Assembly (NCBI GenBank): GCA_010672925.1
Contig: JAAHFP010000016.1
Location: 1 to 64,000 of the forward strand
Source of the DNA: Symploca sp. SIO1C2
GTDB lineage: Bacteria > Cyanobacteriota > Cyanobacteriia > Cyanobacteriales > Coleofasciculaceae
Direction: 5' to 3'
Length of the DNA: 64,000 nucleotides
The notes beneath the pieces were generated by a model. The model did not search any database. It was not told the origin of the DNA and worked only from the letters and a program-made list of their open reading frames with translations. Both the position numbers and the translations under genes were made by a program. Of the stretch, positions 1 to 64,000 are shown piece after piece (the first letter of the stretch is position 1; each line of letters starts with the position of its first letter).

Positions 1-1
1 T

Positions 2-298
2 GAAGTGCCCACAAGAGTAGCCAAACTACTCAAGACACAGAATGGATTATGCGCTCATTGTGGTAACTACTTCCAAGATGGAGACTCGATAGAAGTTGAC
101 CATATCATCCCATTATCTCTTGGTGGAAGGGACTCCTATGATAATTGGCAACTACTTCATCGACATTGCCACGACAAAAAGACCGCCCTTGATGGCAGTC
201 TCGGCAATAAATCTAGCTGCAATAGCGCTAAGCCTAAGCCACCAGTTGAATCAAACCTTTGGGTTTGGGAAAACGATATGTTGGTAATGACGTACTGA
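2..298 (+). CDS. Group II intron-encoded protein, C-terminal HNH endonuclease part (5' end outside window)
   Basis: The frame is open from the window edge, so this is the tail of a longer protein. It holds a zinc-finger/HNH pattern: CAHC, then VDHIIPLSLGG, then LLHRHCHDKKTA. That arrangement is typical of the endonuclease domain at the C-terminus of bacterial group II intron reverse transcriptases (LtrA type), which nicks target DNA for retrohoming. The call is supported by the RNA fold right after the stop (domain V/VI-like at 321-390). The reverse transcriptase and maturase domains would lie upstream of the window. An IscB-type HNH is the main alternative, but the LLHRHCHD signature and the following RNA favour the intron. 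Confidence 0.82.
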   Translation, partial: EVPTRVAKLLKTQNGLCAHCGNYFQDGDSIEVDHIIPLSLGGRDSYDNWQLLHRHCHDKKTALDGSLGNKSSCNSAKPKPPVESNLWVWENDMLVMTY

Positions 299-320
299 TG
301 ACAACAGCCGTTTTACTCAG

Positions 321-395
321 GAGCGGAATGATGCGAAAGTATCACGTTCCGTTTTGGAGAGCAGTGGAGGAGGCGACTCCTTCGCTGACTTTAAT
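321..395 (+). ncRNA. Group II intron domains V and VI (3' end of intron)
   Basis: Positions 321-354 read GAGCGGAATGATG, then CGAAAG, then a complementary TATCACGTTCCG arm, matching the short catalytic domain V hairpin. Positions 361-390 form a second hairpin with a GCGA loop whose arms pair fully if G-U pairs are allowed, leaving one bulged A near 388 as expected for the branch-point adenosine of domain VI. The intron should end at about 393-395. Fold read by eye; exact boundary uncertain. Confidence 0.7.
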
Positions 396-549
396 CATCA
401 GAACCGAAGGCATAAGGATATTAAATATGGACGGAGGGAACCCCGTTCTTGCCGTGCCGAGGCGGAGTAAGACCAATAAGCCGCAAGGTGGAAAGGCATC
501 TGTCATTGAAGCCGGAAGCCCACACTTACTCAAAGAGAAGTGTCGGTAG
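394..549 (+). pseudogene. 3' end of an IS200/IS605-type tnpB gene, downstream exon of the group II intron
   Basis: Directly after the intron fold an open frame reads IRTEGIRIL, then GGNPVLAVPRR, then VIEAGSPHLL before a TAG stop at 547-549. This matches the style of the extreme C-terminus of cyanobacterial TnpB proteins (the NIRTEGLRIL-like segment after the zinc finger and the EAGSP tail). The final part, about 505-545, can form a hairpin like the right end/guide-RNA region of such elements. The rest of tnpB would lie upstream of the intron, outside the window. Whether splicing restores a functional TnpB cannot be judged here. Confidence 0.6.
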
Positions 550-717
550 TTCACTCGTGCCACACTAATAGTGCAAACAGACAGTACTGCCAGCAGAAGC
601 CGCAGGCTAGGCAAGAAGTAAAAGGTTCCAAAGAAAGCTTGGAAGAGAAGCTTTTTCATCTATTTTAACTGGCGGGTTATTTTCATGCCCACTGCACTAG
701 TTCAAATATCTCGAAAG
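550..717. other. Intergenic, no gene seen
   Basis: Sequence between the tnpB tail and the first MITE. I see no convincing reading frame, RNA gene or terminator. It probably includes the right end of the IS200/IS605-type element. Confidence 0.4.
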
Positions 718-915
718 TATAGCAGTCGCCAGGGCGGTTACAGCGCTTACCGCTGCAATGAGGTACACCTGAATAAGTTGTCAAGATTTGATAGATTTCT
801 TCCTCGTCGATGACTGTACCTCGTAACAGCGCGAAGCGCTGTAAGACATTCTCAGGTATAGCAAGTTAACAAGGGGCTTAAGCCCCTTGTCCTAATCGCC
901 TTGTCGGTTGCTATA
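718..915. repeat. MITE A copy 1, interrupted by MITE B
   Basis: The left end TATAGCAGTCGCCAGGGCGG and the right end CGCCTTGTCGGTTGCTATA are imperfect inverted repeats with TA at both edges. The interior contains GGGGCTTAAGCCCC, a perfect palindrome shared with copy 2. A second element (739-843) sits inside it, so this copy is longer than copy 2 at 1109-1216. No coding capacity. Confidence 0.8.
739..843. repeat. MITE B copy 1, nested in MITE A
   Basis: About 105 bp bounded by TA. Left end ACAGCGCTTACCGCTG...GAGGTACAC and right end (reverse complement) ACAGCGCTTCGCGCTG...GAGGTACAG are inverted repeats. It separates MITE A sequences that are contiguous in copy 2. A second copy lies in the opposite orientation at 26792-26897. 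Its ends resemble those of the IS630 element at 60961-61926. Confidence 0.8.
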
Positions 916-919
916 CCAC

Positions 920-1060
920 TATAAGTTTTCCTTTGCCTATCTATCAAAAATGATCACGCCGACGGTGATCGCACTCAAAGTATTTTATGCTTAGATTTTA
1001 GTATATGGATAAATTGTTAACCATAGACTTAAGTCTATGGTTAACAATTTGTCGATAGGC
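920..1060 (+). promoter_or_regulatory. Duplicated mrp upstream region with a perfect 40-bp palindrome (1011-1050)
   Basis: This stretch matches 2917-3055, the region upstream of the intact mrpC: both carry TATAAGTTTTCCTTT, a TGATC/TGATCACAC segment and CTTAGATTTTAGTA. It is therefore probably the promoter copy of the duplicated operon head. Bases 1011-1050 form a perfect palindrome centred on CTTAAG with 20-bp arms; the second copy has only a short hairpin (CATAGA/TCTATG) at the same place. Function, such as operator or terminator, is unknown. Confidence 0.55.
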
Positions 1061-1108
1061 AGTTTAATCCCCCTAAATCCCCCTTGGAAAGGGGGACTTT
1101 GAGGCTTA

Positions 1109-1216
1109 TATAGCAGTCGCCAGGGTGGTTAAGACATTCTCAGTTAAATCGAGTTAACAAGGGGCTTAAGCCCCTTGTCCTAGCCCATTGTCCTAATCGC
1201 CTTGGCGGTTGCTATA
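1109..1216. repeat. MITE A copy 2
   Basis: Uninterrupted copy of about 108 bp. The ends TATAGCAGTCGCCAGGGTGG and (reverse complement) TATAGCAACCGCCAAGGCGA are inverted. It abuts the mrpC remnant at 1215, so its arrival or an associated deletion removed most of that mrpC copy. Confidence 0.8.
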
Positions 1217-1273
1217 TCACAGGATAATTCGACCCTAGAAAGCCACGAGATCGAGAAAAGTAATATGCCATGA
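1215..1273 (+). pseudogene. mrpC: C-terminal remnant of a duplicated mrpC
   Basis: Reading TCA-CAG-GAT gives SQDNSTLESHEIEKSNMP and a TGA that overlaps the next ATG as ATGA. The intact mrpC at 3123-3458 ends SRDNPTLETHEIEKNNTP with the same ATGA overlap. Only the last 18 codons remain; upstream of them is MITE A. Confidence 0.85.
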
Positions 1274-2715
1274 ATACGATAACAATTGCCTGGATTGCCT
1301 TGCCCTTTGTTGTGGGGTTTAGTATTTATCTCATCCCCAAGCTTGACCGCTATCTTGCCTTGGGTGTAGCCCTGCTTTCCTTTGGTTATGGATTAGAGCG
1401 AGTATTAAGTTCATCTCCCCTAACCTTACAGTTATTGGATAATTTTGGTGTTAGCTTAGTTGTCGATCAATTAAGTGCCTACTTTATCCTGACTAATGCC
1501 CTAGTAACAGCAGCAGTTATTCTCTACTGTTGGCGCAGCGATAAAACAGCTTTTTTTTATACCCAGATGATCATTTTGCACGGCAGTGTCAACTCTGTCT
1601 TCATCTGTGCAGATTTTATCAGTGTGTATGTGGCCTTAGAGGTGATCAGTATTGCGGCGTTTCTCTTGATGACCTATTCCCGCACGGATCGTTCGATTTG
1701 GGTTGGCTTGCGTTATCTCTTTGTCAGCAATACCGCCATGCTGTTTTATCTAATTGGTGCGGTATTGGTTTACCAAGCAAGCCATTCCTTTGCCTTTGAA
1801 GGATTGCGGGAAGCTCCAACGGAAGCGATCGCTTTAATTTTTATGGCACTTTTAACTAAGGGAGGTATCTTTATCTCAGGTTTGTGGTTACCCTTAACTC
1901 ACTCTGAATCCGACACCCCTGTATCTGCCCTGCTGTCAGGAGTTGTCATCAAAACTGGTATTTTTCCCCTGATACGTTGCGCTCTAATTGTAGAAGAAGT
2001 TGAGCCAATCATCCAAGTGTTTAGCGTTGGGACAGCACTTTTAGGTGTCAGCTATGCAATTGTGGAGAAAGATACCAAGCGTATGCTGGCATTGAGTACG
2101 ATTTCGCAGTTGGGTTTTGTTATGGCTGCACCCATGGTAGCTGGTTTTTATGCCTTGACTCACGGTTTGGCTAAAGCGTCACTTTTTTTAATTGCTGGGA
2201 ACTTACCTAGTCGTAATTTTCAGGAATTGCGACAGGGCTCCATTCGGCGTCCGATGTGGATAGCGCTGGTGATTGCTGGCCTGTCAATTTCCGGCTTTCC
2301 TTTACTGGCAGGCTTTGGTGCCAAAGTCTCGACCCTCAAGCAGTTAGTTCCCTGGCAAGAACTTGCGATGAACATTGCCGCTGTAGGAACCGCAATCGTA
2401 TTTGCTAAATTTATCTTTCTCCCTGTTGAAAAACCAGCCGAATCAATAGACAAAAAACCGACAAAGTTGGGATTATGGTTAGCCATTATTCTCTTACTCT
2501 GTGGGCTAGTTGCCGCCCATAGCTTTTATCTTGAAGGGTATACGGTGACAAACATCGTCAAATCCTTGATCAAGATTGGCGTTGGTTGGTTAGCATATTT
2601 TCTCATCTTTCAAAAATTTACATTCAAACTGCCACGAGCAATAGAGCAACTTGAGCATCTGATTGGGGTCATGAGTTTGATGTTGACACTACTGTTTTGG
2701 CTCGTATTGGCATGA
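1270..2715 (+). CDS. mrpD: Mrp Na+/H+ antiporter subunit D, copy 1
   Basis: A 481-residue polytopic membrane protein of the proton-conducting family shared by MrpD and respiratory complex I NuoM/NuoN. Visible family features are the many hydrophobic helices, a LLTKGGIF segment near residue 200 and KDTKRMLALSTISQLG near 275, the conserved lysine-rich loop and broken helix of these subunits. Length fits MrpD (about 480-500). It is a close paralogue of the gene at 3455-4882 (most residues identical), made by tandem duplication. The start is set by the ATGA overlap with the mrpC remnant. Because its own mrpC is truncated, it may be expressed from an altered promoter or serve as a spare antiporter subunit. 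Confidence 0.85.
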   Translation: MNTITIAWIALPFVVGFSIYLIPKLDRYLALGVALLSFGYGLERVLSSSPLTLQLLDNFGVSLVVDQLSAYFILTNALVTAAVILYCWRSDKTAFFYTQMIILHGSVNSVFICADFISVYVALEVISIAAFLLMTYSRTDRSIWVGLRYLFVSNTAMLFYLIGAVLVYQASHSFAFEGLREAPTEAIALIFMALLTKGGIFISGLWLPLTHSESDTPVSALLSGVVIKTGIFPLIRCALIVEEVEPIIQVFSVGTALLGVSYAIVEKDTKRMLALSTISQLGFVMAAPMVAGFYALTHGLAKASLFLIAGNLPSRNFQELRQGSIRRPMWIALVIAGLSISGFPLLAGFGAKVSTLKQLVPWQELAMNIAAVGTAIVFAKFIFLPVEKPAESIDKKPTKLGLWLAIILLLCGLVAAHSFYLEGYTVTNIVKSLIKIGVGWLAYFLIFQKFTFKLPRAIEQLEHLIGVMSLMLTLLFWLVLA

Positions 2716-3122
2716 TTAAATACCCGGAGTTTGCTGCAATTGGCCGTAATCATAGAAGTAAAAACAGTCAATTTCAAGACTGAAGCAAGCCAAACCCTCT
2801 TTCCTTCTGCCCTCTGCCTCGGAGCCTTCTTTCTTAAGAGCCCCCCAACAGGCAGCACACCACCTGCTATTGAGCAAATCCTATTCCCTATTCCCTATTC
2901 CCTTGTTTCTTCAGAGTATAAGTTTTCCTTTCCCTATCCATCAGAAATGAGCGTACCAACGATGATCACACTCAAATTGTTCTATACTTAGATTTTAGTA
3001 GATAAATAAGTCTCAATTCATAGACTAAAATCTATGATATAAATTTGGTCGATTCCCAAACTTATTCACCATACGGCTATCCTAATAGTTACACTCTAAA
3101 CCTTAGCTACCAGGCAACTCCC
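2716..3122 (+). promoter_or_regulatory. Intergenic region between mrp copies; duplicated promoter
   Basis: Just after the stop of copy 1, ATGATTAAATACCCGGAG resembles the first codons of mrpE (ATGATTGGATACCTGGAT), so the duplication ran a little into mrpE. The middle is low-complexity pyrimidine-rich text. From 2917 on the sequence repeats 920-1060 and should hold the promoter of the intact operon. A small hairpin CATAGA/TCTATG lies at about 3020-3036. Confidence 0.55.
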
Positions 3123-3458
3123 ATGTTAGAAGCGTGCGTATTTGCAACTATATTGTGTGGATTTTTCGCCATCATCCTGAAAAAGAACCTCATGATGAAG
3201 ATCATCTCCATGGATGTGATGAGTACCGGGGTGATTGGTTATTACGTTTTGATCGCAGCGCGAGGGGGTTTGTTTACTCCCATTGCTTCGGATGCAGACC
3301 CGGTTTCTTACGCAGATCCGGTTCCCCAGGCAGTCATCTTAACTGCGATTGTTATTGGCTTCTCAATCCAAGCCTTAATGCTAGTGGGAGTGATGAAACT
3401 ATCACGGGATAATCCGACCCTGGAAACCCACGAGATCGAGAAAAATAACACACCATGA
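3123..3458 (+). CDS. mrpC: Mrp Na+/H+ antiporter subunit C (NuoK-like)
   Basis: I choose the ATG at 3123 (111 residues) rather than the TTG at 3045, because the family is about 110 residues and the extra 26 residues look non-conserved. It has three hydrophobic helices, as in MrpC and complex I NuoK/NdhE. The helix-2 region TAIVIGFSIQALMLVG carries a QAL segment usual in the family. The stop overlaps the start of mrpD copy 2 (ATGA), so the two are translationally coupled. Products assemble in the cytoplasmic membrane with MrpD, E, F, G and B. Confidence 0.85.
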   Translation: MLEACVFATILCGFFAIILKKNLMMKIISMDVMSTGVIGYYVLIAARGGLFTPIASDADPVSYADPVPQAVILTAIVIGFSIQALMLVGVMKLSRDNPTLETHEIEKNNTP

Positions 3459-4882
3459 ACATGATAACAGTTGCCTGGATTGCTTTGCCCTTTTTTGTGG
3501 GGTTTAGTATATATCTCATCCCTAAGCTAGACCGCTATCTTGCACTTGGTGTAGCGTTAGTTTCCTTTGGTTATGGATTAGAGCGAGTATTAAGCTCGTC
3601 TCCTCTAACTTTACAGTTATTGGATAATTTTGGTGTCACCTTAGTTGTTGATCAATTAAGTGGCTACTTTATCCTGACTAATGCCCTAGTAACAGCAGCA
3701 GTTATTCTCTACTGTTGGCGCAGCGATAAAACAGCTTTTTTTTATACCCAGACGATTATTTTGCACGGCAGTGTCAACTCTGTATTTATATGTGCAGATT
3801 TTATCAGTGTGTATGTGGCCCTAGAGGTGATCAGTATTGCGGCGTTTCTCTTGATTGCCTATCCCCGCACGGATCGTTCGATTTGGGTTGGCTTGCGTTA
3901 CCTCTTTGTAAGCAATATCGCCATGCTGTTTTATCTGATTGGCGCAGTATTAGTCTATCAGGCAAACCATTCCTTTGCCTTTGAAGGATTGCAGGAAGCT
4001 CCCACAGAAGCGATCGCTCTAATTTTTCTGGGACTATTGACTAAGGGAGGTATCTTTGTCTCCGGCTTGTGGTTACCCTTAACTCACTCTGAATCTGAGA
4101 CTCCTGTATCTGCTCTACTGTCGGGGGCTGTCGTCAAAACTGGCATCTTTCCCCTGGTGCGTTGCGCCCTAATCATACAGGAAATCGACCCCATTGTCCG
4201 AGCCTTTGGTGTGGGAACCGCATTATTTGGTGTTGGTTATGCTGTTTGGGAAAAGGATACCAAACGGATGCTAGCATTTCACACCGTTTCCCAGTTAGGT
4301 TTTGTCCTAGCAGCACCGGAAGTGGGAGGCTTTTATGCTCTAACCCATGGTTTGGTTAAATCAGCTTTATTCTTGATTGCGGGGAACTTACCCAGCCGCA
4401 ATCTTAAAGAACTAAAACAGCAACAGATTTCCACTCCTATTTGGATTGCCTTGCTTATCGCCAGCTTCTCCATCTCAGGTTTTCCCCTATTATCTGGTTT
4501 TGGAGCAAAGGTATTGACGATGAAAAATCTCGTACCTTGGCAAGTTATTGGCATGAATATTGCAGCTTTAGGGACTGCCATTTCCTTTGCTAAATTTATT
4601 TTCCTGCCTCATGGGGGTGAGGGGAAAGCCAAGCCAGGTTTCTGGCCAGCCATGACTCTGTTACTCGGCGGCTTGGTTATCGCTAATTGTGTTTATTACG
4701 ATGCCTATACTATCAAAAATATTATCAAACCCTTAATCACCATTGCTATTGGTTGGCTGGCCTATTTTGTAATTTTTCAGCGAGTTACCCTGAAACTGCC
4801 ACGAGTACTGGAGCAACTTGAGCATTTGATTGGGGTAATGAGTTTAATGTTAACACTGCTCTTTTGGATGGTACTGGCATGA
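3455..4882 (+). CDS. mrpD: Mrp Na+/H+ antiporter subunit D, copy 2
   Basis: 475 residues, polytopic, of the MrpD/NuoN proton-channel family. It carries the same LLTKGGIF and KDTKRMLAFHTVSQLG segments as copy 1 and differs mainly near the C-terminal loop (about residues 380-400). This copy sits in the intact operon, overlapping mrpC upstream by ATGA and mrpE downstream by ATGA. It is presumably the main subunit of the complex that exchanges cytoplasmic Na+ for external H+, or in cyanobacteria may also support bicarbonate/Na+ homeostasis. Confidence 0.88.
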   Translation: MNMITVAWIALPFFVGFSIYLIPKLDRYLALGVALVSFGYGLERVLSSSPLTLQLLDNFGVTLVVDQLSGYFILTNALVTAAVILYCWRSDKTAFFYTQTIILHGSVNSVFICADFISVYVALEVISIAAFLLIAYPRTDRSIWVGLRYLFVSNIAMLFYLIGAVLVYQANHSFAFEGLQEAPTEAIALIFLGLLTKGGIFVSGLWLPLTHSESETPVSALLSGAVVKTGIFPLVRCALIIQEIDPIVRAFGVGTALFGVGYAVWEKDTKRMLAFHTVSQLGFVLAAPEVGGFYALTHGLVKSALFLIAGNLPSRNLKELKQQQISTPIWIALLIASFSISGFPLLSGFGAKVLTMKNLVPWQVIGMNIAALGTAISFAKFIFLPHGGEGKAKPGFWPAMTLLLGGLVIANCVYYDAYTIKNIIKPLITIAIGWLAYFVIFQRVTLKLPRVLEQLEHLIGVMSLMLTLLFWMVLA

Positions 4883-5268
4883 TTGGATACCTGGATTTAA
4901 TACTAAGATTAGCTATTTGGTTTCTGCTGACTGCCGATGTGAGTTTGCCTAATATCATTATCGGCGTTGCTGTCGCCCTGCTAATACCACGACGCTATAC
5001 AACAGCTTCTTTTTGGAAAGATTGGCTGCGGGTATTTGGGGAAATTATTGTAGCCATTCCCCAAGCCTTCCTGGAAGCCTTTGAGATCATGTTTCGTCCC
5101 CACAATTACGAAGATATTGTGATGGAAAGGGTTAAACCCCAGCGAACCCCAGGACTGATTTTTTTAGATATTTTTCTGATTACTTTTACACCAAAAACCA
5201 TTGTCTTGAAATACCACGAAGATGGTTGGTATGAAGTTCACCGAGTTCGACGGAGGAAAAAGAGATGA
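4879..5268 (+). CDS. mrpE: Mrp Na+/H+ antiporter subunit E
   Basis: The ATG at 4879 overlaps the mrpD stop (ATGA) and begins MIGYLDLILRLAIW, giving about 129 residues; an upstream TTG at 4864 is less likely. An N-terminal hydrophobic pair of helices is followed by a cytoplasmic domain with FLDIFLITFTPKTIVL and HRVRRRKKR at the end, resembling MrpE proteins, which often have an SITLTPGT-like motif. Its stop overlaps the start of the next gene by four bases. Fifth component of the operon. Confidence 0.8.
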   Translation: MIGYLDLILRLAIWFLLTADVSLPNIIIGVAVALLIPRRYTTASFWKDWLRVFGEIIVAIPQAFLEAFEIMFRPHNYEDIVMERVKPQRTPGLIFLDIFLITFTPKTIVLKYHEDGWYEVHRVRRRKKR

Positions 5269-5516
5269 ATTGGGTACTGATGGCCATGTTCCTAGCACTG
5301 CTCATCCCTATCTATGAAGCTTGGCAGGATGAAAATATTTGGCAAAAAATGTTGGCTTTTGCCAGTATTGCCACCAAATCATCAATTATGATTCTGATTA
5401 TATCTGTCTTACGAGATGACTGGATGATTGGGGTTGTTGGAGTGCTCATTTTGAGTGTCGGTAACGCGGCATTAATGTTGTTGGCTCATATTCTGAGAAG
5501 GGTAAATGAATTATGA
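5265..5516 (+). CDS. mrpF: Mrp Na+/H+ antiporter subunit F-like
   Basis: 83 residues with three hydrophobic segments and no other domain. Size and topology match MrpF (PhaF). The start overlaps the mrpE stop (ATGA) and the stop overlaps the next start, so it is in a tightly coupled operon. Sequence signature alone is weak; position in the operon carries most of the assignment. Confidence 0.7.
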   Translation: MNWVLMAMFLALLIPIYEAWQDENIWQKMLAFASIATKSSIMILIISVLRDDWMIGVVGVLILSVGNAALMLLAHILRRVNEL

Positions 5517-5803
5517 TCGATGTTGTTATTAGTTATATTAGTTATACCTGTATTGGGGTGGGAATTGTCTTTTGGTTTTGGGGAACTTTTCCCCTAATTG
5601 GCAATCGCTCCATCTTATTCAAATTGCATAGTCTGTCGGTAGCTGATACCCTGGGTTCGATGAGTATTATTGTTGGGTTACTCCTCAAAATCCCTCGGGA
5701 ATGGCCATTGCTGATTCTGGCTCTGATTTCTCTGGCAATCTGGAATACGGTGTTGGGGTATGTATTGGCATACTGTTCTTCCAGTGGGGGTGACAATGGC
5801 TGA
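5513..5803 (+). CDS. mrpG: Mrp Na+/H+ antiporter subunit G
   Basis: 96 residues with three hydrophobic helices. The segment GTFPLIGNRSILFKLHSLSVADTLG corresponds to the MrpG pattern (G-x-R-x-x-x-x-x-x-H-A-x-x-x-D-x-x-G) in a cyanobacterial form, here in two pieces FKLHSLSVADTLG. Starts in an ATGA overlap with mrpF and ends eight bases inside the next gene. Confidence 0.78.
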   Translation: MIDVVISYISYTCIGVGIVFWFWGTFPLIGNRSILFKLHSLSVADTLGSMSIIVGLLLKIPREWPLLILALISLAIWNTVLGYVLAYCSSSGGDNG

Positions 5804-6404
5804 AGATTTATATGTTGTGGCAATTACTGCTTTGCTTCCCTTAACTGCCTGTATGGTAGTTTTTCAGGTTAACCCCTATCATGCTTTAGTGATTCGTGGC
5901 ATTTTGGGAGCAGTGGCAGCTTTAGTCTATGCTTTGTTTGGAGCAGCAGATGTAGCATTAACTGAAGCTTTGGTAGGAACAATGCTGTCCATTACCCTCT
6001 ACGCAGTGGCAGTGCGGTCTTCCCTGACTATGCGTGTTGGTGTACTCGAAGGTGAGTTGAGTGCAGAATCGTCAGAGCAATTGTTCTCAGCTGTACGAAA
6101 AACTTTGAGCAAATATCATCTGCGTCTTGAAAAAAGAGCTTATACCAATGTTCAAGCTTTGCAAGCTGCTTTGAGTGCAAAAGAAATTCATACTATCTTA
6201 TCTGAACAATGGATTCCTTGGGGGTCTCTACTATCAACCTTCCCAGAAGAACAACCACCTTACCATATTCAGACTCGTATCCAACGTCTCCATGAGATCA
6301 TGGCCGAATTACCACCAACCTTGGCAAGCCTAACCTATATAAATGCAGAGACTCTCAGCCAGCCTGAAGTCAATCACGAAAAGCGGCAAGAAGTCCATCC
6401 ATAG
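5796..6404 (+). CDS. Mrp antiporter DUF4040/MbhD-type subunit (MrpA C-terminal or MrpB-like)
   Basis: I take the ATG at 5796 (MAEDLYVVAITALLP), which overlaps the mrpG stop; the longer frame from 5760 adds an unlikely N-terminus. About 202 residues: three N-terminal helices with AALVYALFGAADVALTEALVG, the DUF4040/MbhD signature that in Bacillus MrpA sits near the C-terminus, then a soluble tail of about 110 residues. Cyanobacterial Mrp operons lack full-length MrpA and use this separate subunit. The soluble tail is not assigned. Confidence 0.75.
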   Translation: MAEDLYVVAITALLPLTACMVVFQVNPYHALVIRGILGAVAALVYALFGAADVALTEALVGTMLSITLYAVAVRSSLTMRVGVLEGELSAESSEQLFSAVRKTLSKYHLRLEKRAYTNVQALQAALSAKEIHTILSEQWIPWGSLLSTFPEEQPPYHIQTRIQRLHEIMAELPPTLASLTYINAETLSQPEVNHEKRQEVHP

Positions 6405-6523
6405 AAGAGATGGGGGAGATAACTGTACGCCGCTTTGTTGTTTGTTATTTGTTCTTTGTACTTGTTTACAAGCAACTAACAACCAACAACAAATAACGAA
6501 GCTAAACTAATGGAGAATTAGCC
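6405..6523 (+). other. Short intergenic gap in the mrp operon
   Basis: Contains TTGTTTGTTATTTGTT followed by partly complementary AACAACCAACAACAAATAAC, a loose stem of low-complexity repeats, and a GGAG ribosome-binding site just before the GTG at 6524. Confidence 0.4.
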
Positions 6524-7186
6524 GTGAAGTGGATCTATATTGCCGCAGGGATAGCACTGTACATTAAGATGCTCGTTTTCCCTGATTTTGCCAGTGACTC
6601 CAGTGATCTAGCGATCGTAGAGTCGATTGTACAAGATAGTGGAGTACCTAATGCTGTTTCAGGTATTATTTTTAGGAATCGACTCTACGACACAATTTTT
6701 GAGGTGGTAGTATTTACGATCGCCATCATGGGAGTAAGATTTCTACTAGCTAATGAACAACCATCCTGCACTATCTACCAATTTACCGACCACCCTTCAG
6801 TGATTCTGGCACGATTGGGAGCGATGATTGCTACATTAGTCAGTATTGAACTGGCAATTAGAGGACACTTAAGTCCAGGGGGAGGTTTTGCTGCTGGTGT
6901 AGCAGGGGGAACCGCAATTGGTTTAGTTGCCATTACCTCATCATCAAAATGGATGGAAACAATCTACCAACGCTGGCATGCAGCAACCTGGGAAAAAGTT
7001 TCGGTTTTGATTTTTATCGTCCTGGCGGTTCTAACCCTATTTGGTATAGAGTTACCCCACGGTGAGTTAGATACACTAATTAGCGGTGGTTGGATTCCAC
7101 TGCTTAATATTCTAGTAGCAGTTAAGGTTGCTTTGGGTTCCTGGGCAGCTATTTTAGTTTTTATTCGTTACCGAGGATTGTTGTGA
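6524..7186 (+). CDS. mrpB: Mrp Na+/H+ antiporter subunit B (MnhB domain)
   Basis: 220 residues starting at GTG behind GGAG. The second half carries RGHLSPGGGFAAGVAGG, the hallmark of the MnhB/MrpB domain, followed by two more helices. An N-terminal extension of about 90 residues with VVVFTIAIMGVRFLL matches the MrpA C-terminal/MbhE-like helix fused to MnhB in cyanobacterial proteins. Last gene of the operon. Confidence 0.85.
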   Translation: MKWIYIAAGIALYIKMLVFPDFASDSSDLAIVESIVQDSGVPNAVSGIIFRNRLYDTIFEVVVFTIAIMGVRFLLANEQPSCTIYQFTDHPSVILARLGAMIATLVSIELAIRGHLSPGGGFAAGVAGGTAIGLVAITSSSKWMETIYQRWHAATWEKVSVLIFIVLAVLTLFGIELPHGELDTLISGGWIPLLNILVAVKVALGSWAAILVFIRYRGLL

Positions 7187-7382
7187 ATTAAAGTAGCCAG
7201 TTGTATTTTCTTGTATCAAGCCGATGGAGTCATCTAAAGATGATTTTAGCTATTAGCGAGGAACTTAGGTTCTTTGTGGAGGAGCACACGAACCTTAGGT
7301 TTAGACCAATATTATTGGTGCGCCCTAAATCGGGGAATTTGAGGGGTGTAGGGAAAGCTTCAAGACAAAGGGCAAGAGAGGG

Positions 7383-7769
7383 TTAAGAGTGAATTCTTCG
7401 GGATAATAGCTGCTCTTCCAAGGCAGCAATGCGATTGTACGCTGCTGTTAGTTGTGCGGTTAGGCGTTGGACTTGCAATTCCGCAGATAAACTACTCTCA
7501 CTATTTTGCTGATAACTGCTGGAATGGGTATTACCATCCATCAGAACATCCTTATGCTCCATCACCGACTCCAACAGAGTAGGGCTTCGAGACATTCCCC
7601 CTCTCCCTCTAAGGTGGGAACTTATCTCTGAGGCATTAGCTCCATCTATGGGTGCTTCTCTGATTTGGGACAAAAATTCTGATACATTCTGGCTAAGCTG
7701 ATCGATCATTTGGTAGAGCACATCAACTTTATGAGTAAGAGTGATGATTTGTTCTTCAACTGAATCCAT
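7383..7769 (-). CDS. Hypothetical coiled-coil protein
   Basis: 128 residues, soluble, with no catalytic motif I know. The N-terminal 40 residues (MDSVEEQIITLTHKVDVLYQ...) and the C-terminal 40 (LQVQRLTAQLTAAYNRIAALEEQLL) have heptad-like leucine patterns consistent with coiled coils, joined by a Ser-rich linker. It lies alone, convergent with the mrp operon. I do not recognise the family; it could be a small structural or partner protein. Confidence 0.6.
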   Translation of the reverse strand: MDSVEEQIITLTHKVDVLYQMIDQLSQNVSEFLSQIREAPIDGANASEISSHLRGRGGMSRSPTLLESVMEHKDVLMDGNTHSSSYQQNSESSLSAELQVQRLTAQLTAAYNRIAALEEQLLSRRIHS

Positions 7770-8031
7770 GAGAGTCCCTACATATCTATAAATTTGTCCT
7801 CATGTTTTATGCTAGTAGGTTTAAGGTCAAATTTGCGCAGAGTGAGCACTCATTTAACTATGATTTAACTATTCACCCAAAATGTAAATTTAACAACAGA
7901 TTAATGTCCCCCTTTATCCAAATCAAGCAAATTCCCCCTTTACCCAAGGTAAATGTAGGCTATTTGACCAAAAAGCTTGATTGTCATGAAAATCCCTCTT
8001 TTTCCCTGATTAATTCCAATTACCAGTTCCA

Positions 8032-9219
8032 ATGATCAAGCGACGCTCTTTTCTCTTCGGTGCTGGCTCTCTAGCTCTCGATCAGTTGATGGCCGGGTGT
8101 AATTCTCAGCAACAAGAATCCCTGAAACTACAACTATTACAAGGCTCAATTCCGGCTCAACTCAAAGGTAAATTTCGTCGGCAATTGAAGCAAGCTGCTA
8201 GTCTCAATTTTACTCCAGAAAATCAGTTGCAAACTATACGAAAACACTTACAAATCTGGCAGGAGCAAACTAAAACTAAAGAAGAATCTACTCAGGAGCA
8301 ATCACCCTTTGATTTTGTAGGAGATTTACTCAATTTCATCACTAGACGTAGCAAGTCAGAATTTCCAGATTTAGTCACCTTAGGAGATTTTTGGTTAACA
8401 GAAGCGATTAAAGAGGAGTTGATTCAACCACTGCCAGTAGAAGAACTTGCCGGATGGCAACAACTACCCCCACGCTGGCAACAGTTGGTCAAGCGCAATC
8501 AAGCAGGTGAACTAGATCAAGGAGGAAAAGTCTGGGGAGCTCCCTACCGCTGGGGTTGCACCATTATTGCCTATCGTCGTGATAAATTTGAGCAATTGGG
8601 TTGGACGCCCAAAGATTGGCAGGATTTGTGGCGAGAGGAATTACGCGATCGCATCTCTTTGTTAGACCAACCACGAGAAGTAATTGGTTTGACCCTGAAA
8701 AAACTTGGTGAATCCTACAATACCACAGATTTGAGGGCAGTGCCAAGACTGAAAGAAGAGTTACTAGCACTCAATCAACAAGTGAAGTTCTATAGCTCCG
8801 AGCATTATATCGAGCCCCTCATTTTAGGAGATATCTGGCTAGCAGTTGGTTGGTCTCATGATATTATGCCCCTTGTTGAGGGTGAGCGCCAAATTAAGGC
8901 AGTAGTGCCCCTCTCAGGAACTGCTCTCTGGACAGATTTATGGGTAAAACCTGCAATCACGGGAAGCTTGGGTAGTTTAGCACAGCAGTGGATTGATTTT
9001 TGCTGGCAGCTCGAACCAGCAGAAGCAATTTCTTTGTTAACTAACGCCACTTCACCCATCCTAACTACTGTTGCTCCCAATCAACTACCAAAAACTCTGG
9101 TGGATAATTCCCTACGTCTACCAAATGCAGAAATTCTCAACAACAGCGATTTTCTTAACTTCTTACCGGAGTCTACTGTTAAACAGTACCAAGACTTGTG
9201 GCAAGAAATGCGTGGTTAG
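8032..9219 (+). CDS. Extracellular solute-binding lipoprotein (PotD-like)
   Basis: 395 residues. The N-terminus has MIKRRSFLFGAGSL, a twin-arginine-like stretch, then LMAGC, a lipobox giving a lipid-anchored Cys at residue 23. The body matches periplasmic polyamine/iron-type binding proteins: a segment KVWGAPYRWGCTIIAYRRD and LGDIWLAVGWSHDI are typical of PotD/PotF-like folds. It stands alone without permease or ATPase genes, so the ligand is unknown. ATG start follows a short gap after AATTACCAGTTCCA, without an obvious strong Shine-Dalgarno. Confidence 0.75.
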   Translation: MIKRRSFLFGAGSLALDQLMAGCNSQQQESLKLQLLQGSIPAQLKGKFRRQLKQAASLNFTPENQLQTIRKHLQIWQEQTKTKEESTQEQSPFDFVGDLLNFITRRSKSEFPDLVTLGDFWLTEAIKEELIQPLPVEELAGWQQLPPRWQQLVKRNQAGELDQGGKVWGAPYRWGCTIIAYRRDKFEQLGWTPKDWQDLWREELRDRISLLDQPREVIGLTLKKLGESYNTTDLRAVPRLKEELLALNQQVKFYSSEHYIEPLILGDIWLAVGWSHDIMPLVEGERQIKAVVPLSGTALWTDLWVKPAITGSLGSLAQQWIDFCWQLEPAEAISLLTNATSPILTTVAPNQLPKTLVDNSLRLPNAEILNNSDFLNFLPESTVKQYQDLWQEMRG

Positions 9220-9886
9220 GTGGTAGGTGGTAGGTGTTAGGTGGTAGGTGTTAGGTGGTAGGTGTTAGGCAATGGTGACAAGTTAAAAGGTCGTGCATGA
9301 GTGTCAACTCCCATATATAGCGTAGTGGTTCTCAAAAAAACTTATATATGGAAATACTCCAAGGGTTAAGGAAAATTGTATTCTTCTTTCTCCACTCCTG
9401 CGCACCTCTGCACCTCCGCACCTCCGCACCTCCGCACCTCCGCACCCTTGACAACGACATCTTTACCTTAACTTGTCACCATTGGGTGTTAGGTGGTAGG
9501 GAGCAAGATGCTCCCACTACTAATGCTTGATGCAACTTATTATTGTGAGGTACACCTATAAATGACCTAATCAGCCCTTGGCTACTAACTAACAACATAG
9601 GTTACATTACGGAGAGGGGATTGACTTATAGTTGGTTTATAAAGTCAATCTTAGACATTAGCATGGGTGCTTTAAAGCTGATAGCAGCTTAACAAATTGT
9701 TTTTTTTATTGATGAATCGCCTAACCGATTACCATTAAAGGTGAAGCATTCGGGCTAACATTCTTTGCTGCTGTCAACAGACTATGTAGCAAATGCTACT
9801 GTTCCGACAATCTTGTAGAGGCTCCTAAAACCTAAAATCAAGAACCTCATCTCAACTAGCATATCCCGCTTAAAGTTGATAGCCAA
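9220..9886. repeat. Intergenic with heptamer-type tandem repeats
   Basis: 9220-9268 is built of TAGGTGGTAGGTGT units and 9403-9444 of CACCTCCG units; both are short tandem repeats typical of cyanobacterial intergenic DNA. AGGTGGTAGG recurs at 9490. The remaining 9530-9886, upstream of the histidine kinase, shows no clear gene or RNA; it should hold that gene's promoter. Confidence 0.6.
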
Positions 9887-12775
9887 ATGAGTAGACCACT
9901 TCCCCGTGAGGAAAGCATAAAACTAAATGCACCTCCCCAACTTCAGATCATTGATACTGCTCCTGATGAAGCACTAGATGATCTTGCCTGCTTAGCAGCC
10001 TATACTTGTGAAACACCCACTGCTTTGATTTTCCTGGTGAAGGGCAACTATATATGGCTCAAAGCAAAAACAGGGTTAAAGACCACAAATATTGCTGGGG
10101 TTCTTGAGTTGTGCTCTCTGATTTTACCAACAAATGAAGTCGTTGTTGTTCCTGATACCAAGGTTGATCAACGACTCACCAATGCTGCAGTAGTTCATTT
10201 ATACCCCAATATCCGATTTTATGCTGGTGTGCCTCTAATTACACCCAAGATGCGAATACTCGGCACTCTTTGCGTAATTGATCATATCCCTAGGGAACTT
10301 AACTGGGAACAGATAGAAGTTTTGCAAGCTTTGAGCCGCCAGGTGATCAGGCAACTTGAGCAGCAGCGGAATTTAACTGCTATGGCGAATGCTGTCAAGG
10401 AAGGTAAGCAAACAGAGCAAAAGCTGCAAGAGAGTCAAATTCGTCTGAAGTTACTCAATAGTATATCAACCAGAATTACTGCGGGGATGTCAGTTGAGCA
10501 GGTTATTGAACACACAATTAAACAAATCAGTGAGCATTTCAAGAGCCTGAGGATAGTCTACTCAACTATTGATGAGCAAAATATTAACGTGCTTTATTCC
10601 CTACAACCCCCAGGAATGGCACCCCTCGACCAAATAGTTCCCGTACAAGATCTACCAGAATTCGTTAATTCCTTACGTAATTATCGGCCAGTTGTTACTA
10701 ACGACGTGACTAAAGCTCCTTGGTTGGAGCCTTGTACTGAAGTATTTTTGTCTTTTGGTATCGCAGCAACGGTTAGTGTACCATTGCATCACTCAGACAA
10801 ACTGGTAGGTCTCATTTGCTGTGACTCACCTGAACCTCGCCAATGGACTGAGCATGAGATTGCCACTCTTAAGGAGATTGCCGAATACCTCTCCTTTGCC
10901 CTCAAAGAAGCCCATGCACAACAACAGCGCTCCCAGGTAGAAGCAGCATTAAGGCAACAACATCAGCAGGAACGTTTGTTAGGAAAGATTACGCAACAGA
11001 TTCGTCGCTCCCTGAACCTAGAAGAAATTCTCCAAACTACTGTTACAGAAATTCGAGATTTCTTCCAAGCGGAACGGGTGGTAGTTTACTGTTATCAACA
11101 GGGAAGAAATGGTATGGCTATTGCTCAATCAGCTCATTCTTCTTGGACTTCCTCTGTGAATATGAGGATGGATCGATCCTGGTTTGAAAAAGGTACACAA
11201 TTTTCTCAACAGGGAAGTACTTATGTTATCGATGATATTGAGCAGGTAGAACTTTCCCTGGAATTTCACCAGTTTTTAGCTCAACAGCAAGTAAAAGCCG
11301 CCTTACTTGTTCCCATCCTAGAAAACTATCAGCTGTTGGGAATGGTTGCTGTTTATGAATGCTCCCAATCCCGCCACTGGCAAATCTGGGAAATGGATTT
11401 GTTAAAACAACTAGCTATCCAAGTAGCGATCGCAATCCAACAAGGTAAACTCTATCAACAAGTAGAGCAGCTCAATAGTAATCTTGAGCAAAAGGTAGAA
11501 CAACGTACTGCTCAGCTAAAACAGGCTTTGGATTTAGAAGCAATCCTCAAACGTATTAGCGACCAAGTTCGGGATAGTCTAGATGAGACAGAAATCTTAC
11601 AAACAGCAGTGGAACAATTGGCTTTGCCTCTGGAAGTAGATTGCTGTTGTGCTTTGGTGTATCCCTTAGAGCAAGGTAGTTCCACTGACTGTTATGAGCA
11701 GATAACTTCTGTGACAACCTCTCCAAGTAAAGTAGAACCAATTGCTGAGTTTCCCGAAATTTATCAGCAACTACTCCAGCAACAATATTTAGAGTGCTGT
11801 TTCCTTAGTTGGGAAGAACCACAAGCTAGAATGGCAATTTTAGTTTGTCCAATTGTTGATGAACAAGAAGTGTTGGGAGAGTTGAGGTTAGAGACTTTAC
11901 CCCACCATAGCTTCAACGATGTGGAAATTCGCCTAGTGCGGCAAGTCGCTAACCAATGTGCTATTGCTGTACGGCAAGCTCGCCTCTACAAAGCTGCACA
12001 AAAACAAGCAGAGGCTTTAGAATCCCTTAATCACCTTAAAGATGATTTCCTGAGTAGTGTATCCCATGAGTTGCGCTCTCCAATGACTAATATCAAAATA
12101 GCGCTCAAAATGTTGGAAATTAGCTTTAAACAAGTGAAGTTAGTTGATACCGAAGGAAAAATCCAGCGCTACTTACAAATTTTACAAGATGAGTCTAAAC
12201 GAGAACTAGACTTGATTAATGATCTGTTGGATTTGTCTCGTCTGGAGGCAGGGAGTGAGCCTTTGCAATTAAGTACTATTAAACTACAAGAGTGCCTCCC
12301 TGAAATTATTCAACCGTTTGCAGCTAGAGCTCACAGCCAACAACAACTATTGGAGGTAGAGCTTCCGACTCAACTGCCGCCTTTAAACAGTGATCAAAAT
12401 GCTTTGGAGCGTATTTTTAGTGAATTGCTCAATAATGCCTGTAAATATACACCACCAGGAGAGAAAATTACAGTATCGGCATGGTCAACACAGACAAAGA
12501 TACAATTAAGGGTAAGTAATTCTGGGGTGGAGATTCCTCAAGAGGAACTATCTCTAATTTTTCAAAAATTTTACCGCATTCCCCATCACGACTCTTTAAA
12601 AAAAGGTGGTACAGGTTTAGGACTAGCACTGGTGAAGAAATTAGTGGAGCATTTGGGAGGCACAATTGAAGTAGAAAGTGCGACAGCTCAAACCATGTTT
12701 ACTGTCCAACTTCCCCTGACTCCAAATTTTTCAAATAAGGCAGTCTCAATAAAAAAATTTCACCACCATATATGA
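9887..12775 (+). CDS. Four-GAF hybrid sensor histidine kinase
   Basis: 962 residues, soluble, no membrane segment. Four GAF-type regions are visible at about 10-160 (LGTLCVIDHIPRELN), 190-345 (VPLHHSDKLVGLICCD), 380-525 (LVPILENYQLLGMVAVY) and 555-705 (CPIVDEQEVLGELRLE), with a coiled coil QKVEQRTAQLKQALD between the third and fourth. The kinase core follows: phospho-acceptor His727 in SVSHELRSPM, an N box ELLNNACKY near 846 and G boxes GGTGLGLALVKK near 907. No CH dipeptide chromophore site was seen, so the GAF domains probably bind other ligands or are structural. No receiver domain or cognate regulator lies adjacent, so the signal and partner are unknown. Confidence 0.85.
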   Translation: MSRPLPREESIKLNAPPQLQIIDTAPDEALDDLACLAAYTCETPTALIFLVKGNYIWLKAKTGLKTTNIAGVLELCSLILPTNEVVVVPDTKVDQRLTNAAVVHLYPNIRFYAGVPLITPKMRILGTLCVIDHIPRELNWEQIEVLQALSRQVIRQLEQQRNLTAMANAVKEGKQTEQKLQESQIRLKLLNSISTRITAGMSVEQVIEHTIKQISEHFKSLRIVYSTIDEQNINVLYSLQPPGMAPLDQIVPVQDLPEFVNSLRNYRPVVTNDVTKAPWLEPCTEVFLSFGIAATVSVPLHHSDKLVGLICCDSPEPRQWTEHEIATLKEIAEYLSFALKEAHAQQQRSQVEAALRQQHQQERLLGKITQQIRRSLNLEEILQTTVTEIRDFFQAERVVVYCYQQGRNGMAIAQSAHSSWTSSVNMRMDRSWFEKGTQFSQQGSTYVIDDIEQVELSLEFHQFLAQQQVKAALLVPILENYQLLGMVAVYECSQSRHWQIWEMDLLKQLAIQVAIAIQQGKLYQQVEQLNSNLEQKVEQRTAQLKQALDLEAILKRISDQVRDSLDETEILQTAVEQLALPLEVDCCCALVYPLEQGSSTDCYEQITSVTTSPSKVEPIAEFPEIYQQLLQQQYLECCFLSWEEPQARMAILVCPIVDEQEVLGELRLETLPHHSFNDVEIRLVRQVANQCAIAVRQARLYKAAQKQAEALESLNHLKDDFLSSVSHELRSPMTNIKIALKMLEISFKQVKLVDTEGKIQRYLQILQDESKRELDLINDLLDLSRLEAGSEPLQLSTIKLQECLPEIIQPFAARAHSQQQLLEVELPTQLPPLNSDQNALERIFSELLNNACKYTPPGEKITVSAWSTQTKIQLRVSNSGVEIPQEELSLIFQKFYRIPHHDSLKKGGTGLGLALVKKLVEHLGGTIEVESATAQTMFTVQLPLTPNFSNKAVSIKKFHHHI

Positions 12776-13160
12776 AAATCAATCTCTCCTGACCGAAAAA
12801 AAACAAGGATACAAGCCCCCGGATTTATCCGTGGAAAAAACAAAGATTTTATCATTATTCCAAGCCCCTGGCTTTAGACATGGGGTCAATCTAAAATCTA
12901 AAATCTAAAATCTAAAATTGATTGACTTCTGACTCTTGACAAGGAAGCCTGGGAAATTAATCCCAGGCTTAATTCTAGTACGAGCCTAGAACTACAGTGT
13001 AAAAAGCTGTAATAAAATACAGTAGACAAAAGTCCTCCTTGAGAAGGGGGGAATTTAGGGGTAGCAACAATGTACCCCGTAGCAGAGCAAACTGCTGTAA
13101 ATGCTCCAGAAAAATGACTTTACATTAGCTTTAAAGTATTTTTTGAGCTTCCCATTGATA
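12776..13160. other. Convergent intergenic region
   Basis: Between the kinase and gap2. It contains AAATCTAAAATCTAAAATCT direct repeats (about 12890-12918) and the hairpin listed separately at 12945-12970. No gene seen. Confidence 0.5.
12945..12970. terminator. Hairpin between convergent genes
   Basis: AAGCCTGGGA, loop AATTAA, TCCCAGGCTT: a perfect 10-bp stem. There is no long T run on either side, so it may act as a bidirectional terminator or a 3' end stabiliser between the kinase and gap2. Confidence 0.5.
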
Positions 13161-14177
13161 CTAACTTGCCCATTTCTGAGCAACTAGTTCAGCCAAATCT
13201 ACAACACGCTGAGAGTAGCCCCATTCGTTGTCATACCAGGCAACGACTTTAACCATATCGCCACCCATGACCATTGTCAGACTAGAATCGACAATTGAAG
13301 AAGCGTCGCAACCCTTATAGTCTGATGAAACTAGAGGCTCATCACTATATGCCAAAATTCCTTTGAGTGCTCCTTCTGCAGCTTCTTTGAGCACCTCATT
13401 TACTTGCTCGGCGATGGTGTTTTTCTCTACTTGAACTACTAAATCAACTACAGACACATTCGGTGTAGGTACTCGCAGAGCGATACCATTGAGTTTACCT
13501 TTGAGCTCAGGGATCACTAGAGCCACAGCTTTAGCAGCACCTGTGGATGTCGGCACAATGTTCATCGCAGCTGCTCTTGCCCTGCGGACATCCCGGTGAC
13601 TAGCATCCAACAAGCGTTGGTCACCAGTATAGCTGTGGGTAGTGGTCATTGTTCCCTTAACAATACCAAAACTATCATTTAACACTTTAGCGAAGGGAGC
13701 TAGACAGTTGGTGGTACAACTAGCATTGCTAACCACATCATACTTACCGTGTTCATAATCTTGATCATTGACACCCATTACATAAGTCCCAATATCTCCC
13801 CCTTTGCCTGGAGCAGTAATCAGGACTTTCTTGGCTCCTGCTGCGATGTGCTTGGAGGCTCCCTCTTTGGTAACAAAAACACCAGTCGATTCGATGATTA
13901 AGTCAATTCCCCAAGCATCCCAAGGTAAGTTCAGCGGATTGCGATCAGATACACATTTAATCGTTTTGCCGTTAACTATCAGAGAATTGTCATCAGCACT
14001 AACGTCGGCATCCAACTTACCTAACATAGTGTCGTATTTCAGCAAATGGGCATTGGTTCCGGGGTCAGAAGTATCATTGATGCCCACTAACTCTAGGTTA
14101 CTATTCTCTCTGGTTAACCAGCACCTGGTAAAGTTGCGTCCGATACGTCCAAAGCCATTGATCGCTACTCTAATCAC
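13161..14177 (-). CDS. gap2: Glyceraldehyde-3-phosphate dehydrogenase, Calvin-cycle type
   Basis: 338 residues. NAD(P)-binding [10 protein letters not shown] at residue 5 and the active site [12 protein letters not shown] with catalytic Cys are present. Sequence features such as [19 protein letters not shown] resemble the cyanobacterial/plastid GapB-like Gap2 enzyme, which uses NADPH to reduce 1,3-bisphosphoglycerate in the Calvin cycle. Length is usual. It is monocistronic; an 18-bp palindrome at 14271-14288 lies upstream. Confidence 0.93.
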
Positions 14178-14658
14178 TGCGTCTTGCCCTCTTTATTATT
14201 CAAACTCAGTTAATATCTTCTAGCTGACCCCAATCATATCGCAAAGGATGACACTTTCTTAATTTAGATTTTTAACTATATAGTTAAATATGAATAAAAA
14301 ATCAACTTGAAAATTATGAAGAGCAAATTTTTCAGCTAAGTCCGCTGCCTAGGGTGCATAGTTGATATCTATTCATCCTCTAGACCTAGATAAATCGTCC
14401 GGAGTCAGAATAATTGTGCTTGTCTAATAATCTAGACGTCCCTGTTTGACCACTTGTGGGTAAAAAGATCCCATTCATTGAACAACACAGTGTAAAGATC
14501 CAGTTAAGCTATAGCACAATGGCGGTCATCAGAGTATGCAAAGCCAGAAAAATTTGATAAATTTTTACTTTGCTATATCTTGAAAAATCAATTCTTGATA
14601 TGATAGCGCGTGATATTGGCACAGTAGGCTTGTGTGGTATGGTGTGTAAGGAGTTAAA
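14178..14658. other. Divergent promoter region gap2/murC
   Basis: 481 bp between divergent genes. It contains the perfect palindrome TTTAACTATATAGTTAAA at 14271-14288, about 94 bp before the gap2 start, and AT-rich DNA. For murC, GGAGTT precedes the ATG at 14659. No RNA gene recognised. Confidence 0.5.
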
Positions 14659-16176
14659 ATGACGAATATTGTAGATTTTAGTGGGAAACCATTTCATTTC
14701 ATCGGCATTGGTGGAATTGGAATGTCAGCCCTGGCCTATGTTTTAGCAAAGCGTCAAATACCTGTATCTGGGTCAGACCTCCGTTCAACGCATATTACTC
14801 AACGTTTGCAATCAGTGGGTGCTCATCTTCTCGAGGGTCATCACCCGACTCACCTAGAATTTTTCTTAGAGAAGACAGAGCCAATTTATCAAGAATTATC
14901 TACCACAGCTGTTGGCGTAAGCCCAGTACAAAAAGTTTCTCCCGGACTTTGTCAAGCAAACCATTCTGAAGTGGTACATAAAGTTGAACCACCCTTACCT
15001 CAAGTTATTTGTTCTAGTGCGATTAATCCGATTAACTCAGAGTATAGGGCAGCTCAAGACAAGGGTTACCCAATTTTTCATCGCTCCGACTTACTTGCCG
15101 CTTTAATTGAAGATTACGACAGTATTGCGGTTGCTGGGACTCATGGTAAAACTACAACCAGTAGTTTGATTGGTTATATGTTATTGCATTCAGGTTTAGA
15201 CCCAACCATTGTCGTAGGAGGGGAAGTAGAGGCCTGGGAGGGAAATGCACGCCTTGGTCATAGTCCCTATTTAGTTGCTGAAGCTGATGAATCTGATGGT
15301 TCCCTAGCCAAGCTATCTGCCAAAATTGGCGTGGTTACCAATATCGAGCTAGATCATCCAGACCACTACGAGAATTTAGAAGCAGTAATTGACATCTTCC
15401 AAACTTTTACTCAACGCTGTCAAACCCTTGTAGGGTGTATTGATTGTCAGACATTGCGATCGCATTTCCAGCCTGACATAAGCTATAGTTTGCATCGGGA
15501 TGCAGGTGCTGACTATAGTGTTGATAAAGTATCATATCATACCAACGGTACAACTGCTCAAGTTTGGGAAGGTAATAAAATTTTGGGTGAGCTGCATCTA
15601 AAACTATTAGGTCAGCACAATCTTAGTAATGCCCTAGCAGCAGTCGCTGTAGGAAGACACCTAGATTTAGATTTTGAAGTAATTGCTTCGGGATTGGCTA
15701 ATTTTGAAGGAGCCAAACGCCGCTTTGAATATCGGGGTCAGTGCAATGATATTTGTTTTGTAGATGATTATGCCCACCACCCCAGCGAAATTAAAGCAAC
15801 TCTTGAGGCAGCAAGATTGCAAGTTCAAGACTCAAAACGAATTGTTGCGATTTTCCAGCCCCACCGTTACAGTAGAACCTTGACATTTTTGCCAGAATTC
15901 GCAGAATCTTTTAACAAAGCAGATCTAGTTGTTGTCACTGATATCTACAGTGCTGGCGAAACTGACTTGGGAGAAATTACTGGTGAGGATTTGCAAAAAG
16001 CAATCGCAACTCATCAGAAAAAGGTGTATTACCAACCAACTCTAGAGTTAGTTTCCCAATTTCTTACCCAAAACCTCCAACCTGGAGACCTTGCCCTATT
16101 TCTAGGGGCTGGTAATCTCAATCAGATTATTCCGACGCTGATGGAGTTTTATCAAAAGACTGACAAATACGAGTAG
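14659..16176 (+). CDS. murC: UDP-N-acetylmuramate--L-alanine ligase
   Basis: 505 residues. The Rossmann start FIGIGGIGMSALA, the ATP-binding loop AGTHGKTTTSSL at about residue 160 and the C-terminal QPHRYSRT are diagnostic of MurC. It adds L-alanine to UDP-MurNAc in the cytoplasm, the first peptide step of peptidoglycan synthesis. An insertion of about 45 residues (around 75-120, with VGVSPVQKVSPGL) lies before CSSAINPINSEY and is longer than in E. coli. murB follows after 112 bp in the same direction. Confidence 0.95.
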   Translation: MTNIVDFSGKPFHFIGIGGIGMSALAYVLAKRQIPVSGSDLRSTHITQRLQSVGAHLLEGHHPTHLEFFLEKTEPIYQELSTTAVGVSPVQKVSPGLCQANHSEVVHKVEPPLPQVICSSAINPINSEYRAAQDKGYPIFHRSDLLAALIEDYDSIAVAGTHGKTTTSSLIGYMLLHSGLDPTIVVGGEVEAWEGNARLGHSPYLVAEADESDGSLAKLSAKIGVVTNIELDHPDHYENLEAVIDIFQTFTQRCQTLVGCIDCQTLRSHFQPDISYSLHRDAGADYSVDKVSYHTNGTTAQVWEGNKILGELHLKLLGQHNLSNALAAVAVGRHLDLDFEVIASGLANFEGAKRRFEYRGQCNDICFVDDYAHHPSEIKATLEAARLQVQDSKRIVAIFQPHRYSRTLTFLPEFAESFNKADLVVVTDIYSAGETDLGEITGEDLQKAIATHQKKVYYQPTLELVSQFLTQNLQPGDLALFLGAGNLNQIIPTLMEFYQKTDKYE

Positions 16177-16288
16177 CCAGCATTAAGCCAAAAATCCTGA
16201 TTTAGGGTGAGCCCTTAGCAGGAAAACTGCTTGGATACCAACTCAATTGCCTCGCGACCAATTGGCATTCTTTTCACCTATATTAATT

Positions 16289-17260
16289 ATGACTCTGTCC
16301 TATAATACTCCGCAAATCAGTGTCCCCAAGCCTAACCAGATTCCCTTCAAGCCACAGCTTTATTTGCCAGGAACTTACTGCCCCCTTCAATCCCAAGTCT
16401 CTCTGGCAAGCCTCACCTCATTTAGAGTAGGAGGTCCGGCAGAATGGTACGTTGCCCCCAGAAGTTTAGAAGACTTGCAAGCAAGTTTTGAGTGGGTAAA
16501 CCACCAAAAATTACCGATGACTCTTTTGGGAGCAGGCTCGAATCTACTCATAAGCGACAAAGGCTTACCCGGTTTAGTGATCTGTACTCGCTATCTACGT
16601 CAAATGAAATTCGATAACGAGACAGGACTAGTAACTGTAGGTGCAGGTGAACCAATTGCTCGTCTGGCATGGCAAGCAGCAAAACGTGGTTGGCAAGGCT
16701 TAGAGTGGGCAGTGGGCATCCCAGGCACAGTTGGTGGTGCAGTGGTGATGAATGCTGGTGCTCATAATAGCTGTACAGCAGATCTACTAGTGAATGTAGA
16801 AACCATTTCACCTTCTGGGATGATTGAGCGACTAACTCCTCAAGACTTGGGCTTTAGTTACCGTACCTCTATTTTACAAGGTGGTAATCGTTTAGTTACC
16901 CAAGCAACATTTCAACTCCAACCAGGTGTTGAACCCAAACAAGTTCAGACAAAAACATCCCAACATTTGAAGCGGCGGCACAGTTCCCAACCGTACCACC
17001 TACCCAGTTGTGGCAGTGTTTTCCGCAATCCTGATTCCCATGCTGCTGCTTGGTTGATTGAACAAATTGGTCTTAAAGGCTACCAAATTGGTGGTGCTCA
17101 AGTTGCCCAACGCCATGCAAACTTTATTCTCAACTGTGGTGGTGCTAAAGCTAACGATATCTTCCAAGTTATCCGTCATGTTCAGCAGCAAGTAGAACAC
17201 AACTGGTCTGTTTTGCTAGAGCCAGAAGTGAGAATATTAGGGGAGTTTCAACTAGGGTAA
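16289..17260 (+). CDS. murB: UDP-N-acetylenolpyruvoylglucosamine reductase
   Basis: I prefer the ATG at 16289 (MTLSYNTPQIS, 323 residues) over the in-frame TTG at 16247. FAD-binding signatures are visible: SLTSFRVGGPAEWY, LLGAGSNLLISDKGLPG and EWAVGIPGTVGGAVVMNAGAH, and CGSVFRNP contains the catalytic Ser. MurB reduces enolpyruvyl-UDP-GlcNAc to UDP-MurNAc, one step before MurC. The murC-murB pairing is common in cyanobacteria. Confidence 0.93.
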   Translation: MTLSYNTPQISVPKPNQIPFKPQLYLPGTYCPLQSQVSLASLTSFRVGGPAEWYVAPRSLEDLQASFEWVNHQKLPMTLLGAGSNLLISDKGLPGLVICTRYLRQMKFDNETGLVTVGAGEPIARLAWQAAKRGWQGLEWAVGIPGTVGGAVVMNAGAHNSCTADLLVNVETISPSGMIERLTPQDLGFSYRTSILQGGNRLVTQATFQLQPGVEPKQVQTKTSQHLKRRHSSQPYHLPSCGSVFRNPDSHAAAWLIEQIGLKGYQIGGAQVAQRHANFILNCGGAKANDIFQVIRHVQQQVEHNWSVLLEPEVRILGEFQLG

Positions 17261-17444
17261 AAATATCCCATCGAGTTAAAGGAGTATTAAGATTAATAGT
17301 TAACTGTCGTTAAACTCCCTATGTAGCTTCTTCCATTCTAGTCGTAAGACTAGGAAGCCAGAGTCAAAGGCACGTTTTGTCTTTGATGTCTGGAAGAGTT
17401 CATCAATGATATACCTGTCCAACAAGAGATAAAGTCAACCAATT

Positions 17445-17789
17445 ATGACGCAAGGAAAAGGATTCGGCTTCGGTTTAGGCAAGATGAAAGAACTTACCGA
17501 AGCGTTTAAAAAAGCTCAACAGGTTCAACAAGGTGCTAAGGATCTCCAGGATGAATTGGAGCAAATGGAAATAGAAGGGTCATCCAATGATGGCAGCGTC
17601 AAAGTAGTGCTTAGTGGAAACCAGGAGCCCCGTCGTGTAGAAATTTCCGAAGATGCAGTCAGTCAAGGAGCAGAAGCACTTTCTGAACTCGTGACGACAG
17701 CAATGAAGGATGCTTACAATAAGTCTACGGCTACTATGCGAGAACGTATGGAAAAGCTCACAGAAGGCTTAAATCTTCCAGGGATGTGA
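17445..17789 (+). CDS. YbaB/EbfC-family nucleoid-associated protein
   Basis: 114 residues. After a Gly-rich N-terminus come an alpha-helical charged segment ([16 protein letters not shown]), a short beta region with [17 protein letters not shown] and a C-terminal helix, as in YbaB/EbfC dimers that bind DNA. In most bacteria ybaB sits beside recR/dnaX; here it follows murB by 184 bp. Function in cyanobacteria is not well defined. Confidence 0.88.
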
Positions 17790-18050
17790 GCTTTGTACTC
17801 AGATAGGGAATAGACTAGTGCCGCTGCGCGGAATGAAGAATTAAGAATGAAGAATTAAGAATGCTTATAGAGTAAGGATTCTATCAATCTCAAACTGGTC
17901 ACTTATTTCCGCCGCCCTGCACTATAACTTAAAAAAAATCTATTCCCAATTTTTAGCTACGATTTCAGTAGCTGTATAGCTTCAAAATTGTGCCTCCTTG
18001 TCTCCCTTGTCCTCCTTGTCCCTATTCAGCAAGACCTCTGTAGAAATCCC

Positions 18051-19442
18051 TCATGGTTTTTTCGGGGGAGTCACCTGTAACTTGGGCTGAGCAGTCAAAG
18101 CCTGGTAATAGCGCTCTGAGATTACTTGATTAGCTTCCTCTGTTAAATGAACTGCATCGGTGAAGAATACTTTTGGAGTTACGTTCTTTTGCTCTATGTC
18201 TTTGAAGAGATTGTAGAAATTGAGAACTTTGATATTTTTAGGAAACGCTTTCTCTAATCCCTGACTAGCTTTTATCAATTCAGCATAACCAATCGGTAAC
18301 TGTTTTTGGTAAAGAGTTCCTAATTTACTGACAAGCTCCTGTTCTTGTGGTGACATCTGTGCCTGCTCATAGCCAGTAATTTCTGGTTGAATGGCCACAA
18401 CCAAAGGAATACCTGCTCCTGTGGTGAGGCGAATCATTTGTTGGTGGTGATTGCGATACCGTGCTATTCTTTGCTTGAGCTCAGCTTCATCTGGAGCAAG
18501 ATGTTGTTCCAATGGCAGAGTCTCATCATTTACTACCAGGCTCCGCTGACTGATTGATGGCTCTGGTCTAAAAAGCCATTTTTGTATAGCTTTAATTAAA
18601 TGAGTTTGTGCGATCGCATTTTTCCACTGCTGAGTTATGTGAGTCCAAAAATGTCCAGGAGCATTGTTAAGGAAGGCTTCCGTTTTAGGAATAGTTGTTT
18701 CTTGTTGATTGCTAGGCAACATCAAATCTGTATACCCATCCAAAACAATAATGGCATCTGGGCTATAGGGCAAAATCTGGAGAGCTAATTGAGCCAGTTC
18801 ATTACCAGAGGTATAACCTGGAACAGCAGAATTGATCACCCGGTACTGACCATCTTTAATTTTTGGTGGTTTAGCCAGTGCTTTGATTAATTCTGGCCGA
18901 TAAACAGGTAAAAAAGTTGGTCGATATTTTTCTGGAGAACGCCTTTGTTGATCTATCCTTTGGTTGAGACGAGTTTCAAGCTTGCTAGCTATTGTAGCTT
19001 GGTTGCTTGCATTCCTTTGACCGAAAGCCGTAGAACCACCTAACAGGAAAATCCGAATTTCATCCTGGGGTTTCGCTAAGGGAATAGGATCATCATCACG
19101 GAAACCTTGTTCATTAATACGCCAAAAATCGCTTTGTTGATCTCCAACTAAGCTATAACCTCCCGCCAGATTTCGATAGACAGCAAGGCTTCCTTTATCT
19201 AGTATACCGTCATAAGGCTGTTGGTTCTGACCAAGAAATTTGAGGCGATAAGCGTTATCTTCTGCTGGTTCACCCTTATAAGCGAGTAAAGCACTGCCGT
19301 TGCCTGTAAAGTTAACGATCAGCCATGCCAACAACTCCAAGATAATCAAAACCAAGGGTATAGCAGCAATAATTACCATCAGCGGTAATGGTTTGCGATT
19401 GTGCTTTCGATAATAAAGGCTACGGCGCGACTTGAACATCAA
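18051..19442 (-). CDS. Membrane-anchored SGNH/GDSL-like hydrolase
   Basis: 463 residues. One N-terminal transmembrane helix (about 20-45, LPLMVIIAAIPLVLIILELLAW) follows a basic stretch, so the bulk is periplasmic. The SGNH blocks appear as FLLGGSTAFG (nucleophile Ser), INSAVPGYTSGNE, IIVLDGYTDLM in place of the usual GxND, and FFTDAVHLTEEAN with the Asp/His pair. These are esterases or acyltransferases of cell-wall or exopolysaccharide modification. The substrate is unknown; no polysaccharide genes adjoin. Confidence 0.75.
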   Translation of the reverse strand: MMFKSRRSLYYRKHNRKPLPLMVIIAAIPLVLIILELLAWLIVNFTGNGSALLAYKGEPAEDNAYRLKFLGQNQQPYDGILDKGSLAVYRNLAGGYSLVGDQQSDFWRINEQGFRDDDPIPLAKPQDEIRIFLLGGSTAFGQRNASNQATIASKLETRLNQRIDQQRRSPEKYRPTFLPVYRPELIKALAKPPKIKDGQYRVINSAVPGYTSGNELAQLALQILPYSPDAIIVLDGYTDLMLPSNQQETTIPKTEAFLNNAPGHFWTHITQQWKNAIAQTHLIKAIQKWLFRPEPSISQRSLVVNDETLPLEQHLAPDEAELKQRIARYRNHHQQMIRLTTGAGIPLVVAIQPEITGYEQAQMSPQEQELVSKLGTLYQKQLPIGYAELIKASQGLEKAFPKNIKVLNFYNLFKDIEQKNVTPKVFFTDAVHLTEEANQVISERYYQALTAQPKLQVTPPKKP

Positions 19443-19785
19443 AATACTTTCCTTAAATCATCCAGTTTCTCTTTGTTAACCCTTCCCATCGGCTACCAGC
19501 TATCAGGCGAGACAAAAAGGCTGTGAGTAGATATACCACACCACATAAACACCTAATACCTGATCTCAAATAGCATGTCCCACTTTCAGTTAATAGCCCT
19601 CCTTTGCCTCTTTTTGTTATTTAACAAGCAGTAATTTGGCTTTTCCCTGGAGCTGGGAAAGGTTAAGATTACTTCTGATGCCTCTTTAGGCTGGCAATAA
19701 AGGTTTGAACAAGATGTGAGTTGAGTATTACTACTCACTCATTATGTGTTACAGGAGAGCGCACACAAAGATACATATTATACCT
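19443..19785. other. Divergent intergenic region
   Basis: Between the SGNH gene and the phosphatase. TTCCCTGGAGCTGGGAAAGG (about 19635-19662) forms a short hairpin. No other feature seen. Confidence 0.4.
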
Positions 19786-20274
19786 ATGCCCTACAAGTTA
19801 CTATTTGTTTGTCTTGGTAATATCTGTCGTTCTCCCTCAGCGGAGAACATCATGAATCATTTGATTGAAGAAGCTGGTCTTAGCGACAGCATTGTCTGTG
19901 ACTCGGCTGGTACCAGCAGTTATCATATTGGTTCTTCCCCTGACCGACGTATGGCGGCAGCAGCTAAAAATCGGGGCATAATACTCAAAGGACAAGCGCG
20001 GCAATTTCAGCAGTCTGACTTTGAGGCGTTTGACCTAATTTTGGCAATGGATCGAGATAATTATCAAGACATTTTGTTCCTAGACTCCCAGGGGAAGTAC
20101 CAGGACAGAGTAAAACTCATTTGTGATTTTGCGTCCCATCATCAGGAACGAGAAGTCCCTGACCCTTACTACGGTGGTACAGAGGGATTTAACAAAGTTA
20201 TCGATTTGCTCCTGGACGCCTGCGAGGGTTTGCTACAAAATCTTGTTAGTACTAATGAACTAACTAAGAAATAA
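19786..20274 (+). CDS. Low-molecular-weight protein-tyrosine phosphatase
   Basis: I choose the ATG at 19786 (MPYKLLFVCLGNICRSPSAE), which puts the P-loop C-x5-R (CLGNICR, Cys9-Arg15) at the N-terminus as in the family; the upstream in-frame ATG at 19744 adds 14 unlikely residues. The general-acid loop VPDPYYGG is near residue 125. About 162 residues. It dephosphorylates tyrosine residues in the cytoplasm; in bacteria such enzymes often control exopolysaccharide kinases. No Wzc-type kinase is adjacent. Confidence 0.9.
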   Translation: MPYKLLFVCLGNICRSPSAENIMNHLIEEAGLSDSIVCDSAGTSSYHIGSSPDRRMAAAAKNRGIILKGQARQFQQSDFEAFDLILAMDRDNYQDILFLDSQGKYQDRVKLICDFASHHQEREVPDPYYGGTEGFNKVIDLLLDACEGLLQNLVSTNELTKK

Positions 20275-20341
20275 AAACAGATTTAGTATCAAGTCTTTAG
20301 GTTTTTTTATTGGAAATAAAATTGCTTATCTGAACTTGATA

Positions 20342-21064
20342 TTATTCTACTAAACGATTTTCCAAAGCAAACCGAACCAGTTCAGCCCGTTTACTAGTGT
20401 CCGTTTTTCTGAGGAGATTACTGACGTACTTTTCTATTGTCCGATGACTAAGATGAAGATTGCTACCAATTTCGACATTTGATTGACCTGTAGTCAGTAA
20501 ATCCAAAACTTCCTGTTCGCGATTAGTTAAATGGAAAGTATTTACCTTGGAAGCACTCCCGTCATGCTGTTTGTTTTCTTGGCTGTTAATCGGAACTGAA
20601 GCTGGTGTTTTTTCCTGAGGTGTCTTAGTAGATTTTTCTGACATTTCTTGAGAAACTCCTCTTGAGGAGAAGCTTATCTCTGCTTGTAGCATATTTGCTC
20701 GCTCTAGGAGATTGCGAATTACTGCACCTAATTCCTCCATCTCAAAAGGTTTGGGTAGATACAAGTCACATCCCAACTTATAGCCAAGTATGCGCTCTTC
20801 CGTACTACCACGCTCCGTTAAAAAAACAACTGGTAACAAACGAAATGCTGGTTTCTGACGGACTTGCCGCACCAACTCGTATCCATCCATGCGAGGCATA
20901 TTGATATCTGTGACAATCATATGAGGATGGTAGGTTTCAATCATCGACAGCGCCTGCTGACCATCCTCAGCAGCAATCACAGAGTAGCCTGCCATCTCCA
21001 AGTAATCACTGACAGAGAGACGGGTACCTAAGTTATCATCTGCAACTAGGATAATCAAGGGCAT
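20342..21064 (-). CDS. NarL/FixJ-family response regulator
   Basis: 240 residues. Receiver domain residues 1-125 with the acidic pair DD (9-10), phospho-acceptor Asp53 in VTDINMPRMDGYEL and Lys in LPKPFE. A linker of about 50 residues rich in Ser/Gln follows, then a LuxR-type HTH (LTNREQEVLDLLTTGQSNVEIGSNLHLS...). Organisation and length resemble the cyanobacterial/plastid Ycf29 group, which I offer only as a likely relative. No sensor kinase lies adjacent. Confidence 0.85.
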   Translation of the reverse strand: MPLIILVADDNLGTRLSVSDYLEMAGYSVIAAEDGQQALSMIETYHPHMIVTDINMPRMDGYELVRQVRQKPAFRLLPVVFLTERGSTEERILGYKLGCDLYLPKPFEMEELGAVIRNLLERANMLQAEISFSSRGVSQEMSEKSTKTPQEKTPASVPINSQENKQHDGSASKVNTFHLTNREQEVLDLLTTGQSNVEIGSNLHLSHRTIEKYVSNLLRKTDTSKRAELVRFALENRLVE

Positions 21065-21331
21065 GGAGTACTGAAATAAAAGCCAACTTTATGACAGCAG
21101 GGGTCACCTGTTATAACCGAAGGTTTAACGGGGGTAAGTGCCACCAGAAACTAAATTGAGCAATAAAGTTTTTGGAGCATGGTGAGCGTAGCTCAGGAAA
21201 TCATCATTTCGATAAGTTGTACTTTCAAGAAACAAGGGGTGGAGGGTGAAGGAAAAAATCAATCCAACTCTCCCCCCATGTTTCTATTGTCCCATATCAA
21301 AACTAAACTGAGCGTGCTCAGGAGTTAAATG

Positions 21332-22918
21332 TTAAATGGTAGAAACCAGCAAACTGCTTGGTTGACCCAAATTTCCTTCTAAAACCACAGTCCGTTGATT
21401 TGTATGAAGGTGGCGTAAAATTTGGTAAATTGCTTCGATTTTGTCAGATGCCTCAGCTTTCTGAGCCAATACTAACAGAGATATTGGCGCATTCTCATCC
21501 TGTAGCACTTGGATAACCCTTTGCTGTAAATCCAAAATCGCTGCAGCAGCTTTCTTACCAGCTTCTACTCCTGGTTGGTGGTAGGCATTGATATTTACCA
21601 AGAAGCCATAAAGACCAACAGCACGTTCGTATAAAGCAATTAATGCTCCCACTATCCGAGGATTGACTTGAGGAATCGTAACAGTGATAGAATCTCGCTG
21701 ATTTTCGTACAAAGCCTGCCGAGTTCCTTGCAATAAACCAGCTAAATAATCTCCTGAAGTTACCCCTGGTTCTACTTCGGGGGAGGTTCCCTGACGGTCT
21801 TCTAAGACCTCAATAAAGGTGGCGAAAAAATTGGAAACTCCTTCTCGTAACTGCTGTACATAGGCATGTTGATCAGTTGTTCCTTTATTACCATAGACAG
21901 CAATTCCCTGGTAGACTGTTTTTCCATCTAAGTCTTTCTCCTTGCCCAGAGATTCCATAACCAACTGTTGCAAGTAGCGAGAAAATAGCAACAGACTGTC
22001 TTTGTAGGGTAACACTACCATATCCTTCTCCCCTTTGCCGTTCCCTGAAAAATACCAGGACAAGGCAAGTAAAGCAGCAGGATTTTCTCGAATCTTGGGT
22101 ATTCGAGTAGCGATGTCCATCTCCTTCGCACCGGCAAGCATCTCCTGGATATTAATTCCTTGTAAAGCCGCTGGAAGCAATCCCACTGCCGATAGTTCTG
22201 AGGTACGTCCTCCAATCCAGTCATACATGGGAAATGTTGCCAGCCAACTTTCAGATTTAGCCAGTTGATCTAGTTTGCTGTCTTTGCCTGTAATAGCTAC
22301 CGCATGACGGCCAAATTCCAAGTTCTGGGCTTCGTAGGCTTTTTTCACCTCAATCATGCCGTTACGGGTTTCCGGTGTCCCCCCAGATTTGGAGATTACT
22401 AATACTAGGGTGCTGGAAAGTCGGTCTTTTGTCCTGGTAAGTACGCTATCAATACCAGCAGGATCTGTATTGTCAATAAAGTGTATTGCCAGAGGCGGGA
22501 AAACTGGTGCAAGGGCATCTGCGACAAATTGAGGCCCAAGAGCAGAACCACCAATTCCGATGGAAAGAACATCGGTAAATTTGGAGCCGCTATCGGTAAG
22601 GATAGCACCACTATGGACTTTTTGAGTAAAGTCTTCAATCTTTTCTAGAGTATTGAGGATTTCTTGTTTGAGTTGAGGGTTTGGTGCTAAGTCAGGAGTT
22701 CTTAACCAATAGTGACCAACCATGCGGTTCTCGTCAGGATTAGCAATAGCTCCTCCCTCTAGGGCTTCCATCTCCTTAAATGCTTGCTCAAACTTTGGTT
22801 TCATTCCCTCGACAAAAGTATTGTCAAACCTCATACGGCTGACATCAAGGTAAAATTCCAAACCTTCATGGTAATAAAGCCAGTCTTGGTAGCGTTGCCA
22901 GAGTGCAGCAGCGTCCAT
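21332..22918 (-). CDS. pgi: Glucose-6-phosphate isomerase
   Basis: 528 residues. Sugar-phosphate binding segments [26 protein letters not shown] and [14 protein letters not shown] are clear, and [11 protein letters not shown] resembles the region with the catalytic Glu/His in this family. It interconverts glucose-6-P and fructose-6-P in glycolysis, gluconeogenesis and the oxidative pentose phosphate route. Length fits the cyanobacterial form. Monocistronic. Confidence 0.93.
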
Positions 22919-23168
22919 AAATAACCCTCTTTCCTTCTGTCTTTACCAACCACAAGTTTAAGTGGTCAGTTGTTGATCTGTCAGTTGTTTTACTCTTCTT
23001 GTTTCCTTCTTTCCCTACTCCTCTTCATTGGGACTGCCTTCAGGAGGATTGGATATTTTTTTATGGGAAACCTCCTTACTAGGAAAGTATGTCATCAACT
23101 TCTGATAAATTAATGCTATTACTTGTCAATAAAGATTGCCCTAGTCTCAAATAATAGGCTACATATTC

Positions 23169-24875
23169 ATGGGAAAACCAGCTAAAGATTTACCACCCGC
23201 TCCTGTACAGCCACCACCTCAGAAAATCTTTTTTTCAGGTCTTCTCAACGGTTGGACAGCACTTGTAATGGCGATCGCATTTTTAGTAGCGACTCCAGTA
23301 CTATTTGTGTTGAGTAATGTATTTGTTGACTCTGGGGATATTTGGAGTCATCTGGCTCAGACTGTCTTGTGGCGTTATATTACCAACTCCTTGTTGCTGA
23401 TGATTGGTGTTGGTTGTGGTGCGCTGGTAATTGGTGTCGGTACAGCATGGTTGGTAACCATGTGCTCTTTTTGGGGCTCTCGTCTGTTTGAATGGGCCCT
23501 ACTACTACCATTAGCTGCTCCTGCCTATGTACTTGCTTACACCTACACCGACTTCTTGGATTACGCTGGTAAAGTACAGACAGAGCTTCGTGAGCTATTT
23601 GGCTGGGGTTATGGGGACTACTGGTTTCCCAATATCCGCTCCCTTGGTGGTGCGATCGCAATGCTGGTACTAGTACTATATCCCTATGTATATTTATTGG
23701 CTCGTGTTGCTTTCTTAGAGCAGTCAGGATGTACTTTAGAAGCTAGCCGTAGTCTTGGTTGCGGCCCTTGGCGTAGTTTTTTTACTATTGCTTTACCCTT
23801 AGCAAGACCTGCAATTGTTGCTGGTTTAGCCTTGGTGATGATGGAAACTCTCAACGACTTTGGTACAGTGCAGTATTTTGGTGTCCAAACTTTTACCACT
23901 GGCATCTATAGAACTTGGTTTGGCTTAGGAGAAAGAGCAGGAGCAGCTCAGTTAGCAGCTTTTCTCTTATTATTCATCCTATGGCTAATTTTACTGGAGC
24001 GTTGGTCAAGACGGCAGGCAAGATATTATCAAAACACAGGAACCCAACGCAAAATGTCTAGGTATCAACTAGGGTTGCTCCAGGCTGTAGGTGCTTGGTG
24101 GAGTTGTTTTATTCCCTTGTTTCTGGGTTTTTTGCTACCAGGGGCAATCCTGTTGGAAATGACTATTAAAAATGCTACAATTACTTTTGATGAGCGCTTT
24201 TGGGACTTTGCTAAAAATAGTTTTATTCTAGCAGTAGTTACTGCTATTTTGGGAGTAGTAATTGCCTTAGTTATGGCCTATGGATTACGGCTGCGTCCTA
24301 AAATGCTAATGCGTTTTGCCGTTCAAATAGCTTCCATGGGCTATGCAGTCCCAGGTTCAGTAATTGCGGTGGGTATCCTCATTCCCATTGGTAGACTAGA
24401 TAACGCGATCGATGCCTGGATGCGTAGCACCTTTGGCATATCCACCGGTTTACTCTTCAGTGGCACAATTACTGCTTTAGTTTTTGCCTATCTAGTGCGC
24501 TTTCTTGCTGTCTCTTTCAATGCAGTTGAAGCCAGTCTAGGTAAAATCAAACCAAGTCTAGATGATGCGGCTCGTTCCCTTGGTCAAGGGCCAACTAGTA
24601 CTTTAGTTAAGGTACATGTACCAATTATGTGGGGTAGTTTGCTAACTGCGGCAATGTTAGTATTTGTCGATGTTATGAAAGAACTACCTGCAACCTTAAT
24701 TATTCGACCATTTAATTTTGATACCCTAGCAGTGAGGGTATACAATCTAGCTGCCGATGAACGGTTAGCAGAAGCCGCAGGAGCCGCATTAGCGATCGTG
24801 GCGGTGGGAATTGTACCAGTAATTATTTTAAGTATGAGGGTTGCTCAGTCTCGAGTAAATCGAAGCAACGGTTGA
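23169..24875 (+). CDS. futB: Iron(III) ABC transporter permease (FutB-like)
   Basis: 568 residues with about 12 predicted helices arranged as two fused halves, as in SfuB/FbpB/FutB permeases. Each half carries an EAA-type loop: EASRSLGCGPWRSFFTIALPLARP in the first (about 195-218; given here in parts as EASRSLGCGPWR) and DDAARSLGQGPTSTLVKVHVP in the second (DDAARSLGQGP). It would move ferric iron or a similar ligand across the inner membrane with FutA and FutC, neither of which is adjacent. A thiamine permease (ThiP) is similar and cannot be excluded; thiaminase lies 2.6 kb downstream but behind mobile DNA. Confidence 0.8.
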   Translation: MGKPAKDLPPAPVQPPPQKIFFSGLLNGWTALVMAIAFLVATPVLFVLSNVFVDSGDIWSHLAQTVLWRYITNSLLLMIGVGCGALVIGVGTAWLVTMCSFWGSRLFEWALLLPLAAPAYVLAYTYTDFLDYAGKVQTELRELFGWGYGDYWFPNIRSLGGAIAMLVLVLYPYVYLLARVAFLEQSGCTLEASRSLGCGPWRSFFTIALPLARPAIVAGLALVMMETLNDFGTVQYFGVQTFTTGIYRTWFGLGERAGAAQLAAFLLLFILWLILLERWSRRQARYYQNTGTQRKMSRYQLGLLQAVGAWWSCFIPLFLGFLLPGAILLEMTIKNATITFDERFWDFAKNSFILAVVTAILGVVIALVMAYGLRLRPKMLMRFAVQIASMGYAVPGSVIAVGILIPIGRLDNAIDAWMRSTFGISTGLLFSGTITALVFAYLVRFLAVSFNAVEASLGKIKPSLDDAARSLGQGPTSTLVKVHVPIMWGSLLTAAMLVFVDVMKELPATLIIRPFNFDTLAVRVYNLAADERLAEAAGAALAIVAVGIVPVIILSMRVAQSRVNRSNG

Positions 24876-24924
24876 TACGTACCGTGGGGCACACGGTAAC
24901 ATTTCAGTCGGAGTACTGGATAAA

Positions 24925-25082
24925 CTTAGATCTTGCACGCCTGTCGAAAATTGACTTGTGAAGGTAGGCAATAGGCAATAGGCACTCTTGCAATAGTGAT
25001 AAGATTGGACGTTTTCAGCACCGAAATTGATTGTTTCAGCTTCCGTTGTCCAGTATTTTTGATGCATAGTGCAAGATCTGAG
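24925..25082. repeat. MITE C copy 1
   Basis: 158 bp with 14-bp terminal inverted repeats CTTAGATCTTGCAC and CTCAGATCTTGCAC (right end reversed), flanked by 5-bp direct repeats ATAAA (24920-24924 and 25083-25087). No coding capacity. Other copies: 28930-29088 (opposite orientation) and 29349-29506. Confidence 0.9.
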
Positions 25083-25146
25083 ATAAACGCTTCTGGACAG
25101 ATGGCGCGACCTGAAAAAGGTCATTTGGTACGGGAGACCGACTCCC

Positions 25147-25240
25147 CTCACAGGGGTAGGTTTTTTACATTAATCGTATAATGAGGTAAGACAAGGAAGA
25201 CAAGGGGGGAAAGTGGACAAGGGAGAAGAGGAAAGAAGAA
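25147..25240. repeat. Left arm of a long inverted repeat
   Basis: CTCACAGGGGTAGGTTTTTT and ACAT that follow are repeated in inverted orientation at 26969-26992 with one mismatch in 24 bases. The purine-rich continuation (GACAAGGAAGACAAGG and GAAAGTGGACAAGG) also has an inverted counterpart down to about 26905. The pair encloses the four-helix-bundle pseudogene, the IS4-type gene and MITE B. Confidence 0.6.
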
Positions 25241-25249
25241 GCATTTTTT

Positions 25250-25632
25250 TCTCATGAAGATCTCATCATCTATCAAAAAGCATTTGATGCGGCTATGACT
25301 ATCTTTGAATTATCACGCGCAATTTCCTAGCGAGGAAAAATACTCTCTGACTGACCAAATTCGTCGTTCGTCTCGTTCTGTCTGTTCCAACTTTGCCGAG
25401 GCGTGGCGAAAAAGAAGGTATCAAGCATCATTTGTCTCCAAATTAAATGATTGTGAGGCTGAATCAGCTGAAACGCAAGTCTGGCTTAAATTTGCACCTC
25501 AAGTGTAACTATATATCTCCTGAAAAAGGAAGAGAATTATATAGTATATATAATCAAATCGTAAGTGGACTAGTCAAAATGATTAAGTCAGAGAGAAAAT
25601 TGGTTAATTGGTTAAGCCATGTTACAGAATAA
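25250..25632 (+). pseudogene. Four-helix-bundle protein (23S rRNA IVP-like), double frameshift
   Basis: Three successive frames together spell one protein of this family: HEDLIIYQKAFDAAMTIFEL (about 25252-25311), then FPSEEKYSLTDQIRRSSRSV with CSNFAEAWRKRRY (about 25322-25420) and LNDCEAESAETQVWL, then LKCNYISPEKGRELYSIYNQ. The first shift is near 25318 (before a TAG) and the second near 25495. The usual members are about 120 residues. The 3' end runs into the transposase start at 25619, so the IS probably inserted at or near its end. Confidence 0.75.
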
Positions 25633-26791
25633 GTATCTAAAAGACTGGTCAAGAATTGTATCTTATCACTTTCCTCATCTGTCATTACCGGAAGTAGCCG
25701 GTTTGGCAAGTTGGAGTTTTGGCATGGTTATGACTGGTTCAAGTAGTCTAACTAGAGTTTCTGAATTGATTGCTAAAGTGAATAGAGAAAAAACTAATAC
25801 AGTCCGAAAAAGACTCAAAGAATGGTATCAAGATAGTAAGGCAAAGAAGGGAAATAAAAGGAAAGAGTTAGATATCAATAAATGCTTTGTACCTTTACTC
25901 AAATGGATTATTAGCTTATGGAATAGTGAGGAAAAATGGCTACCATTGGCAATAGATACAACTAATATTGGGTCAAATTTTACGGTTCTATCTCTTCATG
26001 TTCTTTATCAGGGTTGTGGAATTCCTGTGGCCTGGAAGATTGTTAAAGGTACAGAAAAAGGCTCTTGGAAGCCTCATTGGCAAAATCTATTTCAATCTCT
26101 ATTGAATGCAATACCTGATGATTGGCAAGTCATTGTCTCAGCAGATAGAGGATTGTATGCTGATTGGTTATTTGCCGAAATTTGTGCTCTAAATTGGCAT
26201 CCTTTCTTGAGAATCAATTATCAAGGAACATATCGAGTCAGAGGTGAAAACGAATGGAAATCTTTAGAGACAGTTGTACCTCAGACAGCCATGAGTTGGT
26301 CAGGTCAGGTTACTTGTTTTAAAACTAACCCTCTTGATTGTACTTTATTAGCATGTTGGTCTGAAGGTTATCAAACTCCTTGGTTAATTATTACTGACTT
26401 AGAACCAGAACAAGGAAATGCTCGATGGTACAGTTTTCGGTATTGGATTGAATCGAGTTATAGAGATGTTAAAAGTGATGGTTGGCAGTGGAATAAAACC
26501 AGATTAAGAGAACCAGATAGAGCTGAGAGAATCTGGTTAGCTATGGCAGTAGCTACTCTCTGGGCTGTAACAGTTGGCAGTGATGAACAACGACATTTAT
26601 CAGACAAATTCAATAACCAGGTAATTACCGAAAAATGTAAAAATCCGCAATGTGAATTAAAGCAAGCCAATCGAACTATATCTTGTTTTTTACAAGGACT
26701 AATTAAGATTATTGCTGATTTAATTTGCGGTAAAAGCATTTCCTTAAATGGATTACTTCCGCAATCATCCCTTGTCGTAAATACTTCGTAA
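25619..26791 (+). mobile_element. IS4-family transposase gene
   Basis: 390 residues of the DDE type: LAIDTTN (first Asp, near 118), SADRGLYADWLF (second Asp, near 178) and the Y-(2)-R-(3)-E-like region YWIESSYRDVKSDGW with Glu near 280. This is the IS4 signature. The frame is complete. I could not fix the terminal inverted repeats: the left side joins the four-helix-bundle pseudogene and the right side touches MITE B at 26792, so the element may be truncated or its ends altered. Confidence 0.8.
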
Positions 26792-26897
26792 TACAGCGCT
26801 TCCCGCTGTTACGAGGTACAGTAAAAACGACTAGAAAAAATTTATCCAATCTTGACAACTGATCCAAGTGTACCTCATTGCAGCGGTAACTGCTGTA
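26792..26897. repeat. MITE B copy 2
   Basis: 106 bp bounded by TA, in the opposite orientation to copy 1 (739-843). Its reverse complement shares CCGCTGCAATGAGGTACAC, a GTTGTCAAGAT core and CTGTACCTCGTAACAGCG with that copy. It begins immediately after the transposase stop. Confidence 0.85.
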
Positions 26898-27456
26898 TAC
26901 ATTCATCTTCTTTCTTCCTTGTCTACTTTCCTTCCTTGTCCTCCTTGTCTCACCGACCCTCGCGTCTTATGTAAAAAACCTACCCTTGTGAGCTTCCCCC
27001 TCTCCCCACACTCCTCTTCAAAGAAAGGCTTTTGGCGTAATCTGTGTGCCATTCCCCCTGAGTCTTTCCATGCTAGGTAATGACTGAAGCAATCCCAACA
27101 AGCAACGAGGAACTGTTCAACCCCTGGCTCTCATGGATGGAGACTCACCCAGACTAGGCTAAATTCATCCCTCAATTTACTCAACTCTCAGCCCAGAAAT
27201 AAGACTGGGCTATTTTTTCTTAGTCTAAACTCAGTAATTATACGGAAGAAAGCAAAGCCAAGTTATAAGTAATTTTACGGAAGACACGCAAAGAGCAGAT
27301 GTGTAAATATATTCGCGTCTTGATAAAAAGTAGATTGGCTTTGACTTCGTTCAACCCAAAACAGAGTGAGGAAGCAATATTTGTTCGGTTGCGTTCCTCA
27401 ACAAGGCTGACAGCTTAATAATGTCTGTCGATAGTTCTGTAGAATTCTGAAGAGTA
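26898..27456. other. Intergenic region before the thiaminase gene
   Basis: 26905-26992 is the right arm of the inverted repeat described at 25147. A rho-independent terminator lies at 27190-27218 (separate entry) though no gene upstream is visible. From 27219 to 27456 the DNA is presumably the thiaminase promoter; I see no TPP riboswitch consensus there. Confidence 0.5.
27190..27218 (+). terminator. Rho-independent terminator
   Basis: AGCCCAG, loop AAATAAGA, CTGGGCT, then ATTTTTT. Seven-base stem with T tract on the + strand. The transcript it ended is not evident; it may be a relic of a gene displaced by the insertions at 24.9-26.9 kb. Confidence 0.7.
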
Positions 27457-28842
27457 ATGAAAAAACTGATCAATTTCAGCCTAATGCTAGTTTTAGCCTT
27501 AGTTGTGACTTTTGTCGCAATAGGAGAATCTTCAGCCAGCGCGTCGGAGTTAAAAGTGGGGCTGTATCCATACGTTCCAAGGCTAGATCAATTCAAAAAT
27601 GAAATAACAAAGGCATGGAACGACAAGCATAATGATGTTACATTAAACTTTATCGACTGGGACGGTGGTTACGATAGTTATCATACCGAACCAACAGCAG
27701 ATGTGTATGTGTTCGACGCCATGTTTTTTGACTTATATAAAAGTAACAACTGGCTTGAACCAATGTACTTTTCTGAAGTCGAAAACAAACAAGATTTTTA
27801 CGAGTACGCAAAGAATGGGGTAATTGGACAATACGTAAAAGATGGTGTAACTCAAGGGGAAAAGTATTTCGCAATCCCCCAGCTAGGCTGTTCAAATGTC
27901 CTGTTTTATCGAAAAAATGATCAAGACTTAGCCAATGCAACAAACCTACAAGAAATGAATCAGGCGTTGCAGCAATGCCAATACACTAGCGACATACCTC
28001 CAGATCAAAGGGGACTGATGCTGGATATGGAGGGAGGTACAACAAATGCAGTTCTATACTTAGATACAGTATACAAAAGGAAGGGAATATATCCGTTCGA
28101 GTTGCCAATGGATACGGATGCTCTCGACAATCAAGGTATAGACAATATGCAAGAGTTGCTAGCGATGGCAAGCTACGATAATGCAACAGAAAAAAAGGAG
28201 GAAGAACCGGACCGTGCTGAGATGTTTAGTAAAGGGTATGGAAAGGCTTTCATGGGATATACGGAAGCAATGTCCCGAATGCAGAAAGATAGTTTGGAAG
28301 ATATCGGCATGAAGGTGATGCCATTATCACAGAATGATTCGACAACTAGTGATTTATTCTATGTAGATGTAGTTGGTGTCAATCCGAAAACGACAGATCG
28401 AGCAAATGCAGTAAAGCTAGCAAATCTGATAGCATCCAGCGAAGTCATATATAAAAGTCTGAACAAGGATGAAGCCGAAGGAAATCCACAGTATCTAATG
28501 CCAGTAAGGCCAAGCGTCATGTGGAAGCTAGCGCAGGAGTATCCTAAATATGATGAGATGTCTTACATGCTTCGTCAGTCCAAACCATTAATGTTCAAGC
28601 TAAGCGAAGAATCAGGTAATTGGCTGGATCAGATGAAGACACCGATCAAGCTAGCCGCAAGACAAGATTATCCTTGTGGATGCGATGTCAAAGCAGTGGA
28701 AACGATAAATAATCAGGGAGCGGCGGAGACAATATGCACAGAAACATGTACAAATCACGGAGGATGGAACGGTCAGTGGACAAATGAATACCCAGCAGCC
28801 CTGGAAGGTTCAGTATGCGGTTGCCAGCAATGTGGACTTTAG
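27457..28842 (+). CDS. Secreted thiaminase I with a C-terminal MVL-like lectin domain
   Basis: 461 residues. A Sec signal peptide (MKKLINFSLMLVLALVVTF...) is followed by LKVGLYPYVPRLDQF, IDWDGGYDSY, VYVFDAMF, IPQLGCSNVLFYRK, GGTTNAVLYLDTV and GYTEAMSRMQ. These match the bacterial thiaminase I (thiamine pyridinylase, EC 2.5.1.2) of Paenibacillus/Clostridium type. The catalytic Cys is Cys145 and the general base Glu is Glu270, spaced as in that enzyme. It swaps the thiazole of thiamine for another nucleophile outside the cell. After residue 405 is a Cys-rich tail, CGCDVKAVETINN then CTNHGGWNGQW then SVCGCQQCGL, resembling the mannan-binding (MVL) lectin motif. ATA codons look frequent, and the gene is boxed by mobile DNA, so transfer is likely. 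Confidence 0.85.
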   Translation: MKKLINFSLMLVLALVVTFVAIGESSASASELKVGLYPYVPRLDQFKNEITKAWNDKHNDVTLNFIDWDGGYDSYHTEPTADVYVFDAMFFDLYKSNNWLEPMYFSEVENKQDFYEYAKNGVIGQYVKDGVTQGEKYFAIPQLGCSNVLFYRKNDQDLANATNLQEMNQALQQCQYTSDIPPDQRGLMLDMEGGTTNAVLYLDTVYKRKGIYPFELPMDTDALDNQGIDNMQELLAMASYDNATEKKEEEPDRAEMFSKGYGKAFMGYTEAMSRMQKDSLEDIGMKVMPLSQNDSTTSDLFYVDVVGVNPKTTDRANAVKLANLIASSEVIYKSLNKDEAEGNPQYLMPVRPSVMWKLAQEYPKYDEMSYMLRQSKPLMFKLSEESGNWLDQMKTPIKLAARQDYPCGCDVKAVETINNQGAAETICTETCTNHGGWNGQWTNEYPAALEGSVCGCQQCGL

Positions 28843-28866
28843 GGACTGCCAAAAAATAAAACTGTA

Positions 28867-29123
28867 GGGGTGTTTGCGCAGTATGGTGCTACGCACCATA
28901 GCATTGGCGCTGGCATATTGCCCATAAAACTCAGATCTTGCACTATGCATCATAAATACTGAATCCCCTAACTGATAACAATCAATTTCAGTACACCAAA
29001 CCGTCAAAACTTATCACTTTTCCGAAGTTCCCTATTCCCTGTTCCCTACCTTCACCGGTAGATTTTCGACAGGCGTGCAAGATCTCAGTAAAACCAAGGT
29101 TTTTGTCCGCCAATGCTTCACCC
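28867..29123. repeat. Repeat D, copy 1, split by MITE C
   Basis: GCATTGGCGCTGGCATATTG with CCCATAAAA on the left and TTTTTGTCCGCCAATGCTT on the right match the uninterrupted copy at 57871-57936. MITE C copy 2 separates the halves. The left side also contains GTATGGTGCTACGCACCATA, a small perfect hairpin absent from the other copy. Confidence 0.8.
28930..29088. repeat. MITE C copy 2, inserted in repeat D
   Basis: 159 bp, inverted relative to copies 1 and 3. Ends CTCAGATCTTGCAC and (reversed) CTGAGATCTTGCAC. Target duplication TAAAA at 28925-28929 and 29089-29093. Confidence 0.9.
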
Positions 29124-29348
29124 TTGCCCATTGATGGAAAAGAGGCGTTCTACTTCAACTAAGCAATTAGCGTTACCTTGCCTGGTTAACAGGAAAAAGA
29201 TCCAGCGACAGGAGCATTCTCTTTCTCTTGCTCCCTCAGCTTCCTCAGCTCCCCGAGCTTCAAGTAAGTTGACACCAATGGTGGTCGCCGCACAGTTGGA
29301 GGCTCTTGAATTTGGCAATATTAGCGATCGCTTCTCTTCTTTCTTAAA
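29124..29348. other. Spacer between repeats, no convincing gene
   Basis: A 79-codon frame crosses this stretch on the + strand but has low-complexity Ser/Ala text and begins in repeat D, so I do not call it a gene. Confidence 0.4.
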
Positions 29349-29506
29349 CTGAGATCTTGCACGCCTGTCGAAAATTGACCTGGGTCGTTAGGGAATAGGG
29401 AATAGGGAACTTCGGAACAGTAATAAGATTTGACGATTTCAGCATTGGAATTGATTGTTATAACTGACCCTATTAAGTATTTATGATGCATAGTGCAAGA
29501 TGTGAG
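29349..29506. repeat. MITE C copy 3
   Basis: 158 bp, same orientation as copy 1. Ends CTGAGATCTTGCAC and (reversed) CTCACATCTTGCAC. Target duplication TTAAA at 29344-29348 and 29507-29511. Confidence 0.9.
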
Positions 29507-29538
29507 TTAAAAGCCGCCCGACGGATTTAATCTAAAAT

Positions 29539-29979
29539 CTAAAATCTCCTCCTAACCATGGGCACATGGGCAGCGGCTTCAATCCACAAGCGAGCATTGC
29601 ATGGTCCTGGACTATGGGGAGTATAGACCAGGCGGCAGGGGCCTTTGATGTCTAATTGATGGCATTGATGGTTATGTTTGCCTTGTTTTACCACAATCGG
29701 CGGCTCGTTTTGATTATTCTTGGCATTGCTGGCAATAGTTTTCCGGTTGATGACGACGCAGGTTTCCACTTGTCTAGGGCGCTTGTACCAAGTGCCTTTC
29801 GGTCCTCGGCGTCCGGCGATGACTACTGGCATTCCTTTATATAGAGGAATCATCCAGACCCGACCTTGCTTGGTAGCACCTTTGATTCGCCCTTGAGAGA
29901 GAAGGCGGCGGACTCTAGCTTCAGAAATGCCAAGCATTAAGGATGCTTCTGTGCTGCCGACATGGGTTTTTTTGTTCAT
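29539..29979 (-). CDS. HTH (excisionase/MerR-like) DNA-binding protein
   Basis: 146 residues. The first 45 residues, with STEASLMLGISEARVRRLLS and GRVWMIP, match the winged-helix excisionase type that recognises DNA. The remainder has VETCVVINRKT and a Cys/His-rich C-terminus (HNHQCHQLD, PCNARLW) that I do not recognise. It is the last gene in the minus-strand direction after the YcaO gene (179 bp gap), so it may belong to the RiPP operon as a regulator, or be a remnant of a mobile element. Confidence 0.65.
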   Translation of the reverse strand: MNKKTHVGSTEASLMLGISEARVRRLLSQGRIKGATKQGRVWMIPLYKGMPVVIAGRRGPKGTWYKRPRQVETCVVINRKTIASNAKNNQNEPPIVVKQGKHNHQCHQLDIKGPCRLVYTPHSPGPCNARLWIEAAAHVPMVRRRF

Positions 29980-30158
29980 TTTTCTGCCTTTTTATATTGC
30001 GTGCTAGTTTTAGTATAGGGTCGGTGAAGCAGAAAATCAAGGGGAGGTGATTAATTAGGGTTTGGGAGAATAAGTCGATTGATTCGGGTACAGAGGTAAT
30101 TATCCATTATTAATTAATGAAAGATCAATAATAAAAAATCCTTGAATCCCTGTTGCCC

Positions 30159-32438
30159 TTATAAAAATAAAGGTATGGGATTTAGTGCCGCTTCAGTTAA
30201 AGGCGTTTGCAATAGCTTCAATTTAACAGGGACTTCATAGAGTCTTCCTAATCCCAATCTGCGCCAGAAATGCCGAAGCCCTGGTATGACAACTTTGACC
30301 ACATTAAGCTCGATATCAGGTCGAGTTTGCTCCAGAACTAATAACTCGAGTCCAGCACCTTCGATTTGCTTCTGGCACCATTGTATATCTTCTAAAATAT
30401 CCTCATACCAGAGTTTAGGATAATCCTTTGCTTGTTTCTGAGGGTGATGGGGATGGGGGAGAAGATAGGGTTGATTGGCTATTGTTGCTGTTGTCCACCA
30501 TGTGAATACTGCGCGATCGCTATTGGTTTGGATGGGGGGATAAACTGTACAATCACCGTCATAAACAGCAACCGCCGGTAGACTTTGGTTGACTTCTGTG
30601 AGCGATCGCAAAATTGCTATCTGGGGGTCAAGATGAGCACCAGCACCTAATAAGATATCCTCGGCAGGAGCATTACGACGACGGGATAGGGCAACAAAGA
30701 CAGGAATTCCTAAATCTTGACTAACATCTAATACCCATAAATCCCGACCCAGGTGAGCAAAATACTGTTGGAGATGGTGAATATAAGGATTATCAAAACT
30801 ATCGAGATCAACTCCTGGCATTCTCAGGCGGTTATACCACCAAATAGCAACCGCATCCCGTTCAACTAATTCCATCATGCCTTGGAAAATAGCCTCTTCG
30901 ATCGCATTTCCAGCAGAGGTTCCATTGGTATCTGCCCAACAATAAGCGGGTTTGGTAACAGGATAACCATGATAGCAGTATGCTGTAGGTAGCCATTTAC
31001 TGCGTTTTTCCGTTAGAGACCATACAGGAGTCCAATCAATTACTTGCTCCGGGTCGAAGGGTTCGGGAATATATTGGAAGTAGTGAACGCAGTCGCGATT
31101 CAGTTGTTCGCGGTCTTGATACTGATGCTCACTAAATAATAAGCAGCGATAGGGGAGAATTGCTAGTTCTCCCAATTCCTGATAGGAGTTACTGCGAGTT
31201 GCTTCATCCCCTTGATAAACACCGCAATAGCGTTCGATCGCTTCACAAAAAGCACTAGCTTTGGCTTGTAGATCAGTAGTGCCTTTCCCTGCACTGCGTC
31301 CCCGTAGATTATCTTGTAATAAAGAAAGGTCATCAAATAGACATCGGAATTCGTGCCGAGAAATGTAGGTATGAATCAGCGCATTATCGCTGATGTCGAA
31401 TTTAGCAAAACTGCGAATAACTCCAGAGATAGGGCTGACGTGGGGGGCTAATCGTTCTAATAATTGTTCTGGACTAGTAATGCGATGACCATTATCGCTG
31501 AAACAGGTTTTGCGGCGCGATTGTAGTGTTAGAGGAGGATGTCCTTCAGTATTTCGAGGCAGGGCATCTCCGCATATCCGGCATTGGGGACGTTTAGTAA
31601 CTGGGTGACTTTCAAAGGTTAGTGATCTCGTGTCAAAGGTTAAAATCTGGTTACAAACAGCAGGATTTTCTCCCCAATGCAGCCATTTAGCGATCGCATC
31701 AACGGTTAAACCGGCAGCGAGATATTTACTGGAGGGTAAGCTACTATCAATGTTTCCCTGGATTTCCTTAAGCTGATAGTGACGTTTGAGATATTCTCCC
31801 ACGGGACGATTGCCCCGCAACCGTTGTGCTAAACATTCCCAGCAGGCGGTCTTGTTTGGTTCAAATAGGGGACCAATCCATAAGATTGCCCCTACGGGTT
31901 TGACTAATAACCAAGGGGTGTTGCTGGCTAATGCCTGTTGATTAATGATTGCTAATTCATCGGCTAGGTAATCATTGACAATAACCACCCGCAAGAGTGG
32001 ATCTGAACCCAGAGCGATCGCATTCTCCTGTAGTACATTAGCAATAATTTGGGTAATTTCCTGATTTAATCCAATGGTCTCAATGCTGACACAATGAGCG
32101 CTTGGTGATTTAGGTGCAGGGAGAATCTCGCAAGCATCCCAAAAAGCTTGTTGCGTTGGGTTTTGGTGGAAATCTCCTTCTGTGATAATCCCTAAAAAAT
32201 CAAGTTCTTCCAGGGCATCTGCGATCGCTTCAATTGTTACTTTACCATCTAATTGTTCGTATAAGCTTTGAAGATCCCGATTACCATCAATGTTCGTCAG
32301 CAAGGCAATTTGCACCGGATCGGTAATTACTAACTCCTGCTCCTCTGACAGCAAAAATACCGCATTTGTCCCCTCGTCTCCTAAATCAGAGGGAGTCAGA
32401 ATCTGGTAATGGGACTTAATTGTTGGTTGCCGATACAT
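30159..32438 (-). CDS. YcaO-type azoline cyclodehydratase (PatD/TruD-like fusion)
   Basis: 759 residues, the usual length of fused E1-like/YcaO cyclodehydratases of cyanobactin-type pathways. Residues 1-90 resemble the peptide-clamp/RRE winged-helix region that grips precursor leaders. Residues 100-300 form the E1-like domain with two zinc Cys pairs, CWEC (199/202) and CRIC (286/289). Residues 320-750 are YcaO, with the ATP-binding signature SAGKG near 382, Glu399 and Glu402 in CEAIERYCG and MMELVERDAVAIWW. It should use ATP to cyclise Ser, Thr or Cys into azolines. The C-terminus ends NPIPLFL, only partly like the PxPxP tail. Clustered with six precursor genes upstream in the same direction. 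Confidence 0.88.
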   Translation of the reverse strand: MYRQPTIKSHYQILTPSDLGDEGTNAVFLLSEEQELVITDPVQIALLTNIDGNRDLQSLYEQLDGKVTIEAIADALEELDFLGIITEGDFHQNPTQQAFWDACEILPAPKSPSAHCVSIETIGLNQEITQIIANVLQENAIALGSDPLLRVVIVNDYLADELAIINQQALASNTPWLLVKPVGAILWIGPLFEPNKTACWECLAQRLRGNRPVGEYLKRHYQLKEIQGNIDSSLPSSKYLAAGLTVDAIAKWLHWGENPAVCNQILTFDTRSLTFESHPVTKRPQCRICGDALPRNTEGHPPLTLQSRRKTCFSDNGHRITSPEQLLERLAPHVSPISGVIRSFAKFDISDNALIHTYISRHEFRCLFDDLSLLQDNLRGRSAGKGTTDLQAKASAFCEAIERYCGVYQGDEATRSNSYQELGELAILPYRCLLFSEHQYQDREQLNRDCVHYFQYIPEPFDPEQVIDWTPVWSLTEKRSKWLPTAYCYHGYPVTKPAYCWADTNGTSAGNAIEEAIFQGMMELVERDAVAIWWYNRLRMPGVDLDSFDNPYIHHLQQYFAHLGRDLWVLDVSQDLGIPVFVALSRRRNAPAEDILLGAGAHLDPQIAILRSLTEVNQSLPAVAVYDGDCTVYPPIQTNSDRAVFTWWTTATIANQPYLLPHPHHPQKQAKDYPKLWYEDILEDIQWCQKQIEGAGLELLVLEQTRPDIELNVVKVVIPGLRHFWRRLGLGRLYEVPVKLKLLQTPLTEAALNPIPLFL

Positions 32439-32565
32439 TTAGAATTTAGAATTTAGAATTTAGAATTTAGAATTAGGATTTGGGAAAGTCTAATTTTGAA
32501 AACTCTTATAATTCCTTTTTACCTTGCAAGCCATCTGCCATCTGCCATCTGCCATCTGCCTTTTG
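32439..32565. repeat. Short tandem repeats in operon gap
   Basis: 32439-32475 consists of TTTAGAATT units and 32529-32561 of GCCATCT units. No hairpin with T run, so the operon may read through. Confidence 0.6.
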
Positions 32566-33708
32566 CTATAGTTCTTCATTAACTCCATAAAACTGACAGG
32601 GATTATCCCAGAAAATTTTTTCCATGGTTTGGGCAGTAATGGTACTTTCTAAATCTGCCATATCGTGCATAACCTGGGGGTCAAAATCGATGTGAGGATA
32701 GTCTGAACCAATCAATAAGCGATCGCTGCCGAGTAAGTCAATTATCTGGGGTAAATAATGGGCTTCGGAAGGTTCGACGGCAATGTAAACTTGTCGGCGA
32801 ATATATTCGGAAGGCTTCATTTTAATGCGATCGCCAATTTCCCATTGGAGGTCTTCATATTCTCGGTCTAGTCGCCACATCCAATAGGGAAGCCAGCCGC
32901 ATCCGGATTCGAGAAAGGCAAATCTTAACCTCGGATAACGTTCTAATACACCCCCTTCAATTAAAGCGAGTAAGGCAAGTTGATGTTCCATGGGGATGGA
33001 ACTAGCATGAATACCAAAGCGGGTGTTAAATCGATTTTGTCCTGTGCTGGGAACTCGTGCATGAGAGCCTTCGTGAATCGCAATGGCTATATTGAGGCGG
33101 TCGCATTCTGCCCAAAATTCCTCATATAGGGGGTCACTTAAAAGGCGACCTTTAATCGGGTTAGGTCTTAACATTACAGCTTTCCAGCCAAATTGGTGAA
33201 TGCGCTGCAATTCTGAGACCATTTCCTCTGGATTGTGCTGATTAACTACACCTACTCCCCGCAGAGTATCAGGAGCAAGCTTACAGAAATCTTGCAACCA
33301 ATTGTTATAAGCCCGCACATAAGCACCGGCTAGATTGCTGTCCATGCAGTCCATGTAGAGGATCCACAGTCCAAAAGTCGGATATAAGAAAGCCATATCG
33401 CTACCAATTTGTGCGATCGCTTCAACATAGGCTTCTGGGGAAAATTCCGCAAGGTCTGGCACTCCACCATCCTTCTCTAATGCTTCTTCTGCGTGCTGCC
33501 AATATTGTGAAGAAAGTCCCGCTACAATTGGTTCCCCGGCAATAGTTAAATAGCGCCAAGGATCAGTTAATCCAGTCGGTTGTCCTGCTGGTGCAATGCC
33601 AATGCTTGGTGCTTGGTCTCGATAAGCTGGTTCGAGATATTCCTGCCACATGGCGAGGGGTTCATTTACATGGCAGTCGCTATCAATGATTTTATATTTG
33701 CCGATCAT
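32566..33708 (-). CDS. Amidohydrolase-2 (ACMSD-like) family protein in RiPP operon
   Basis: 380 residues, TIM-barrel metal hydrolase family. The start IIDSDCHVNEP is the usual first-strand motif with the metal-binding His, and LLIGSDYPHIDFD is the conserved last-strand motif with the metal-binding Asp. IAIHEGSHARVP contributes the middle His. The family includes hydrolases and non-oxidative decarboxylases such as ACMSD. It lies between the Rieske and YcaO genes in the same orientation, so it is a candidate tailoring or leader-processing enzyme. Its substrate is inferred, not shown. Confidence 0.8.
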   Translation of the reverse strand: MIGKYKIIDSDCHVNEPLAMWQEYLEPAYRDQAPSIGIAPAGQPTGLTDPWRYLTIAGEPIVAGLSSQYWQHAEEALEKDGGVPDLAEFSPEAYVEAIAQIGSDMAFLYPTFGLWILYMDCMDSNLAGAYVRAYNNWLQDFCKLAPDTLRGVGVVNQHNPEEMVSELQRIHQFGWKAVMLRPNPIKGRLLSDPLYEEFWAECDRLNIAIAIHEGSHARVPSTGQNRFNTRFGIHASSIPMEHQLALLALIEGGVLERYPRLRFAFLESGCGWLPYWMWRLDREYEDLQWEIGDRIKMKPSEYIRRQVYIAVEPSEAHYLPQIIDLLGSDRLLIGSDYPHIDFDPQVMHDMADLESTITAQTMEKIFWDNPCQFYGVNEEL

Positions 33709-33794
33709 TTATTACTTGTTATTTGTTATTTGTTATTTGTACCAACGACCAACGACCAACGACCAACGACTAATGACCAACAACCAATAACCAA
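33709..33794. repeat. Heptamer repeats between Rieske and amidohydrolase genes
   Basis: TTATTTG and CCAACGA/CCAATAA units in tandem, the same text found before deoC at 37075-37125. Confidence 0.6.
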
Positions 33795-35114
33795 TCATTC
33801 TGCTGGGTGGATATATTTGGATAATTCTCGATGTAAATGTTGAACCAAATTTTCTTCTTCTCCTAAGATAAAGCCCTCGAATGAGCGGGAGTTTAGTCCT
33901 TGTTGGACTCTGGCAAATACTGGCAAGTCCTGTGACAATTGGAGTTTAATCACTGGTGCTGGTATCGGTCCTTCAAAAAGCTGACTTAACTGGGGGTCAT
34001 CTTGGTATTTAAAGGTTTTAAAACTTGTTTGGGGAATCTCTTCTGTTGCAGGATCCAAGTGACACATCCTGGTGATATCGATATACATGCGACCAGGATC
34101 TGTGGGATGGGGACGATTCCGATACATTAAGCTACTCTCCGCCATTAAACCGATGACGATGTTGGGAAAAATTGAGAAAGCATAGGTTTCGGTAAGCTGA
34201 CTATCAGTTAAATTCTTATAGGGTTCAATAACTTCATTTTGCCGTGCTCGTTTGGCTTTCTGTACGAAGGTGCGGGCATTTTGGAGTGAGCCAGTGTAAG
34301 ATTGGGGATCAATATTGTTGAGGGCTAAATATTCTTGCATCCCATTGCTCAGCTTGCCGCTGTTCAATAAGGTAAATCCATTATCGGTAATCAGATAACC
34401 ATGTCGCCCCAGTGTGTTTCTGAGTACGTTATCAGTATCCATCCATTCTCGCAATTGGGGATGCAATGGGTTGACGTGATAAGTCTCGATAAAATTTTCG
34501 ACGGATACTTTCCAATTACACTCAACTTCGATGGTGCTGTAATCAATGGTAATTTGGCGCTCAGTTTCGTAGAGGTTAGCCAGTTCCAGAATTGGTGCGA
34601 GATAATCGGTTAATGGTTCAATGCTTGAGTCCATTGAATACCAAACCCAGCCGCCCCAAGTATCTACTTTGACTTCTTTTAAGCGAAAATCATTTTCTAG
34701 ATCTCTACCAGCTAGCTGAGGAAAACATTCGAGTTTGGGAATATTTTTTAAGTTACCACTGCTATCCCATTGCCAGTGATGGTAAGGACAGACTAGGGAT
34801 GTTTTTTTGCCTCGACATTGCTCATTTCCTAATATTCTTGCACCTCGATGGCGACAAACATTATAAAATCCTCGAATCCGGTTATCCCGTCCCCGCATAA
34901 AAATAAAAGATTCACCGGCAAACTCTTCAACTACATAATCATTAGCTTGTTGGAGTAATTCAAGACGGGGACCGATTAGCCAGACTTTTGACCACAATCT
35001 TTCTCTCTCTATTGCTACTGATTCACGAGTGAGATAATAATATTTAGAAAGGGGTTGAAAATTTCTATCAGTGCCAGGGGATAATTGACTAGTCTTTGCT
35101 GCTAATGATGTCAT
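33795..35114 (-). CDS. Rieske non-heme iron oxygenase in RiPP operon
   Basis: 439 residues. The Rieske [2Fe-2S] site is C-x-H...C-x2-H at Cys87/His89 (NVCRHRGARI) and Cys109/His112 (LVCPYHHWQW). The mononuclear iron site lies near 205-218 in VENFIETYHVNPLH, and a long catalytic domain follows. It matches ring-hydroxylating-oxygenase alpha subunits; the ferredoxin/reductase partners are not nearby. First enzyme gene after the precursors, and its leader resembles the precursor leaders. It may oxidise the core peptide or an azoline; the reaction is inference. The ATG at 35112-35114 is preceded by AATTAAAAGAG. Confidence 0.85.
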   Translation of the reverse strand: MTSLAAKTSQLSPGTDRNFQPLSKYYYLTRESVAIERERLWSKVWLIGPRLELLQQANDYVVEEFAGESFIFMRGRDNRIRGFYNVCRHRGARILGNEQCRGKKTSLVCPYHHWQWDSSGNLKNIPKLECFPQLAGRDLENDFRLKEVKVDTWGGWVWYSMDSSIEPLTDYLAPILELANLYETERQITIDYSTIEVECNWKVSVENFIETYHVNPLHPQLREWMDTDNVLRNTLGRHGYLITDNGFTLLNSGKLSNGMQEYLALNNIDPQSYTGSLQNARTFVQKAKRARQNEVIEPYKNLTDSQLTETYAFSIFPNIVIGLMAESSLMYRNRPHPTDPGRMYIDITRMCHLDPATEEIPQTSFKTFKYQDDPQLSQLFEGPIPAPVIKLQLSQDLPVFARVQQGLNSRSFEGFILGEEENLVQHLHRELSKYIHPAE

Positions 35115-35190
35115 TTTGCTCTTTTAATTAGCATTCAGCTATCAGCTTTCAGTTTTCTGGCTTCCAACCGATAGCTGAGCATATTGATTT

Positions 35191-35220
35191 GCCACTTGGG
35201 GATGCTCCCATCGCAGTAGC
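35191..35220 (-). promoter_or_regulatory. Conserved inter-precursor hairpin, before the Rieske gene
   Basis: On the minus strand GCTACTGCGATGGG, loop, CCCCAAGTGGC: a stem that is the same 30-nt unit found after other precursor genes (35468-35497, 35744-35773). Pairing is kept by G-U where bases differ. It could stabilise or partly terminate precursor mRNA. Confidence 0.55.
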
Positions 35221-35249
35221 TATACTCAGCTTTAATCTTTGCTTACTTC

Positions 35250-35384
35250 TTAACTTGCCATTACCGCAAAGGGACGCAATTTGCGAGACTTCTTTGTGGA
35301 TTGATGTTGTTCAGTGGATGCAGCCTTATTCACGGATTTCTCTAGGTCAGCTGCATTTTGAGTTTGAATTTTCTCAGATTCCAT
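35250..35384 (-). CDS. RiPP precursor peptide 6 (44 residues)
   Basis: Read from DNA. Begins MESEKIQTQNAADLEKSV and ends with KKSRKLRPFAVMAS. Ribosome-binding site AGAGGA precedes the ATG by about ten bases. Same length class and C-terminal block as the other five. Leader residues carry many Glu/Gln/Asn and Ser, suitable for recognition by the YcaO protein's leader clamp. Final residue Ser is a possible cyclodehydration site. Last of the six before the Rieske gene. Confidence 0.85.
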   Translation of the reverse strand: MESEKIQTQNAADLEKSVNKAASTEQHQSTKKSRKLRPFAVMAS

Positions 35385-35467
35385 TGATAGTATATTCCTC
35401 TTAATTAAGATTCAGACATCAACTATCAGCTGTCTAGCTTTCAACTGATAGCTGATAATATTGATTT

Positions 35468-35497
35468 GCCACTTGGGGATACTCTCCTCACAGTAGC
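35468..35497 (-). promoter_or_regulatory. Conserved inter-precursor hairpin (after precursor 5)
   Basis: Minus strand GCTACTGTGAGGA...TCCCCAAGTGGC. Six outer pairs include one G-U. Second instance of the 30-nt unit. Confidence 0.55.
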
Positions 35498-35525
35498 GAT
35501 ACTAGGCTTAGTATTTTCTTGATTC

Positions 35526-35660
35526 TTAAGTTCCCATCACCGCAAAGGGACGCAACTTCCGAGATTTATTGGCGGGTTGATGCTATTCAGTGGAAGCCGC
35601 ATTATCCACAGATTTCTCTAGGTTAGTTGCATTTTTAGTTTGAGTTTTCTCAGATGCCAT
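35526..35660 (-). pseudogene. RiPP precursor peptide 5, interrupted by an in-frame TAG
   Basis: Begins MASEKTQTKNATNLEKSV and, after 25 codons, has GAA-TAG-CAT where the others have GAA-CAA/CAG-CAT. A single C-to-T change makes Gln26 amber. Past the stop the frame continues HQPANKSRKLRPFAVMGT to TAA, so the core block is intact. Either a recent pseudogene or, less likely, read through. RBS AGAGGA is present. Confidence 0.85.
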
Positions 35661-35743
35661 TGGTAGTATGTTCCTCTTAATTATAATTCAGCCATCAACC
35701 ATCAGCTGTCTGGATTTCAGTTGATAGTCGATAATGTTGATTT

Positions 35744-35773
35744 GCTACTTGGGGATGTTTTCCTCAAAGTAGC
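35744..35773 (-). promoter_or_regulatory. Conserved inter-precursor hairpin (after precursor 4)
   Basis: Minus strand GCTACTTTGAGGA...CCCCAAGTAGC. The outer seven bases GCTACTT/AAGTAGC pair perfectly. Third instance of the 30-nt unit; weaker forms lie after precursors 1-3 (about 36020-36044, 36290-36312, 36558-36577). Confidence 0.55.
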
Positions 35774-35805
35774 TATACTAACTCAGCTACAATTTTGCTT
35801 GATTC

Positions 35806-35943
35806 TTAAGATGACATCACAGCAAAAGGACGCAATTTACGAGATTTCTTTGCGGGTTGAGGTTGTTCATTCGATGCAGAATTAGCCACAGATTGATCTA
35901 ATGGGCTATCCGCATCTTTAGTTTGAGTTTTTTGAAATTCCAT
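35806..35943 (-). CDS. RiPP precursor peptide 4 (45 residues)
   Basis: Read from DNA. MEFQKTQTKDADSPLDQSV at the N-terminus, then NSASNEQPQPAKKSRKLRPF and AVMSS at the end (split to keep the motif short). RBS AGAGGAG. Final residue Ser. Same C-terminal block SRKLRPFAVM as its neighbours. Confidence 0.85.
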   Translation of the reverse strand: MEFQKTQTKDADSPLDQSVANSASNEQPQPAKKSRKLRPFAVMSS

Positions 35944-36074
35944 TGGTGATAGACTCCTCTTAATTAGCGTTCAGCTGTCAGCCTTATAAATGAGTGCTGA
36001 TAGCCGATAATGTTGATTTACCGGGAGTGATCCCCCCAAAGTAGCTATACTCAGCTGCGATATTGGCTTAATTT

Positions 36075-36212
36075 TTAAGAGCCCATCACAGCGAAAGGAC
36101 GCAACTTACGAGATTTTTTTACTGGTTGATGCTGTTCATTGGATACAGAATTATCCACAGATTGATCGAACTGTTGAGCTGCATCTTTGATTTGAGTTTT
36201 TTGAGATTCCAT
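36075..36212 (-). CDS. RiPP precursor peptide 3 (45 residues)
   Basis: Read from DNA. MESQKTQIKDAAQQFDQSV at the N-terminus and KKSRKLRPFAVMGS at the C-terminus. RBS CAGGAG. Final residue Ser, preceded by Gly instead of Ala, so the -2 position also varies. Confidence 0.85.
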   Translation of the reverse strand: MESQKTQIKDAAQQFDQSVDNSVSNEQHQPVKKSRKLRPFAVMGS

Positions 36213-36338
36213 TAGTAATACACTCCTGGGATTGTTTGAAATTTATCAATATGCACCGTGTACCTGAGCTCGCGCCTATTGTGCGCTCTATCTATTCTTC
36301 AAAGTAGATATACTCAGTTTAATCTTTGCTTGATGCTC

Positions 36339-36476
36339 TTAACAAGCCATCACAGCAAAAGGACGGAACTTACGGGATTTTTTCACTGATTGAGGTTGTT
36401 CATTAGATGTAGCCTTGTCCACAGATTGATTTAACTGTTGAGCTACATCTTTGATTTGAGTTTTATCAGATTCCAT
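36339..36476 (-). CDS. RiPP precursor peptide 2 (45 residues)
   Basis: Read from DNA. MESDKTQIKDVAQQLNQSV at the N-terminus and KKSRKFRPFAVMAC at the C-terminus. The only member with a C-terminal Cys and with Phe for Leu in SRK(L/F)R, so it would give a thiazoline if the last residue is cyclised. RBS CAGGAG. Confidence 0.85.
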   Translation of the reverse strand: MESDKTQIKDVAQQLNQSVDKATSNEQPQSVKKSRKFRPFAVMAC

Positions 36477-36601
36477 TAGCAATACACTCCTGGGATTTTT
36501 GAACTTTATCAATGTAAATCAAGTACCTGATATCACACCGATTGTGGGCTCCACCTATTGTTCAAAGTAGATATACTCAGTTCCGACTTTGCTTGATTCT
36601 C

Positions 36602-36739
36602 TTAAGATGCCATCACAGCAAAGGGACGCAACTTACGAGATTTCTTTACTGGTTGATGTTGTTCATTGGATGCAGAATTATCCACAGATTGATTTAACTG
36701 TTGAGCTGCATCTTTGATTTGAGTTTTTTCAAATTCCAT
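36602..36739 (-). CDS. RiPP precursor peptide 1 (45 residues, promoter-proximal)
   Basis: Read from DNA. MEFEKTQIKDAAQQLNQSV at the N-terminus and KKSRKLRPFAVMAS at the C-terminus. RBS AGAGGAG. First gene after the candidate operator at 36831-36882, so it should be the most strongly expressed copy. Confidence 0.85.
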   Translation of the reverse strand: MEFEKTQIKDAAQQLNQSVDNSASNEQHQPVKKSRKLRPFAVMAS

Positions 36740-37109
36740 TATTCATACACTCCTCTAGTTTTTTGAGGCTTATCAATGCGCACCAATCCCTCAAGGTGAT
36801 ACCGATTGTGTGCTTACGTTGACAATTTGTATTTACTCTGATATTCAGTCGATTTTAGACATTTACTCTAATAGGAGTAAATATTTAGCAATATTTCTTA
36901 ATATTCAGCAGATTAATTTAATATTGTGTTGAACATCAGGGCTCAACATCGTACTTAAGACAATCACGACAAAATTGGTAATCGCGCTAGGTGAGCTAAA
37001 ATGAGGTTGTTTTCGACTCTGTCACCTTGATGCCAGCTAAAGACATCTACCATAAGGGTTATCAAGAGCCACCAATGACCAACGACCAATGACCAATGAC
37101 TAATAACCA
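36740..37109. other. Divergent intergenic region, precursor operon and deoC
   Basis: 370 bp, very AT-rich at 36800-36960, holding the repeated half-sites given separately. Close to deoC are CCAATGA heptamer repeats (37072-37125), which also supply the deoC start. Confidence 0.6.
36831..36882. promoter_or_regulatory. Candidate operator upstream of the RiPP precursor genes
   Basis: ATTTACTC occurs at 36831-36838 and 36861-36868, 30 bp apart (about three helical turns), and its inverse GAGTAAAT at 36875-36882 forms a perfect 8-bp inverted repeat with a 6-bp spacer. TATTCAGTCGATTT and TATTCAGCAGATTAA add a second repeated motif on both sides. Consistent with binding of a dimeric regulator, perhaps the HTH protein at 29539-29979. 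Confidence 0.45.
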
Positions 37110-37781
37110 ATGACCAATGACTATCCAGATATAGAAATTGCTTCGTTAATTGATCACGCGCTGCTAAATCCGACAGCAACACCAGAGCAAGTGGAAAAAT
37201 GTTGTCAAGAAGCAGACCGTTTTCAATTTGCGGCAGTGTGCGTCTACCCGACTTATGTCAAACAAGCGGCTGAACTCCTCCACGGTAAAACACCGAAAGT
37301 CTGTGCAGTTATTGGTTTTCCTTCTGGTGCTACTACATCCCTCACCAAACTCTATGAAGCGCAGGAGGCGGTGGAAAATGGGGCAACAGAGTTGGATGTA
37401 GTGCTCAACCTTGGTTGGTTAAAAGCTGGCAAAACTGAGGAATTGTATCGAGAAATTGCTCAAATCTGTGAAGAAACTGGTCAGCTTGTTAAAGTTATCC
37501 TGGAAACAAACCTACTAACAGATCCGGAAAAGCAACTTGCTGTTGACATATGCTTGGATGCGGGAGCACAATTTCTGAAAACCAGCACTGGTTGGCATGG
37601 TGGTGCGACAGTAGCTGAAGTTAGGCTGTTGAAGCAAATGACTAAAGGACAGATTGGTATTAAAGCATCGGGAGGTATCCGCACTATTGAGCAAGCTTTT
37701 GATTTAGTAATTGCTGGTGCAACGCGGCTAGGTACATCTCGTGGTCCCGATTTGTTGCGGCAGATGGAGGCCCAGGAGTAG
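37110..37781 (+). CDS. deoC: Deoxyribose-phosphate aldolase
   Basis: 223 residues. The TIM-barrel signatures are plain: [39 protein letters not shown] (conserved Asp), [10 protein letters not shown] and [10 protein letters not shown] (with the Schiff-base Lys). Cleaves 2-deoxyribose-5-phosphate to glyceraldehyde-3-P and acetaldehyde. The ATG lies inside CCAATGA repeats, so the first two residues are repeat-derived. Stands alone, divergent from the RiPP operon. Confidence 0.92.
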
Positions 37782-37888
37782 TGCTGTGATGAAGTAATAA
37801 GCAGTAGTAGGACTTCAGTCCAAAAATAAGCCAGAAACTCTGCCAAAAAACACGAACGATCTGATTATTAAATTTTTCATCAGCTTAC

Positions 37889-38467
37889 TCAAGAGTTGAT
37901 CTCAATATTTTCATAAAGATCGACGATGGAAATTTGAGCATCAAAAGTACTTAAAGATAATATTGTACTAGTATCAGTGTATTCTGAGAGCAACCACTGA
38001 TTAGCCGCAGTTTTGACATAATGCTCTACCCGAATGTTGTACTGATCAATAAGGAGATATTCATGGAAACTTTCAATAGTACGGTAGGCTGCAAACTTGT
38101 CGCCATGGTCGTAATCCTGGGTTGATTTAGAAAGAATTTCAGCAATAAAGCAAGGATTCATAACAGTGTCAGTACGCCCAGTTTGGAGTTGTAGAGGTTT
38201 TTTGATTACCATCACATCAGGATAGGTGTAGAGATTGCGCTCACTAATCCAAAGCCGTTGATCAGTGGCAAAAGTACGGTAAGGCTTACCTCGCAAAGCA
38301 GATTTGAGAAGCGCTGCTAGATTAATTGCCAATTCATTGTGGTCAGGTGTGCCCCCAGTCATGGGAATAATTGCTCCATTACAGTATTCACTGCGGGTTT
38401 CAGATGCTATCTCAAGTTCGAGATATTCTTCAGGTGTGTAGATTCGCTGTTCAAGTGCTTGTGTCAT
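37889..38467 (-). CDS. Uma2-family (DUF820) PD-(D/E)XK nuclease-like protein
   Basis: 192 residues. YTPEEYLELEI at the start, YPDVMVIKKP in the middle and PCFIAEILSKSTQDYDHGDK give the Uma2/DUF820 pattern with the nuclease-fold acidic residues. This family is greatly expanded in cyanobacteria; its biological role is unsettled. Surroundings give no clue. Convergent with deoC. Confidence 0.85.
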   Translation of the reverse strand: MTQALEQRIYTPEEYLELEIASETRSEYCNGAIIPMTGGTPDHNELAINLAALLKSALRGKPYRTFATDQRLWISERNLYTYPDVMVIKKPLQLQTGRTDTVMNPCFIAEILSKSTQDYDHGDKFAAYRTIESFHEYLLIDQYNIRVEHYVKTAANQWLLSEYTDTSTILSLSTFDAQISIVDLYENIEINS

Positions 38468-39195
<728 letters not shown>

Positions 39196-39676
39196 AACAC
39201 CTATACTAGGCGATGGAATGTGTTCAAAGTTAACACAATAAACAATGCCTTTAGATGTAGGCAACAGAGGGAGCAATCGGCCCCTCTTTTTTATTGCTTT
39301 GGGGCAGGAGGCAGGAGGCAGGAGGCAGGAGGCAGGAGGCAGGAGGCAGGAGGCAGGAGGCAGGAGGCAGAAGGCAGAAGGCAGGAGGCAGGAGGCAGGA
39401 GGCAGAAGGCAGGAGGCAGAAGGCAGAAGGCAGTCCTGATGAAAAAGATTTTTCACCACCATACATGAAAATCCCTCTATCCTTGTCCCCGTGTCCCCGC
39501 GTCTATTTTCTTAATTCGACTACTTCAGGTTATGACTATACTATTATTGAATGTAGCCTCGAACCGAAGAACTACAAAGTGCAGAAGAAGCGCTAACTCG
39601 TCTTCATCTGAAGCTCTTGCATAGACAAGGTTTTCGACTGCAATGTCCCTAATAACTTGTGGCGTGAAATCCCAGC
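39196..39676. repeat. Heptamer tandem array and intergenic DNA
   Basis: 39302-39433 is a run of GGCAGGA/GGCAGAA heptamers, about 18-19 units, of the cyanobacterial STRR kind; apparent frames here are artefacts. AACAGAGGGAGC and the following text show no gene. The end contains the sequence before the next start. Confidence 0.8.
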
Positions 39677-41905
39677 ATGGCTGTCCCCAATACTAAGAGA
39701 CAACAAAATAGCAAGGGTAGCCGGTTATTTACGCCGCAACCTCACAAGGCATTATTACTCGTGCCTCGGCGTTGTGCAGCTTGGGTTTTGGAAGTTTCCC
39801 TGGTGGCCGTTAGTGCCTGGATTCCTTATAACATTGGCTTGTATATTAAAGACAACTCCCAGGCAGAATTAGTACCCCTGAACCCAGTAGTGGGTATTAC
39901 CGAAGAAGCGATCGCGAAAACTCTGGCATTACCGATACGAGAACAACTGAATCAGAAAGTACCTCCTCTGACTAATTTATTCTGGTGTGGGGCCTTGGTT
40001 GTGCCAGTGGTTATTGGTGGCTGGCAACTCTATCTCCTCGCTCAAATTGGTCAAACTACTCCCAAGACTTGGTTAGGTATCCGGGTTGTTGGCTCCTCAG
40101 GAGAGCCTCCTGGGTTAGTTCGTGCGGCTTTCCGTGAGGGTGTGGGACGCTGGGGATTGTCAGGAGGTGTGGCTTATGTACTGTGGCGCTACACTGGAGC
40201 CTTTCCTGATATCAATATTTTGCTGGCATTAGGGGGATTGATGCTTCTGGCAGAGAGTGCTGGCTTGCTGCTCAAATCTCGACGCCGTACCTTGCACGAC
40301 CAATTAGCAGGAACTTATGTGGTCGATGCAGCAAAAACTTTCCCTAACTACCCAGGGAATGGGGGCAAATGGTCATCTTCAGCTCACCCTCAATCAGTAA
40401 CCTTGGAAGTAGACAGTAATGGCAGTGTTATTGCGGAGGAGACAGGAAACGGTCATCAGCAAAATCGCCCCATCGCTACTATTGTACTTACCCCCAAACA
40501 ATCACAGCGGCGACCCCAAAATCTTTGGAACTGGATGCGCCAACACCCTGGTATTACCTTATTGCTGGTGGCATTAGGTGGTATGGGTTCGGTACTGGGA
40601 ACTTTTGTAGGAACCCAAATTTATATTCAAAGTCAGGCCAATCGGCGAGAGTTCAAACAGCAGGAAAATGAGGTGTTCCTAGCGCTGGTTAAGCAACTAG
40701 GTTCTACTTCCGAGACATTAACGGAACAGCGACAGGGAGCAATTTTAGCTCTAGCGAGACTTGACGATGACCGGGCTTTGCCTTATTTAATTGATTTACT
40801 CGGTCAAGAAAAGAATCCTAGCCTGATTGACACGATACAACAAGCCTTGGTAAGTAAAGGGCCAGCAGCTCTTCCTCCCTTGCGCAGTTTGAATCAATCC
40901 CTGCAAAATGACCAAGAAGTACTTAAGGAAAAAGGTGCGACTCAAGAACAGCAGTTAGTAAGTCTGCGGCAAAGAGCAACCAAAAGAGCGATCGCCAAAA
41001 TTATCACTATTTATAATGGTCAAACCCACAACACTAACTTGAGTCGCATTAACTTGGGTCTAGTTGACAGTGGCTCCACTTCATTTACCCTAGTTCTGGA
41101 TAACCTTGACTTGTCCGGCATTAATTTTCGCTCAGCTAATTTACTAGGAGCTAGTTTACGCAGCACTCGCTTTTATGGAGCCGGTGAGGATAAACGCTTT
41201 GGTACTTTTGATGATTTGATTGCTGACTTGAGTGGTGCTGAACTCCAAGAAGCGGATTTAACTGGTGCTGTGCTCAACAATACTATGTTGAATCGTACTA
41301 ATTTAATTCGAGCGACTCTGAATCAGGCTAACTTATCTGATAGTAGTTTACTGAGAGCTAATCTGAGTAGTGCAAAGTTAATTGGTGCAGATTTGCGTCA
41401 AGCTACTCTAGAAAATGCCAGCTTAACTGGTGCAGATTTGAGTGAGGCAAAATTAGACCTTTCTAACTTGTATGGTGCAAGTTTAGGTGAGGTGAGTGCA
41501 GTGGGAGCGCAATTCCCTTTTGCTGATTTAAGTCAATCGAATTGGCAAGGAGCAGACCTTTCCGCAGCCAATTTGAAGGATGCTAATCTCCGAGGAGCTG
41601 ATTTGAGTTCTACTAAATTGGTGGGTGCAAATCTGAGTAATGCTCAGTTACAAAATGCGAAATTTAAATATTCTAACTTGAGCATGACTGAACTACAGGG
41701 AAGCAATGTAGCAGGAGCAGATTTCCTAGGTGCTAGTTTCACTACGGCTATACCAATTAAGTCTAATGAATTTATTGAAGCCCCCAACACTGCTATCTCT
41801 GGTGCTCGTGTCAAGGGTGTTAATTTCGCCAAAGCCAAAAATTTAGATACTCAGCAAATCAATTATATTTGTACCCATGGTGGAAGGCATCCTAGATGTC
41901 CTTAG
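39677..41905 (+). CDS. RDD-family membrane protein with pentapeptide repeats
   Basis: 742 residues in three parts. Residues 25-215 are RDD-like with several membrane segments (IPYNIGLYI, VVPVVIGGWQLYLLAQIGQT and VRAAFREGVGRWGL) and the RRTLHDQLAGTYVVD end typical of RDD proteins. Residues about 335-400 resemble a HEAT-like helical repeat (ALARLDDDRALPYLIDLLG). Residues about 455-720 are pentapeptide repeats A(D/N)Lxx, forming a right-handed quadrilateral helix. Known fusions of this type occur in cyanobacteria. Function unknown. Confidence 0.8.
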   Translation: MAVPNTKRQQNSKGSRLFTPQPHKALLLVPRRCAAWVLEVSLVAVSAWIPYNIGLYIKDNSQAELVPLNPVVGITEEAIAKTLALPIREQLNQKVPPLTNLFWCGALVVPVVIGGWQLYLLAQIGQTTPKTWLGIRVVGSSGEPPGLVRAAFREGVGRWGLSGGVAYVLWRYTGAFPDINILLALGGLMLLAESAGLLLKSRRRTLHDQLAGTYVVDAAKTFPNYPGNGGKWSSSAHPQSVTLEVDSNGSVIAEETGNGHQQNRPIATIVLTPKQSQRRPQNLWNWMRQHPGITLLLVALGGMGSVLGTFVGTQIYIQSQANRREFKQQENEVFLALVKQLGSTSETLTEQRQGAILALARLDDDRALPYLIDLLGQEKNPSLIDTIQQALVSKGPAALPPLRSLNQSLQNDQEVLKEKGATQEQQLVSLRQRATKRAIAKIITIYNGQTHNTNLSRINLGLVDSGSTSFTLVLDNLDLSGINFRSANLLGASLRSTRFYGAGEDKRFGTFDDLIADLSGAELQEADLTGAVLNNTMLNRTNLIRATLNQANLSDSSLLRANLSSAKLIGADLRQATLENASLTGADLSEAKLDLSNLYGASLGEVSAVGAQFPFADLSQSNWQGADLSAANLKDANLRGADLSSTKLVGANLSNAQLQNAKFKYSNLSMTELQGSNVAGADFLGASFTTAIPIKSNEFIEAPNTAISGARVKGVNFAKAKNLDTQQINYICTHGGRHPRCP

Positions 41906-42225
41906 GGTAAGTTTATAAGTAATAAGTAATAAGTAATAAGTAATAAGTAATAAGTAATAAGTAATAAGTAATAAGCAGTAGTAGGACTTCAGTCCAAAAA
42001 GAAGCCAGAAACAAATCTAGTGCTAAGTGCGATCGCGCCCAGCTCTCCAACTTCTTAAAGAAGTCAGGTCTCTTTAGTTTTGGGTATCATGTTAATTACA
42101 ACGAGTCAAGTAATATTGTATTTTTTCTAAATTCTAAATTCTAAATTCTAAATTCTTCAGATGGCGTTTAAGTCTGCTTAACCTTTATTATAGAAATAAT
42201 ACTCACTTGCAATTCAAGACAATTC
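41906..42225. repeat. Intergenic tandem repeats
   Basis: AATAAGT units (41916-41973) then GCAGTAGTAGGACTTCAGTC, a sequence that also occurs after deoC near 37800. AAATTCTAAATTCTAA repeats lie at about 42125-42155. No gene. Confidence 0.7.
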
Positions 42226-43374
42226 GTGGCTAAATCAGAAGGATCAAAATCAGCAACTACTGGATTGTCTCGGACACCTTTGTTTGAGCTGGCAGTAGAA
42301 CAGAAGGCACGGCTAACTGCTTTTTCCGGTTGGGAAATGCCAGTCCTCTACAGCAGTATTTCTAATGAACATGAAGCAGTACGCACTTCTACAGGGATGT
42401 TCGATATCTCCCATATGGGAAAATTTGCCTTTAGGGGTAAACAGTTGCGGGAGCAGTTGCAACATTTGGTTCCGTCGGATTTAACCCGGTTGTCAGTAGG
42501 TGCGGCTCAATACACTGTTTTATTGAATCCTCATGGTGGCATTATTGATGACATCATCTTTTACTATCAGGGTGAGGATGAGACCGGTGAACAGTGGGGT
42601 ATGATGATTGTCAATGCGGCAACTCGTACTAAAGATAAAGCTTGGATCTTAGCTAACTTGGAAGCTGCTCCAGTTAATATGCAAGACCTTTCTTTGGAAA
42701 AAGCCTTAATTGCTGTCCAGGGTCCCCAAGCTGTTGCTCAGCTTCAGTCTCTGGTGCAAACAGATTTAAGTCCAGTCAAAGCCTTTGGACATTTAGAAAC
42801 AACCATATTAGGTAAGCCTGCTTTTATGGCAAGGACAGGCTATACAGGAGAAGATGGATTCGAGGTGATGGTGGATCCAGAGGTCGGGATTCAACTATGG
42901 CGCAATCTCCAAAGCGCTGGTGTTACACCCTGTGGCTTGGGTGCTAGGGATACCCTAAGGTTGGAAGCAGCAATGGCACTGTATGGACAGGATATTGATG
43001 ATACGACTACTCCCCTGGAAGCTGGTTTGGGTTGGTTAGTTCATCTGGATACTAAAGGTGAGTTTATCGGACGCTCGGCGCTGGAGCAACAAAAAGCAGC
43101 GGGAGTAGAAAAACGCTTAGTTGGTATCCAAATGCAGGGTCGCCATATTGCTCGTCATGGTTATCCAATTATCTCCGAAGGACAACAGGTAGGGGAAGTT
43201 ACCAGTGGTACATTAGCACCAACTCTAGGCAAAGCGATCGCTTTAGCTTATGTCCCCTCCCAATTAGCCAAAATTGGGCAGCAATTAGAAGTAGAAATCC
43301 GAAACAAGACTTATCCGGCAATTATTGTCAAAAAACCCTTTTATCGCTCAAAAAATCGCCCTTCTTTTAAATGA
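42226..43374 (+). CDS. gcvT: Glycine cleavage system aminomethyltransferase (T protein)
   Basis: 382 residues from a GTG start. FSGWEMPVLYSS, GMFDISHMGK, ARTGYTGEDGFEV and GLGARDTLRLEAAM are the family's folate- and substrate-binding segments. Part of the glycine decarboxylase system that recycles photorespiratory glycine: it moves the methylene group from the H protein to tetrahydrofolate. Standing alone, as gcvT often does in cyanobacteria. Confidence 0.92.
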   Translation: MAKSEGSKSATTGLSRTPLFELAVEQKARLTAFSGWEMPVLYSSISNEHEAVRTSTGMFDISHMGKFAFRGKQLREQLQHLVPSDLTRLSVGAAQYTVLLNPHGGIIDDIIFYYQGEDETGEQWGMMIVNAATRTKDKAWILANLEAAPVNMQDLSLEKALIAVQGPQAVAQLQSLVQTDLSPVKAFGHLETTILGKPAFMARTGYTGEDGFEVMVDPEVGIQLWRNLQSAGVTPCGLGARDTLRLEAAMALYGQDIDDTTTPLEAGLGWLVHLDTKGEFIGRSALEQQKAAGVEKRLVGIQMQGRHIARHGYPIISEGQQVGEVTSGTLAPTLGKAIALAYVPSQLAKIGQQLEVEIRNKTYPAIIVKKPFYRSKNRPSFK

Positions 43375-43866
43375 GCTGAGGGAGACACGAAGACGCGGAG
43401 ACTTTGTAGGGGCGGGTTTAGGGTCACAATTAACACCCATTGACGATAATCTTGAAACAAAACCCGCCCTTCCCATAACCTTGTAGAATTGAGAGCGGAG
43501 ACACAGAGATAGTTTATCCACTATAAATGGGAGAATTTATTTCTGGGAGTTCCCCTAACTTAAGTTTTTCTAATTTTTTTTCTTAAAGAATAAAATTCCT
43601 ACAAAGTAGGGTTCATTTTTGGTGTAAAAAGATAATACAATTTAAAAGAGATAAAAGGTTAATTTAACCTGAACATCTTCTCTCAATCAACCTCCCAATT
43701 GAAAGCTCAGTTAATCTCCTTGGCCATTACAGGAGTTCTTGAGAAGACCACAGTTTATGAGCGGGAACTGTGGGGCTAGATCACGTAAACCAAGATATGG
43801 AGGCAGCGTTTTTCTCCCATTACATCCCTTGCGGTGATTAAGGGAGACTCAACGCCGATTTTTTAG
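43375..43866. other. Intergenic region upstream of the CHAT gene
   Basis: Contains the 66-bp repeat E at 43405-43470 and AT-rich DNA beyond. No gene seen. Confidence 0.5.
43405..43470. repeat. Repeat E copy 1 (66 bp)
   Basis: TGTAGGGGCGGGTTTAGG at the left and AAAACCCGCCCT at the right are inverted repeats. A second 66-bp copy in the same orientation is at 49485-49550, so the pair flanks the CHAT gene. Confidence 0.75.
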
Positions 43867-46800
43867 ATGAAATTCCCTCAAAGGTGCATTACTAGGTTAA
43901 ATTGCTTGATTTCTTGGGGAGTAGCAGCATTTTATCCCGTTTCTGGGGTATTAGCTCAACCGATTATCACTCCCGCTGCTGATGGTACAGGGACTAATGT
44001 AACTCCTAACGGTAACCAATTCAATATCGACGGTGGTACTGTTTCTGGAGATGGCAAGAATCTGTTTCACAGTTTCGATCAATTTGGACTCTCCAGTAAT
44101 CAAATTGCCAATTTTCTGTCTAATCCCCAAATTAGGAATATCCTGGGGCGGGTTGTAGGTAATGACCCTTCAATAATTAATGGTCTCCTTCAAGTTAGTG
44201 GTGGCAGTTCTAACTTATTCTTGCTCAATCCTGCGGGGATTATTTTTGGTGAGGATGCTAGATTAAATGTCCCTGGGGATTTTTTTGCGACTACTGCCAC
44301 AGGTATTAGCTTTGATGAGGATAATTGGTTTGAAGTTTTTGGTAATAATGACTACCAAAACTTAGTTGGTGACCCTACTGCCTTTGCCTTTAACCTGTCT
44401 CAACCGGGAAGTATTATCAATCATGGCAATTTGGCGGTATCAGAAGGGCAAAATTTAACCTTACTCGGTGGTAGTATTATCTCTACTGGAGAACTCAGGG
44501 CTCCTGGGGGAAATCTGATGGTTGCGGCGATACCGGGAGAGAACTTAATCAGGATTAGTCAACCGGGAAATGTGTTGAGTTTGGAGATTGAACCCCTACA
44601 GGATAGCTCAGGACAAATACTACCAATTAACCCCCAAGATTTACCAACTTTGCTGACAGCTAATCCCACCATTGACTCCACCCAGTTAATGGTTAACCCT
44701 GATGGTACAGCAGAGTTAGTCGGTTCTGGTTTTCGCATCGAGAATGGTGATGTGGTTGTTCATCAAGCCACAGCTCAAACCGCAGTATTATCGGCTTATA
44801 ATAATCTGACATTGGTAGAGAGTCAGTTAAGCACCAGGGGAGATTTAAACCTGTTGGCTAATAATACTGTCCAGATTCGGGATAGTGCTACTAAACCCTT
44901 TGTTGCTGAGGCTGGGGGAGACCTCCTAATTCAAGGCAAGAATGAGATAGATATCCTAGCACTCAATTATGCGGATCAGGCTTTTGTCAGCGAAGGGGAC
45001 TTAACCCTAGTCAGCGATGGTATTATTTCTGGAGACTCTCATTTCAGAAGTAAGGGTAATTTTTCCATCCTAAATTTGTCAGGAAAACCAGGTAATTTTT
45101 TCAGTTACTATGACCCGATTATTAGCTCTGAGGGCAATGTTTTCTTTGGGGATTATACCGGAGTATCACTTAAAGTCGAAGCGATGGGTAGTATTTTTGG
45201 TGGCAATATTACCATTACTGGACCAGATCAAACAGGAGCGATCCCCAATACAGACCCTCATTTCCCTATTTTAACTAGTAGTCCAGCAGTAGTTCTGCAA
45301 GCAGGCAAAACTGTTTTAGATAATGCTCCTACTCCTTCCCCCAATAATACCGGAGGAACAAATTTCAATTCTACTGTTTGGATAACTCTGCCAGGAAGAA
45401 TTGAGGTTAACTCCATTACTACTAATGGAGGACCGGTAATCTTAGAAGCAGTGGCAGATATCACCAATAATACAGGTGTTGGTATTAGCTTAGATGATGT
45501 CGGTAATGTAGAGATTACCAGCAGTGAAGGCGCTGTAAACTTAGATACTCTAGAAACTGGTGGCAATCTGACCATCACAGCACAGCAGGATATCAACCTG
45601 GATGAAGTTCAACAGTTTGGGAATCTTGAGATTACTAGTGTGCTAGGAGACATTACTAACAGTAGCTTAACCAATGTTGGTGGTGTAGAGATGACTAGCA
45701 GTAATGGTGCTCTCAATCTAGGCACTCTCCAAAACGGTGGCAACCTTACCCTCTCTGCACAACAGGATATAAACCTGGGTGAAGTCCAACAGTTTGGAGA
45801 TCTTGAGATTACTAGTGTGCTGGGAGACATTACCAACAGCAACTTAACCAATGTTGGTAGTGTAGAGATGACTAGCAGTAATGGTGCTCTCAATCTAGGT
45901 ACTTTCCAAAACGGTGGCAACCTCACCCTCTCTGCACAACAAGAGATCAACCTAGATGAAGTCCGACGGTTTGGGGATATTGAAATTACTAGTAGTAATG
46001 GTGCCCTCTCCATCGACAGTGGCATCAACTCTAACAACAGTGATGTTAACCTTACTGCTGCCGGGGATATCAACCCTGGGCCGATTACTACCACCCACAG
46101 TAATGGTATCCCCAATAGTGGCTCCATCACCATCATCAGCAATGGTGGTAATATCAACACCACTGTTAGTAGCCTTTGTGGTGTAGTTAGTGCCTGCGAA
46201 ATCAATAGCGCTGCTTCCGAGGGATTCTCTGGTGGAGATATCACCCTGACTGCTGTCGGGAACATTATTACTGGTGGTATCAACTCCAGTGGTGGTGTTC
46301 AAGCTGGTAGGATCAAGCTCACAGCTGGGGGTACGATTGATACTAGTGCAGTTATTTTTAATGGTCAAAGTCCAGTAGGTGGCTTAATCAATGCCTCTTC
46401 TCCTCAAGGGACTGGTGGTAATGTTATTCTCAATGCCGCCAGAATTATCACTGGTGATGTGGATGCTAGGGGTTTCTCAAAAGGTGGAGATATTCGCCTG
46501 ACAGCTGATGAGATTGACTTTACGGGAGGAGTAGATAACCTACCATTGATTAGCAGCAATGGTAATTTACGGCTACAACCTGCTACTCCGACACAAAACA
46601 TTGCTATTGGTGGAGAAGTTGATACGGGAGCCAACAGCTTGGATTTGACAACTGCCAAACTTGCTGCTTTGCCAGACGGCTTTAATCGCATTACCATTGG
46701 TCGTGCTAATGGCACCGGTGCAATCACTCTATCTAATGCAGTTACTGATCTAGGAACCAATCCTTTCCTCGACCCTGTAACTATTGCAGGGGGTTCAACT

Positions 46801-49398
46801 TTAATCGGTCCTGAGCAAAACACCACCTGGAATCTTACCGGTGCTAACCGAGGTAACCTCAATCAACATTTTGCCAATACCTTAACTTTCCACAATATTG
46901 AAAACCTAACTGGTGGTGGTGCCAACAACACCTTCCTCTTTAGCAAAGGTGCTAGCATCAGCGGTAATCTTGATGGCACCACAGGCAATCTGACTTTGGT
47001 GGGAGATGAGCTTAACTGGGGAGGCAACGTCTCCGGTATAGGTGATTTAATCATTGAGCCTGGGAATGCAACCCAGGATATCCAGCTTGGTGGTATAGAA
47101 GAGAATACCAATGTTCTGGATCTTACTGGAGCAGAAATTAATAACTTAGGCGGTGACTTCCGCAGCATCACCATCGGACGTGCTGACAGCAGTGGTCGGA
47201 TCACCATAGCAGGGGATCTTAATTTCTCTAGTCCAGTAACTTTGCAATCGCCTCTAGACTCAGGCTCCATTAACCATACCGATGGCACGATAACCGTTAC
47301 AGACAGTGCTCCTATTACCTTAATCGCCAATCAAGACATTACTGTTGGGGACATAGATAGCTCTTCTGCTATTGATAGAGGTGGAACGATTAACCTTACC
47401 AGTGTTACCGGAGGAGTAACAACCGGCAACCTAAATTCCTCAGGAGCGATCGATGGAGGAGATATTACCATTCAAGCTAGTACTTTCATCACCGCAGGAG
47501 CAATTGACTCCAGTGGTTTGACTGGTAAGGGAGGAAATGTCAGCCTTGACCCCTCAGGTGATATCCAAGTTACCTGGATTAATGCTCAAGGAGAAACTAG
47601 GGGTGGCGATGTAGAAATTGTCACCGGCAGCAACTTCCGTGCTACTGGTAGTTTCATGGATGATGAAGAGTTAGTCAGTATCTCTACCACAGGGAAAGTT
47701 GGGGGAAATATTACCATTTATCATGGGGGAGAAGGGATAATTCCCTTTCAGATAGGAGATGCCAGCCTCAATGGTACAGCCGGTGTCATCACCACCGGTG
47801 AAAATACCATAACACCTTTCGAGTCCTTTCCCTTCACCTACATCCAAGGCAATATCCAGATTATTAGTGTTGATCCTCCACCTCCTAAAGCAATAACTCA
47901 ACTTGATCAACTGAATGATAATTCTGGACCAACTTCATCTGAGCCACTGGGTGATAATAATCCTGTAACAACTCAACCTGAAACGCTGGATGATAATAAT
48001 TCTGGACCAACTCAACTTGAGCAGCGAGAAATAAATAATGATGAATCCCTCGTAGCCAATGAACCTCAAGTCAGTGAATCTAGTCCACCTGGTGAAACTA
48101 ATACCCAGGGAGAGCAAACAAACACAACACCTGCTGAGCCAATAAAATCTACTATTGAAGCAACTGAGAGTGAGGTAAACCAACCAGAAGCCAACATTAC
48201 GAACAACTTTAACAACTATCTGGGGCTGGAAGATACTCCCGTCAAAACCTTAACAGAAGCTCAAGCTACCCTACGCAAGAATGAAGAAATTACTGGCATG
48301 AAATCTGCCCTGATTTATGCTCTGTTTAAGCAGCAATCAGATACCCTAAACCAAACATCCCAAGCTAGTGATGAGTTAGAACTATTGCTTGTCACTGCTT
48401 CTGGAGAGATAATTCGTTCCCAGATGCCAGGAGTAACCAAAGCAGAACTAACCAGAGTAGCCCGACAATTTCACAAGGCAGTCACTGGTAGTGCCAGTGA
48501 TGATAAATATCTACCCCCAGCTCAACAATTGTACCAATGGTTAGTTGCTCCCCTAGAGTCAGATTTAGCCGCTAAAGACATTGATCATCTAGCATTTATT
48601 ATGGATGCAGGATTGCGATCGCTACCAATTGCGGCCCTCCATGATGGTAAAGGATTTATTGTCGAAAAATACAGCGTTAGCTTAATGCCCAGCTTTAGCT
48701 TAACTGATACCCGTTATGTAGATGTTCGAGAAACCAATCTCTTGGCCATGGGAGCAGCACAATTTCCTGATCAAAAACCCTTACCAGCAGTACCAATAGA
48801 ATTAAAAGTAATCGCGGATCAGGTATGGCAAGGCAAATCAGTCCTTAACGAAGGCTTTACCATCGAAAATCTTCAGCAATTGCGTAACCAAAAGCCCTTT
48901 GGCATCATCCATTTTGCCACTCATGGAGAATTTTTACCTGGTAGACCAGGGAACTCCTACATCCATTTTTGGGATAGAAAGCTGGGATTAGATCAACTGC
49001 GTCAACTCAAATTGAATCAACCAACAGTAGAACTATTGGTACTGAGTGCCTGTCGCACGGCTTTGGGAGATCAAGAAGCGGAGTTCGGATTTGCCGGTTT
49101 AGCAGTGTTGGCGGGAGTAAAATCCGCCATAGGTAGTTTATGGTATGTCAGCGATGAAGGAACCTTAGGATTAATGAAGACATTTTATGAACAATTGCAA
49201 GTAGCCCCTGTTAAAGCTCAAGCCCTACAAGAAGCACAGTTATCTATGATTCGAGGTGAAGTAAAATTAACAGAGGGTCAGTTAATTAGCAATAAGGGTA
49301 GTATTCCCCTACCTCCTCAGTTAATTAAACTGGGAGACAAAGACCTTTCCCATCCTTTCTACTGGAGTGCTTTTACTTTGGTGGGAAGCCCTTGGTAG
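43867..49398 (+). CDS. Secreted TPS-domain protein with C-terminal CHAT protease domain
   Basis: 1843 residues. A signal peptide (WGVAAFYPVSGVLAQ) precedes a two-partner-secretion/haemagglutinin N-terminal domain (about 30-330; VSGDGKNLFHSFDQFGL and LFLLNPAGIIFGEDA). Residues 330-1340 are beta-helix-like with internal repeats, among them near-identical 59-residue units at about 580-700. A Pro/Asn/Gln-rich linker occupies about 1340-1440. Residues 1550-1843 are a CHAT domain: His1686 in HFATHGEF and Cys1729 in VLSACRTAL are the caspase-type dyad. The combination is known in cyanobacteria. It could be exported as a surface protease or a toxin/adhesion effector. No TpsB/Omp85 partner gene is adjacent. 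Confidence 0.85.
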   Translation: MKFPQRCITRLNCLISWGVAAFYPVSGVLAQPIITPAADGTGTNVTPNGNQFNIDGGTVSGDGKNLFHSFDQFGLSSNQIANFLSNPQIRNILGRVVGNDPSIINGLLQVSGGSSNLFLLNPAGIIFGEDARLNVPGDFFATTATGISFDEDNWFEVFGNNDYQNLVGDPTAFAFNLSQPGSIINHGNLAVSEGQNLTLLGGSIISTGELRAPGGNLMVAAIPGENLIRISQPGNVLSLEIEPLQDSSGQILPINPQDLPTLLTANPTIDSTQLMVNPDGTAELVGSGFRIENGDVVVHQATAQTAVLSAYNNLTLVESQLSTRGDLNLLANNTVQIRDSATKPFVAEAGGDLLIQGKNEIDILALNYADQAFVSEGDLTLVSDGIISGDSHFRSKGNFSILNLSGKPGNFFSYYDPIISSEGNVFFGDYTGVSLKVEAMGSIFGGNITITGPDQTGAIPNTDPHFPILTSSPAVVLQAGKTVLDNAPTPSPNNTGGTNFNSTVWITLPGRIEVNSITTNGGPVILEAVADITNNTGVGISLDDVGNVEITSSEGAVNLDTLETGGNLTITAQQDINLDEVQQFGNLEITSVLGDITNSSLTNVGGVEMTSSNGALNLGTLQNGGNLTLSAQQDINLGEVQQFGDLEITSVLGDITNSNLTNVGSVEMTSSNGALNLGTFQNGGNLTLSAQQEINLDEVRRFGDIEITSSNGALSIDSGINSNNSDVNLTAAGDINPGPITTTHSNGIPNSGSITIISNGGNINTTVSSLCGVVSACEINSAASEGFSGGDITLTAVGNIITGGINSSGGVQAGRIKLTAGGTIDTSAVIFNGQSPVGGLINASSPQGTGGNVILNAARIITGDVDARGFSKGGDIRLTADEIDFTGGVDNLPLISSNGNLRLQPATPTQNIAIGGEVDTGANSLDLTTAKLAALPDGFNRITIGRANGTGAITLSNAVTDLGTNPFLDPVTIAGGSTLIGPEQNTTWNLTGANRGNLNQHFANTLTFHNIENLTGGGANNTFLFSKGASISGNLDGTTGNLTLVGDELNWGGNVSGIGDLIIEPGNATQDIQLGGIEENTNVLDLTGAEINNLGGDFRSITIGRADSSGRITIAGDLNFSSPVTLQSPLDSGSINHTDGTITVTDSAPITLIANQDITVGDIDSSSAIDRGGTINLTSVTGGVTTGNLNSSGAIDGGDITIQASTFITAGAIDSSGLTGKGGNVSLDPSGDIQVTWINAQGETRGGDVEIVTGSNFRATGSFMDDEELVSISTTGKVGGNITIYHGGEGIIPFQIGDASLNGTAGVITTGENTITPFESFPFTYIQGNIQIISVDPPPPKAITQLDQLNDNSGPTSSEPLGDNNPVTTQPETLDDNNSGPTQLEQREINNDESLVANEPQVSESSPPGETNTQGEQTNTTPAEPIKSTIEATESEVNQPEANITNNFNNYLGLEDTPVKTLTEAQATLRKNEEITGMKSALIYALFKQQSDTLNQTSQASDELELLLVTASGEIIRSQMPGVTKAELTRVARQFHKAVTGSASDDKYLPPAQQLYQWLVAPLESDLAAKDIDHLAFIMDAGLRSLPIAALHDGKGFIVEKYSVSLMPSFSLTDTRYVDVRETNLLAMGAAQFPDQKPLPAVPIELKVIADQVWQGKSVLNEGFTIENLQQLRNQKPFGIIHFATHGEFLPGRPGNSYIHFWDRKLGLDQLRQLKLNQPTVELLVLSACRTALGDQEAEFGFAGLAVLAGVKSAIGSLWYVSDEGTLGLMKTFYEQLQVAPVKAQALQEAQLSMIRGEVKLTEGQLISNKGSIPLPPQLIKLGDKDLSHPFYWSAFTLVGSPW
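45613..45967. repeat. Internal 177-bp tandem repeats in the CHAT gene
   Basis: Two nearly identical units start at CAGTTTGGGAATCTTGAG (45613) and CAGTTTGGAGATCTTGAG (45790), with a third partial unit at about 45967. Each unit encodes 59 residues. Such DNA-level identity indicates recent unit duplication. Confidence 0.8.
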
Positions 49399-49631
49399 GA
49401 AGGTCGAATGGAGAATTAAGAATTAAGAATTAAGAATTGGGAATTGGGAATTGGGAATAAAATTCGGTATATTTTGAACACACTTGTAGGGGCGGGTTTA
49501 GGGATAATCTAGGCTGGATTACCCGAATATTCCCATCAAAACCCGCCCTAAGCTTTCCCCATGAAGTCGATAATTCCCAATTCGACCTTCGACCTTCCCC
49601 ATTCTCCGTAGGGTTTCTTATACTTATTTGT
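49399..49631. repeat. Intergenic repeats incl. repeat E copy 2 (49485-49550)
   Basis: AATTAAG and AATTGGG heptamers (49414-49456) precede repeat E copy 2. Two ATG codons follow at 49632 and 49635 for uvrC. Confidence 0.7.
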
Positions 49632-51815
49632 ATGATGACTCCTACTCAAACACTACCCCTAGTACAAAATCCAGAACGCCTGGAAAGCTGCCTCAAAGAA
49701 ATTCCCGCTGAACCGGGAGTTTATCTGATGCGAGACAATAATGAGCGCATCCTCTATATTGGTAAGTCTAAAAAACTGCGATCGCGAGTACGTTCCTATT
49801 TCCGTGAGTCTCAACCATTGAGTGAACGTATTGCCAGAATGGTACGGCAGGTGGTGGAGATTGAGTTTATTGTCACCGATACGGAAGCAGAGGCTTTGGC
49901 ATTAGAAGCCAACCTTGTTAAGCAGCACCAACCTTACTTCAATGTTCTGCTCAAAGACGATAAGAAATATCCTTATATTCTCATTACCTGGTCAGAAAAA
50001 TATCCCCGGATTTTAATCACTCGTAAGCGGCGGTTAGGCAAGGCAAAGGACAAATACTACGGACCTTTTGTTGATGGGAGAGCCTTACGTAGCACCTTGC
50101 AACTAGTCAAACGCTTGTTTCCCGTGCGGCAACGTCCTCGACCCCTATTTAAAGACCGTCCTTGCCTCAATTACGATATAGGTCATTGCCCAGGAGTCTG
50201 TCAACAGCTAATTACCCCAGAAGATTACTGTAAGACGATCCAAAAAATTGCTATGGTCTTTCAGGGACGTACTGAAGAACTTATTACTTTGCTCACCAGT
50301 AATATGGAGCAAGCAGCCGAAGCACTGAACTTTGAACTAGCAGCTCGTATCCGAGACCAAATTGCTGGACTTCAGTCCTTGAATGCAGACCAAAAAGTAG
50401 CCTTACCTGATGATACCGTTTCACGGGACGCGATCGCTCTTGCTGCGGATGACCAACATGCCTGTATTCAATTATTCCAGATTCGTGCCGGTCGCCTTGT
50501 CGGAAGATTAGGATTTTTTGCCGAGATACCCAGTCAAGCATTTGATGTAGGGGCAAAGAATTTGGGCGATAATTCACCTAATGTAGGGGCAAAGCAATTG
50601 GGCAATAATTCACCCAATGTAGGGGAGAAGCATTTGAGCGATAATTTATCGACAAAACCCGAGTTAGACAATCCAAATGCTGACGCTCCTTACGTCGCTA
50701 ACGCTACGCTAACGCCCTCCGAGATTCTCCCGTTACTAAGGGAAACTTTAGCAGGATCCATTTTACAGCGAGTATTAGAAGAGCATTACTACACAGCTGA
50801 AGCAGTAGAAATTCCAGCAGAGATTTTGGTGCAGTATCCTCTACCAGAAGGAGAAATTCTAGCAGCATATTTGAGCGATCGCAAAAGTCGTAAAGTCAAC
50901 ATCCTGACACCTCAGCGGCAAAGTAAAGCTGAGCTAATTGAAATGGTAGAGAGGAATGCGAACTATGAGCTTGAGCGATCGCAGCGATTTGCAGATCGTA
51001 ATACCCAAGCGATGCAAGACTTAGCTAATATACTCAATTTACCTTATTTACCGCGCCGTATTGAAGGTTACGATATTTCCCATATCCAAGGCTCCAATGC
51101 AGTAGCCTCTCAAGTAGTATTTATTGATGGCACACCAGCAAAGCAGCACTATCGCCACTATAAAATTCAGAATCCTGATGTAACCATCGGTCACTCCGAT
51201 GACTTTGCCAGTCTCGCTGAAGTAATCCGTCGTCGCTTCCGGAAGTATGGATGGGGAGATGAGGGGGACAAGGAGGAAAAGGGAGACAAGGGAGACAAGG
51301 GGACAAAAGAGATATTCCCAATTCCCAATTCCCAATTCCCAATTCCCAATTCCCAATTCCCAAATAACAAACAACCAACAACAAACGTCGATTTAGTAAT
51401 GATAGATGGTGGTAAGGGTCAACTTTCCGCAGTTGTTGCTGTTTTGCAGGAGTTGAACTTACTAGAAGATGTGCCTGTGGTGAGTTTAGCTAAGCAGCGG
51501 GAGGAAATCTTCTTACCAGGAGAGTCTTCCCCTTTAGCAACTAACCCAGAGCAACTGGGGGTACAGTTGCTGCGGCGTTTGCGAGATGAGGCTCATAGAT
51601 TTGCTGTGAGTTTTCACCGACAACAAAGGACTAACAAACTACGGCGCTCTAGATTAGATGATATTCCAGGATTAGGCTTCCACCGACAAAAGCAGTTGCT
51701 GGCGCATTTTCACTCCATTGACTATATTCGCGCAGCTTCTGTAGAACAACTAACAGAGGTTGCTGGTATTGGCCCAAGTTTAGCTCAACAAATCTACGAT
51801 TATTTCCACCCTTAG
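49632..51815 (+). CDS. uvrC: UvrABC system protein C
   Basis: 727 residues. GIY-YIG nuclease at the N-terminus ([19 protein letters not shown]), the UvrB-binding UVR motif near 225 ([12 protein letters not shown]), an RNase H-like endonuclease ([13 protein letters not shown]) and C-terminal helix-hairpin-helix ([16 protein letters not shown]). It makes the 3' and 5' incisions of nucleotide excision repair. Two in-frame insertions are unusual: about 302-365 has [12 protein letters not shown] units, and about 540-580 contains [10 protein letters not shown] and PIPNSQF units, both encoded by repeat DNA of the intergenic kind (TTCCCAA heptamers). The second sits in a normally variable linker. Confidence 0.92.
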
Positions 51816-51958
51816 ATTTTAGATTTTAGATTTTAGATTTAAAGAATTCAAACGGTCACAAACTCCAACTATTATTGCCCAAGATATCTGGGGGCTGGCT
51901 TCAAAAGAAGGCAACCCCCATTTTGGCAAAGGCGAGACGGTCACTCTACGAAAAAATA

Positions 51959-52684
51959 CTACCGGGTGACTGCTTTTTCCGTACTACCAGGTTGCTCTTT
52001 AGCCGTTAGGGACTCGAACTCTTGCTTCCCAACAGCAGCTATCACATCCGGTTCTAACTCTTGGGCAAGATTACGATTGAGGGTAAAGGCATTGTTGGCT
52101 TCCTCTACAATTTTTTCAGCTAGACTGTCATCTACTGGTAGGGAATTCAAAGTATCACGGTACTTACCTTTAAATGCACGCTTTACCTCAACTGTGGGAA
52201 GTTGATCAAATTCATGTAACCCAGTTCCCACATCTGGTGGTAAATTCATGGCAGAACGGGCAATGCCTTTTAATCTCTGACCCCCAGAAAGATCACCCAT
52301 ATACCGCACATAGGCATGGGCAACCAGGAGTGCTGGTTCAGTGTTTGCCACTTCCTGGATACGAGCCATATAAGCTTTACTCTCCTCAGAAGCAACAATT
52401 TCCTCTTGCCAGTTCTCACCGTAGTAGAAAGCGAGATCTTCTGCTAGTTTTGCCTTGCGCTCCAATTCCGGGAAATAAATCAAACTCACTAAGGGATGAT
52501 TGATATGGCGCTGAATCTCTTCTTCCAAAGTACTGTAGACGAAGTATAAGCTGGCTACCTGCTTGCGGAAGAATTCTTTTTTCACAACGCCTTTGAGGAA
52601 GCATTTGGTAAATGCTGTATTTTCTGCAGCAGTGTGGGAATGTTTCGTTCCTTCCCGAAGTTTGCTGGCTAAATCGTTACTCAT
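51959..52684 (-). CDS. ho1: Heme oxygenase
   Basis: 241 residues. The heme-ligand His in TKHSHTAAENT near residue 15-20 and the YVRYMGDLSGGQ glycine-rich distal helix motif are present. It converts heme to biliverdin, precursor of the phycobilins, using ferredoxin. C-terminal low-complexity tail. Convergent with uvrC. Confidence 0.93.
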   Translation of the reverse strand: MSNDLASKLREGTKHSHTAAENTAFTKCFLKGVVKKEFFRKQVASLYFVYSTLEEEIQRHINHPLVSLIYFPELERKAKLAEDLAFYYGENWQEEIVASEESKAYMARIQEVANTEPALLVAHAYVRYMGDLSGGQRLKGIARSAMNLPPDVGTGLHEFDQLPTVEVKRAFKGKYRDTLNSLPVDDSLAEKIVEEANNAFTLNRNLAQELEPDVIAAVGKQEFESLTAKEQPGSTEKAVTR

Positions 52685-53049
52685 GCTCGATACCTACTTC
52701 GTTTATTGCTGGATTTCCAACACAATTGCTTATTTTATACCAAATCTGGCTCATTGCCCATACAAATTGCTATGACCAATAGCCTGAGAATTTTCTCATC
52801 AAACTTTCATCAAAAACTTAATTATTTATTTGAGAATTTACTGTCAGCCAAGAGGAATACAATAGCTTAAATCTTAGGTTGTACAACTTTTACTAGAGAA
52901 GTTTATAAAATAACAACATCAATCAAGTTTGACAAGATTTACTGACTGTCTTTAGAACACTAAAAGTTTTAGCTTAATTAACTAAAGCTTACTAAATAAA
53001 TACGGTCATTAATGTTTGGCAACATCTTTCAACTTCTTGAGGAAAAATT
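52685..53049. other. Divergent intergenic region ho1/hypothetical
   Basis: 365 bp, AT-rich, ho1 promoter side at left. No gene or RNA recognised. Confidence 0.4.
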
Positions 53050-53496
53050 GTGTTCCAATCTACCTCCGTCGTAAAACGTAGTGCCCTCAATCAGCTAATG
53101 TTGCTGATTAAAAAACTTTACGTAACGGATTGTTCAATTCTTAGCGTAGGTGAAGACGAGTCTTTATCCCGTGAATTAGCTGATGCTGTTTCCCAAGCAG
53201 AGGGTGAAATAAGCTGTACCCAAAATCCCATTCTTTTAGTAGTTAAGAAGCTGTATTGTTTGGTGTTAAGGTTACTATTCACCGGTACAGCTGTAGTAAC
53301 TTTTTTGGTAAGAGCAATTGTTGCAGTTGTGCTCCCATCAACAAAAACAGAGAACCCACCTCATCAAGGTCTCCCATCCCTACCACTGTACACACAATCC
53401 TGTAATAGTAATGAGACATGGATCAGCGTGGTGACAACTATAACTGAACCTGATGGGACTAAAACCCAAAAAACTCAAATAATCCTTAGACAATAG
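53050..53496 (+). CDS. Hypothetical protein with one or two membrane segments
   Basis: 148 residues from GTG. The N-terminal part is soluble; a hydrophobic stretch (about 75-110, LVLRLLFTGTAVVTFLVRAIVAVVLP) would cross the membrane; the C-terminal part ends WISVVTTITEPDGTKTQKTQ. I do not recognise a family. It lies 200 bp upstream of chlM on the same strand, separated by repeat DNA. Confidence 0.5.
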   Translation: MFQSTSVVKRSALNQLMLLIKKLYVTDCSILSVGEDESLSRELADAVSQAEGEISCTQNPILLVVKKLYCLVLRLLFTGTAVVTFLVRAIVAVVLPSTKTENPPHQGLPSLPLYTQSCNSNETWISVVTTITEPDGTKTQKTQIILRQ

Positions 53497-53696
53497 CCTT
53501 ATACGGGTGAGGGAAAACGACGCGGAGAATGAAAACTCCACTCAAAATTTCGTTCACCCGAAATAAATAAGGTCTTTTCCTCCTGCCTCCTGCCCCCTGC
53601 CTTCTGCCTTTTGCCTCCTGCCTCGTTTCTTAAAAGTGGTAGGCTTTGCTGGATTTCGGTGTAAAGTATTAAACCATCCCGAATTCTTAAGGAAAA

Positions 53697-54389
53697 ATGA
53701 ATGCAGTTGATGATAAGACAGTTGTCAAAGAATATTTCAATGCTACCGGTTTTGACCGGTGGCGAAGGATTTACGGTGATGGAGAGGTAAACAAAGTCCA
53801 GCTGGATATCCGCTTGGGGCATCAACAAACTGTGGAGAAAGTCCTCGGCTGGCTGCAAGCAGATGGCAATTTAGCAAATTTATCTATCTGTGATGCTGGT
53901 TGTGGCGTTGGTAGCCTCAGCATTCCCTTGGCAGAAGCTGGTGCTAAGGTCTCTGCTAGTGATATCTCAGAAAAGATGGTGGGGGAAGCTGCTACTAGAG
54001 CCCAAGACAGTTTGGGTAATAGTAGTAATCCCACCTTTATGGTGCAAGATTTGGAGGAATTGAGTGGCAACTACCACACCGTTGTTTGTCTGGATGTGCT
54101 GATTCACTATCCCCAAGATAAGGCAGCACAAATGATCTCTCACCTGGCTCAGTTAGCAGAGTCTCGCCTAATTCTCAGCTTTGCTCCTAAAACCTTGGCA
54201 CTGACTTTGCTCAAAAAAATCGGTGACTTTTTCCCAGGACCAAGTAAAGCTACCCGTGCTTACCAACACCGGGAAACTGATATTATCAAAATCTTGGCAG
54301 ATAATGGTTTTACGATTCAACGCAACGAGATGACTAGCACACGCTTTTACTTCTCCCGTTTATTGGAAGCAACCCGAACTTCCGAATAG
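53697..54389 (+). CDS. chlM: Mg-protoporphyrin IX methyltransferase
   Basis: 230 residues, class I SAM methyltransferase: VKEYFNATGFDRWRRIYGD at the N-terminus is typical of ChlM/BchM, and CDAGCGVGSLSIPLAEAGA is motif I. It methylates the propionate of Mg-protoporphyrin IX in chlorophyll synthesis, at the membrane. A terminator-like hairpin follows at 54661. Confidence 0.95.
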   Translation: MNAVDDKTVVKEYFNATGFDRWRRIYGDGEVNKVQLDIRLGHQQTVEKVLGWLQADGNLANLSICDAGCGVGSLSIPLAEAGAKVSASDISEKMVGEAATRAQDSLGNSSNPTFMVQDLEELSGNYHTVVCLDVLIHYPQDKAAQMISHLAQLAESRLILSFAPKTLALTLLKKIGDFFPGPSKATRAYQHRETDIIKILADNGFTIQRNEMTSTRFYFSRLLEATRTSE

Positions 54390-54660
54390 TAGACTGGTGT
54401 AGGCTTCTAATTTGTAATACCAAATCTGGTTGAAAAAAAACGTGTTACTTTGCCCCCTAAATCCCCCAATTCTGGGGAACTTTGAGTTCGGACTCCCCCA
54501 GAATTGGGGGCTGGGGGGCTTCAAAAACCTTCGTTTTGTTGTAAATGTTTCCAAATATTAATTTCGCCAGCAGCATCGCGCAGCGTAACGCACCGCATCG
54601 CAGGTAGAATCATTTTCAACAATCGCCTAAGTAGGCAACAGACAACTTTGGGAAAATCTA

Positions 54661-54689
54661 CTTTCATCACCTGGTGGTGAAAGTTTTTT
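54661..54689 (+). terminator. Rho-independent terminator after chlM
   Basis: CTTTCATCAC, loop CTG, GTGGTGAAAG (one G-U pair), then TTTTTT. A strong stem with T run on the + strand, 272 bp after the chlM stop. Confidence 0.75.
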
Positions 54690-54865
54690 CATTGGGCTCC
54701 CCTTGAATTGAGACTTGGGAAAAAAGAATCCTCCTAAAGTATCTTCTCCTATTTCCTACTTTATGCGTCCTCAAACTTCTCAAAAAGTTCATCAAAACTT
54801 CATCTAGTCTACATTTAAAAGTTGTTATACCAACCGTAGACTAGAACTGTAAATGCACCGTGAGC

Positions 54866-54896
54866 AAGCCCTCGAATACCGGACGGGGGCTTTTTG
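54866..54896 (+). terminator. Second rho-independent terminator
   Basis: AAGCCCTCG, loop AATACCGGA, CGGGGGCTT, then TTTTTGTTGT. Nine-base stem including G-U. It follows no annotated gene, so it may end a small RNA or an extended chlM transcript. Confidence 0.65.
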
Positions 54897-54962
54897 TTGT
54901 CTAGCGCTAAGCGCTGGGGAATCGGGAATAAATAAAACATCCTCTAACACTTTATCAAATCT

Positions 54963-56018
54963 TCAGTGAAGAGTCCGCCGAAATTGGGCAGGAGTCTGGC
55001 CAGTCCAACGCTTGAAAGCTCTGCGGAATGCCCGGTCTTCTGAGTAACCCAACAGAAAAGATACGGCTTCAATACTGAGTCTAGGGTCACTTAGGAATTG
55101 TCGTGCATTGGCTTCGCGAGCCTCGTCTAAGAGTTGGCGAATAGTGATACCATGCTCCTGGGTCAAACGTTGTAGAGCCCGTAAACTCAGATGCATCCGT
55201 TGTGCAAGTGCCTCTGCACTATATTCAGAACGCTCAGCATTATAAGCGATCGCTTCACGTACTTTGGCTAATTCTGGAGAATCGCTGGGAATTGTTAAGC
55301 GTTCTCGCACTAGGTCTAGATGACCCTGAATATAATGAAATAAATGGGTATCCTGTTGCTGAGTTGGTTGCTCCAGAGCTTCTGAACTAAACACAAGAGC
55401 ATTGTACGGTTGCTGAAACTTGACTGGAGTGCCGAAGAAGTCCTCATAAACCTGGAGTGAACCAAAGGGCTGATGAGAAAAGTCAACCCGAATCAGTGCA
55501 TTTTCTGCTTCGATAAATTCCTTACCGAAACGTGCTCCCAATGCCATTCCCATCTCCGCTGCATAGCCCCCATCTTCTGCATCCATAGGGTGATACATCT
55601 GGAGAGTCGCCTCTGGGGGAGTTTCCACTAGTGCCATGTGTAATTTATCGGACATAAGCGATCGATAACGGATTAAAGTCTGTAGAGAAGATCGCAGATC
55701 TTTCGCATAGCGGGCGGCGTGAACTACAGGGCCAAAGTAGGAGAAGGGGGCTGCACTAGCCATCTCTAGAGCCAAAGCTTCACCAGGGTAGGCTTCCCCC
55801 AGCAATCGCCAGACAGCGGGAACCGCATTTTGGGGCAGGCGGGCATCTGGATCAATCAGATCAGTACGGGTTAATCCCGTAACAGCGGTAATCTGCTCCA
55901 TCGGTATTCCACGGGCAATTGCATAAACAATGGTACTAGCCACCAAACTCGCTAGCATTTGGGGTTGGTGCAACTTGTCGTGAAATGTCCGTTTTGGTTC
56001 GCCCATTGTCCTTATCAA
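54963..56018 (-). CDS. AraC-family transcriptional regulator
   Basis: 351 residues. An N-terminal ligand-sensing domain (about 20-220) of the arabinose-binding/OruR-like kind, with MASAAPFSYFGPVVHAARYA, is followed by a double HTH at 260-345 including RLSIEAVSFLLGYSEDRAFRRAFKRWTG (written RAFRRAFKRWTGQTP). Divergent from the cupin gene by 129 bp, so it probably controls that gene. The inducer is unknown. Confidence 0.85.
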   Translation of the reverse strand: MIRTMGEPKRTFHDKLHQPQMLASLVASTIVYAIARGIPMEQITAVTGLTRTDLIDPDARLPQNAVPAVWRLLGEAYPGEALALEMASAAPFSYFGPVVHAARYAKDLRSSLQTLIRYRSLMSDKLHMALVETPPEATLQMYHPMDAEDGGYAAEMGMALGARFGKEFIEAENALIRVDFSHQPFGSLQVYEDFFGTPVKFQQPYNALVFSSEALEQPTQQQDTHLFHYIQGHLDLVRERLTIPSDSPELAKVREAIAYNAERSEYSAEALAQRMHLSLRALQRLTQEHGITIRQLLDEAREANARQFLSDPRLSIEAVSFLLGYSEDRAFRRAFKRWTGQTPAQFRRTLH

Positions 56019-56147
56019 ACTTCTTCAAAACAGCGAAATTAGTAGATAGCAAGGCACTGATGGCATCTTAACCTGTTGGTTGTTGGTTATTGGTTGCTTG
56101 TTGTTTGTACTTTTTCCCAGTAAAGCAAAAATCAAAGGAGTAGAACG

Positions 56148-56726
56148 ATGAGTCAAGCTAATTTGAAAGAACGATTTGATGTGAAGCAGCTTCTCAAGAA
56201 ACCCGGTGAAGGAGAGAAGACGGCAACTCACATGAACATCAAAGCACGAGCCAGAGACATGGGTGGTGATTTCTCAGTGATGGAGGGTGTGATTAATCCC
56301 AAGGAGTTGCTTGCCCCTCACACCCATAAGTTTGAAGATCAAATGGTTTTTGTGATTACCAGCGAGTTGGTGTTCGAGCTCGGTGGTGCAGACGGCTTAA
56401 GGTTTACAGCTCCCGCAGGCAGCTACGTGCAAAAGCCACGGGGTATTCTGCACGCCTTCTGGAATGTTACAGATACACCAGCGCGTTATATTGAGCTATC
56501 CGGCAGGGATGGTTTTGAAGGTTTCGTTGACTCCCAGCAACAGGGTGCTCTTAAAAGTGCAGGAAATGCAGAGCGGGATTGGGGGATGATGTGGAACCTC
56601 GAAGAACTAGTACGGCTGATGAAGGAGAACCAACTCACAAGTCTTGCAGGGTTAGATGTGCAACACTTGACAAGCCTGCCGAATATTCCGGAAGCAATCA
56701 CCAAGTTGTTAGAAAAAAAGGGTTAG
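56148..56726 (+). CDS. Cupin-domain protein
   Basis: 192 residues. A single cupin barrel: GVINPKELLAPHTHKFEDQMVFV holds the HTHxxE-like metal-binding motif (HTHKFED) and the second cupin region has FTAPAGSYVQKPRGILHAFWN with His. This is the usual metal-binding fold of dioxygenase- or binding-type cupins. Divergent from the AraC regulator, likely its target. Substrate unknown. Confidence 0.75.
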   Translation: MSQANLKERFDVKQLLKKPGEGEKTATHMNIKARARDMGGDFSVMEGVINPKELLAPHTHKFEDQMVFVITSELVFELGGADGLRFTAPAGSYVQKPRGILHAFWNVTDTPARYIELSGRDGFEGFVDSQQQGALKSAGNAERDWGMMWNLEELVRLMKENQLTSLAGLDVQHLTSLPNIPEAITKLLEKKG

Positions 56727-56958
56727 GTATTAGGTGGTAGGTGTTAGGTGTTAGGTGGTAGGTGAAATGGAAATTTTCCACTAGTGGTACAAGGAATCTA
56801 GATTCAATTTTCACAGAACAATTTTAGCTAGACAATGCTTGAAATATCTGTTTGGTATAGTTTCCCCTTTATACAGCAAGCCCCAATTAGATGAGTGTGA
56901 GCTTACCGCATTCATCTTTCCTGAAAACCTGACACCTAATACCTATGTCAAAATCACT
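56727..56958. repeat. TAGGTGT repeats and leader
   Basis: TAGGTGGTAGGTGTTAGGTG units (56726-56763) like those at 9220. The next frame also opens from a TTG at 56839, but the ATG at 56959 is preferred. Confidence 0.5.
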
Positions 56959-57864
56959 ATGAAACCATTTAAATTATCTACTCACCCAAGGCATCAGTTG
57001 TGGAGATTTTTGGGAATAGCGATCGCTGCGGTTTATTTTACCTGGATTTTAGGGGTTAATACTACAACCATTGCAATTGCCACAACAACCGCGACCGCTA
57101 CACCCTTGATAGCTCAAACTGAAACTGAAATTCCAGAGTCGAGGGAATTATCGAATACTCCCATTGTTTTTCCCTCTAGTGCTGAGGTTGATGCCAAAAC
57201 TCAAGTATTATTTGAGCGATTTTTTGAGGGATTTGGATCTATTAATATCTTGATTATCTTTTTGCTTACCTTAGGACCTCTCAAGCTGATTGGTACTTTT
57301 GCTAAGCTGACGATGAATGCTGAGCCAGCACTGCGTCGCCAGCTTGCCTTTCGTAGTTTTGGTATCTCAACTTTGGTGATTTTTGGGGTAGCACTCCTTT
57401 CTAAACGTGTTTTGAAGTCATGGCAAATTGAGGTCTCAGCAATGCTCATGACGACAGGTATTATCCTCTTTTCTGTCGCTCTAAAAAAAGTACTATCGCA
57501 GTATAATCCCTCCGCAACTAATAATGAAACTCCAGTCAAACCATCCCTAGAGTTAACCCTCAATCCCTTAGTCTTTCCCTCTATCTTAACTCCCTACGGC
57601 ATTGGTGTGGTAGTTACCCTGAGCGCCATTTTCGGACGTATGGCAATTGCTTCGGATACTCTCTTTTTGCTGCTGTTGGTGGTGATGGTTCTTAATTTGG
57701 GGGCAATGTTAGCTGCCCGCCCTCTTTTGTCTATCATCAAACCTGTCACTCTGAGAATTCTCGGTTTTGTCTTTGGGGTGATGCAGGTAGCTTTAGGGCT
57801 AGATATGATTATTACAGGACTAAAAATCGAAGCGATCGCACTAAAATTTTTATTCGATAGTTGA
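56959..57864 (+). CDS. MarC-like integral membrane protein
   Basis: From the ATG at 56959, 301 residues. An N-terminal signal/membrane helix (about 15-32), then from about residue 90 six helices with GPLKLIGTFAKLT, resembling the DPIG...FLSLT start of MarC/UPF0056 proteins and LTPYGIGVVVTLSAI near 210 like the second half. Such proteins are inner-membrane; role unknown. An upstream TTG at 56839 would add 40 residues. Confidence 0.65.
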   Translation: MKPFKLSTHPRHQLWRFLGIAIAAVYFTWILGVNTTTIAIATTTATATPLIAQTETEIPESRELSNTPIVFPSSAEVDAKTQVLFERFFEGFGSINILIIFLLTLGPLKLIGTFAKLTMNAEPALRRQLAFRSFGISTLVIFGVALLSKRVLKSWQIEVSAMLMTTGIILFSVALKKVLSQYNPSATNNETPVKPSLELTLNPLVFPSILTPYGIGVVVTLSAIFGRMAIASDTLFLLLLVVMVLNLGAMLAARPLLSIIKPVTLRILGFVFGVMQVALGLDMIITGLKIEAIALKFLFDS

Positions 57865-57870
57865 CTGTAG

Positions 57871-57936
57871 GGGTTAAGCATTAGCGCTAGCATATTGCCC
57901 ATAAAATAAAAGTTTTTGTCCGCCAATGCTTAACCC
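57871..57936. repeat. Repeat D copy 2 (uninterrupted)
   Basis: GGGTTAAGCATTAGCG at one end and (reversed) GGGTTAAGCATTGGCG at the other are 16-bp inverted repeats with one mismatch. This 66-bp copy is the uninterrupted version of the element split at 28867-29123. Confidence 0.85.
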
Positions 57937-57957
57937 TTCCGGGATTTATGCAAGATT

Positions 57958-59034
57958 TCAGATTAAAGAAACTTTTGTCAAATCCTCTTCCCTCCTTCCC
58001 TTCTTCCCCTGTTGCCTGTTGTCTGTTGCTTGTTGCCCGTTATCTGTCTCCAGAACAAACCCAGCATCTTCGATCATCTGGAAGTCATTATATGCGGCTT
58101 GACCTGGTGTAGTTAAATAGTCACCAATAAAGATGGAATTAGCTGGATAGAGTCCTAGGGGTTGGAGGGACTTGAGGTGAACTTCTCTACCTCCGGCAAT
58201 GCGGATTTCTTGGGCTGGGAGCAGGAAGCGGAATAAACAGAGAATGCGTAAACAACGGCGGGGGTTTAATTCTCGGATTTCGGCTAAGGGAGTACCAGGG
58301 ATCGGAATCAGAAAGTTAAGGGGGACACTGGTTACATCTAGTTCCCGCAGAGAATAGGCTAGGTCGATGATATCTTCATCAGATTCTCCCATACCCAGGA
58401 TACCTCCACAACAGGTAGTGATGCCCGCAGCTTGCACATTCTTAATTGTCGCTACCCTGTCATGGAAGGTATGGGTAGAGCAAATTTGGGGGTGGTAGTT
58501 TTCCGAAGTATTGAGGTTATGATTTACCCTGTCTACTCCTGCTTCTGCTAAGCGGTGTGTTTGTTCTTCGCTCAACAGTCCCAGACAAGCACAGACTTTG
58601 AGCTCATATTTACCCTTTACTTCCCGCACTGCCTCTAGAACCTTGGTAAAGACAAATTCGTTAGGAGAGCGTCCAGATATAACAAAGCAAAAGGTTCCTG
58701 ACTTTAATTCTTGGGCTCTTGCAGCCGCATTGAGGATTTTTTCCTTAGCTAGTAAAGGATACTTAGCAATCTCTGCTGTTGAGATTTTAGACTGGGAGCA
58801 GTAGTTACAGTCTTCTGGACACAAACCACTCTGAGCATTGAGGAGGAAGTGAAGTCGCACCCGATTTTCCCAGTAGTGATAGCGCACTCGGTAGGCAGCA
58901 GCTAGTTGTTCGAGGAGAACTACATCAGGAGCATTGAGCACAGCTAAGGCTTCCTCTCTGCTAAGGAGCTCACCTGCCAGGGAACGCTCAGCCAGAAGGT
59001 TCCAGTGGGGAAGGTTTTTCGAGAATTGGCTCAT
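57958..59034 (-). CDS. bioB: Biotin synthase
   Basis: Radical-SAM Cys motif [11 protein letters not shown] and the GIKxxGGxxG-like [13 protein letters not shown] near 195 are present, plus the biotin-synthase stretch [12 protein letters not shown]. The ATG at 59034 ([12 protein letters not shown]) gives 358 residues; an upstream ATG at 59067 adds 11 residues of repeat text. The C-terminal tail (about residues 330-358) is [21 protein letters not shown] repeat-derived sequence. Makes biotin from dethiobiotin. Confidence 0.93.
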
Positions 59035-59228
59035 GATTGGTTGTTCGTTGTTAGTTGTTGGTGGCAAAAATGGTAACTGCTCAGCTTTGTCATCCGGTGC
59101 ATCCCATTTTGGTCAACTTTTGTTAGACGATTAAATCATACCTTAATACAGCTCAAAGCCTTACAAATGACCAATGACCAATGACCAATGACGACTTTCA
59201 CCAGTTAACTTTAATATTGCCGATCTAC

Positions 59229-59690
59229 TTAACTTTCTGTCTTAGTTTCTAAGAATAGTCGGGCTCTTTTTAAGTAGTCCCATCCTCTTTGATTCCAAAC
59301 TTTTTCTGTTTCTGTAATCTTTTCAATCCATCTAGCTACTTTTGGTCCAGTCCATGAGCCCCCATCTGGTGGTTTTTGTTGCAGTTGGACTGTTAATTCT
59401 TGGAATTGTTGCTCATTTAGTAAGGGTTCTTTTCCTCGACGATGTTTAAAGCTGTTTTTCTTTAGATTTTTGACTCCTTCTTCTCCTAATTCATTATATT
59501 TATTAAGAATTTTAAAACTATATTGATAATTTAGTCCTACCGCGAGGGCTGCATTTTTGATAGTCCAACCTAGGGATATCTTCCACAATAAATGCCATCT
59601 TCTGGCTTCTACCGGTTCTTTACAGGTTCTGTACTTGTTTTTTAGTTCATCTGAACTAAAATGGTTCGCTAAATAGGCTTTTTTGGGCAT
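59229..59690 (-). mobile_element. IS630-type transposase N-terminal fragment
   Basis: 153 residues: two HTH-like regions with WHLLWKISLGWTIKNAALAVGLNYQYSFKILNKY (given in part, AALAVGLNYQYSF) and a WTGPKVARWIEK segment, as in the DNA-binding N-terminus of IS630/winged-helix transposases. The catalytic DDE half that should follow is absent, so this is a remnant or an orfA without orfB. Confidence 0.6.
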
Positions 59691-59751
59691 TTGACATTCT
59701 GTCTTTTCTATTTAGTTTATCATAACCGGATTTAACTAAAAGTCTCAACTA

Positions 59752-59800
59752 CTGCCGTGGCATACCTAAAATGGTGGAATAAGTGTAGGTTGGGTTACTG
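59752..59800. repeat. Direct repeat, left copy
   Basis: CATACCTAAAATGGTGGAAT and the following GTAGGTTGGGTTAC are repeated, in the same orientation with changes, at about 60722-60760, so the pair flanks the chaperone-like gene. Confidence 0.5.
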
Positions 59801-59843
59801 TAAAATAAATCAAAAATCAAATTACCTAACACCTAACATCAAT

Positions 59844-60677
59844 ATGGTTCTGGGTTATAAATCTTTGGTCACTACAGCATCTCACCTCAGCAGTTATCTC
59901 TTATCTGCCGCATTGCTTTGGGGTGGTACAGCACAAGCGCAGATGAGAATTTCACCTCTGGTGATTGAAGTGGAAGCACAGCGGGGTCAGGCTCAGGGGG
60001 TTATCAGTGTTACCAATACCAGTAGTGAGACTTTTCGGGCTCGTGTATATGCTGAACCTTTTACCTATAACCGCGATACTGGCTTTAGCACTTTACAGTC
60101 TAGTCCCAGCGACCTCACTACTTATCTACAATTTTCACCGAGAGAACTAACCGTAGCACCAGGAGTGACCCGCCGGGTACGCCTAATTTCTCGCTTTCCC
60201 CCCAGCTTACCAGAAGGGGAATATAGAGCAGTGGTGTTCACTGAAACTTTGAACCAGGCAACCGACGCTACCGGCAATCGTGTTGCTCTGACGGCGAGAA
60301 TCGGTACTACTGTTTATGTACGTCAGGGAGATTTGTCTCCTAATCTGACAGTGGAGAGTGCTAGTTGGAACTCAGAACAAAAGCAGATACAACTGCTAGT
60401 GCGTAACACAGGTATGGCTTCAGTTCGCCCTGTCGCTAGCTGGACTTTGCAACAAGGAGCAACTGTTGTAGAAAAGGGCAGTATTCAGCCAACTGGTATT
60501 GTTGCTCAGAGCGATCGCTATTTTCTGTTAAAGTATCCGAACCAAGACCAACCTATTCCTACTTCTGGTCAATATCAGCTTACAGGTGAGTTGGTCTGGT
60601 CTGAAGACGATGAGCAACGTACACAACCGTTTAACGTTGAGTTGACTATTCCTGCAAATGCAGCAGCTGGTCAGTAG
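59844..60677 (+). CDS. Secreted pilus-chaperone-like (PapD-type) protein
   Basis: ATG at 59844 (MVLGYKSLVTT), 277 residues; the GTG at 59757 would give 306. A signal peptide ends near the segment LWGGTAQAQ. The body has MRISPLVIEVEAQRGQAQG and QFSPRELTVAPGVTRRVRLI, patterns of the PapD-like N-terminal Ig domain, and SVESASWNSEQKQIQLLV. Likely periplasmic beta-rich adaptor for surface proteins; the substrate is not known, and no usher or pilin genes adjoin. Confidence 0.65.
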   Translation: MVLGYKSLVTTASHLSSYLLSAALLWGGTAQAQMRISPLVIEVEAQRGQAQGVISVTNTSSETFRARVYAEPFTYNRDTGFSTLQSSPSDLTTYLQFSPRELTVAPGVTRRVRLISRFPPSLPEGEYRAVVFTETLNQATDATGNRVALTARIGTTVYVRQGDLSPNLTVESASWNSEQKQIQLLVRNTGMASVRPVASWTLQQGATVVEKGSIQPTGIVAQSDRYFLLKYPNQDQPIPTSGQYQLTGELVWSEDDEQRTQPFNVELTIPANAAAGQ

Positions 60678-60960
60678 CTATAGTTCGGTTTATCTTGTTT
60701 TTTGGTAATGGGGATTGGTGGCGTGACACACCTAACATGGTGGAAGAAGTAGGTTGGGTGTAGCGCTAGCGTAACCCAACAATAGAGAACATTCCGTTGG
60801 GTTTCACTTAAATACTTGATATATCTAATATTTTATAGCAAGTGTCCTAAGATTATAAAAATATTCGGTAGTATCTTGACTCCTTATATCTTTCTAGCAA
60901 CGGTTAATTGCTATCTTCCGATTCAGCAGTGCAGTTGTTAGACAGTTAACTAGTAGGATA
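60678..60960. other. Intergenic, flank of IS630
   Basis: Holds the right copy of the direct repeat (about 60722-60760) and AT-rich DNA up to the IS630 left end. No gene. Confidence 0.4.
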
Positions 60961-60983
60961 TACAGCGCTGCGCGCTGGTATGT

Positions 60984-61433
60984 TTACAGATACTGGAAGG
61001 CTGCTGATGCAGCTTTATGAACATTAAAATCATGCTTAGTCAGCTCTTTTCTAATGGCTGTTTTCACTTTATGCCACCAATGTTCAATCGGGTTAAAATC
61101 AGGAGAATAACTGGGTAAAAAGAGTAACTCACACCCAGCTTTTTCGATAACTTCTCTGATTCGGCTTGACCGATGAAAAGGAGCATTATCCATAATAATT
61201 ACCTGTCCGGGTTTCACTTTAGGTAACAAACACTTCGACAACCAAGCCTCAATTAATTGGGCATTGCAATATCCTTGATAAACCAGAGGAGCCAAAAACT
61301 CTCCTTGACATAAAGCCCCAATAATACTCAAGCGTTCCCGTCGTTTAGCCGGTTTTTTGCCGTGAAATCTCTTTCCTTTTTCACTCCAACCATAACCATA
61401 ATCTTCATTGTTATCAATTCCACTTTCGTCCAT
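60984..61433 (-). CDS. IS630 transposase, catalytic part (orfB)
   Basis: The ATG-opened frame is 149 residues with Asp in MDESGID, Asp in VIIMDNAPFHR and Glu in FNPIEHWW, the DDE/D triad of IS630 elements. The sequence before the ATG, in frame, continues as KKTYTYIERSSSARSQFIEK up to the A9 run at about 61522-61530, so the protein is probably made by -1 frameshifting from orfA. Confidence 0.88.
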   Translation of the reverse strand: MDESGIDNNEDYGYGWSEKGKRFHGKKPAKRRERLSIIGALCQGEFLAPLVYQGYCNAQLIEAWLSKCLLPKVKPGQVIIMDNAPFHRSSRIREVIEKAGCELLFLPSYSPDFNPIEHWWHKVKTAIRKELTKHDFNVHKAASAAFQYL

Positions 61434-61504
61434 GTAGACTAGCTGTTCAGCTCTATATTGAGCAAGTTTTTCTATAAATTGACTCCTAGCTGATGATGAA
61501 CGCT

Positions 61505-61852
61505 CTATGTAGGTGTAAGTTTTTTTTTACGAGTTATCCCTAATTTTTTCAGTCCTCGACTAATTGTATGACGACTTCCCTGACCCCAAAGCTCAGACAT
61601 CTCTTGTTGTGTTTTGTCGCCGTTGCGTTCGACAAATTCTTTAAATTTTTGCCAGTCTTTAATGTTAGATACCTGAGGAGGTGGGCAGGGTGTAGATGGG
61701 GCTGTTGACCCAGTAGTTTGAAATTTATGTTGCCATTTATAGAGCGTTGGGCGACTAATATTGAGTAAGCGACTCACGGAGGTGAGCGGCACGCCACTAT
61801 TGAGCAGATTCAGGGCACGTTGCCGTAAGTCTTGACTGTATGGGCAAGCCAT
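61505..61852 (-). CDS. IS630 transposase, DNA-binding part (orfA)
   Basis: 115 residues. An HTH of the IS630 orfA kind (LRQRALNLLNSGVPLTSVSR and TLYKWQHKF) and a second HTH-like part (GQGSRHTISRGLKKLG). It ends after the A9 run as KKKLTPT. -1 slippage at that run would join it to orfB for full-length transposase of about 290 residues. Confidence 0.88.
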   Translation of the reverse strand: MACPYSQDLRQRALNLLNSGVPLTSVSRLLNISRPTLYKWQHKFQTTGSTAPSTPCPPPQVSNIKDWQKFKEFVERNGDKTQQEMSELWGQGSRHTISRGLKKLGITRKKKLTPT

Positions 61853-61957
61853 AAGATAGTTAATGAGGATTATCTCGTAATTCTTCTACAGTATATATTG
61901 TAAATACATCAGCGCGCAGCGCTGTAATTACTCAAATTTATTTAAAAAATTATCAAC

Positions 61958-63265
61958 ATGAGTAAACCAAAGTGGAGTGCTGATGGAAGCCATATTCCTT
62001 CTCTAGAGCCTCATACTAAAGCAAAACATTTGATTCTTGAAAAATACATTGAGAATTTAGTTTACACACTTTATGCAAAAACTCGACGAGGAGAAACAAA
62101 CTTTACTTTTATTGATGGATTCTGTGGCGGTGGAATATATAAGAATGATGATACTGGACAAGAGTGGGAAGGTTCTCCCTCTAGAATTATAAAATCTGTC
62201 CGAGAAGCACATAGGAAATCAAAACGTACTTATCCAGAGCCATTAAATATTAAATATATTTTTATAGATAGTAAAGAAAGTCACTTAAACTGTCTTAAAA
62301 ACTACTCAATGAGCAAAGCTGGTTTAGAAAAATTAATTGATGAAAATCCGCATACATATAACGACGATTTTGGACAAATAATAGAGCAATGCGTATTTTT
62401 AAAAGGTGAGTTTGAAGATTTTTTGAACTACTGCGTGATGACGATTAATTTTCATAAAGGTCATTCTTTCTTTTTTCTAGATCCCTTTGGATGGACAGAT
62501 GTGTCAATGAAAACAATTAGAACAATCAATAGTATCAAAGGTTCTGAAATATTGTATACTTACATGATTGATTATATAAGAAGATTTCTTATTGAGAGAT
62601 ATACAAGTCAAAAGCATGGTTTTAAGGAAGTTCTTGAAGCTGACGGATACTATGAGGCAGCTAATCTAGAAGATAGCAGTGTGGGAGAACAGTGCTACCT
62701 AAGAGATCAAACAGTAAAACTCTTTCTAGAGAGAGGTCAATCAAAATACGTGTTTACTTTTGCACTCATTCCTAGAGGAGAAAAGCTTGTAAAGTATTAT
62801 TTATTACATCTTTCACAAAATTTGACTGCATTAGAGGTGATCAAAGAATGCTTTGATTATGAAAATAATTTAAATTATCAATATCACTATGAGATATATG
62901 GATACGGATTTAATACAGCTAATTATTATAATCAAAATCAAACAAAGCTGGAACTAAATATTACTAAAGACAGTTATGAAGTCTGTATGAATAAGTTAGA
63001 TAAAGATGTTGGGAAACTTATTTTTAACAATCCAGATGGTATTGATTTTAAACAAATTCTACAAAAGACTATGCCTTTAAATCCAGCTAACAGAAGACTT
63101 TATAATGAATATTTAAATAAATACATAAACGAACAAGAATTAGAAGTTTTGAGAAATGGGAAATTGTTAAAGTCCAAAAAAATTAAATTCAGAAAAAATG
63201 ATATAATTAAAGTAGTTCAAAAATATCAAACATCTTTATTTCATAAGAGTAACTTTTTTAAATGA
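61958..63265 (+). CDS. tcmP: TcmP-like protein (three-Cys-motif partner)
   Basis: 435 residues. Recognised by KWSADGSHIPSLEPHTKAKH at the start, NFTFIDGFCGGGIYK, KYIFIDSKESH and FFFLDPFGW. These last three look like motifs I, II and IV of a class I methyltransferase-like fold. The TcmP family is named because it occurs beside radical-SAM-like proteins with a three-Cys motif, as here 50 bp downstream. Activity is not known to me. The right end of the IS630 lies only 31 bp upstream, so the IS may have removed or replaced its promoter. AT-rich, with many Lys/Asn codons. Confidence 0.8.
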   Translation: MSKPKWSADGSHIPSLEPHTKAKHLILEKYIENLVYTLYAKTRRGETNFTFIDGFCGGGIYKNDDTGQEWEGSPSRIIKSVREAHRKSKRTYPEPLNIKYIFIDSKESHLNCLKNYSMSKAGLEKLIDENPHTYNDDFGQIIEQCVFLKGEFEDFLNYCVMTINFHKGHSFFFLDPFGWTDVSMKTIRTINSIKGSEILYTYMIDYIRRFLIERYTSQKHGFKEVLEADGYYEAANLEDSSVGEQCYLRDQTVKLFLERGQSKYVFTFALIPRGEKLVKYYLLHLSQNLTALEVIKECFDYENNLNYQYHYEIYGYGFNTANYYNQNQTKLELNITKDSYEVCMNKLDKDVGKLIFNNPDGIDFKQILQKTMPLNPANRRLYNEYLNKYINEQELEVLRNGKLLKSKKIKFRKNDIIKVVQKYQTSLFHKSNFFK

Positions 63266-63315
63266 TTTGCAATAATTAAGCCCATAATACTCTCCAACTA
63301 TAACTGGAGTACACA

Positions 63316-64000
63316 ATGTCTATAATCAAAGGTACAGAAACAATTGTTAATCCTCTCCAAACAAGCGCTCTTAATAAAAAAGGGTTATGCGACTATGTAG
63401 TTAACGTAGCATCAGGATGTCTACATGGATGTAGTTTTTGCTACGTTCCTTCAACCCCAGCAATTAGAACCAAACAAACACAATTGCACCACAAAGGAGT
63501 AAGCAATCCTCAGATGGATTGGGGGCAATATCTCTTTGTTCGTGAAAATATTCCTGAAAAACTAGAACAATTTTTAAGTCGCAAGAAAACTTGGAGAGAA
63601 ACACCAGAAGGTAAGGGGGTAGTTTTACTTTGTTCTGGCACTGATCCTTACCAAAACAAGCAGACGGCAACTGTTACCCGTAGTGCTGTTCAGGTTCTAT
63701 TGAAATATAACAAAAGAGTTAGAATTTTGACTCGTGGTCTATCGTGGATTAATGATCTTGATGTGCTTAACAACGAGAACGTTATTGTGGGAATGAGTTT
63801 GCCCTACCTAGATGATGAACTCAGTCGCAAGATTGAACCTCAAGCACCTCCCCCTAGTAAACGTTATCGAGCATTGCAGGAAGGTCATAAAGCTGGATGT
63901 CGGTTATATGTAGCGATGGCTCCTACACCTCCTACTATGACTTTAGAGCACTTCAAAACAGACCTCGAACAAATTATGTATCTTAATCCAGAGGTGATAT
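63316..64000 (+). CDS. Radical-SAM protein, three-Cys-motif partner of TcmP (truncated at window end)
   Basis: Read from DNA: MSIIKGTETIVNPLQTSAL at the N-terminus, open for 228 codons to the window edge. The Cys cluster CLHGCSFCYVP (C-x3-C-x2-C) binds the SAM-cleaving 4Fe-4S, and the fold resembles SPL-like/DUF5131-related proteins (LLCSGTDPYQNK and ILTRGLSWIN). It starts 50 bp after the TcmP stop on the same strand, as expected for the TcmP pair. The stop lies beyond the window. Confidence 0.75.
   Translation, partial: MSIIKGTETIVNPLQTSALNKKGLCDYVVNVASGCLHGCSFCYVPSTPAIRTKQTQLHHKGVSNPQMDWGQYLFVRENIPEKLEQFLSRKKTWRETPEGKGVVLLCSGTDPYQNKQTATVTRSAVQVLLKYNKRVRILTRGLSWINDLDVLNNENVIVGMSLPYLDDELSRKIEPQAPPPSKRYRALQEGHKAGCRLYVAMAPTPPTMTLEHFKTDLEQIMYLNPEVI

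What the first reader, a model, noticed from the sequence alone, without database searches (positions are those of the whole stretch)
29539..36882. Apparently undescribed RiPP locus: six tandem precursors plus YcaO, Rieske oxygenase and amidohydrolase
Seen: six 44-45-codon genes in a row with the same leader and a common SRK(L/F)RPFAVM tail, then three enzyme genes and an HTH gene, all on the minus strand. Known: PatD/TruD-like YcaO enzymes cyclise Ser/Thr/Cys of precursor peptides. Inference: a ribosomal peptide pathway using oxygenase and amidohydrolase tailoring. There is no PatA/PatG-type protease, no azoline dehydrogenase and no transporter in the window, so it is not a standard cyanobactin cluster.
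Basis: partly seen in the sequence, partly recalled or inferred. Interest (0 to 1): 0.93.

Follow-up and report, generated by a model that had tools for sequence, protein, structure and literature searches.

The report
Tandem peptides capped at C-terminus
A cyanobacterium related to Symploca carries a row of six near-identical short peptide genes (five intact, one broken) beside enzymes predicted to turn the last amino acid of each peptide into a small ring and then likely clip off its acid end, chemistry so far demonstrated for a similar enzyme from a pathway that builds peptides without the ribosome.

Summary
On the minus strand lie five intact 44-45-codon precursor genes plus a sixth broken by an in-frame TAG, then a Rieske oxygenase, a PF04909 'amidohydrolase' and a LynD/TruD-type fused YcaO cyclodehydratase. 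A Symploca genome has the same locus (eight precursors, two Rieske genes). It is not a cyanobactin: no LAELSEE leader, no follower, no PatA/PatG match over the family cut-off. The key re-reading concerns the 'amidohydrolase'. It carries every metal ligand reported for LynB7, a diiron enzyme shown to turn a thiazoline-4-carboxylate into a bare thiazole, and PtmU3 (diiron oxygenase) is its best structural match. That fits the precursors: 30 of 31 distinct ones end in Ser, Cys or Thr, the penultimate residue varies, and no azoline dehydrogenase is needed. The pairing is general: in 386 cyanobacterial genomes, 19 of 20 such enzymes lie within about 11 kb of a fused cyclodehydratase. In 18 of 27 loci with both genes the likely substrate is a larger protein ending in Ser/Thr/Cys; in one ~350-residue family 120 of 120 listed homologues do. 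Predicted: YcaO cyclises the C-terminal residue and the diiron enzyme decarboxylates it to an azole. Chemistry, protease and Rieske step are untested.

The parts
36602..36739 (-). precursor 1, 45 aa, ends RPFAVM-A-S
   Evidence: E 1.2e-31 to precursor profile
36339..36476 (-). precursor 2, 45 aa, ends RPFAVM-A-C (ATG at 36476 taken as start, not the upstream TTG)
36075..36212 (-). precursor 3, 45 aa, ends RPFAVM-G-S
35806..35943 (-). precursor 4, 45 aa, ends RPFAVM-S-S
35526..35660 (-). precursor 5, broken copy: in-frame TAG; remnant tail reads RPFAVM-G-T
   Evidence: left out of alignments A1 and A3 and of the codon counts
35250..35384 (-). precursor 6, 44 aa, ends RPFAVM-A-S
33795..35114 (-). 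Rieske non-heme iron oxygenase alpha subunit, 439 aa, nearest solved relative carnitine monooxygenase
   Evidence: PF00355 + PF00848; role in the pathway inferred
32566..33708 (-). PF04909 protein, 380 aa: LynB7/BarH-type dinuclear iron oxidative decarboxylase (predicted); ligands D11 H13 H212 E267 D336 H339 D341
30159..32438 (-). fused ThiF-like/YcaO cyclodehydratase, 759 aa, LynD/TruD/MusD type
29539..29979 (-). HTH_17 protein, 146 aa; membership in the locus not shown
   Evidence: PF12728; no relative in L011

Best explanation
This is a ribosomal peptide locus in which a LynD-type YcaO enzyme is predicted to cyclise the C-terminal Ser, Cys or Thr of each short precursor to an oxazoline or thiazoline, and the neighbouring PF04909 protein, which carries all the metal ligands of the diiron enzyme LynB7, would then oxidise and decarboxylate that terminal ring to a bare azole. 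Shown by sequence: the array, the conserved RPFAVM tail, the S/C/T rule at the last residue with a freely varying residue before it, the LynB7/PtmU3 ligand set, and the tight genomic pairing of this enzyme with fused cyclodehydratases in the cyanobacterial genomes sampled. Inferred: that YcaO acts on the last residue (it has a free carboxylate, which LynB7 requires); that the PF04909 protein makes the azole, so no FMN azoline dehydrogenase is needed; that the invariant KSRK-LRPFAVM stretch guides the enzymes; that an unlinked protease releases the product; and that the Rieske oxygenase adds a further oxidation on the constant RPFAVM part (least certain). The product would be a family of peptides that differ mainly in the residue that bears the terminal azole.
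Confidence: 0.62

Rival explanations
1. The PF04909 protein only hydroxylates the azoline or another residue (a dinuclear oxygenase like PtmU3/AibH2/SfbO) without decarboxylation, giving a hydroxylated, acid-ended peptide.
For: Same ligand set as PtmU3 and the same fold as the 8sm8/8sm6 oxygenases.
Against: LynB7, the family member tested on exactly an azoline-4-carboxylate, decarboxylates; substrates end in the residue that carries a free carboxylate after cyclisation.
Confidence: 0.15
2. It is a true amidohydrolase, like the thiazoline-specific PurAH of bottromycin, that cuts the peptide next to the azoline.
For: Same broad superfamily name; YcaO partner as in bottromycin (recalled; PurAH named).
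Against: The ring-forming residue is the last one, so there is no follower to cut; LynB7 is only 14% identical to PurAH according to PMC10127204; the ligand set is that of dinuclear oxygenases.
Confidence: 0.08
3. The peptides are cyclised inside the leader or not at all, and the conserved RPFAVM tail is the active part, e.g. a signal peptide; the S/C/T end is incidental.
For: RPFAVM is the most conserved part (pN/pS 0.13) and the true substrates of the Rieske and PF04909 proteins are unknown.
Against: S/C/T exchange among themselves, with Ser encoded by TCT and AGT, while the neighbouring residue is free; the same rule holds in 120 of 120 listed p350 homologues against 59 of 326 ORFs of 200 aa or more in 39 loci, a count that still includes p350s.
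Confidence: 0.1
4. A decayed or variant cyanobactin cluster.
For: LynD-like cyclodehydratase.
Against: No leader motif, no follower, no PatA/PatG match over cut-off in the genome; conserved as a unit in another Symploca with eight intact precursors.
Confidence: 0.03
5. The small frames are not translated.
For: One of six copies has a stop codon.
Against: Purifying selection on the tail across two genomes, reading frame kept in 13 of 14 copies, an AGGAG-like stretch ahead of the ATGs.
Confidence: 0.02

Closest known systems
LynB7 / BarH (lyngbyapeptin B and barbamide NRPS pathways)
   Same: PF04909 protein with the same seven metal-site residues as LynB7; predicted to act on a C-terminal azoline-4-carboxylate.
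   Different: There the azoline is built by an NRPS cyclisation domain on Cys; here a YcaO enzyme and ribosomal precursors that end in Ser, Cys or Thr.
Cyanobactins (LynD, TruD, MusD)
   Same: Fused cyclodehydratase of the same type.
   Different: No LAELSEE-type leader, no follower, no PatA/PatG match over cut-off; ring predicted at the very last residue.
Bottromycin
   Same: RiPP with a decarboxylated C-terminal thiazole and a YcaO enzyme (recalled).
   Different: Bottromycin uses a P450 for decarboxylation and an amidohydrolase to remove a follower (recalled; BtmJ and PurAH are named); here no follower, and no P450 match was listed for the window ORFs scanned.
Amidohydrolase-related dinuclear oxygenases (PtmU3, AibH1H2, SfbO)
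   Same: Fold, and the ligand set as far as the alignments and the LynB7/PtmU3 comparison show.
   Different: PtmU3 and AibH1H2 act on small molecules and AibH1H2 has a small Rieske partner protein; here a full Rieske oxygenase lies next door.
Nostatin A (azole proteusin, Nostoc)
   Same: Cyanobacterial YcaO azole RiPP (PMC11583998).
   Different: Has a separate azoline oxidase NstE and an unmodified C-terminal Ser; no PF04909 enzyme among the functions named in the passages seen.

Membership tests
Cyanobactin | fused ThiF-like/YcaO cyclodehydratase | tested here: met
   LynD E 1.8e-193, TIGR03604 and TIGR03882 over cut-off
Cyanobactin | LAELSEE-type leader motif (motif recalled) | tested here: not met
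   0 of 5 intact window precursors; found in L073, L074, L080 by the same scan
Cyanobactin | PatA/PatG-type maturation protease | tested here: not met
   TIGR03895: six matches below cut-off, best 113 bits against 421, in the whole genome of 245 contigs, 97.9% complete; general subtilisins of control genomes ring too
LynB7/BarH oxidative decarboxylase | six ligands D, H, H, E, D, H in LynB7 order | tested here: met
   121 of 121, positions
LynB7/BarH oxidative decarboxylase | Asp where PtmU3 has Glu313 | tested here: met
   D341 in 121 of 121; also Asp in 8sm8, so not exclusive
LynB7/BarH oxidative decarboxylase | direct sequence identity to LynB7 or BarH | not testable with these tools
   LynB7 and the original BarH sequence were not retrieved; homologues labelled BarH (P0113, P0014) are 54-57% identical
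LynB7/BarH oxidative decarboxylase | Fe(II)- and O2-dependent decarboxylation of an azoline carboxylate | not testable with these tools
   needs enzyme assay
Rieske non-heme iron oxygenase | Rieske CxH...CxxH motif and catalytic domain | tested here: met
   PF00355 53 bits, PF00848 95.6 bits; CxH, CxxH and the YH..PxHP iron-site stretch align with carnitine monooxygenase
RiPP | short precursors with conserved guiding part and variable core next to modifying enzymes | tested here: met
RiPP | modified product | not testable with these tools
   needs mass spectrometry
Bottromycin-type | follower peptide after the core (recalled) | tested here: not met
   the ring-forming residue is the last residue in 30 of 31 precursors

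The most novel reading that the evidence does not exclude
YcaO plus a BarH-type diiron enzyme is a general cyanobacterial machine that caps the C-terminus of ribosomal products with a bare azole: two-residue cores in this window, NHLP-type precursors in likely Moorena genomes, and whole folded proteins elsewhere, above all a ~350-residue family without Pfam domain or recognisable PDB fold that often sits beside a large Ser/Thr kinase-AAA-GAF protein and in nearly every member ends in two or three S/T/C residues. Cyanobacteria would thus use azole end-caps as a modification of intact proteins, and the NRPS enzymes LynB7/BarH would be borrowings from this ribosomal system.
Probability: 0.42. Interest if true: 0.93.

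Novelty: new variant of a known kind. Interest (0 to 1): 0.83.

Why it matters
If right, it joins a known ring-forming enzyme class (YcaO) to a recently found decarboxylating diiron enzyme in a ribosomal setting, gives a gene-encoded route to peptides with C-terminal azoles (a structural feature that lyngbyapeptin B and barbamide share), and explains a whole set of YcaO loci. It gives a simple rule (substrate ends in S/T/C, YcaO next to a PF04909 gene) for finding more, and raises a testable question about azole-capped proteins.
Full report
What is there. The minus strand of the window carries, in order of transcription, an array of short frames (36739 down to 35250), a Rieske oxygenase (33795-35114), a PF04909 protein (32566-33708) and a 759-residue fused cyclodehydratase (30159-32438). 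The array has six units, but the unit at 35532-35660 has an in-frame TAG, so five precursors are intact. Their common end is KKSRK[LF]RPFAVM followed by AS, AC, GS, SS and AS. The own genome (8.67 Mb, 245 contigs) holds no other copy at E<=1.

The locus is conserved. Symploca sp. SIO2E6 (L011) has one Rieske gene, eight intact precursors (one starting with GTG), a second Rieske gene, the PF04909 gene and the YcaO gene (identities 81 and 85% for the Rieske genes, 89% for the PF04909 protein, 79% for YcaO). In L011 the second Rieske and the PF04909 frame overlap by four bases, as in an operon. In a draw of 388 genomes of the order (a capped first look) only two, both of this genus, have the array, and one of the two is the L011 genome itself. 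A search of 5.8 billion proteins found 32 hits at E<=1, with names from Symploca SIO2E6, SIO1A3 and SIO3E6 (Caldora) only.

How the precursors evolve. Thirteen intact copies of two genomes give pN/pS of 0.83 in residues 1-31, 0.13 in residues 32-43 and 1.9 in the last two (cross-genome pairs: 0.87, 0.10, 1.75). Among the 31 distinct full-length cluster representatives the last residue is S 19, C 7, T 4, P 1, while the one before it is G, A, V, M, S, T or F. In the window the last codon is TCT, TGT, TCT, TCT and AGT, and ACT in the broken copy. So the last residue is held, with one exception, to those three residues that YcaO enzymes cyclise, and the one before it is free.

The enzymes. The YcaO protein aligns over its length with LynD and TruD. 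The Rieske protein is nearest to carnitine monooxygenase among solved structures (E 6e-29) and has the CxH and CxxH cluster motif and the YHxxPxHP iron-site stretch. The PF04909 protein was the surprise. Its best solved relatives are PtmU3 and other amidohydrolase-related dinuclear oxygenases. Kudo et al. 2023 (PMC10127204; abstract, passages and section 7 read) showed that LynB7, a relative of PtmU3 in the lyngbyapeptin B pathway, turns 2-thiazoline-4-carboxylic acid into thiazole with loss of CO2, needing Fe(II) and O2, not accepting the carboxamide or the thiazole. The ligands they list occur here at D11, H13, H212, E267, D336, H339 and D341 and are identical in 121 of 121 aligned sequences (the window and the 120 listed of the 1075 homologues). 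A predicted structure (pLDDT 84.6, pTM 0.88) matches PtmU3 best by Foldseek and VIA-align, although mononuclear decarboxylases of the same fold score nearly as high, so the ligands, not the fold, carry the argument.

Why the parts fit. LynB7 needs a free 4-carboxylate on the ring; a YcaO ring made from the very last residue has one. LynB7 oxidises the azoline itself; hence no azoline dehydrogenase is required, and none was recognised in the window. This is inference from chemistry shown for LynB7 and from the sequence pattern; no product has been seen.

The pairing is general. The cyclodehydratase was found at E<=1e-60 in 30 of 386 genomes drawn from the phylum and the PF04909 protein at E<=1e-90 in 19 of the same 386, 20 matches. 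All 19 are among the 30. By coordinates and neighbourhoods, 19 of 20 matches share a contig with a fused cyclodehydratase within about 11 kb, 16 of them within 2 kb (the other three at 5.6, 6.1 and 11.0 kb). One of the 19 (G190:C76) was recognised only, because one search scored two candidates in that genome. The exception, G253:C54, is a truncated copy with an in-frame stop and no cyclodehydratase in the 20 kb taken. The window's genome has two full-length copies, each beside one of its two cyclodehydratases, and an 81-residue partial match elsewhere.

What the partners end in. In most of these loci there are no short precursors but larger proteins. The commonest, here called p350, has no Pfam match at E<=0.1 (4 members). 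Of the 120 listed of 165 homologues, 120 end in S, T or C, 119 have S/T/C at the second last place and 120 at the third last; of 326 ORFs of 200 aa or more in 39 loci, 59 end in S/T/C, p350s included. Unrelated shorter proteins in other loci end alike (..YIPTSTT..PYLPTTCS..WIPYSSC..YIPTTSS), and NHLP-like precursors in L055, L116 and L117 end ..GTC..GCC..ACC (weak Pfam support for L055 and L116, L117 not scanned). A terminal motif [YWF][ILMV]P, at most one residue, then two or more S/T/C occurs in 18 of 27 loci with both enzymes, 3 of 4 with the PF04909 gene only, and 0 of 20 with the cyclodehydratase only. The motif was taken from these loci, several of which are from near relatives, so this is a contrast between groups rather than an independent test; L065, counted as YcaO-only, is the same region as L126; and the YcaO-only loci L060 and L066 hold proteins ending ..NQLIPFTT and ..MIPACC that resemble the pattern but miss the motif. 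Of the nine loci with both enzymes that lack the motif, seven have another candidate that ends in S/T/C (window, L011, L055, L079, L116, L117, L124; a single such end is weak evidence, since about one ORF in six has it), L067 has a p350 ending ..SCL, and in L057 I saw none.

What remains open. The protease: no PatA/PatG-type match over cut-off in the genome, though six weaker subtilisin-like matches exist, and none recognised in the window. The Rieske step: in the loci examined the gene occurs only with the short-peptide arrays; carnitine-monooxygenase-like enzymes oxidise next to nitrogen (recalled), so a hydroxylation or C-N cleavage on the constant RPFAVM stretch is my guess, at perhaps one in three. 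The size of the product: if KSRK-LRPFAVM is only a guide, the core is two residues; if it is kept, the products are RPFAVM-X-azole peptides.

Novelty. Within the ten literature searches listed under Tried and rejected, no listed paper joined YcaO with a BarH/LynB7-type enzyme. The individual enzyme types are known, and a decarboxylated terminal thiazole is known in a RiPP (bottromycin, by another enzyme; recalled); the combination, the terminal-residue rule and the extension to large proteins appear new. I therefore call the window's locus a new variant of a known kind (azole RiPP), with a bolder reading, protein end-capping, left open.

Noticed in passing
L013 13568-14617, L014 13761-14807, L015 4850-5971, and L053, L054, L056, L058, L059, L062, L064, L067, L077, L118, L121: A ~350-residue protein family without Pfam domain or PDB fold match, beside YcaO + PF04909 (in L121 beside PF04909 only) and in 9 of these 14 loci a large Ser/Thr kinase-AAA-GAF protein (L015 probably too, cut at the edge), ending in S/T/C in 120 of 120 listed homologues; the copy in L067 ends ..SCL.
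   Followed up: yes
L055 11940-12266, L116 13418-13834, L117 13506-13850, L079 11535-11876 and 11999-12325: NHLP-like precursors (L055, L116, L117) and two ~110-aa proteins without Pfam match (L079), all ending in Cys or Ser (..GTC, ..GCC, ..ACC, ..RVC, ..RQS), beside YcaO + PF04909 genes.
   Followed up: partly
window 27457-28842 (+): Thiamine pyridinylase (thiaminase I, TIGR04541 349.8 bits over cut-off 175) with a C-terminal mannan-binding lectin domain (PF12151, 33.5 bits over cut-off 25), about 0.7 kb from the HTH gene; a thiaminase-lectin fusion.
   Followed up: partly
window 25619-26791 (+): DDE transposase gene (PF01609) near the locus.
   Followed up: no
window 319-395 (+): Group II intron catalytic domain (RF00029, 53.6 bits).
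   Followed up: no
window 39251-39466: Run of short repeats that reads as RRQEAGG in one frame and CLLPPAS in the other.
   Followed up: no
L012 10001-12145: A 38% identical fused cyclodehydratase in a Chthonomonas MAG, i.e. outside cyanobacteria; its substrate was not sought.
   Followed up: no
L065/L126 (G330): Cyclodehydratase gene with an extra YcaO fragment between it and the PF04909 gene, suggesting a partial duplication or decay.
   Followed up: no
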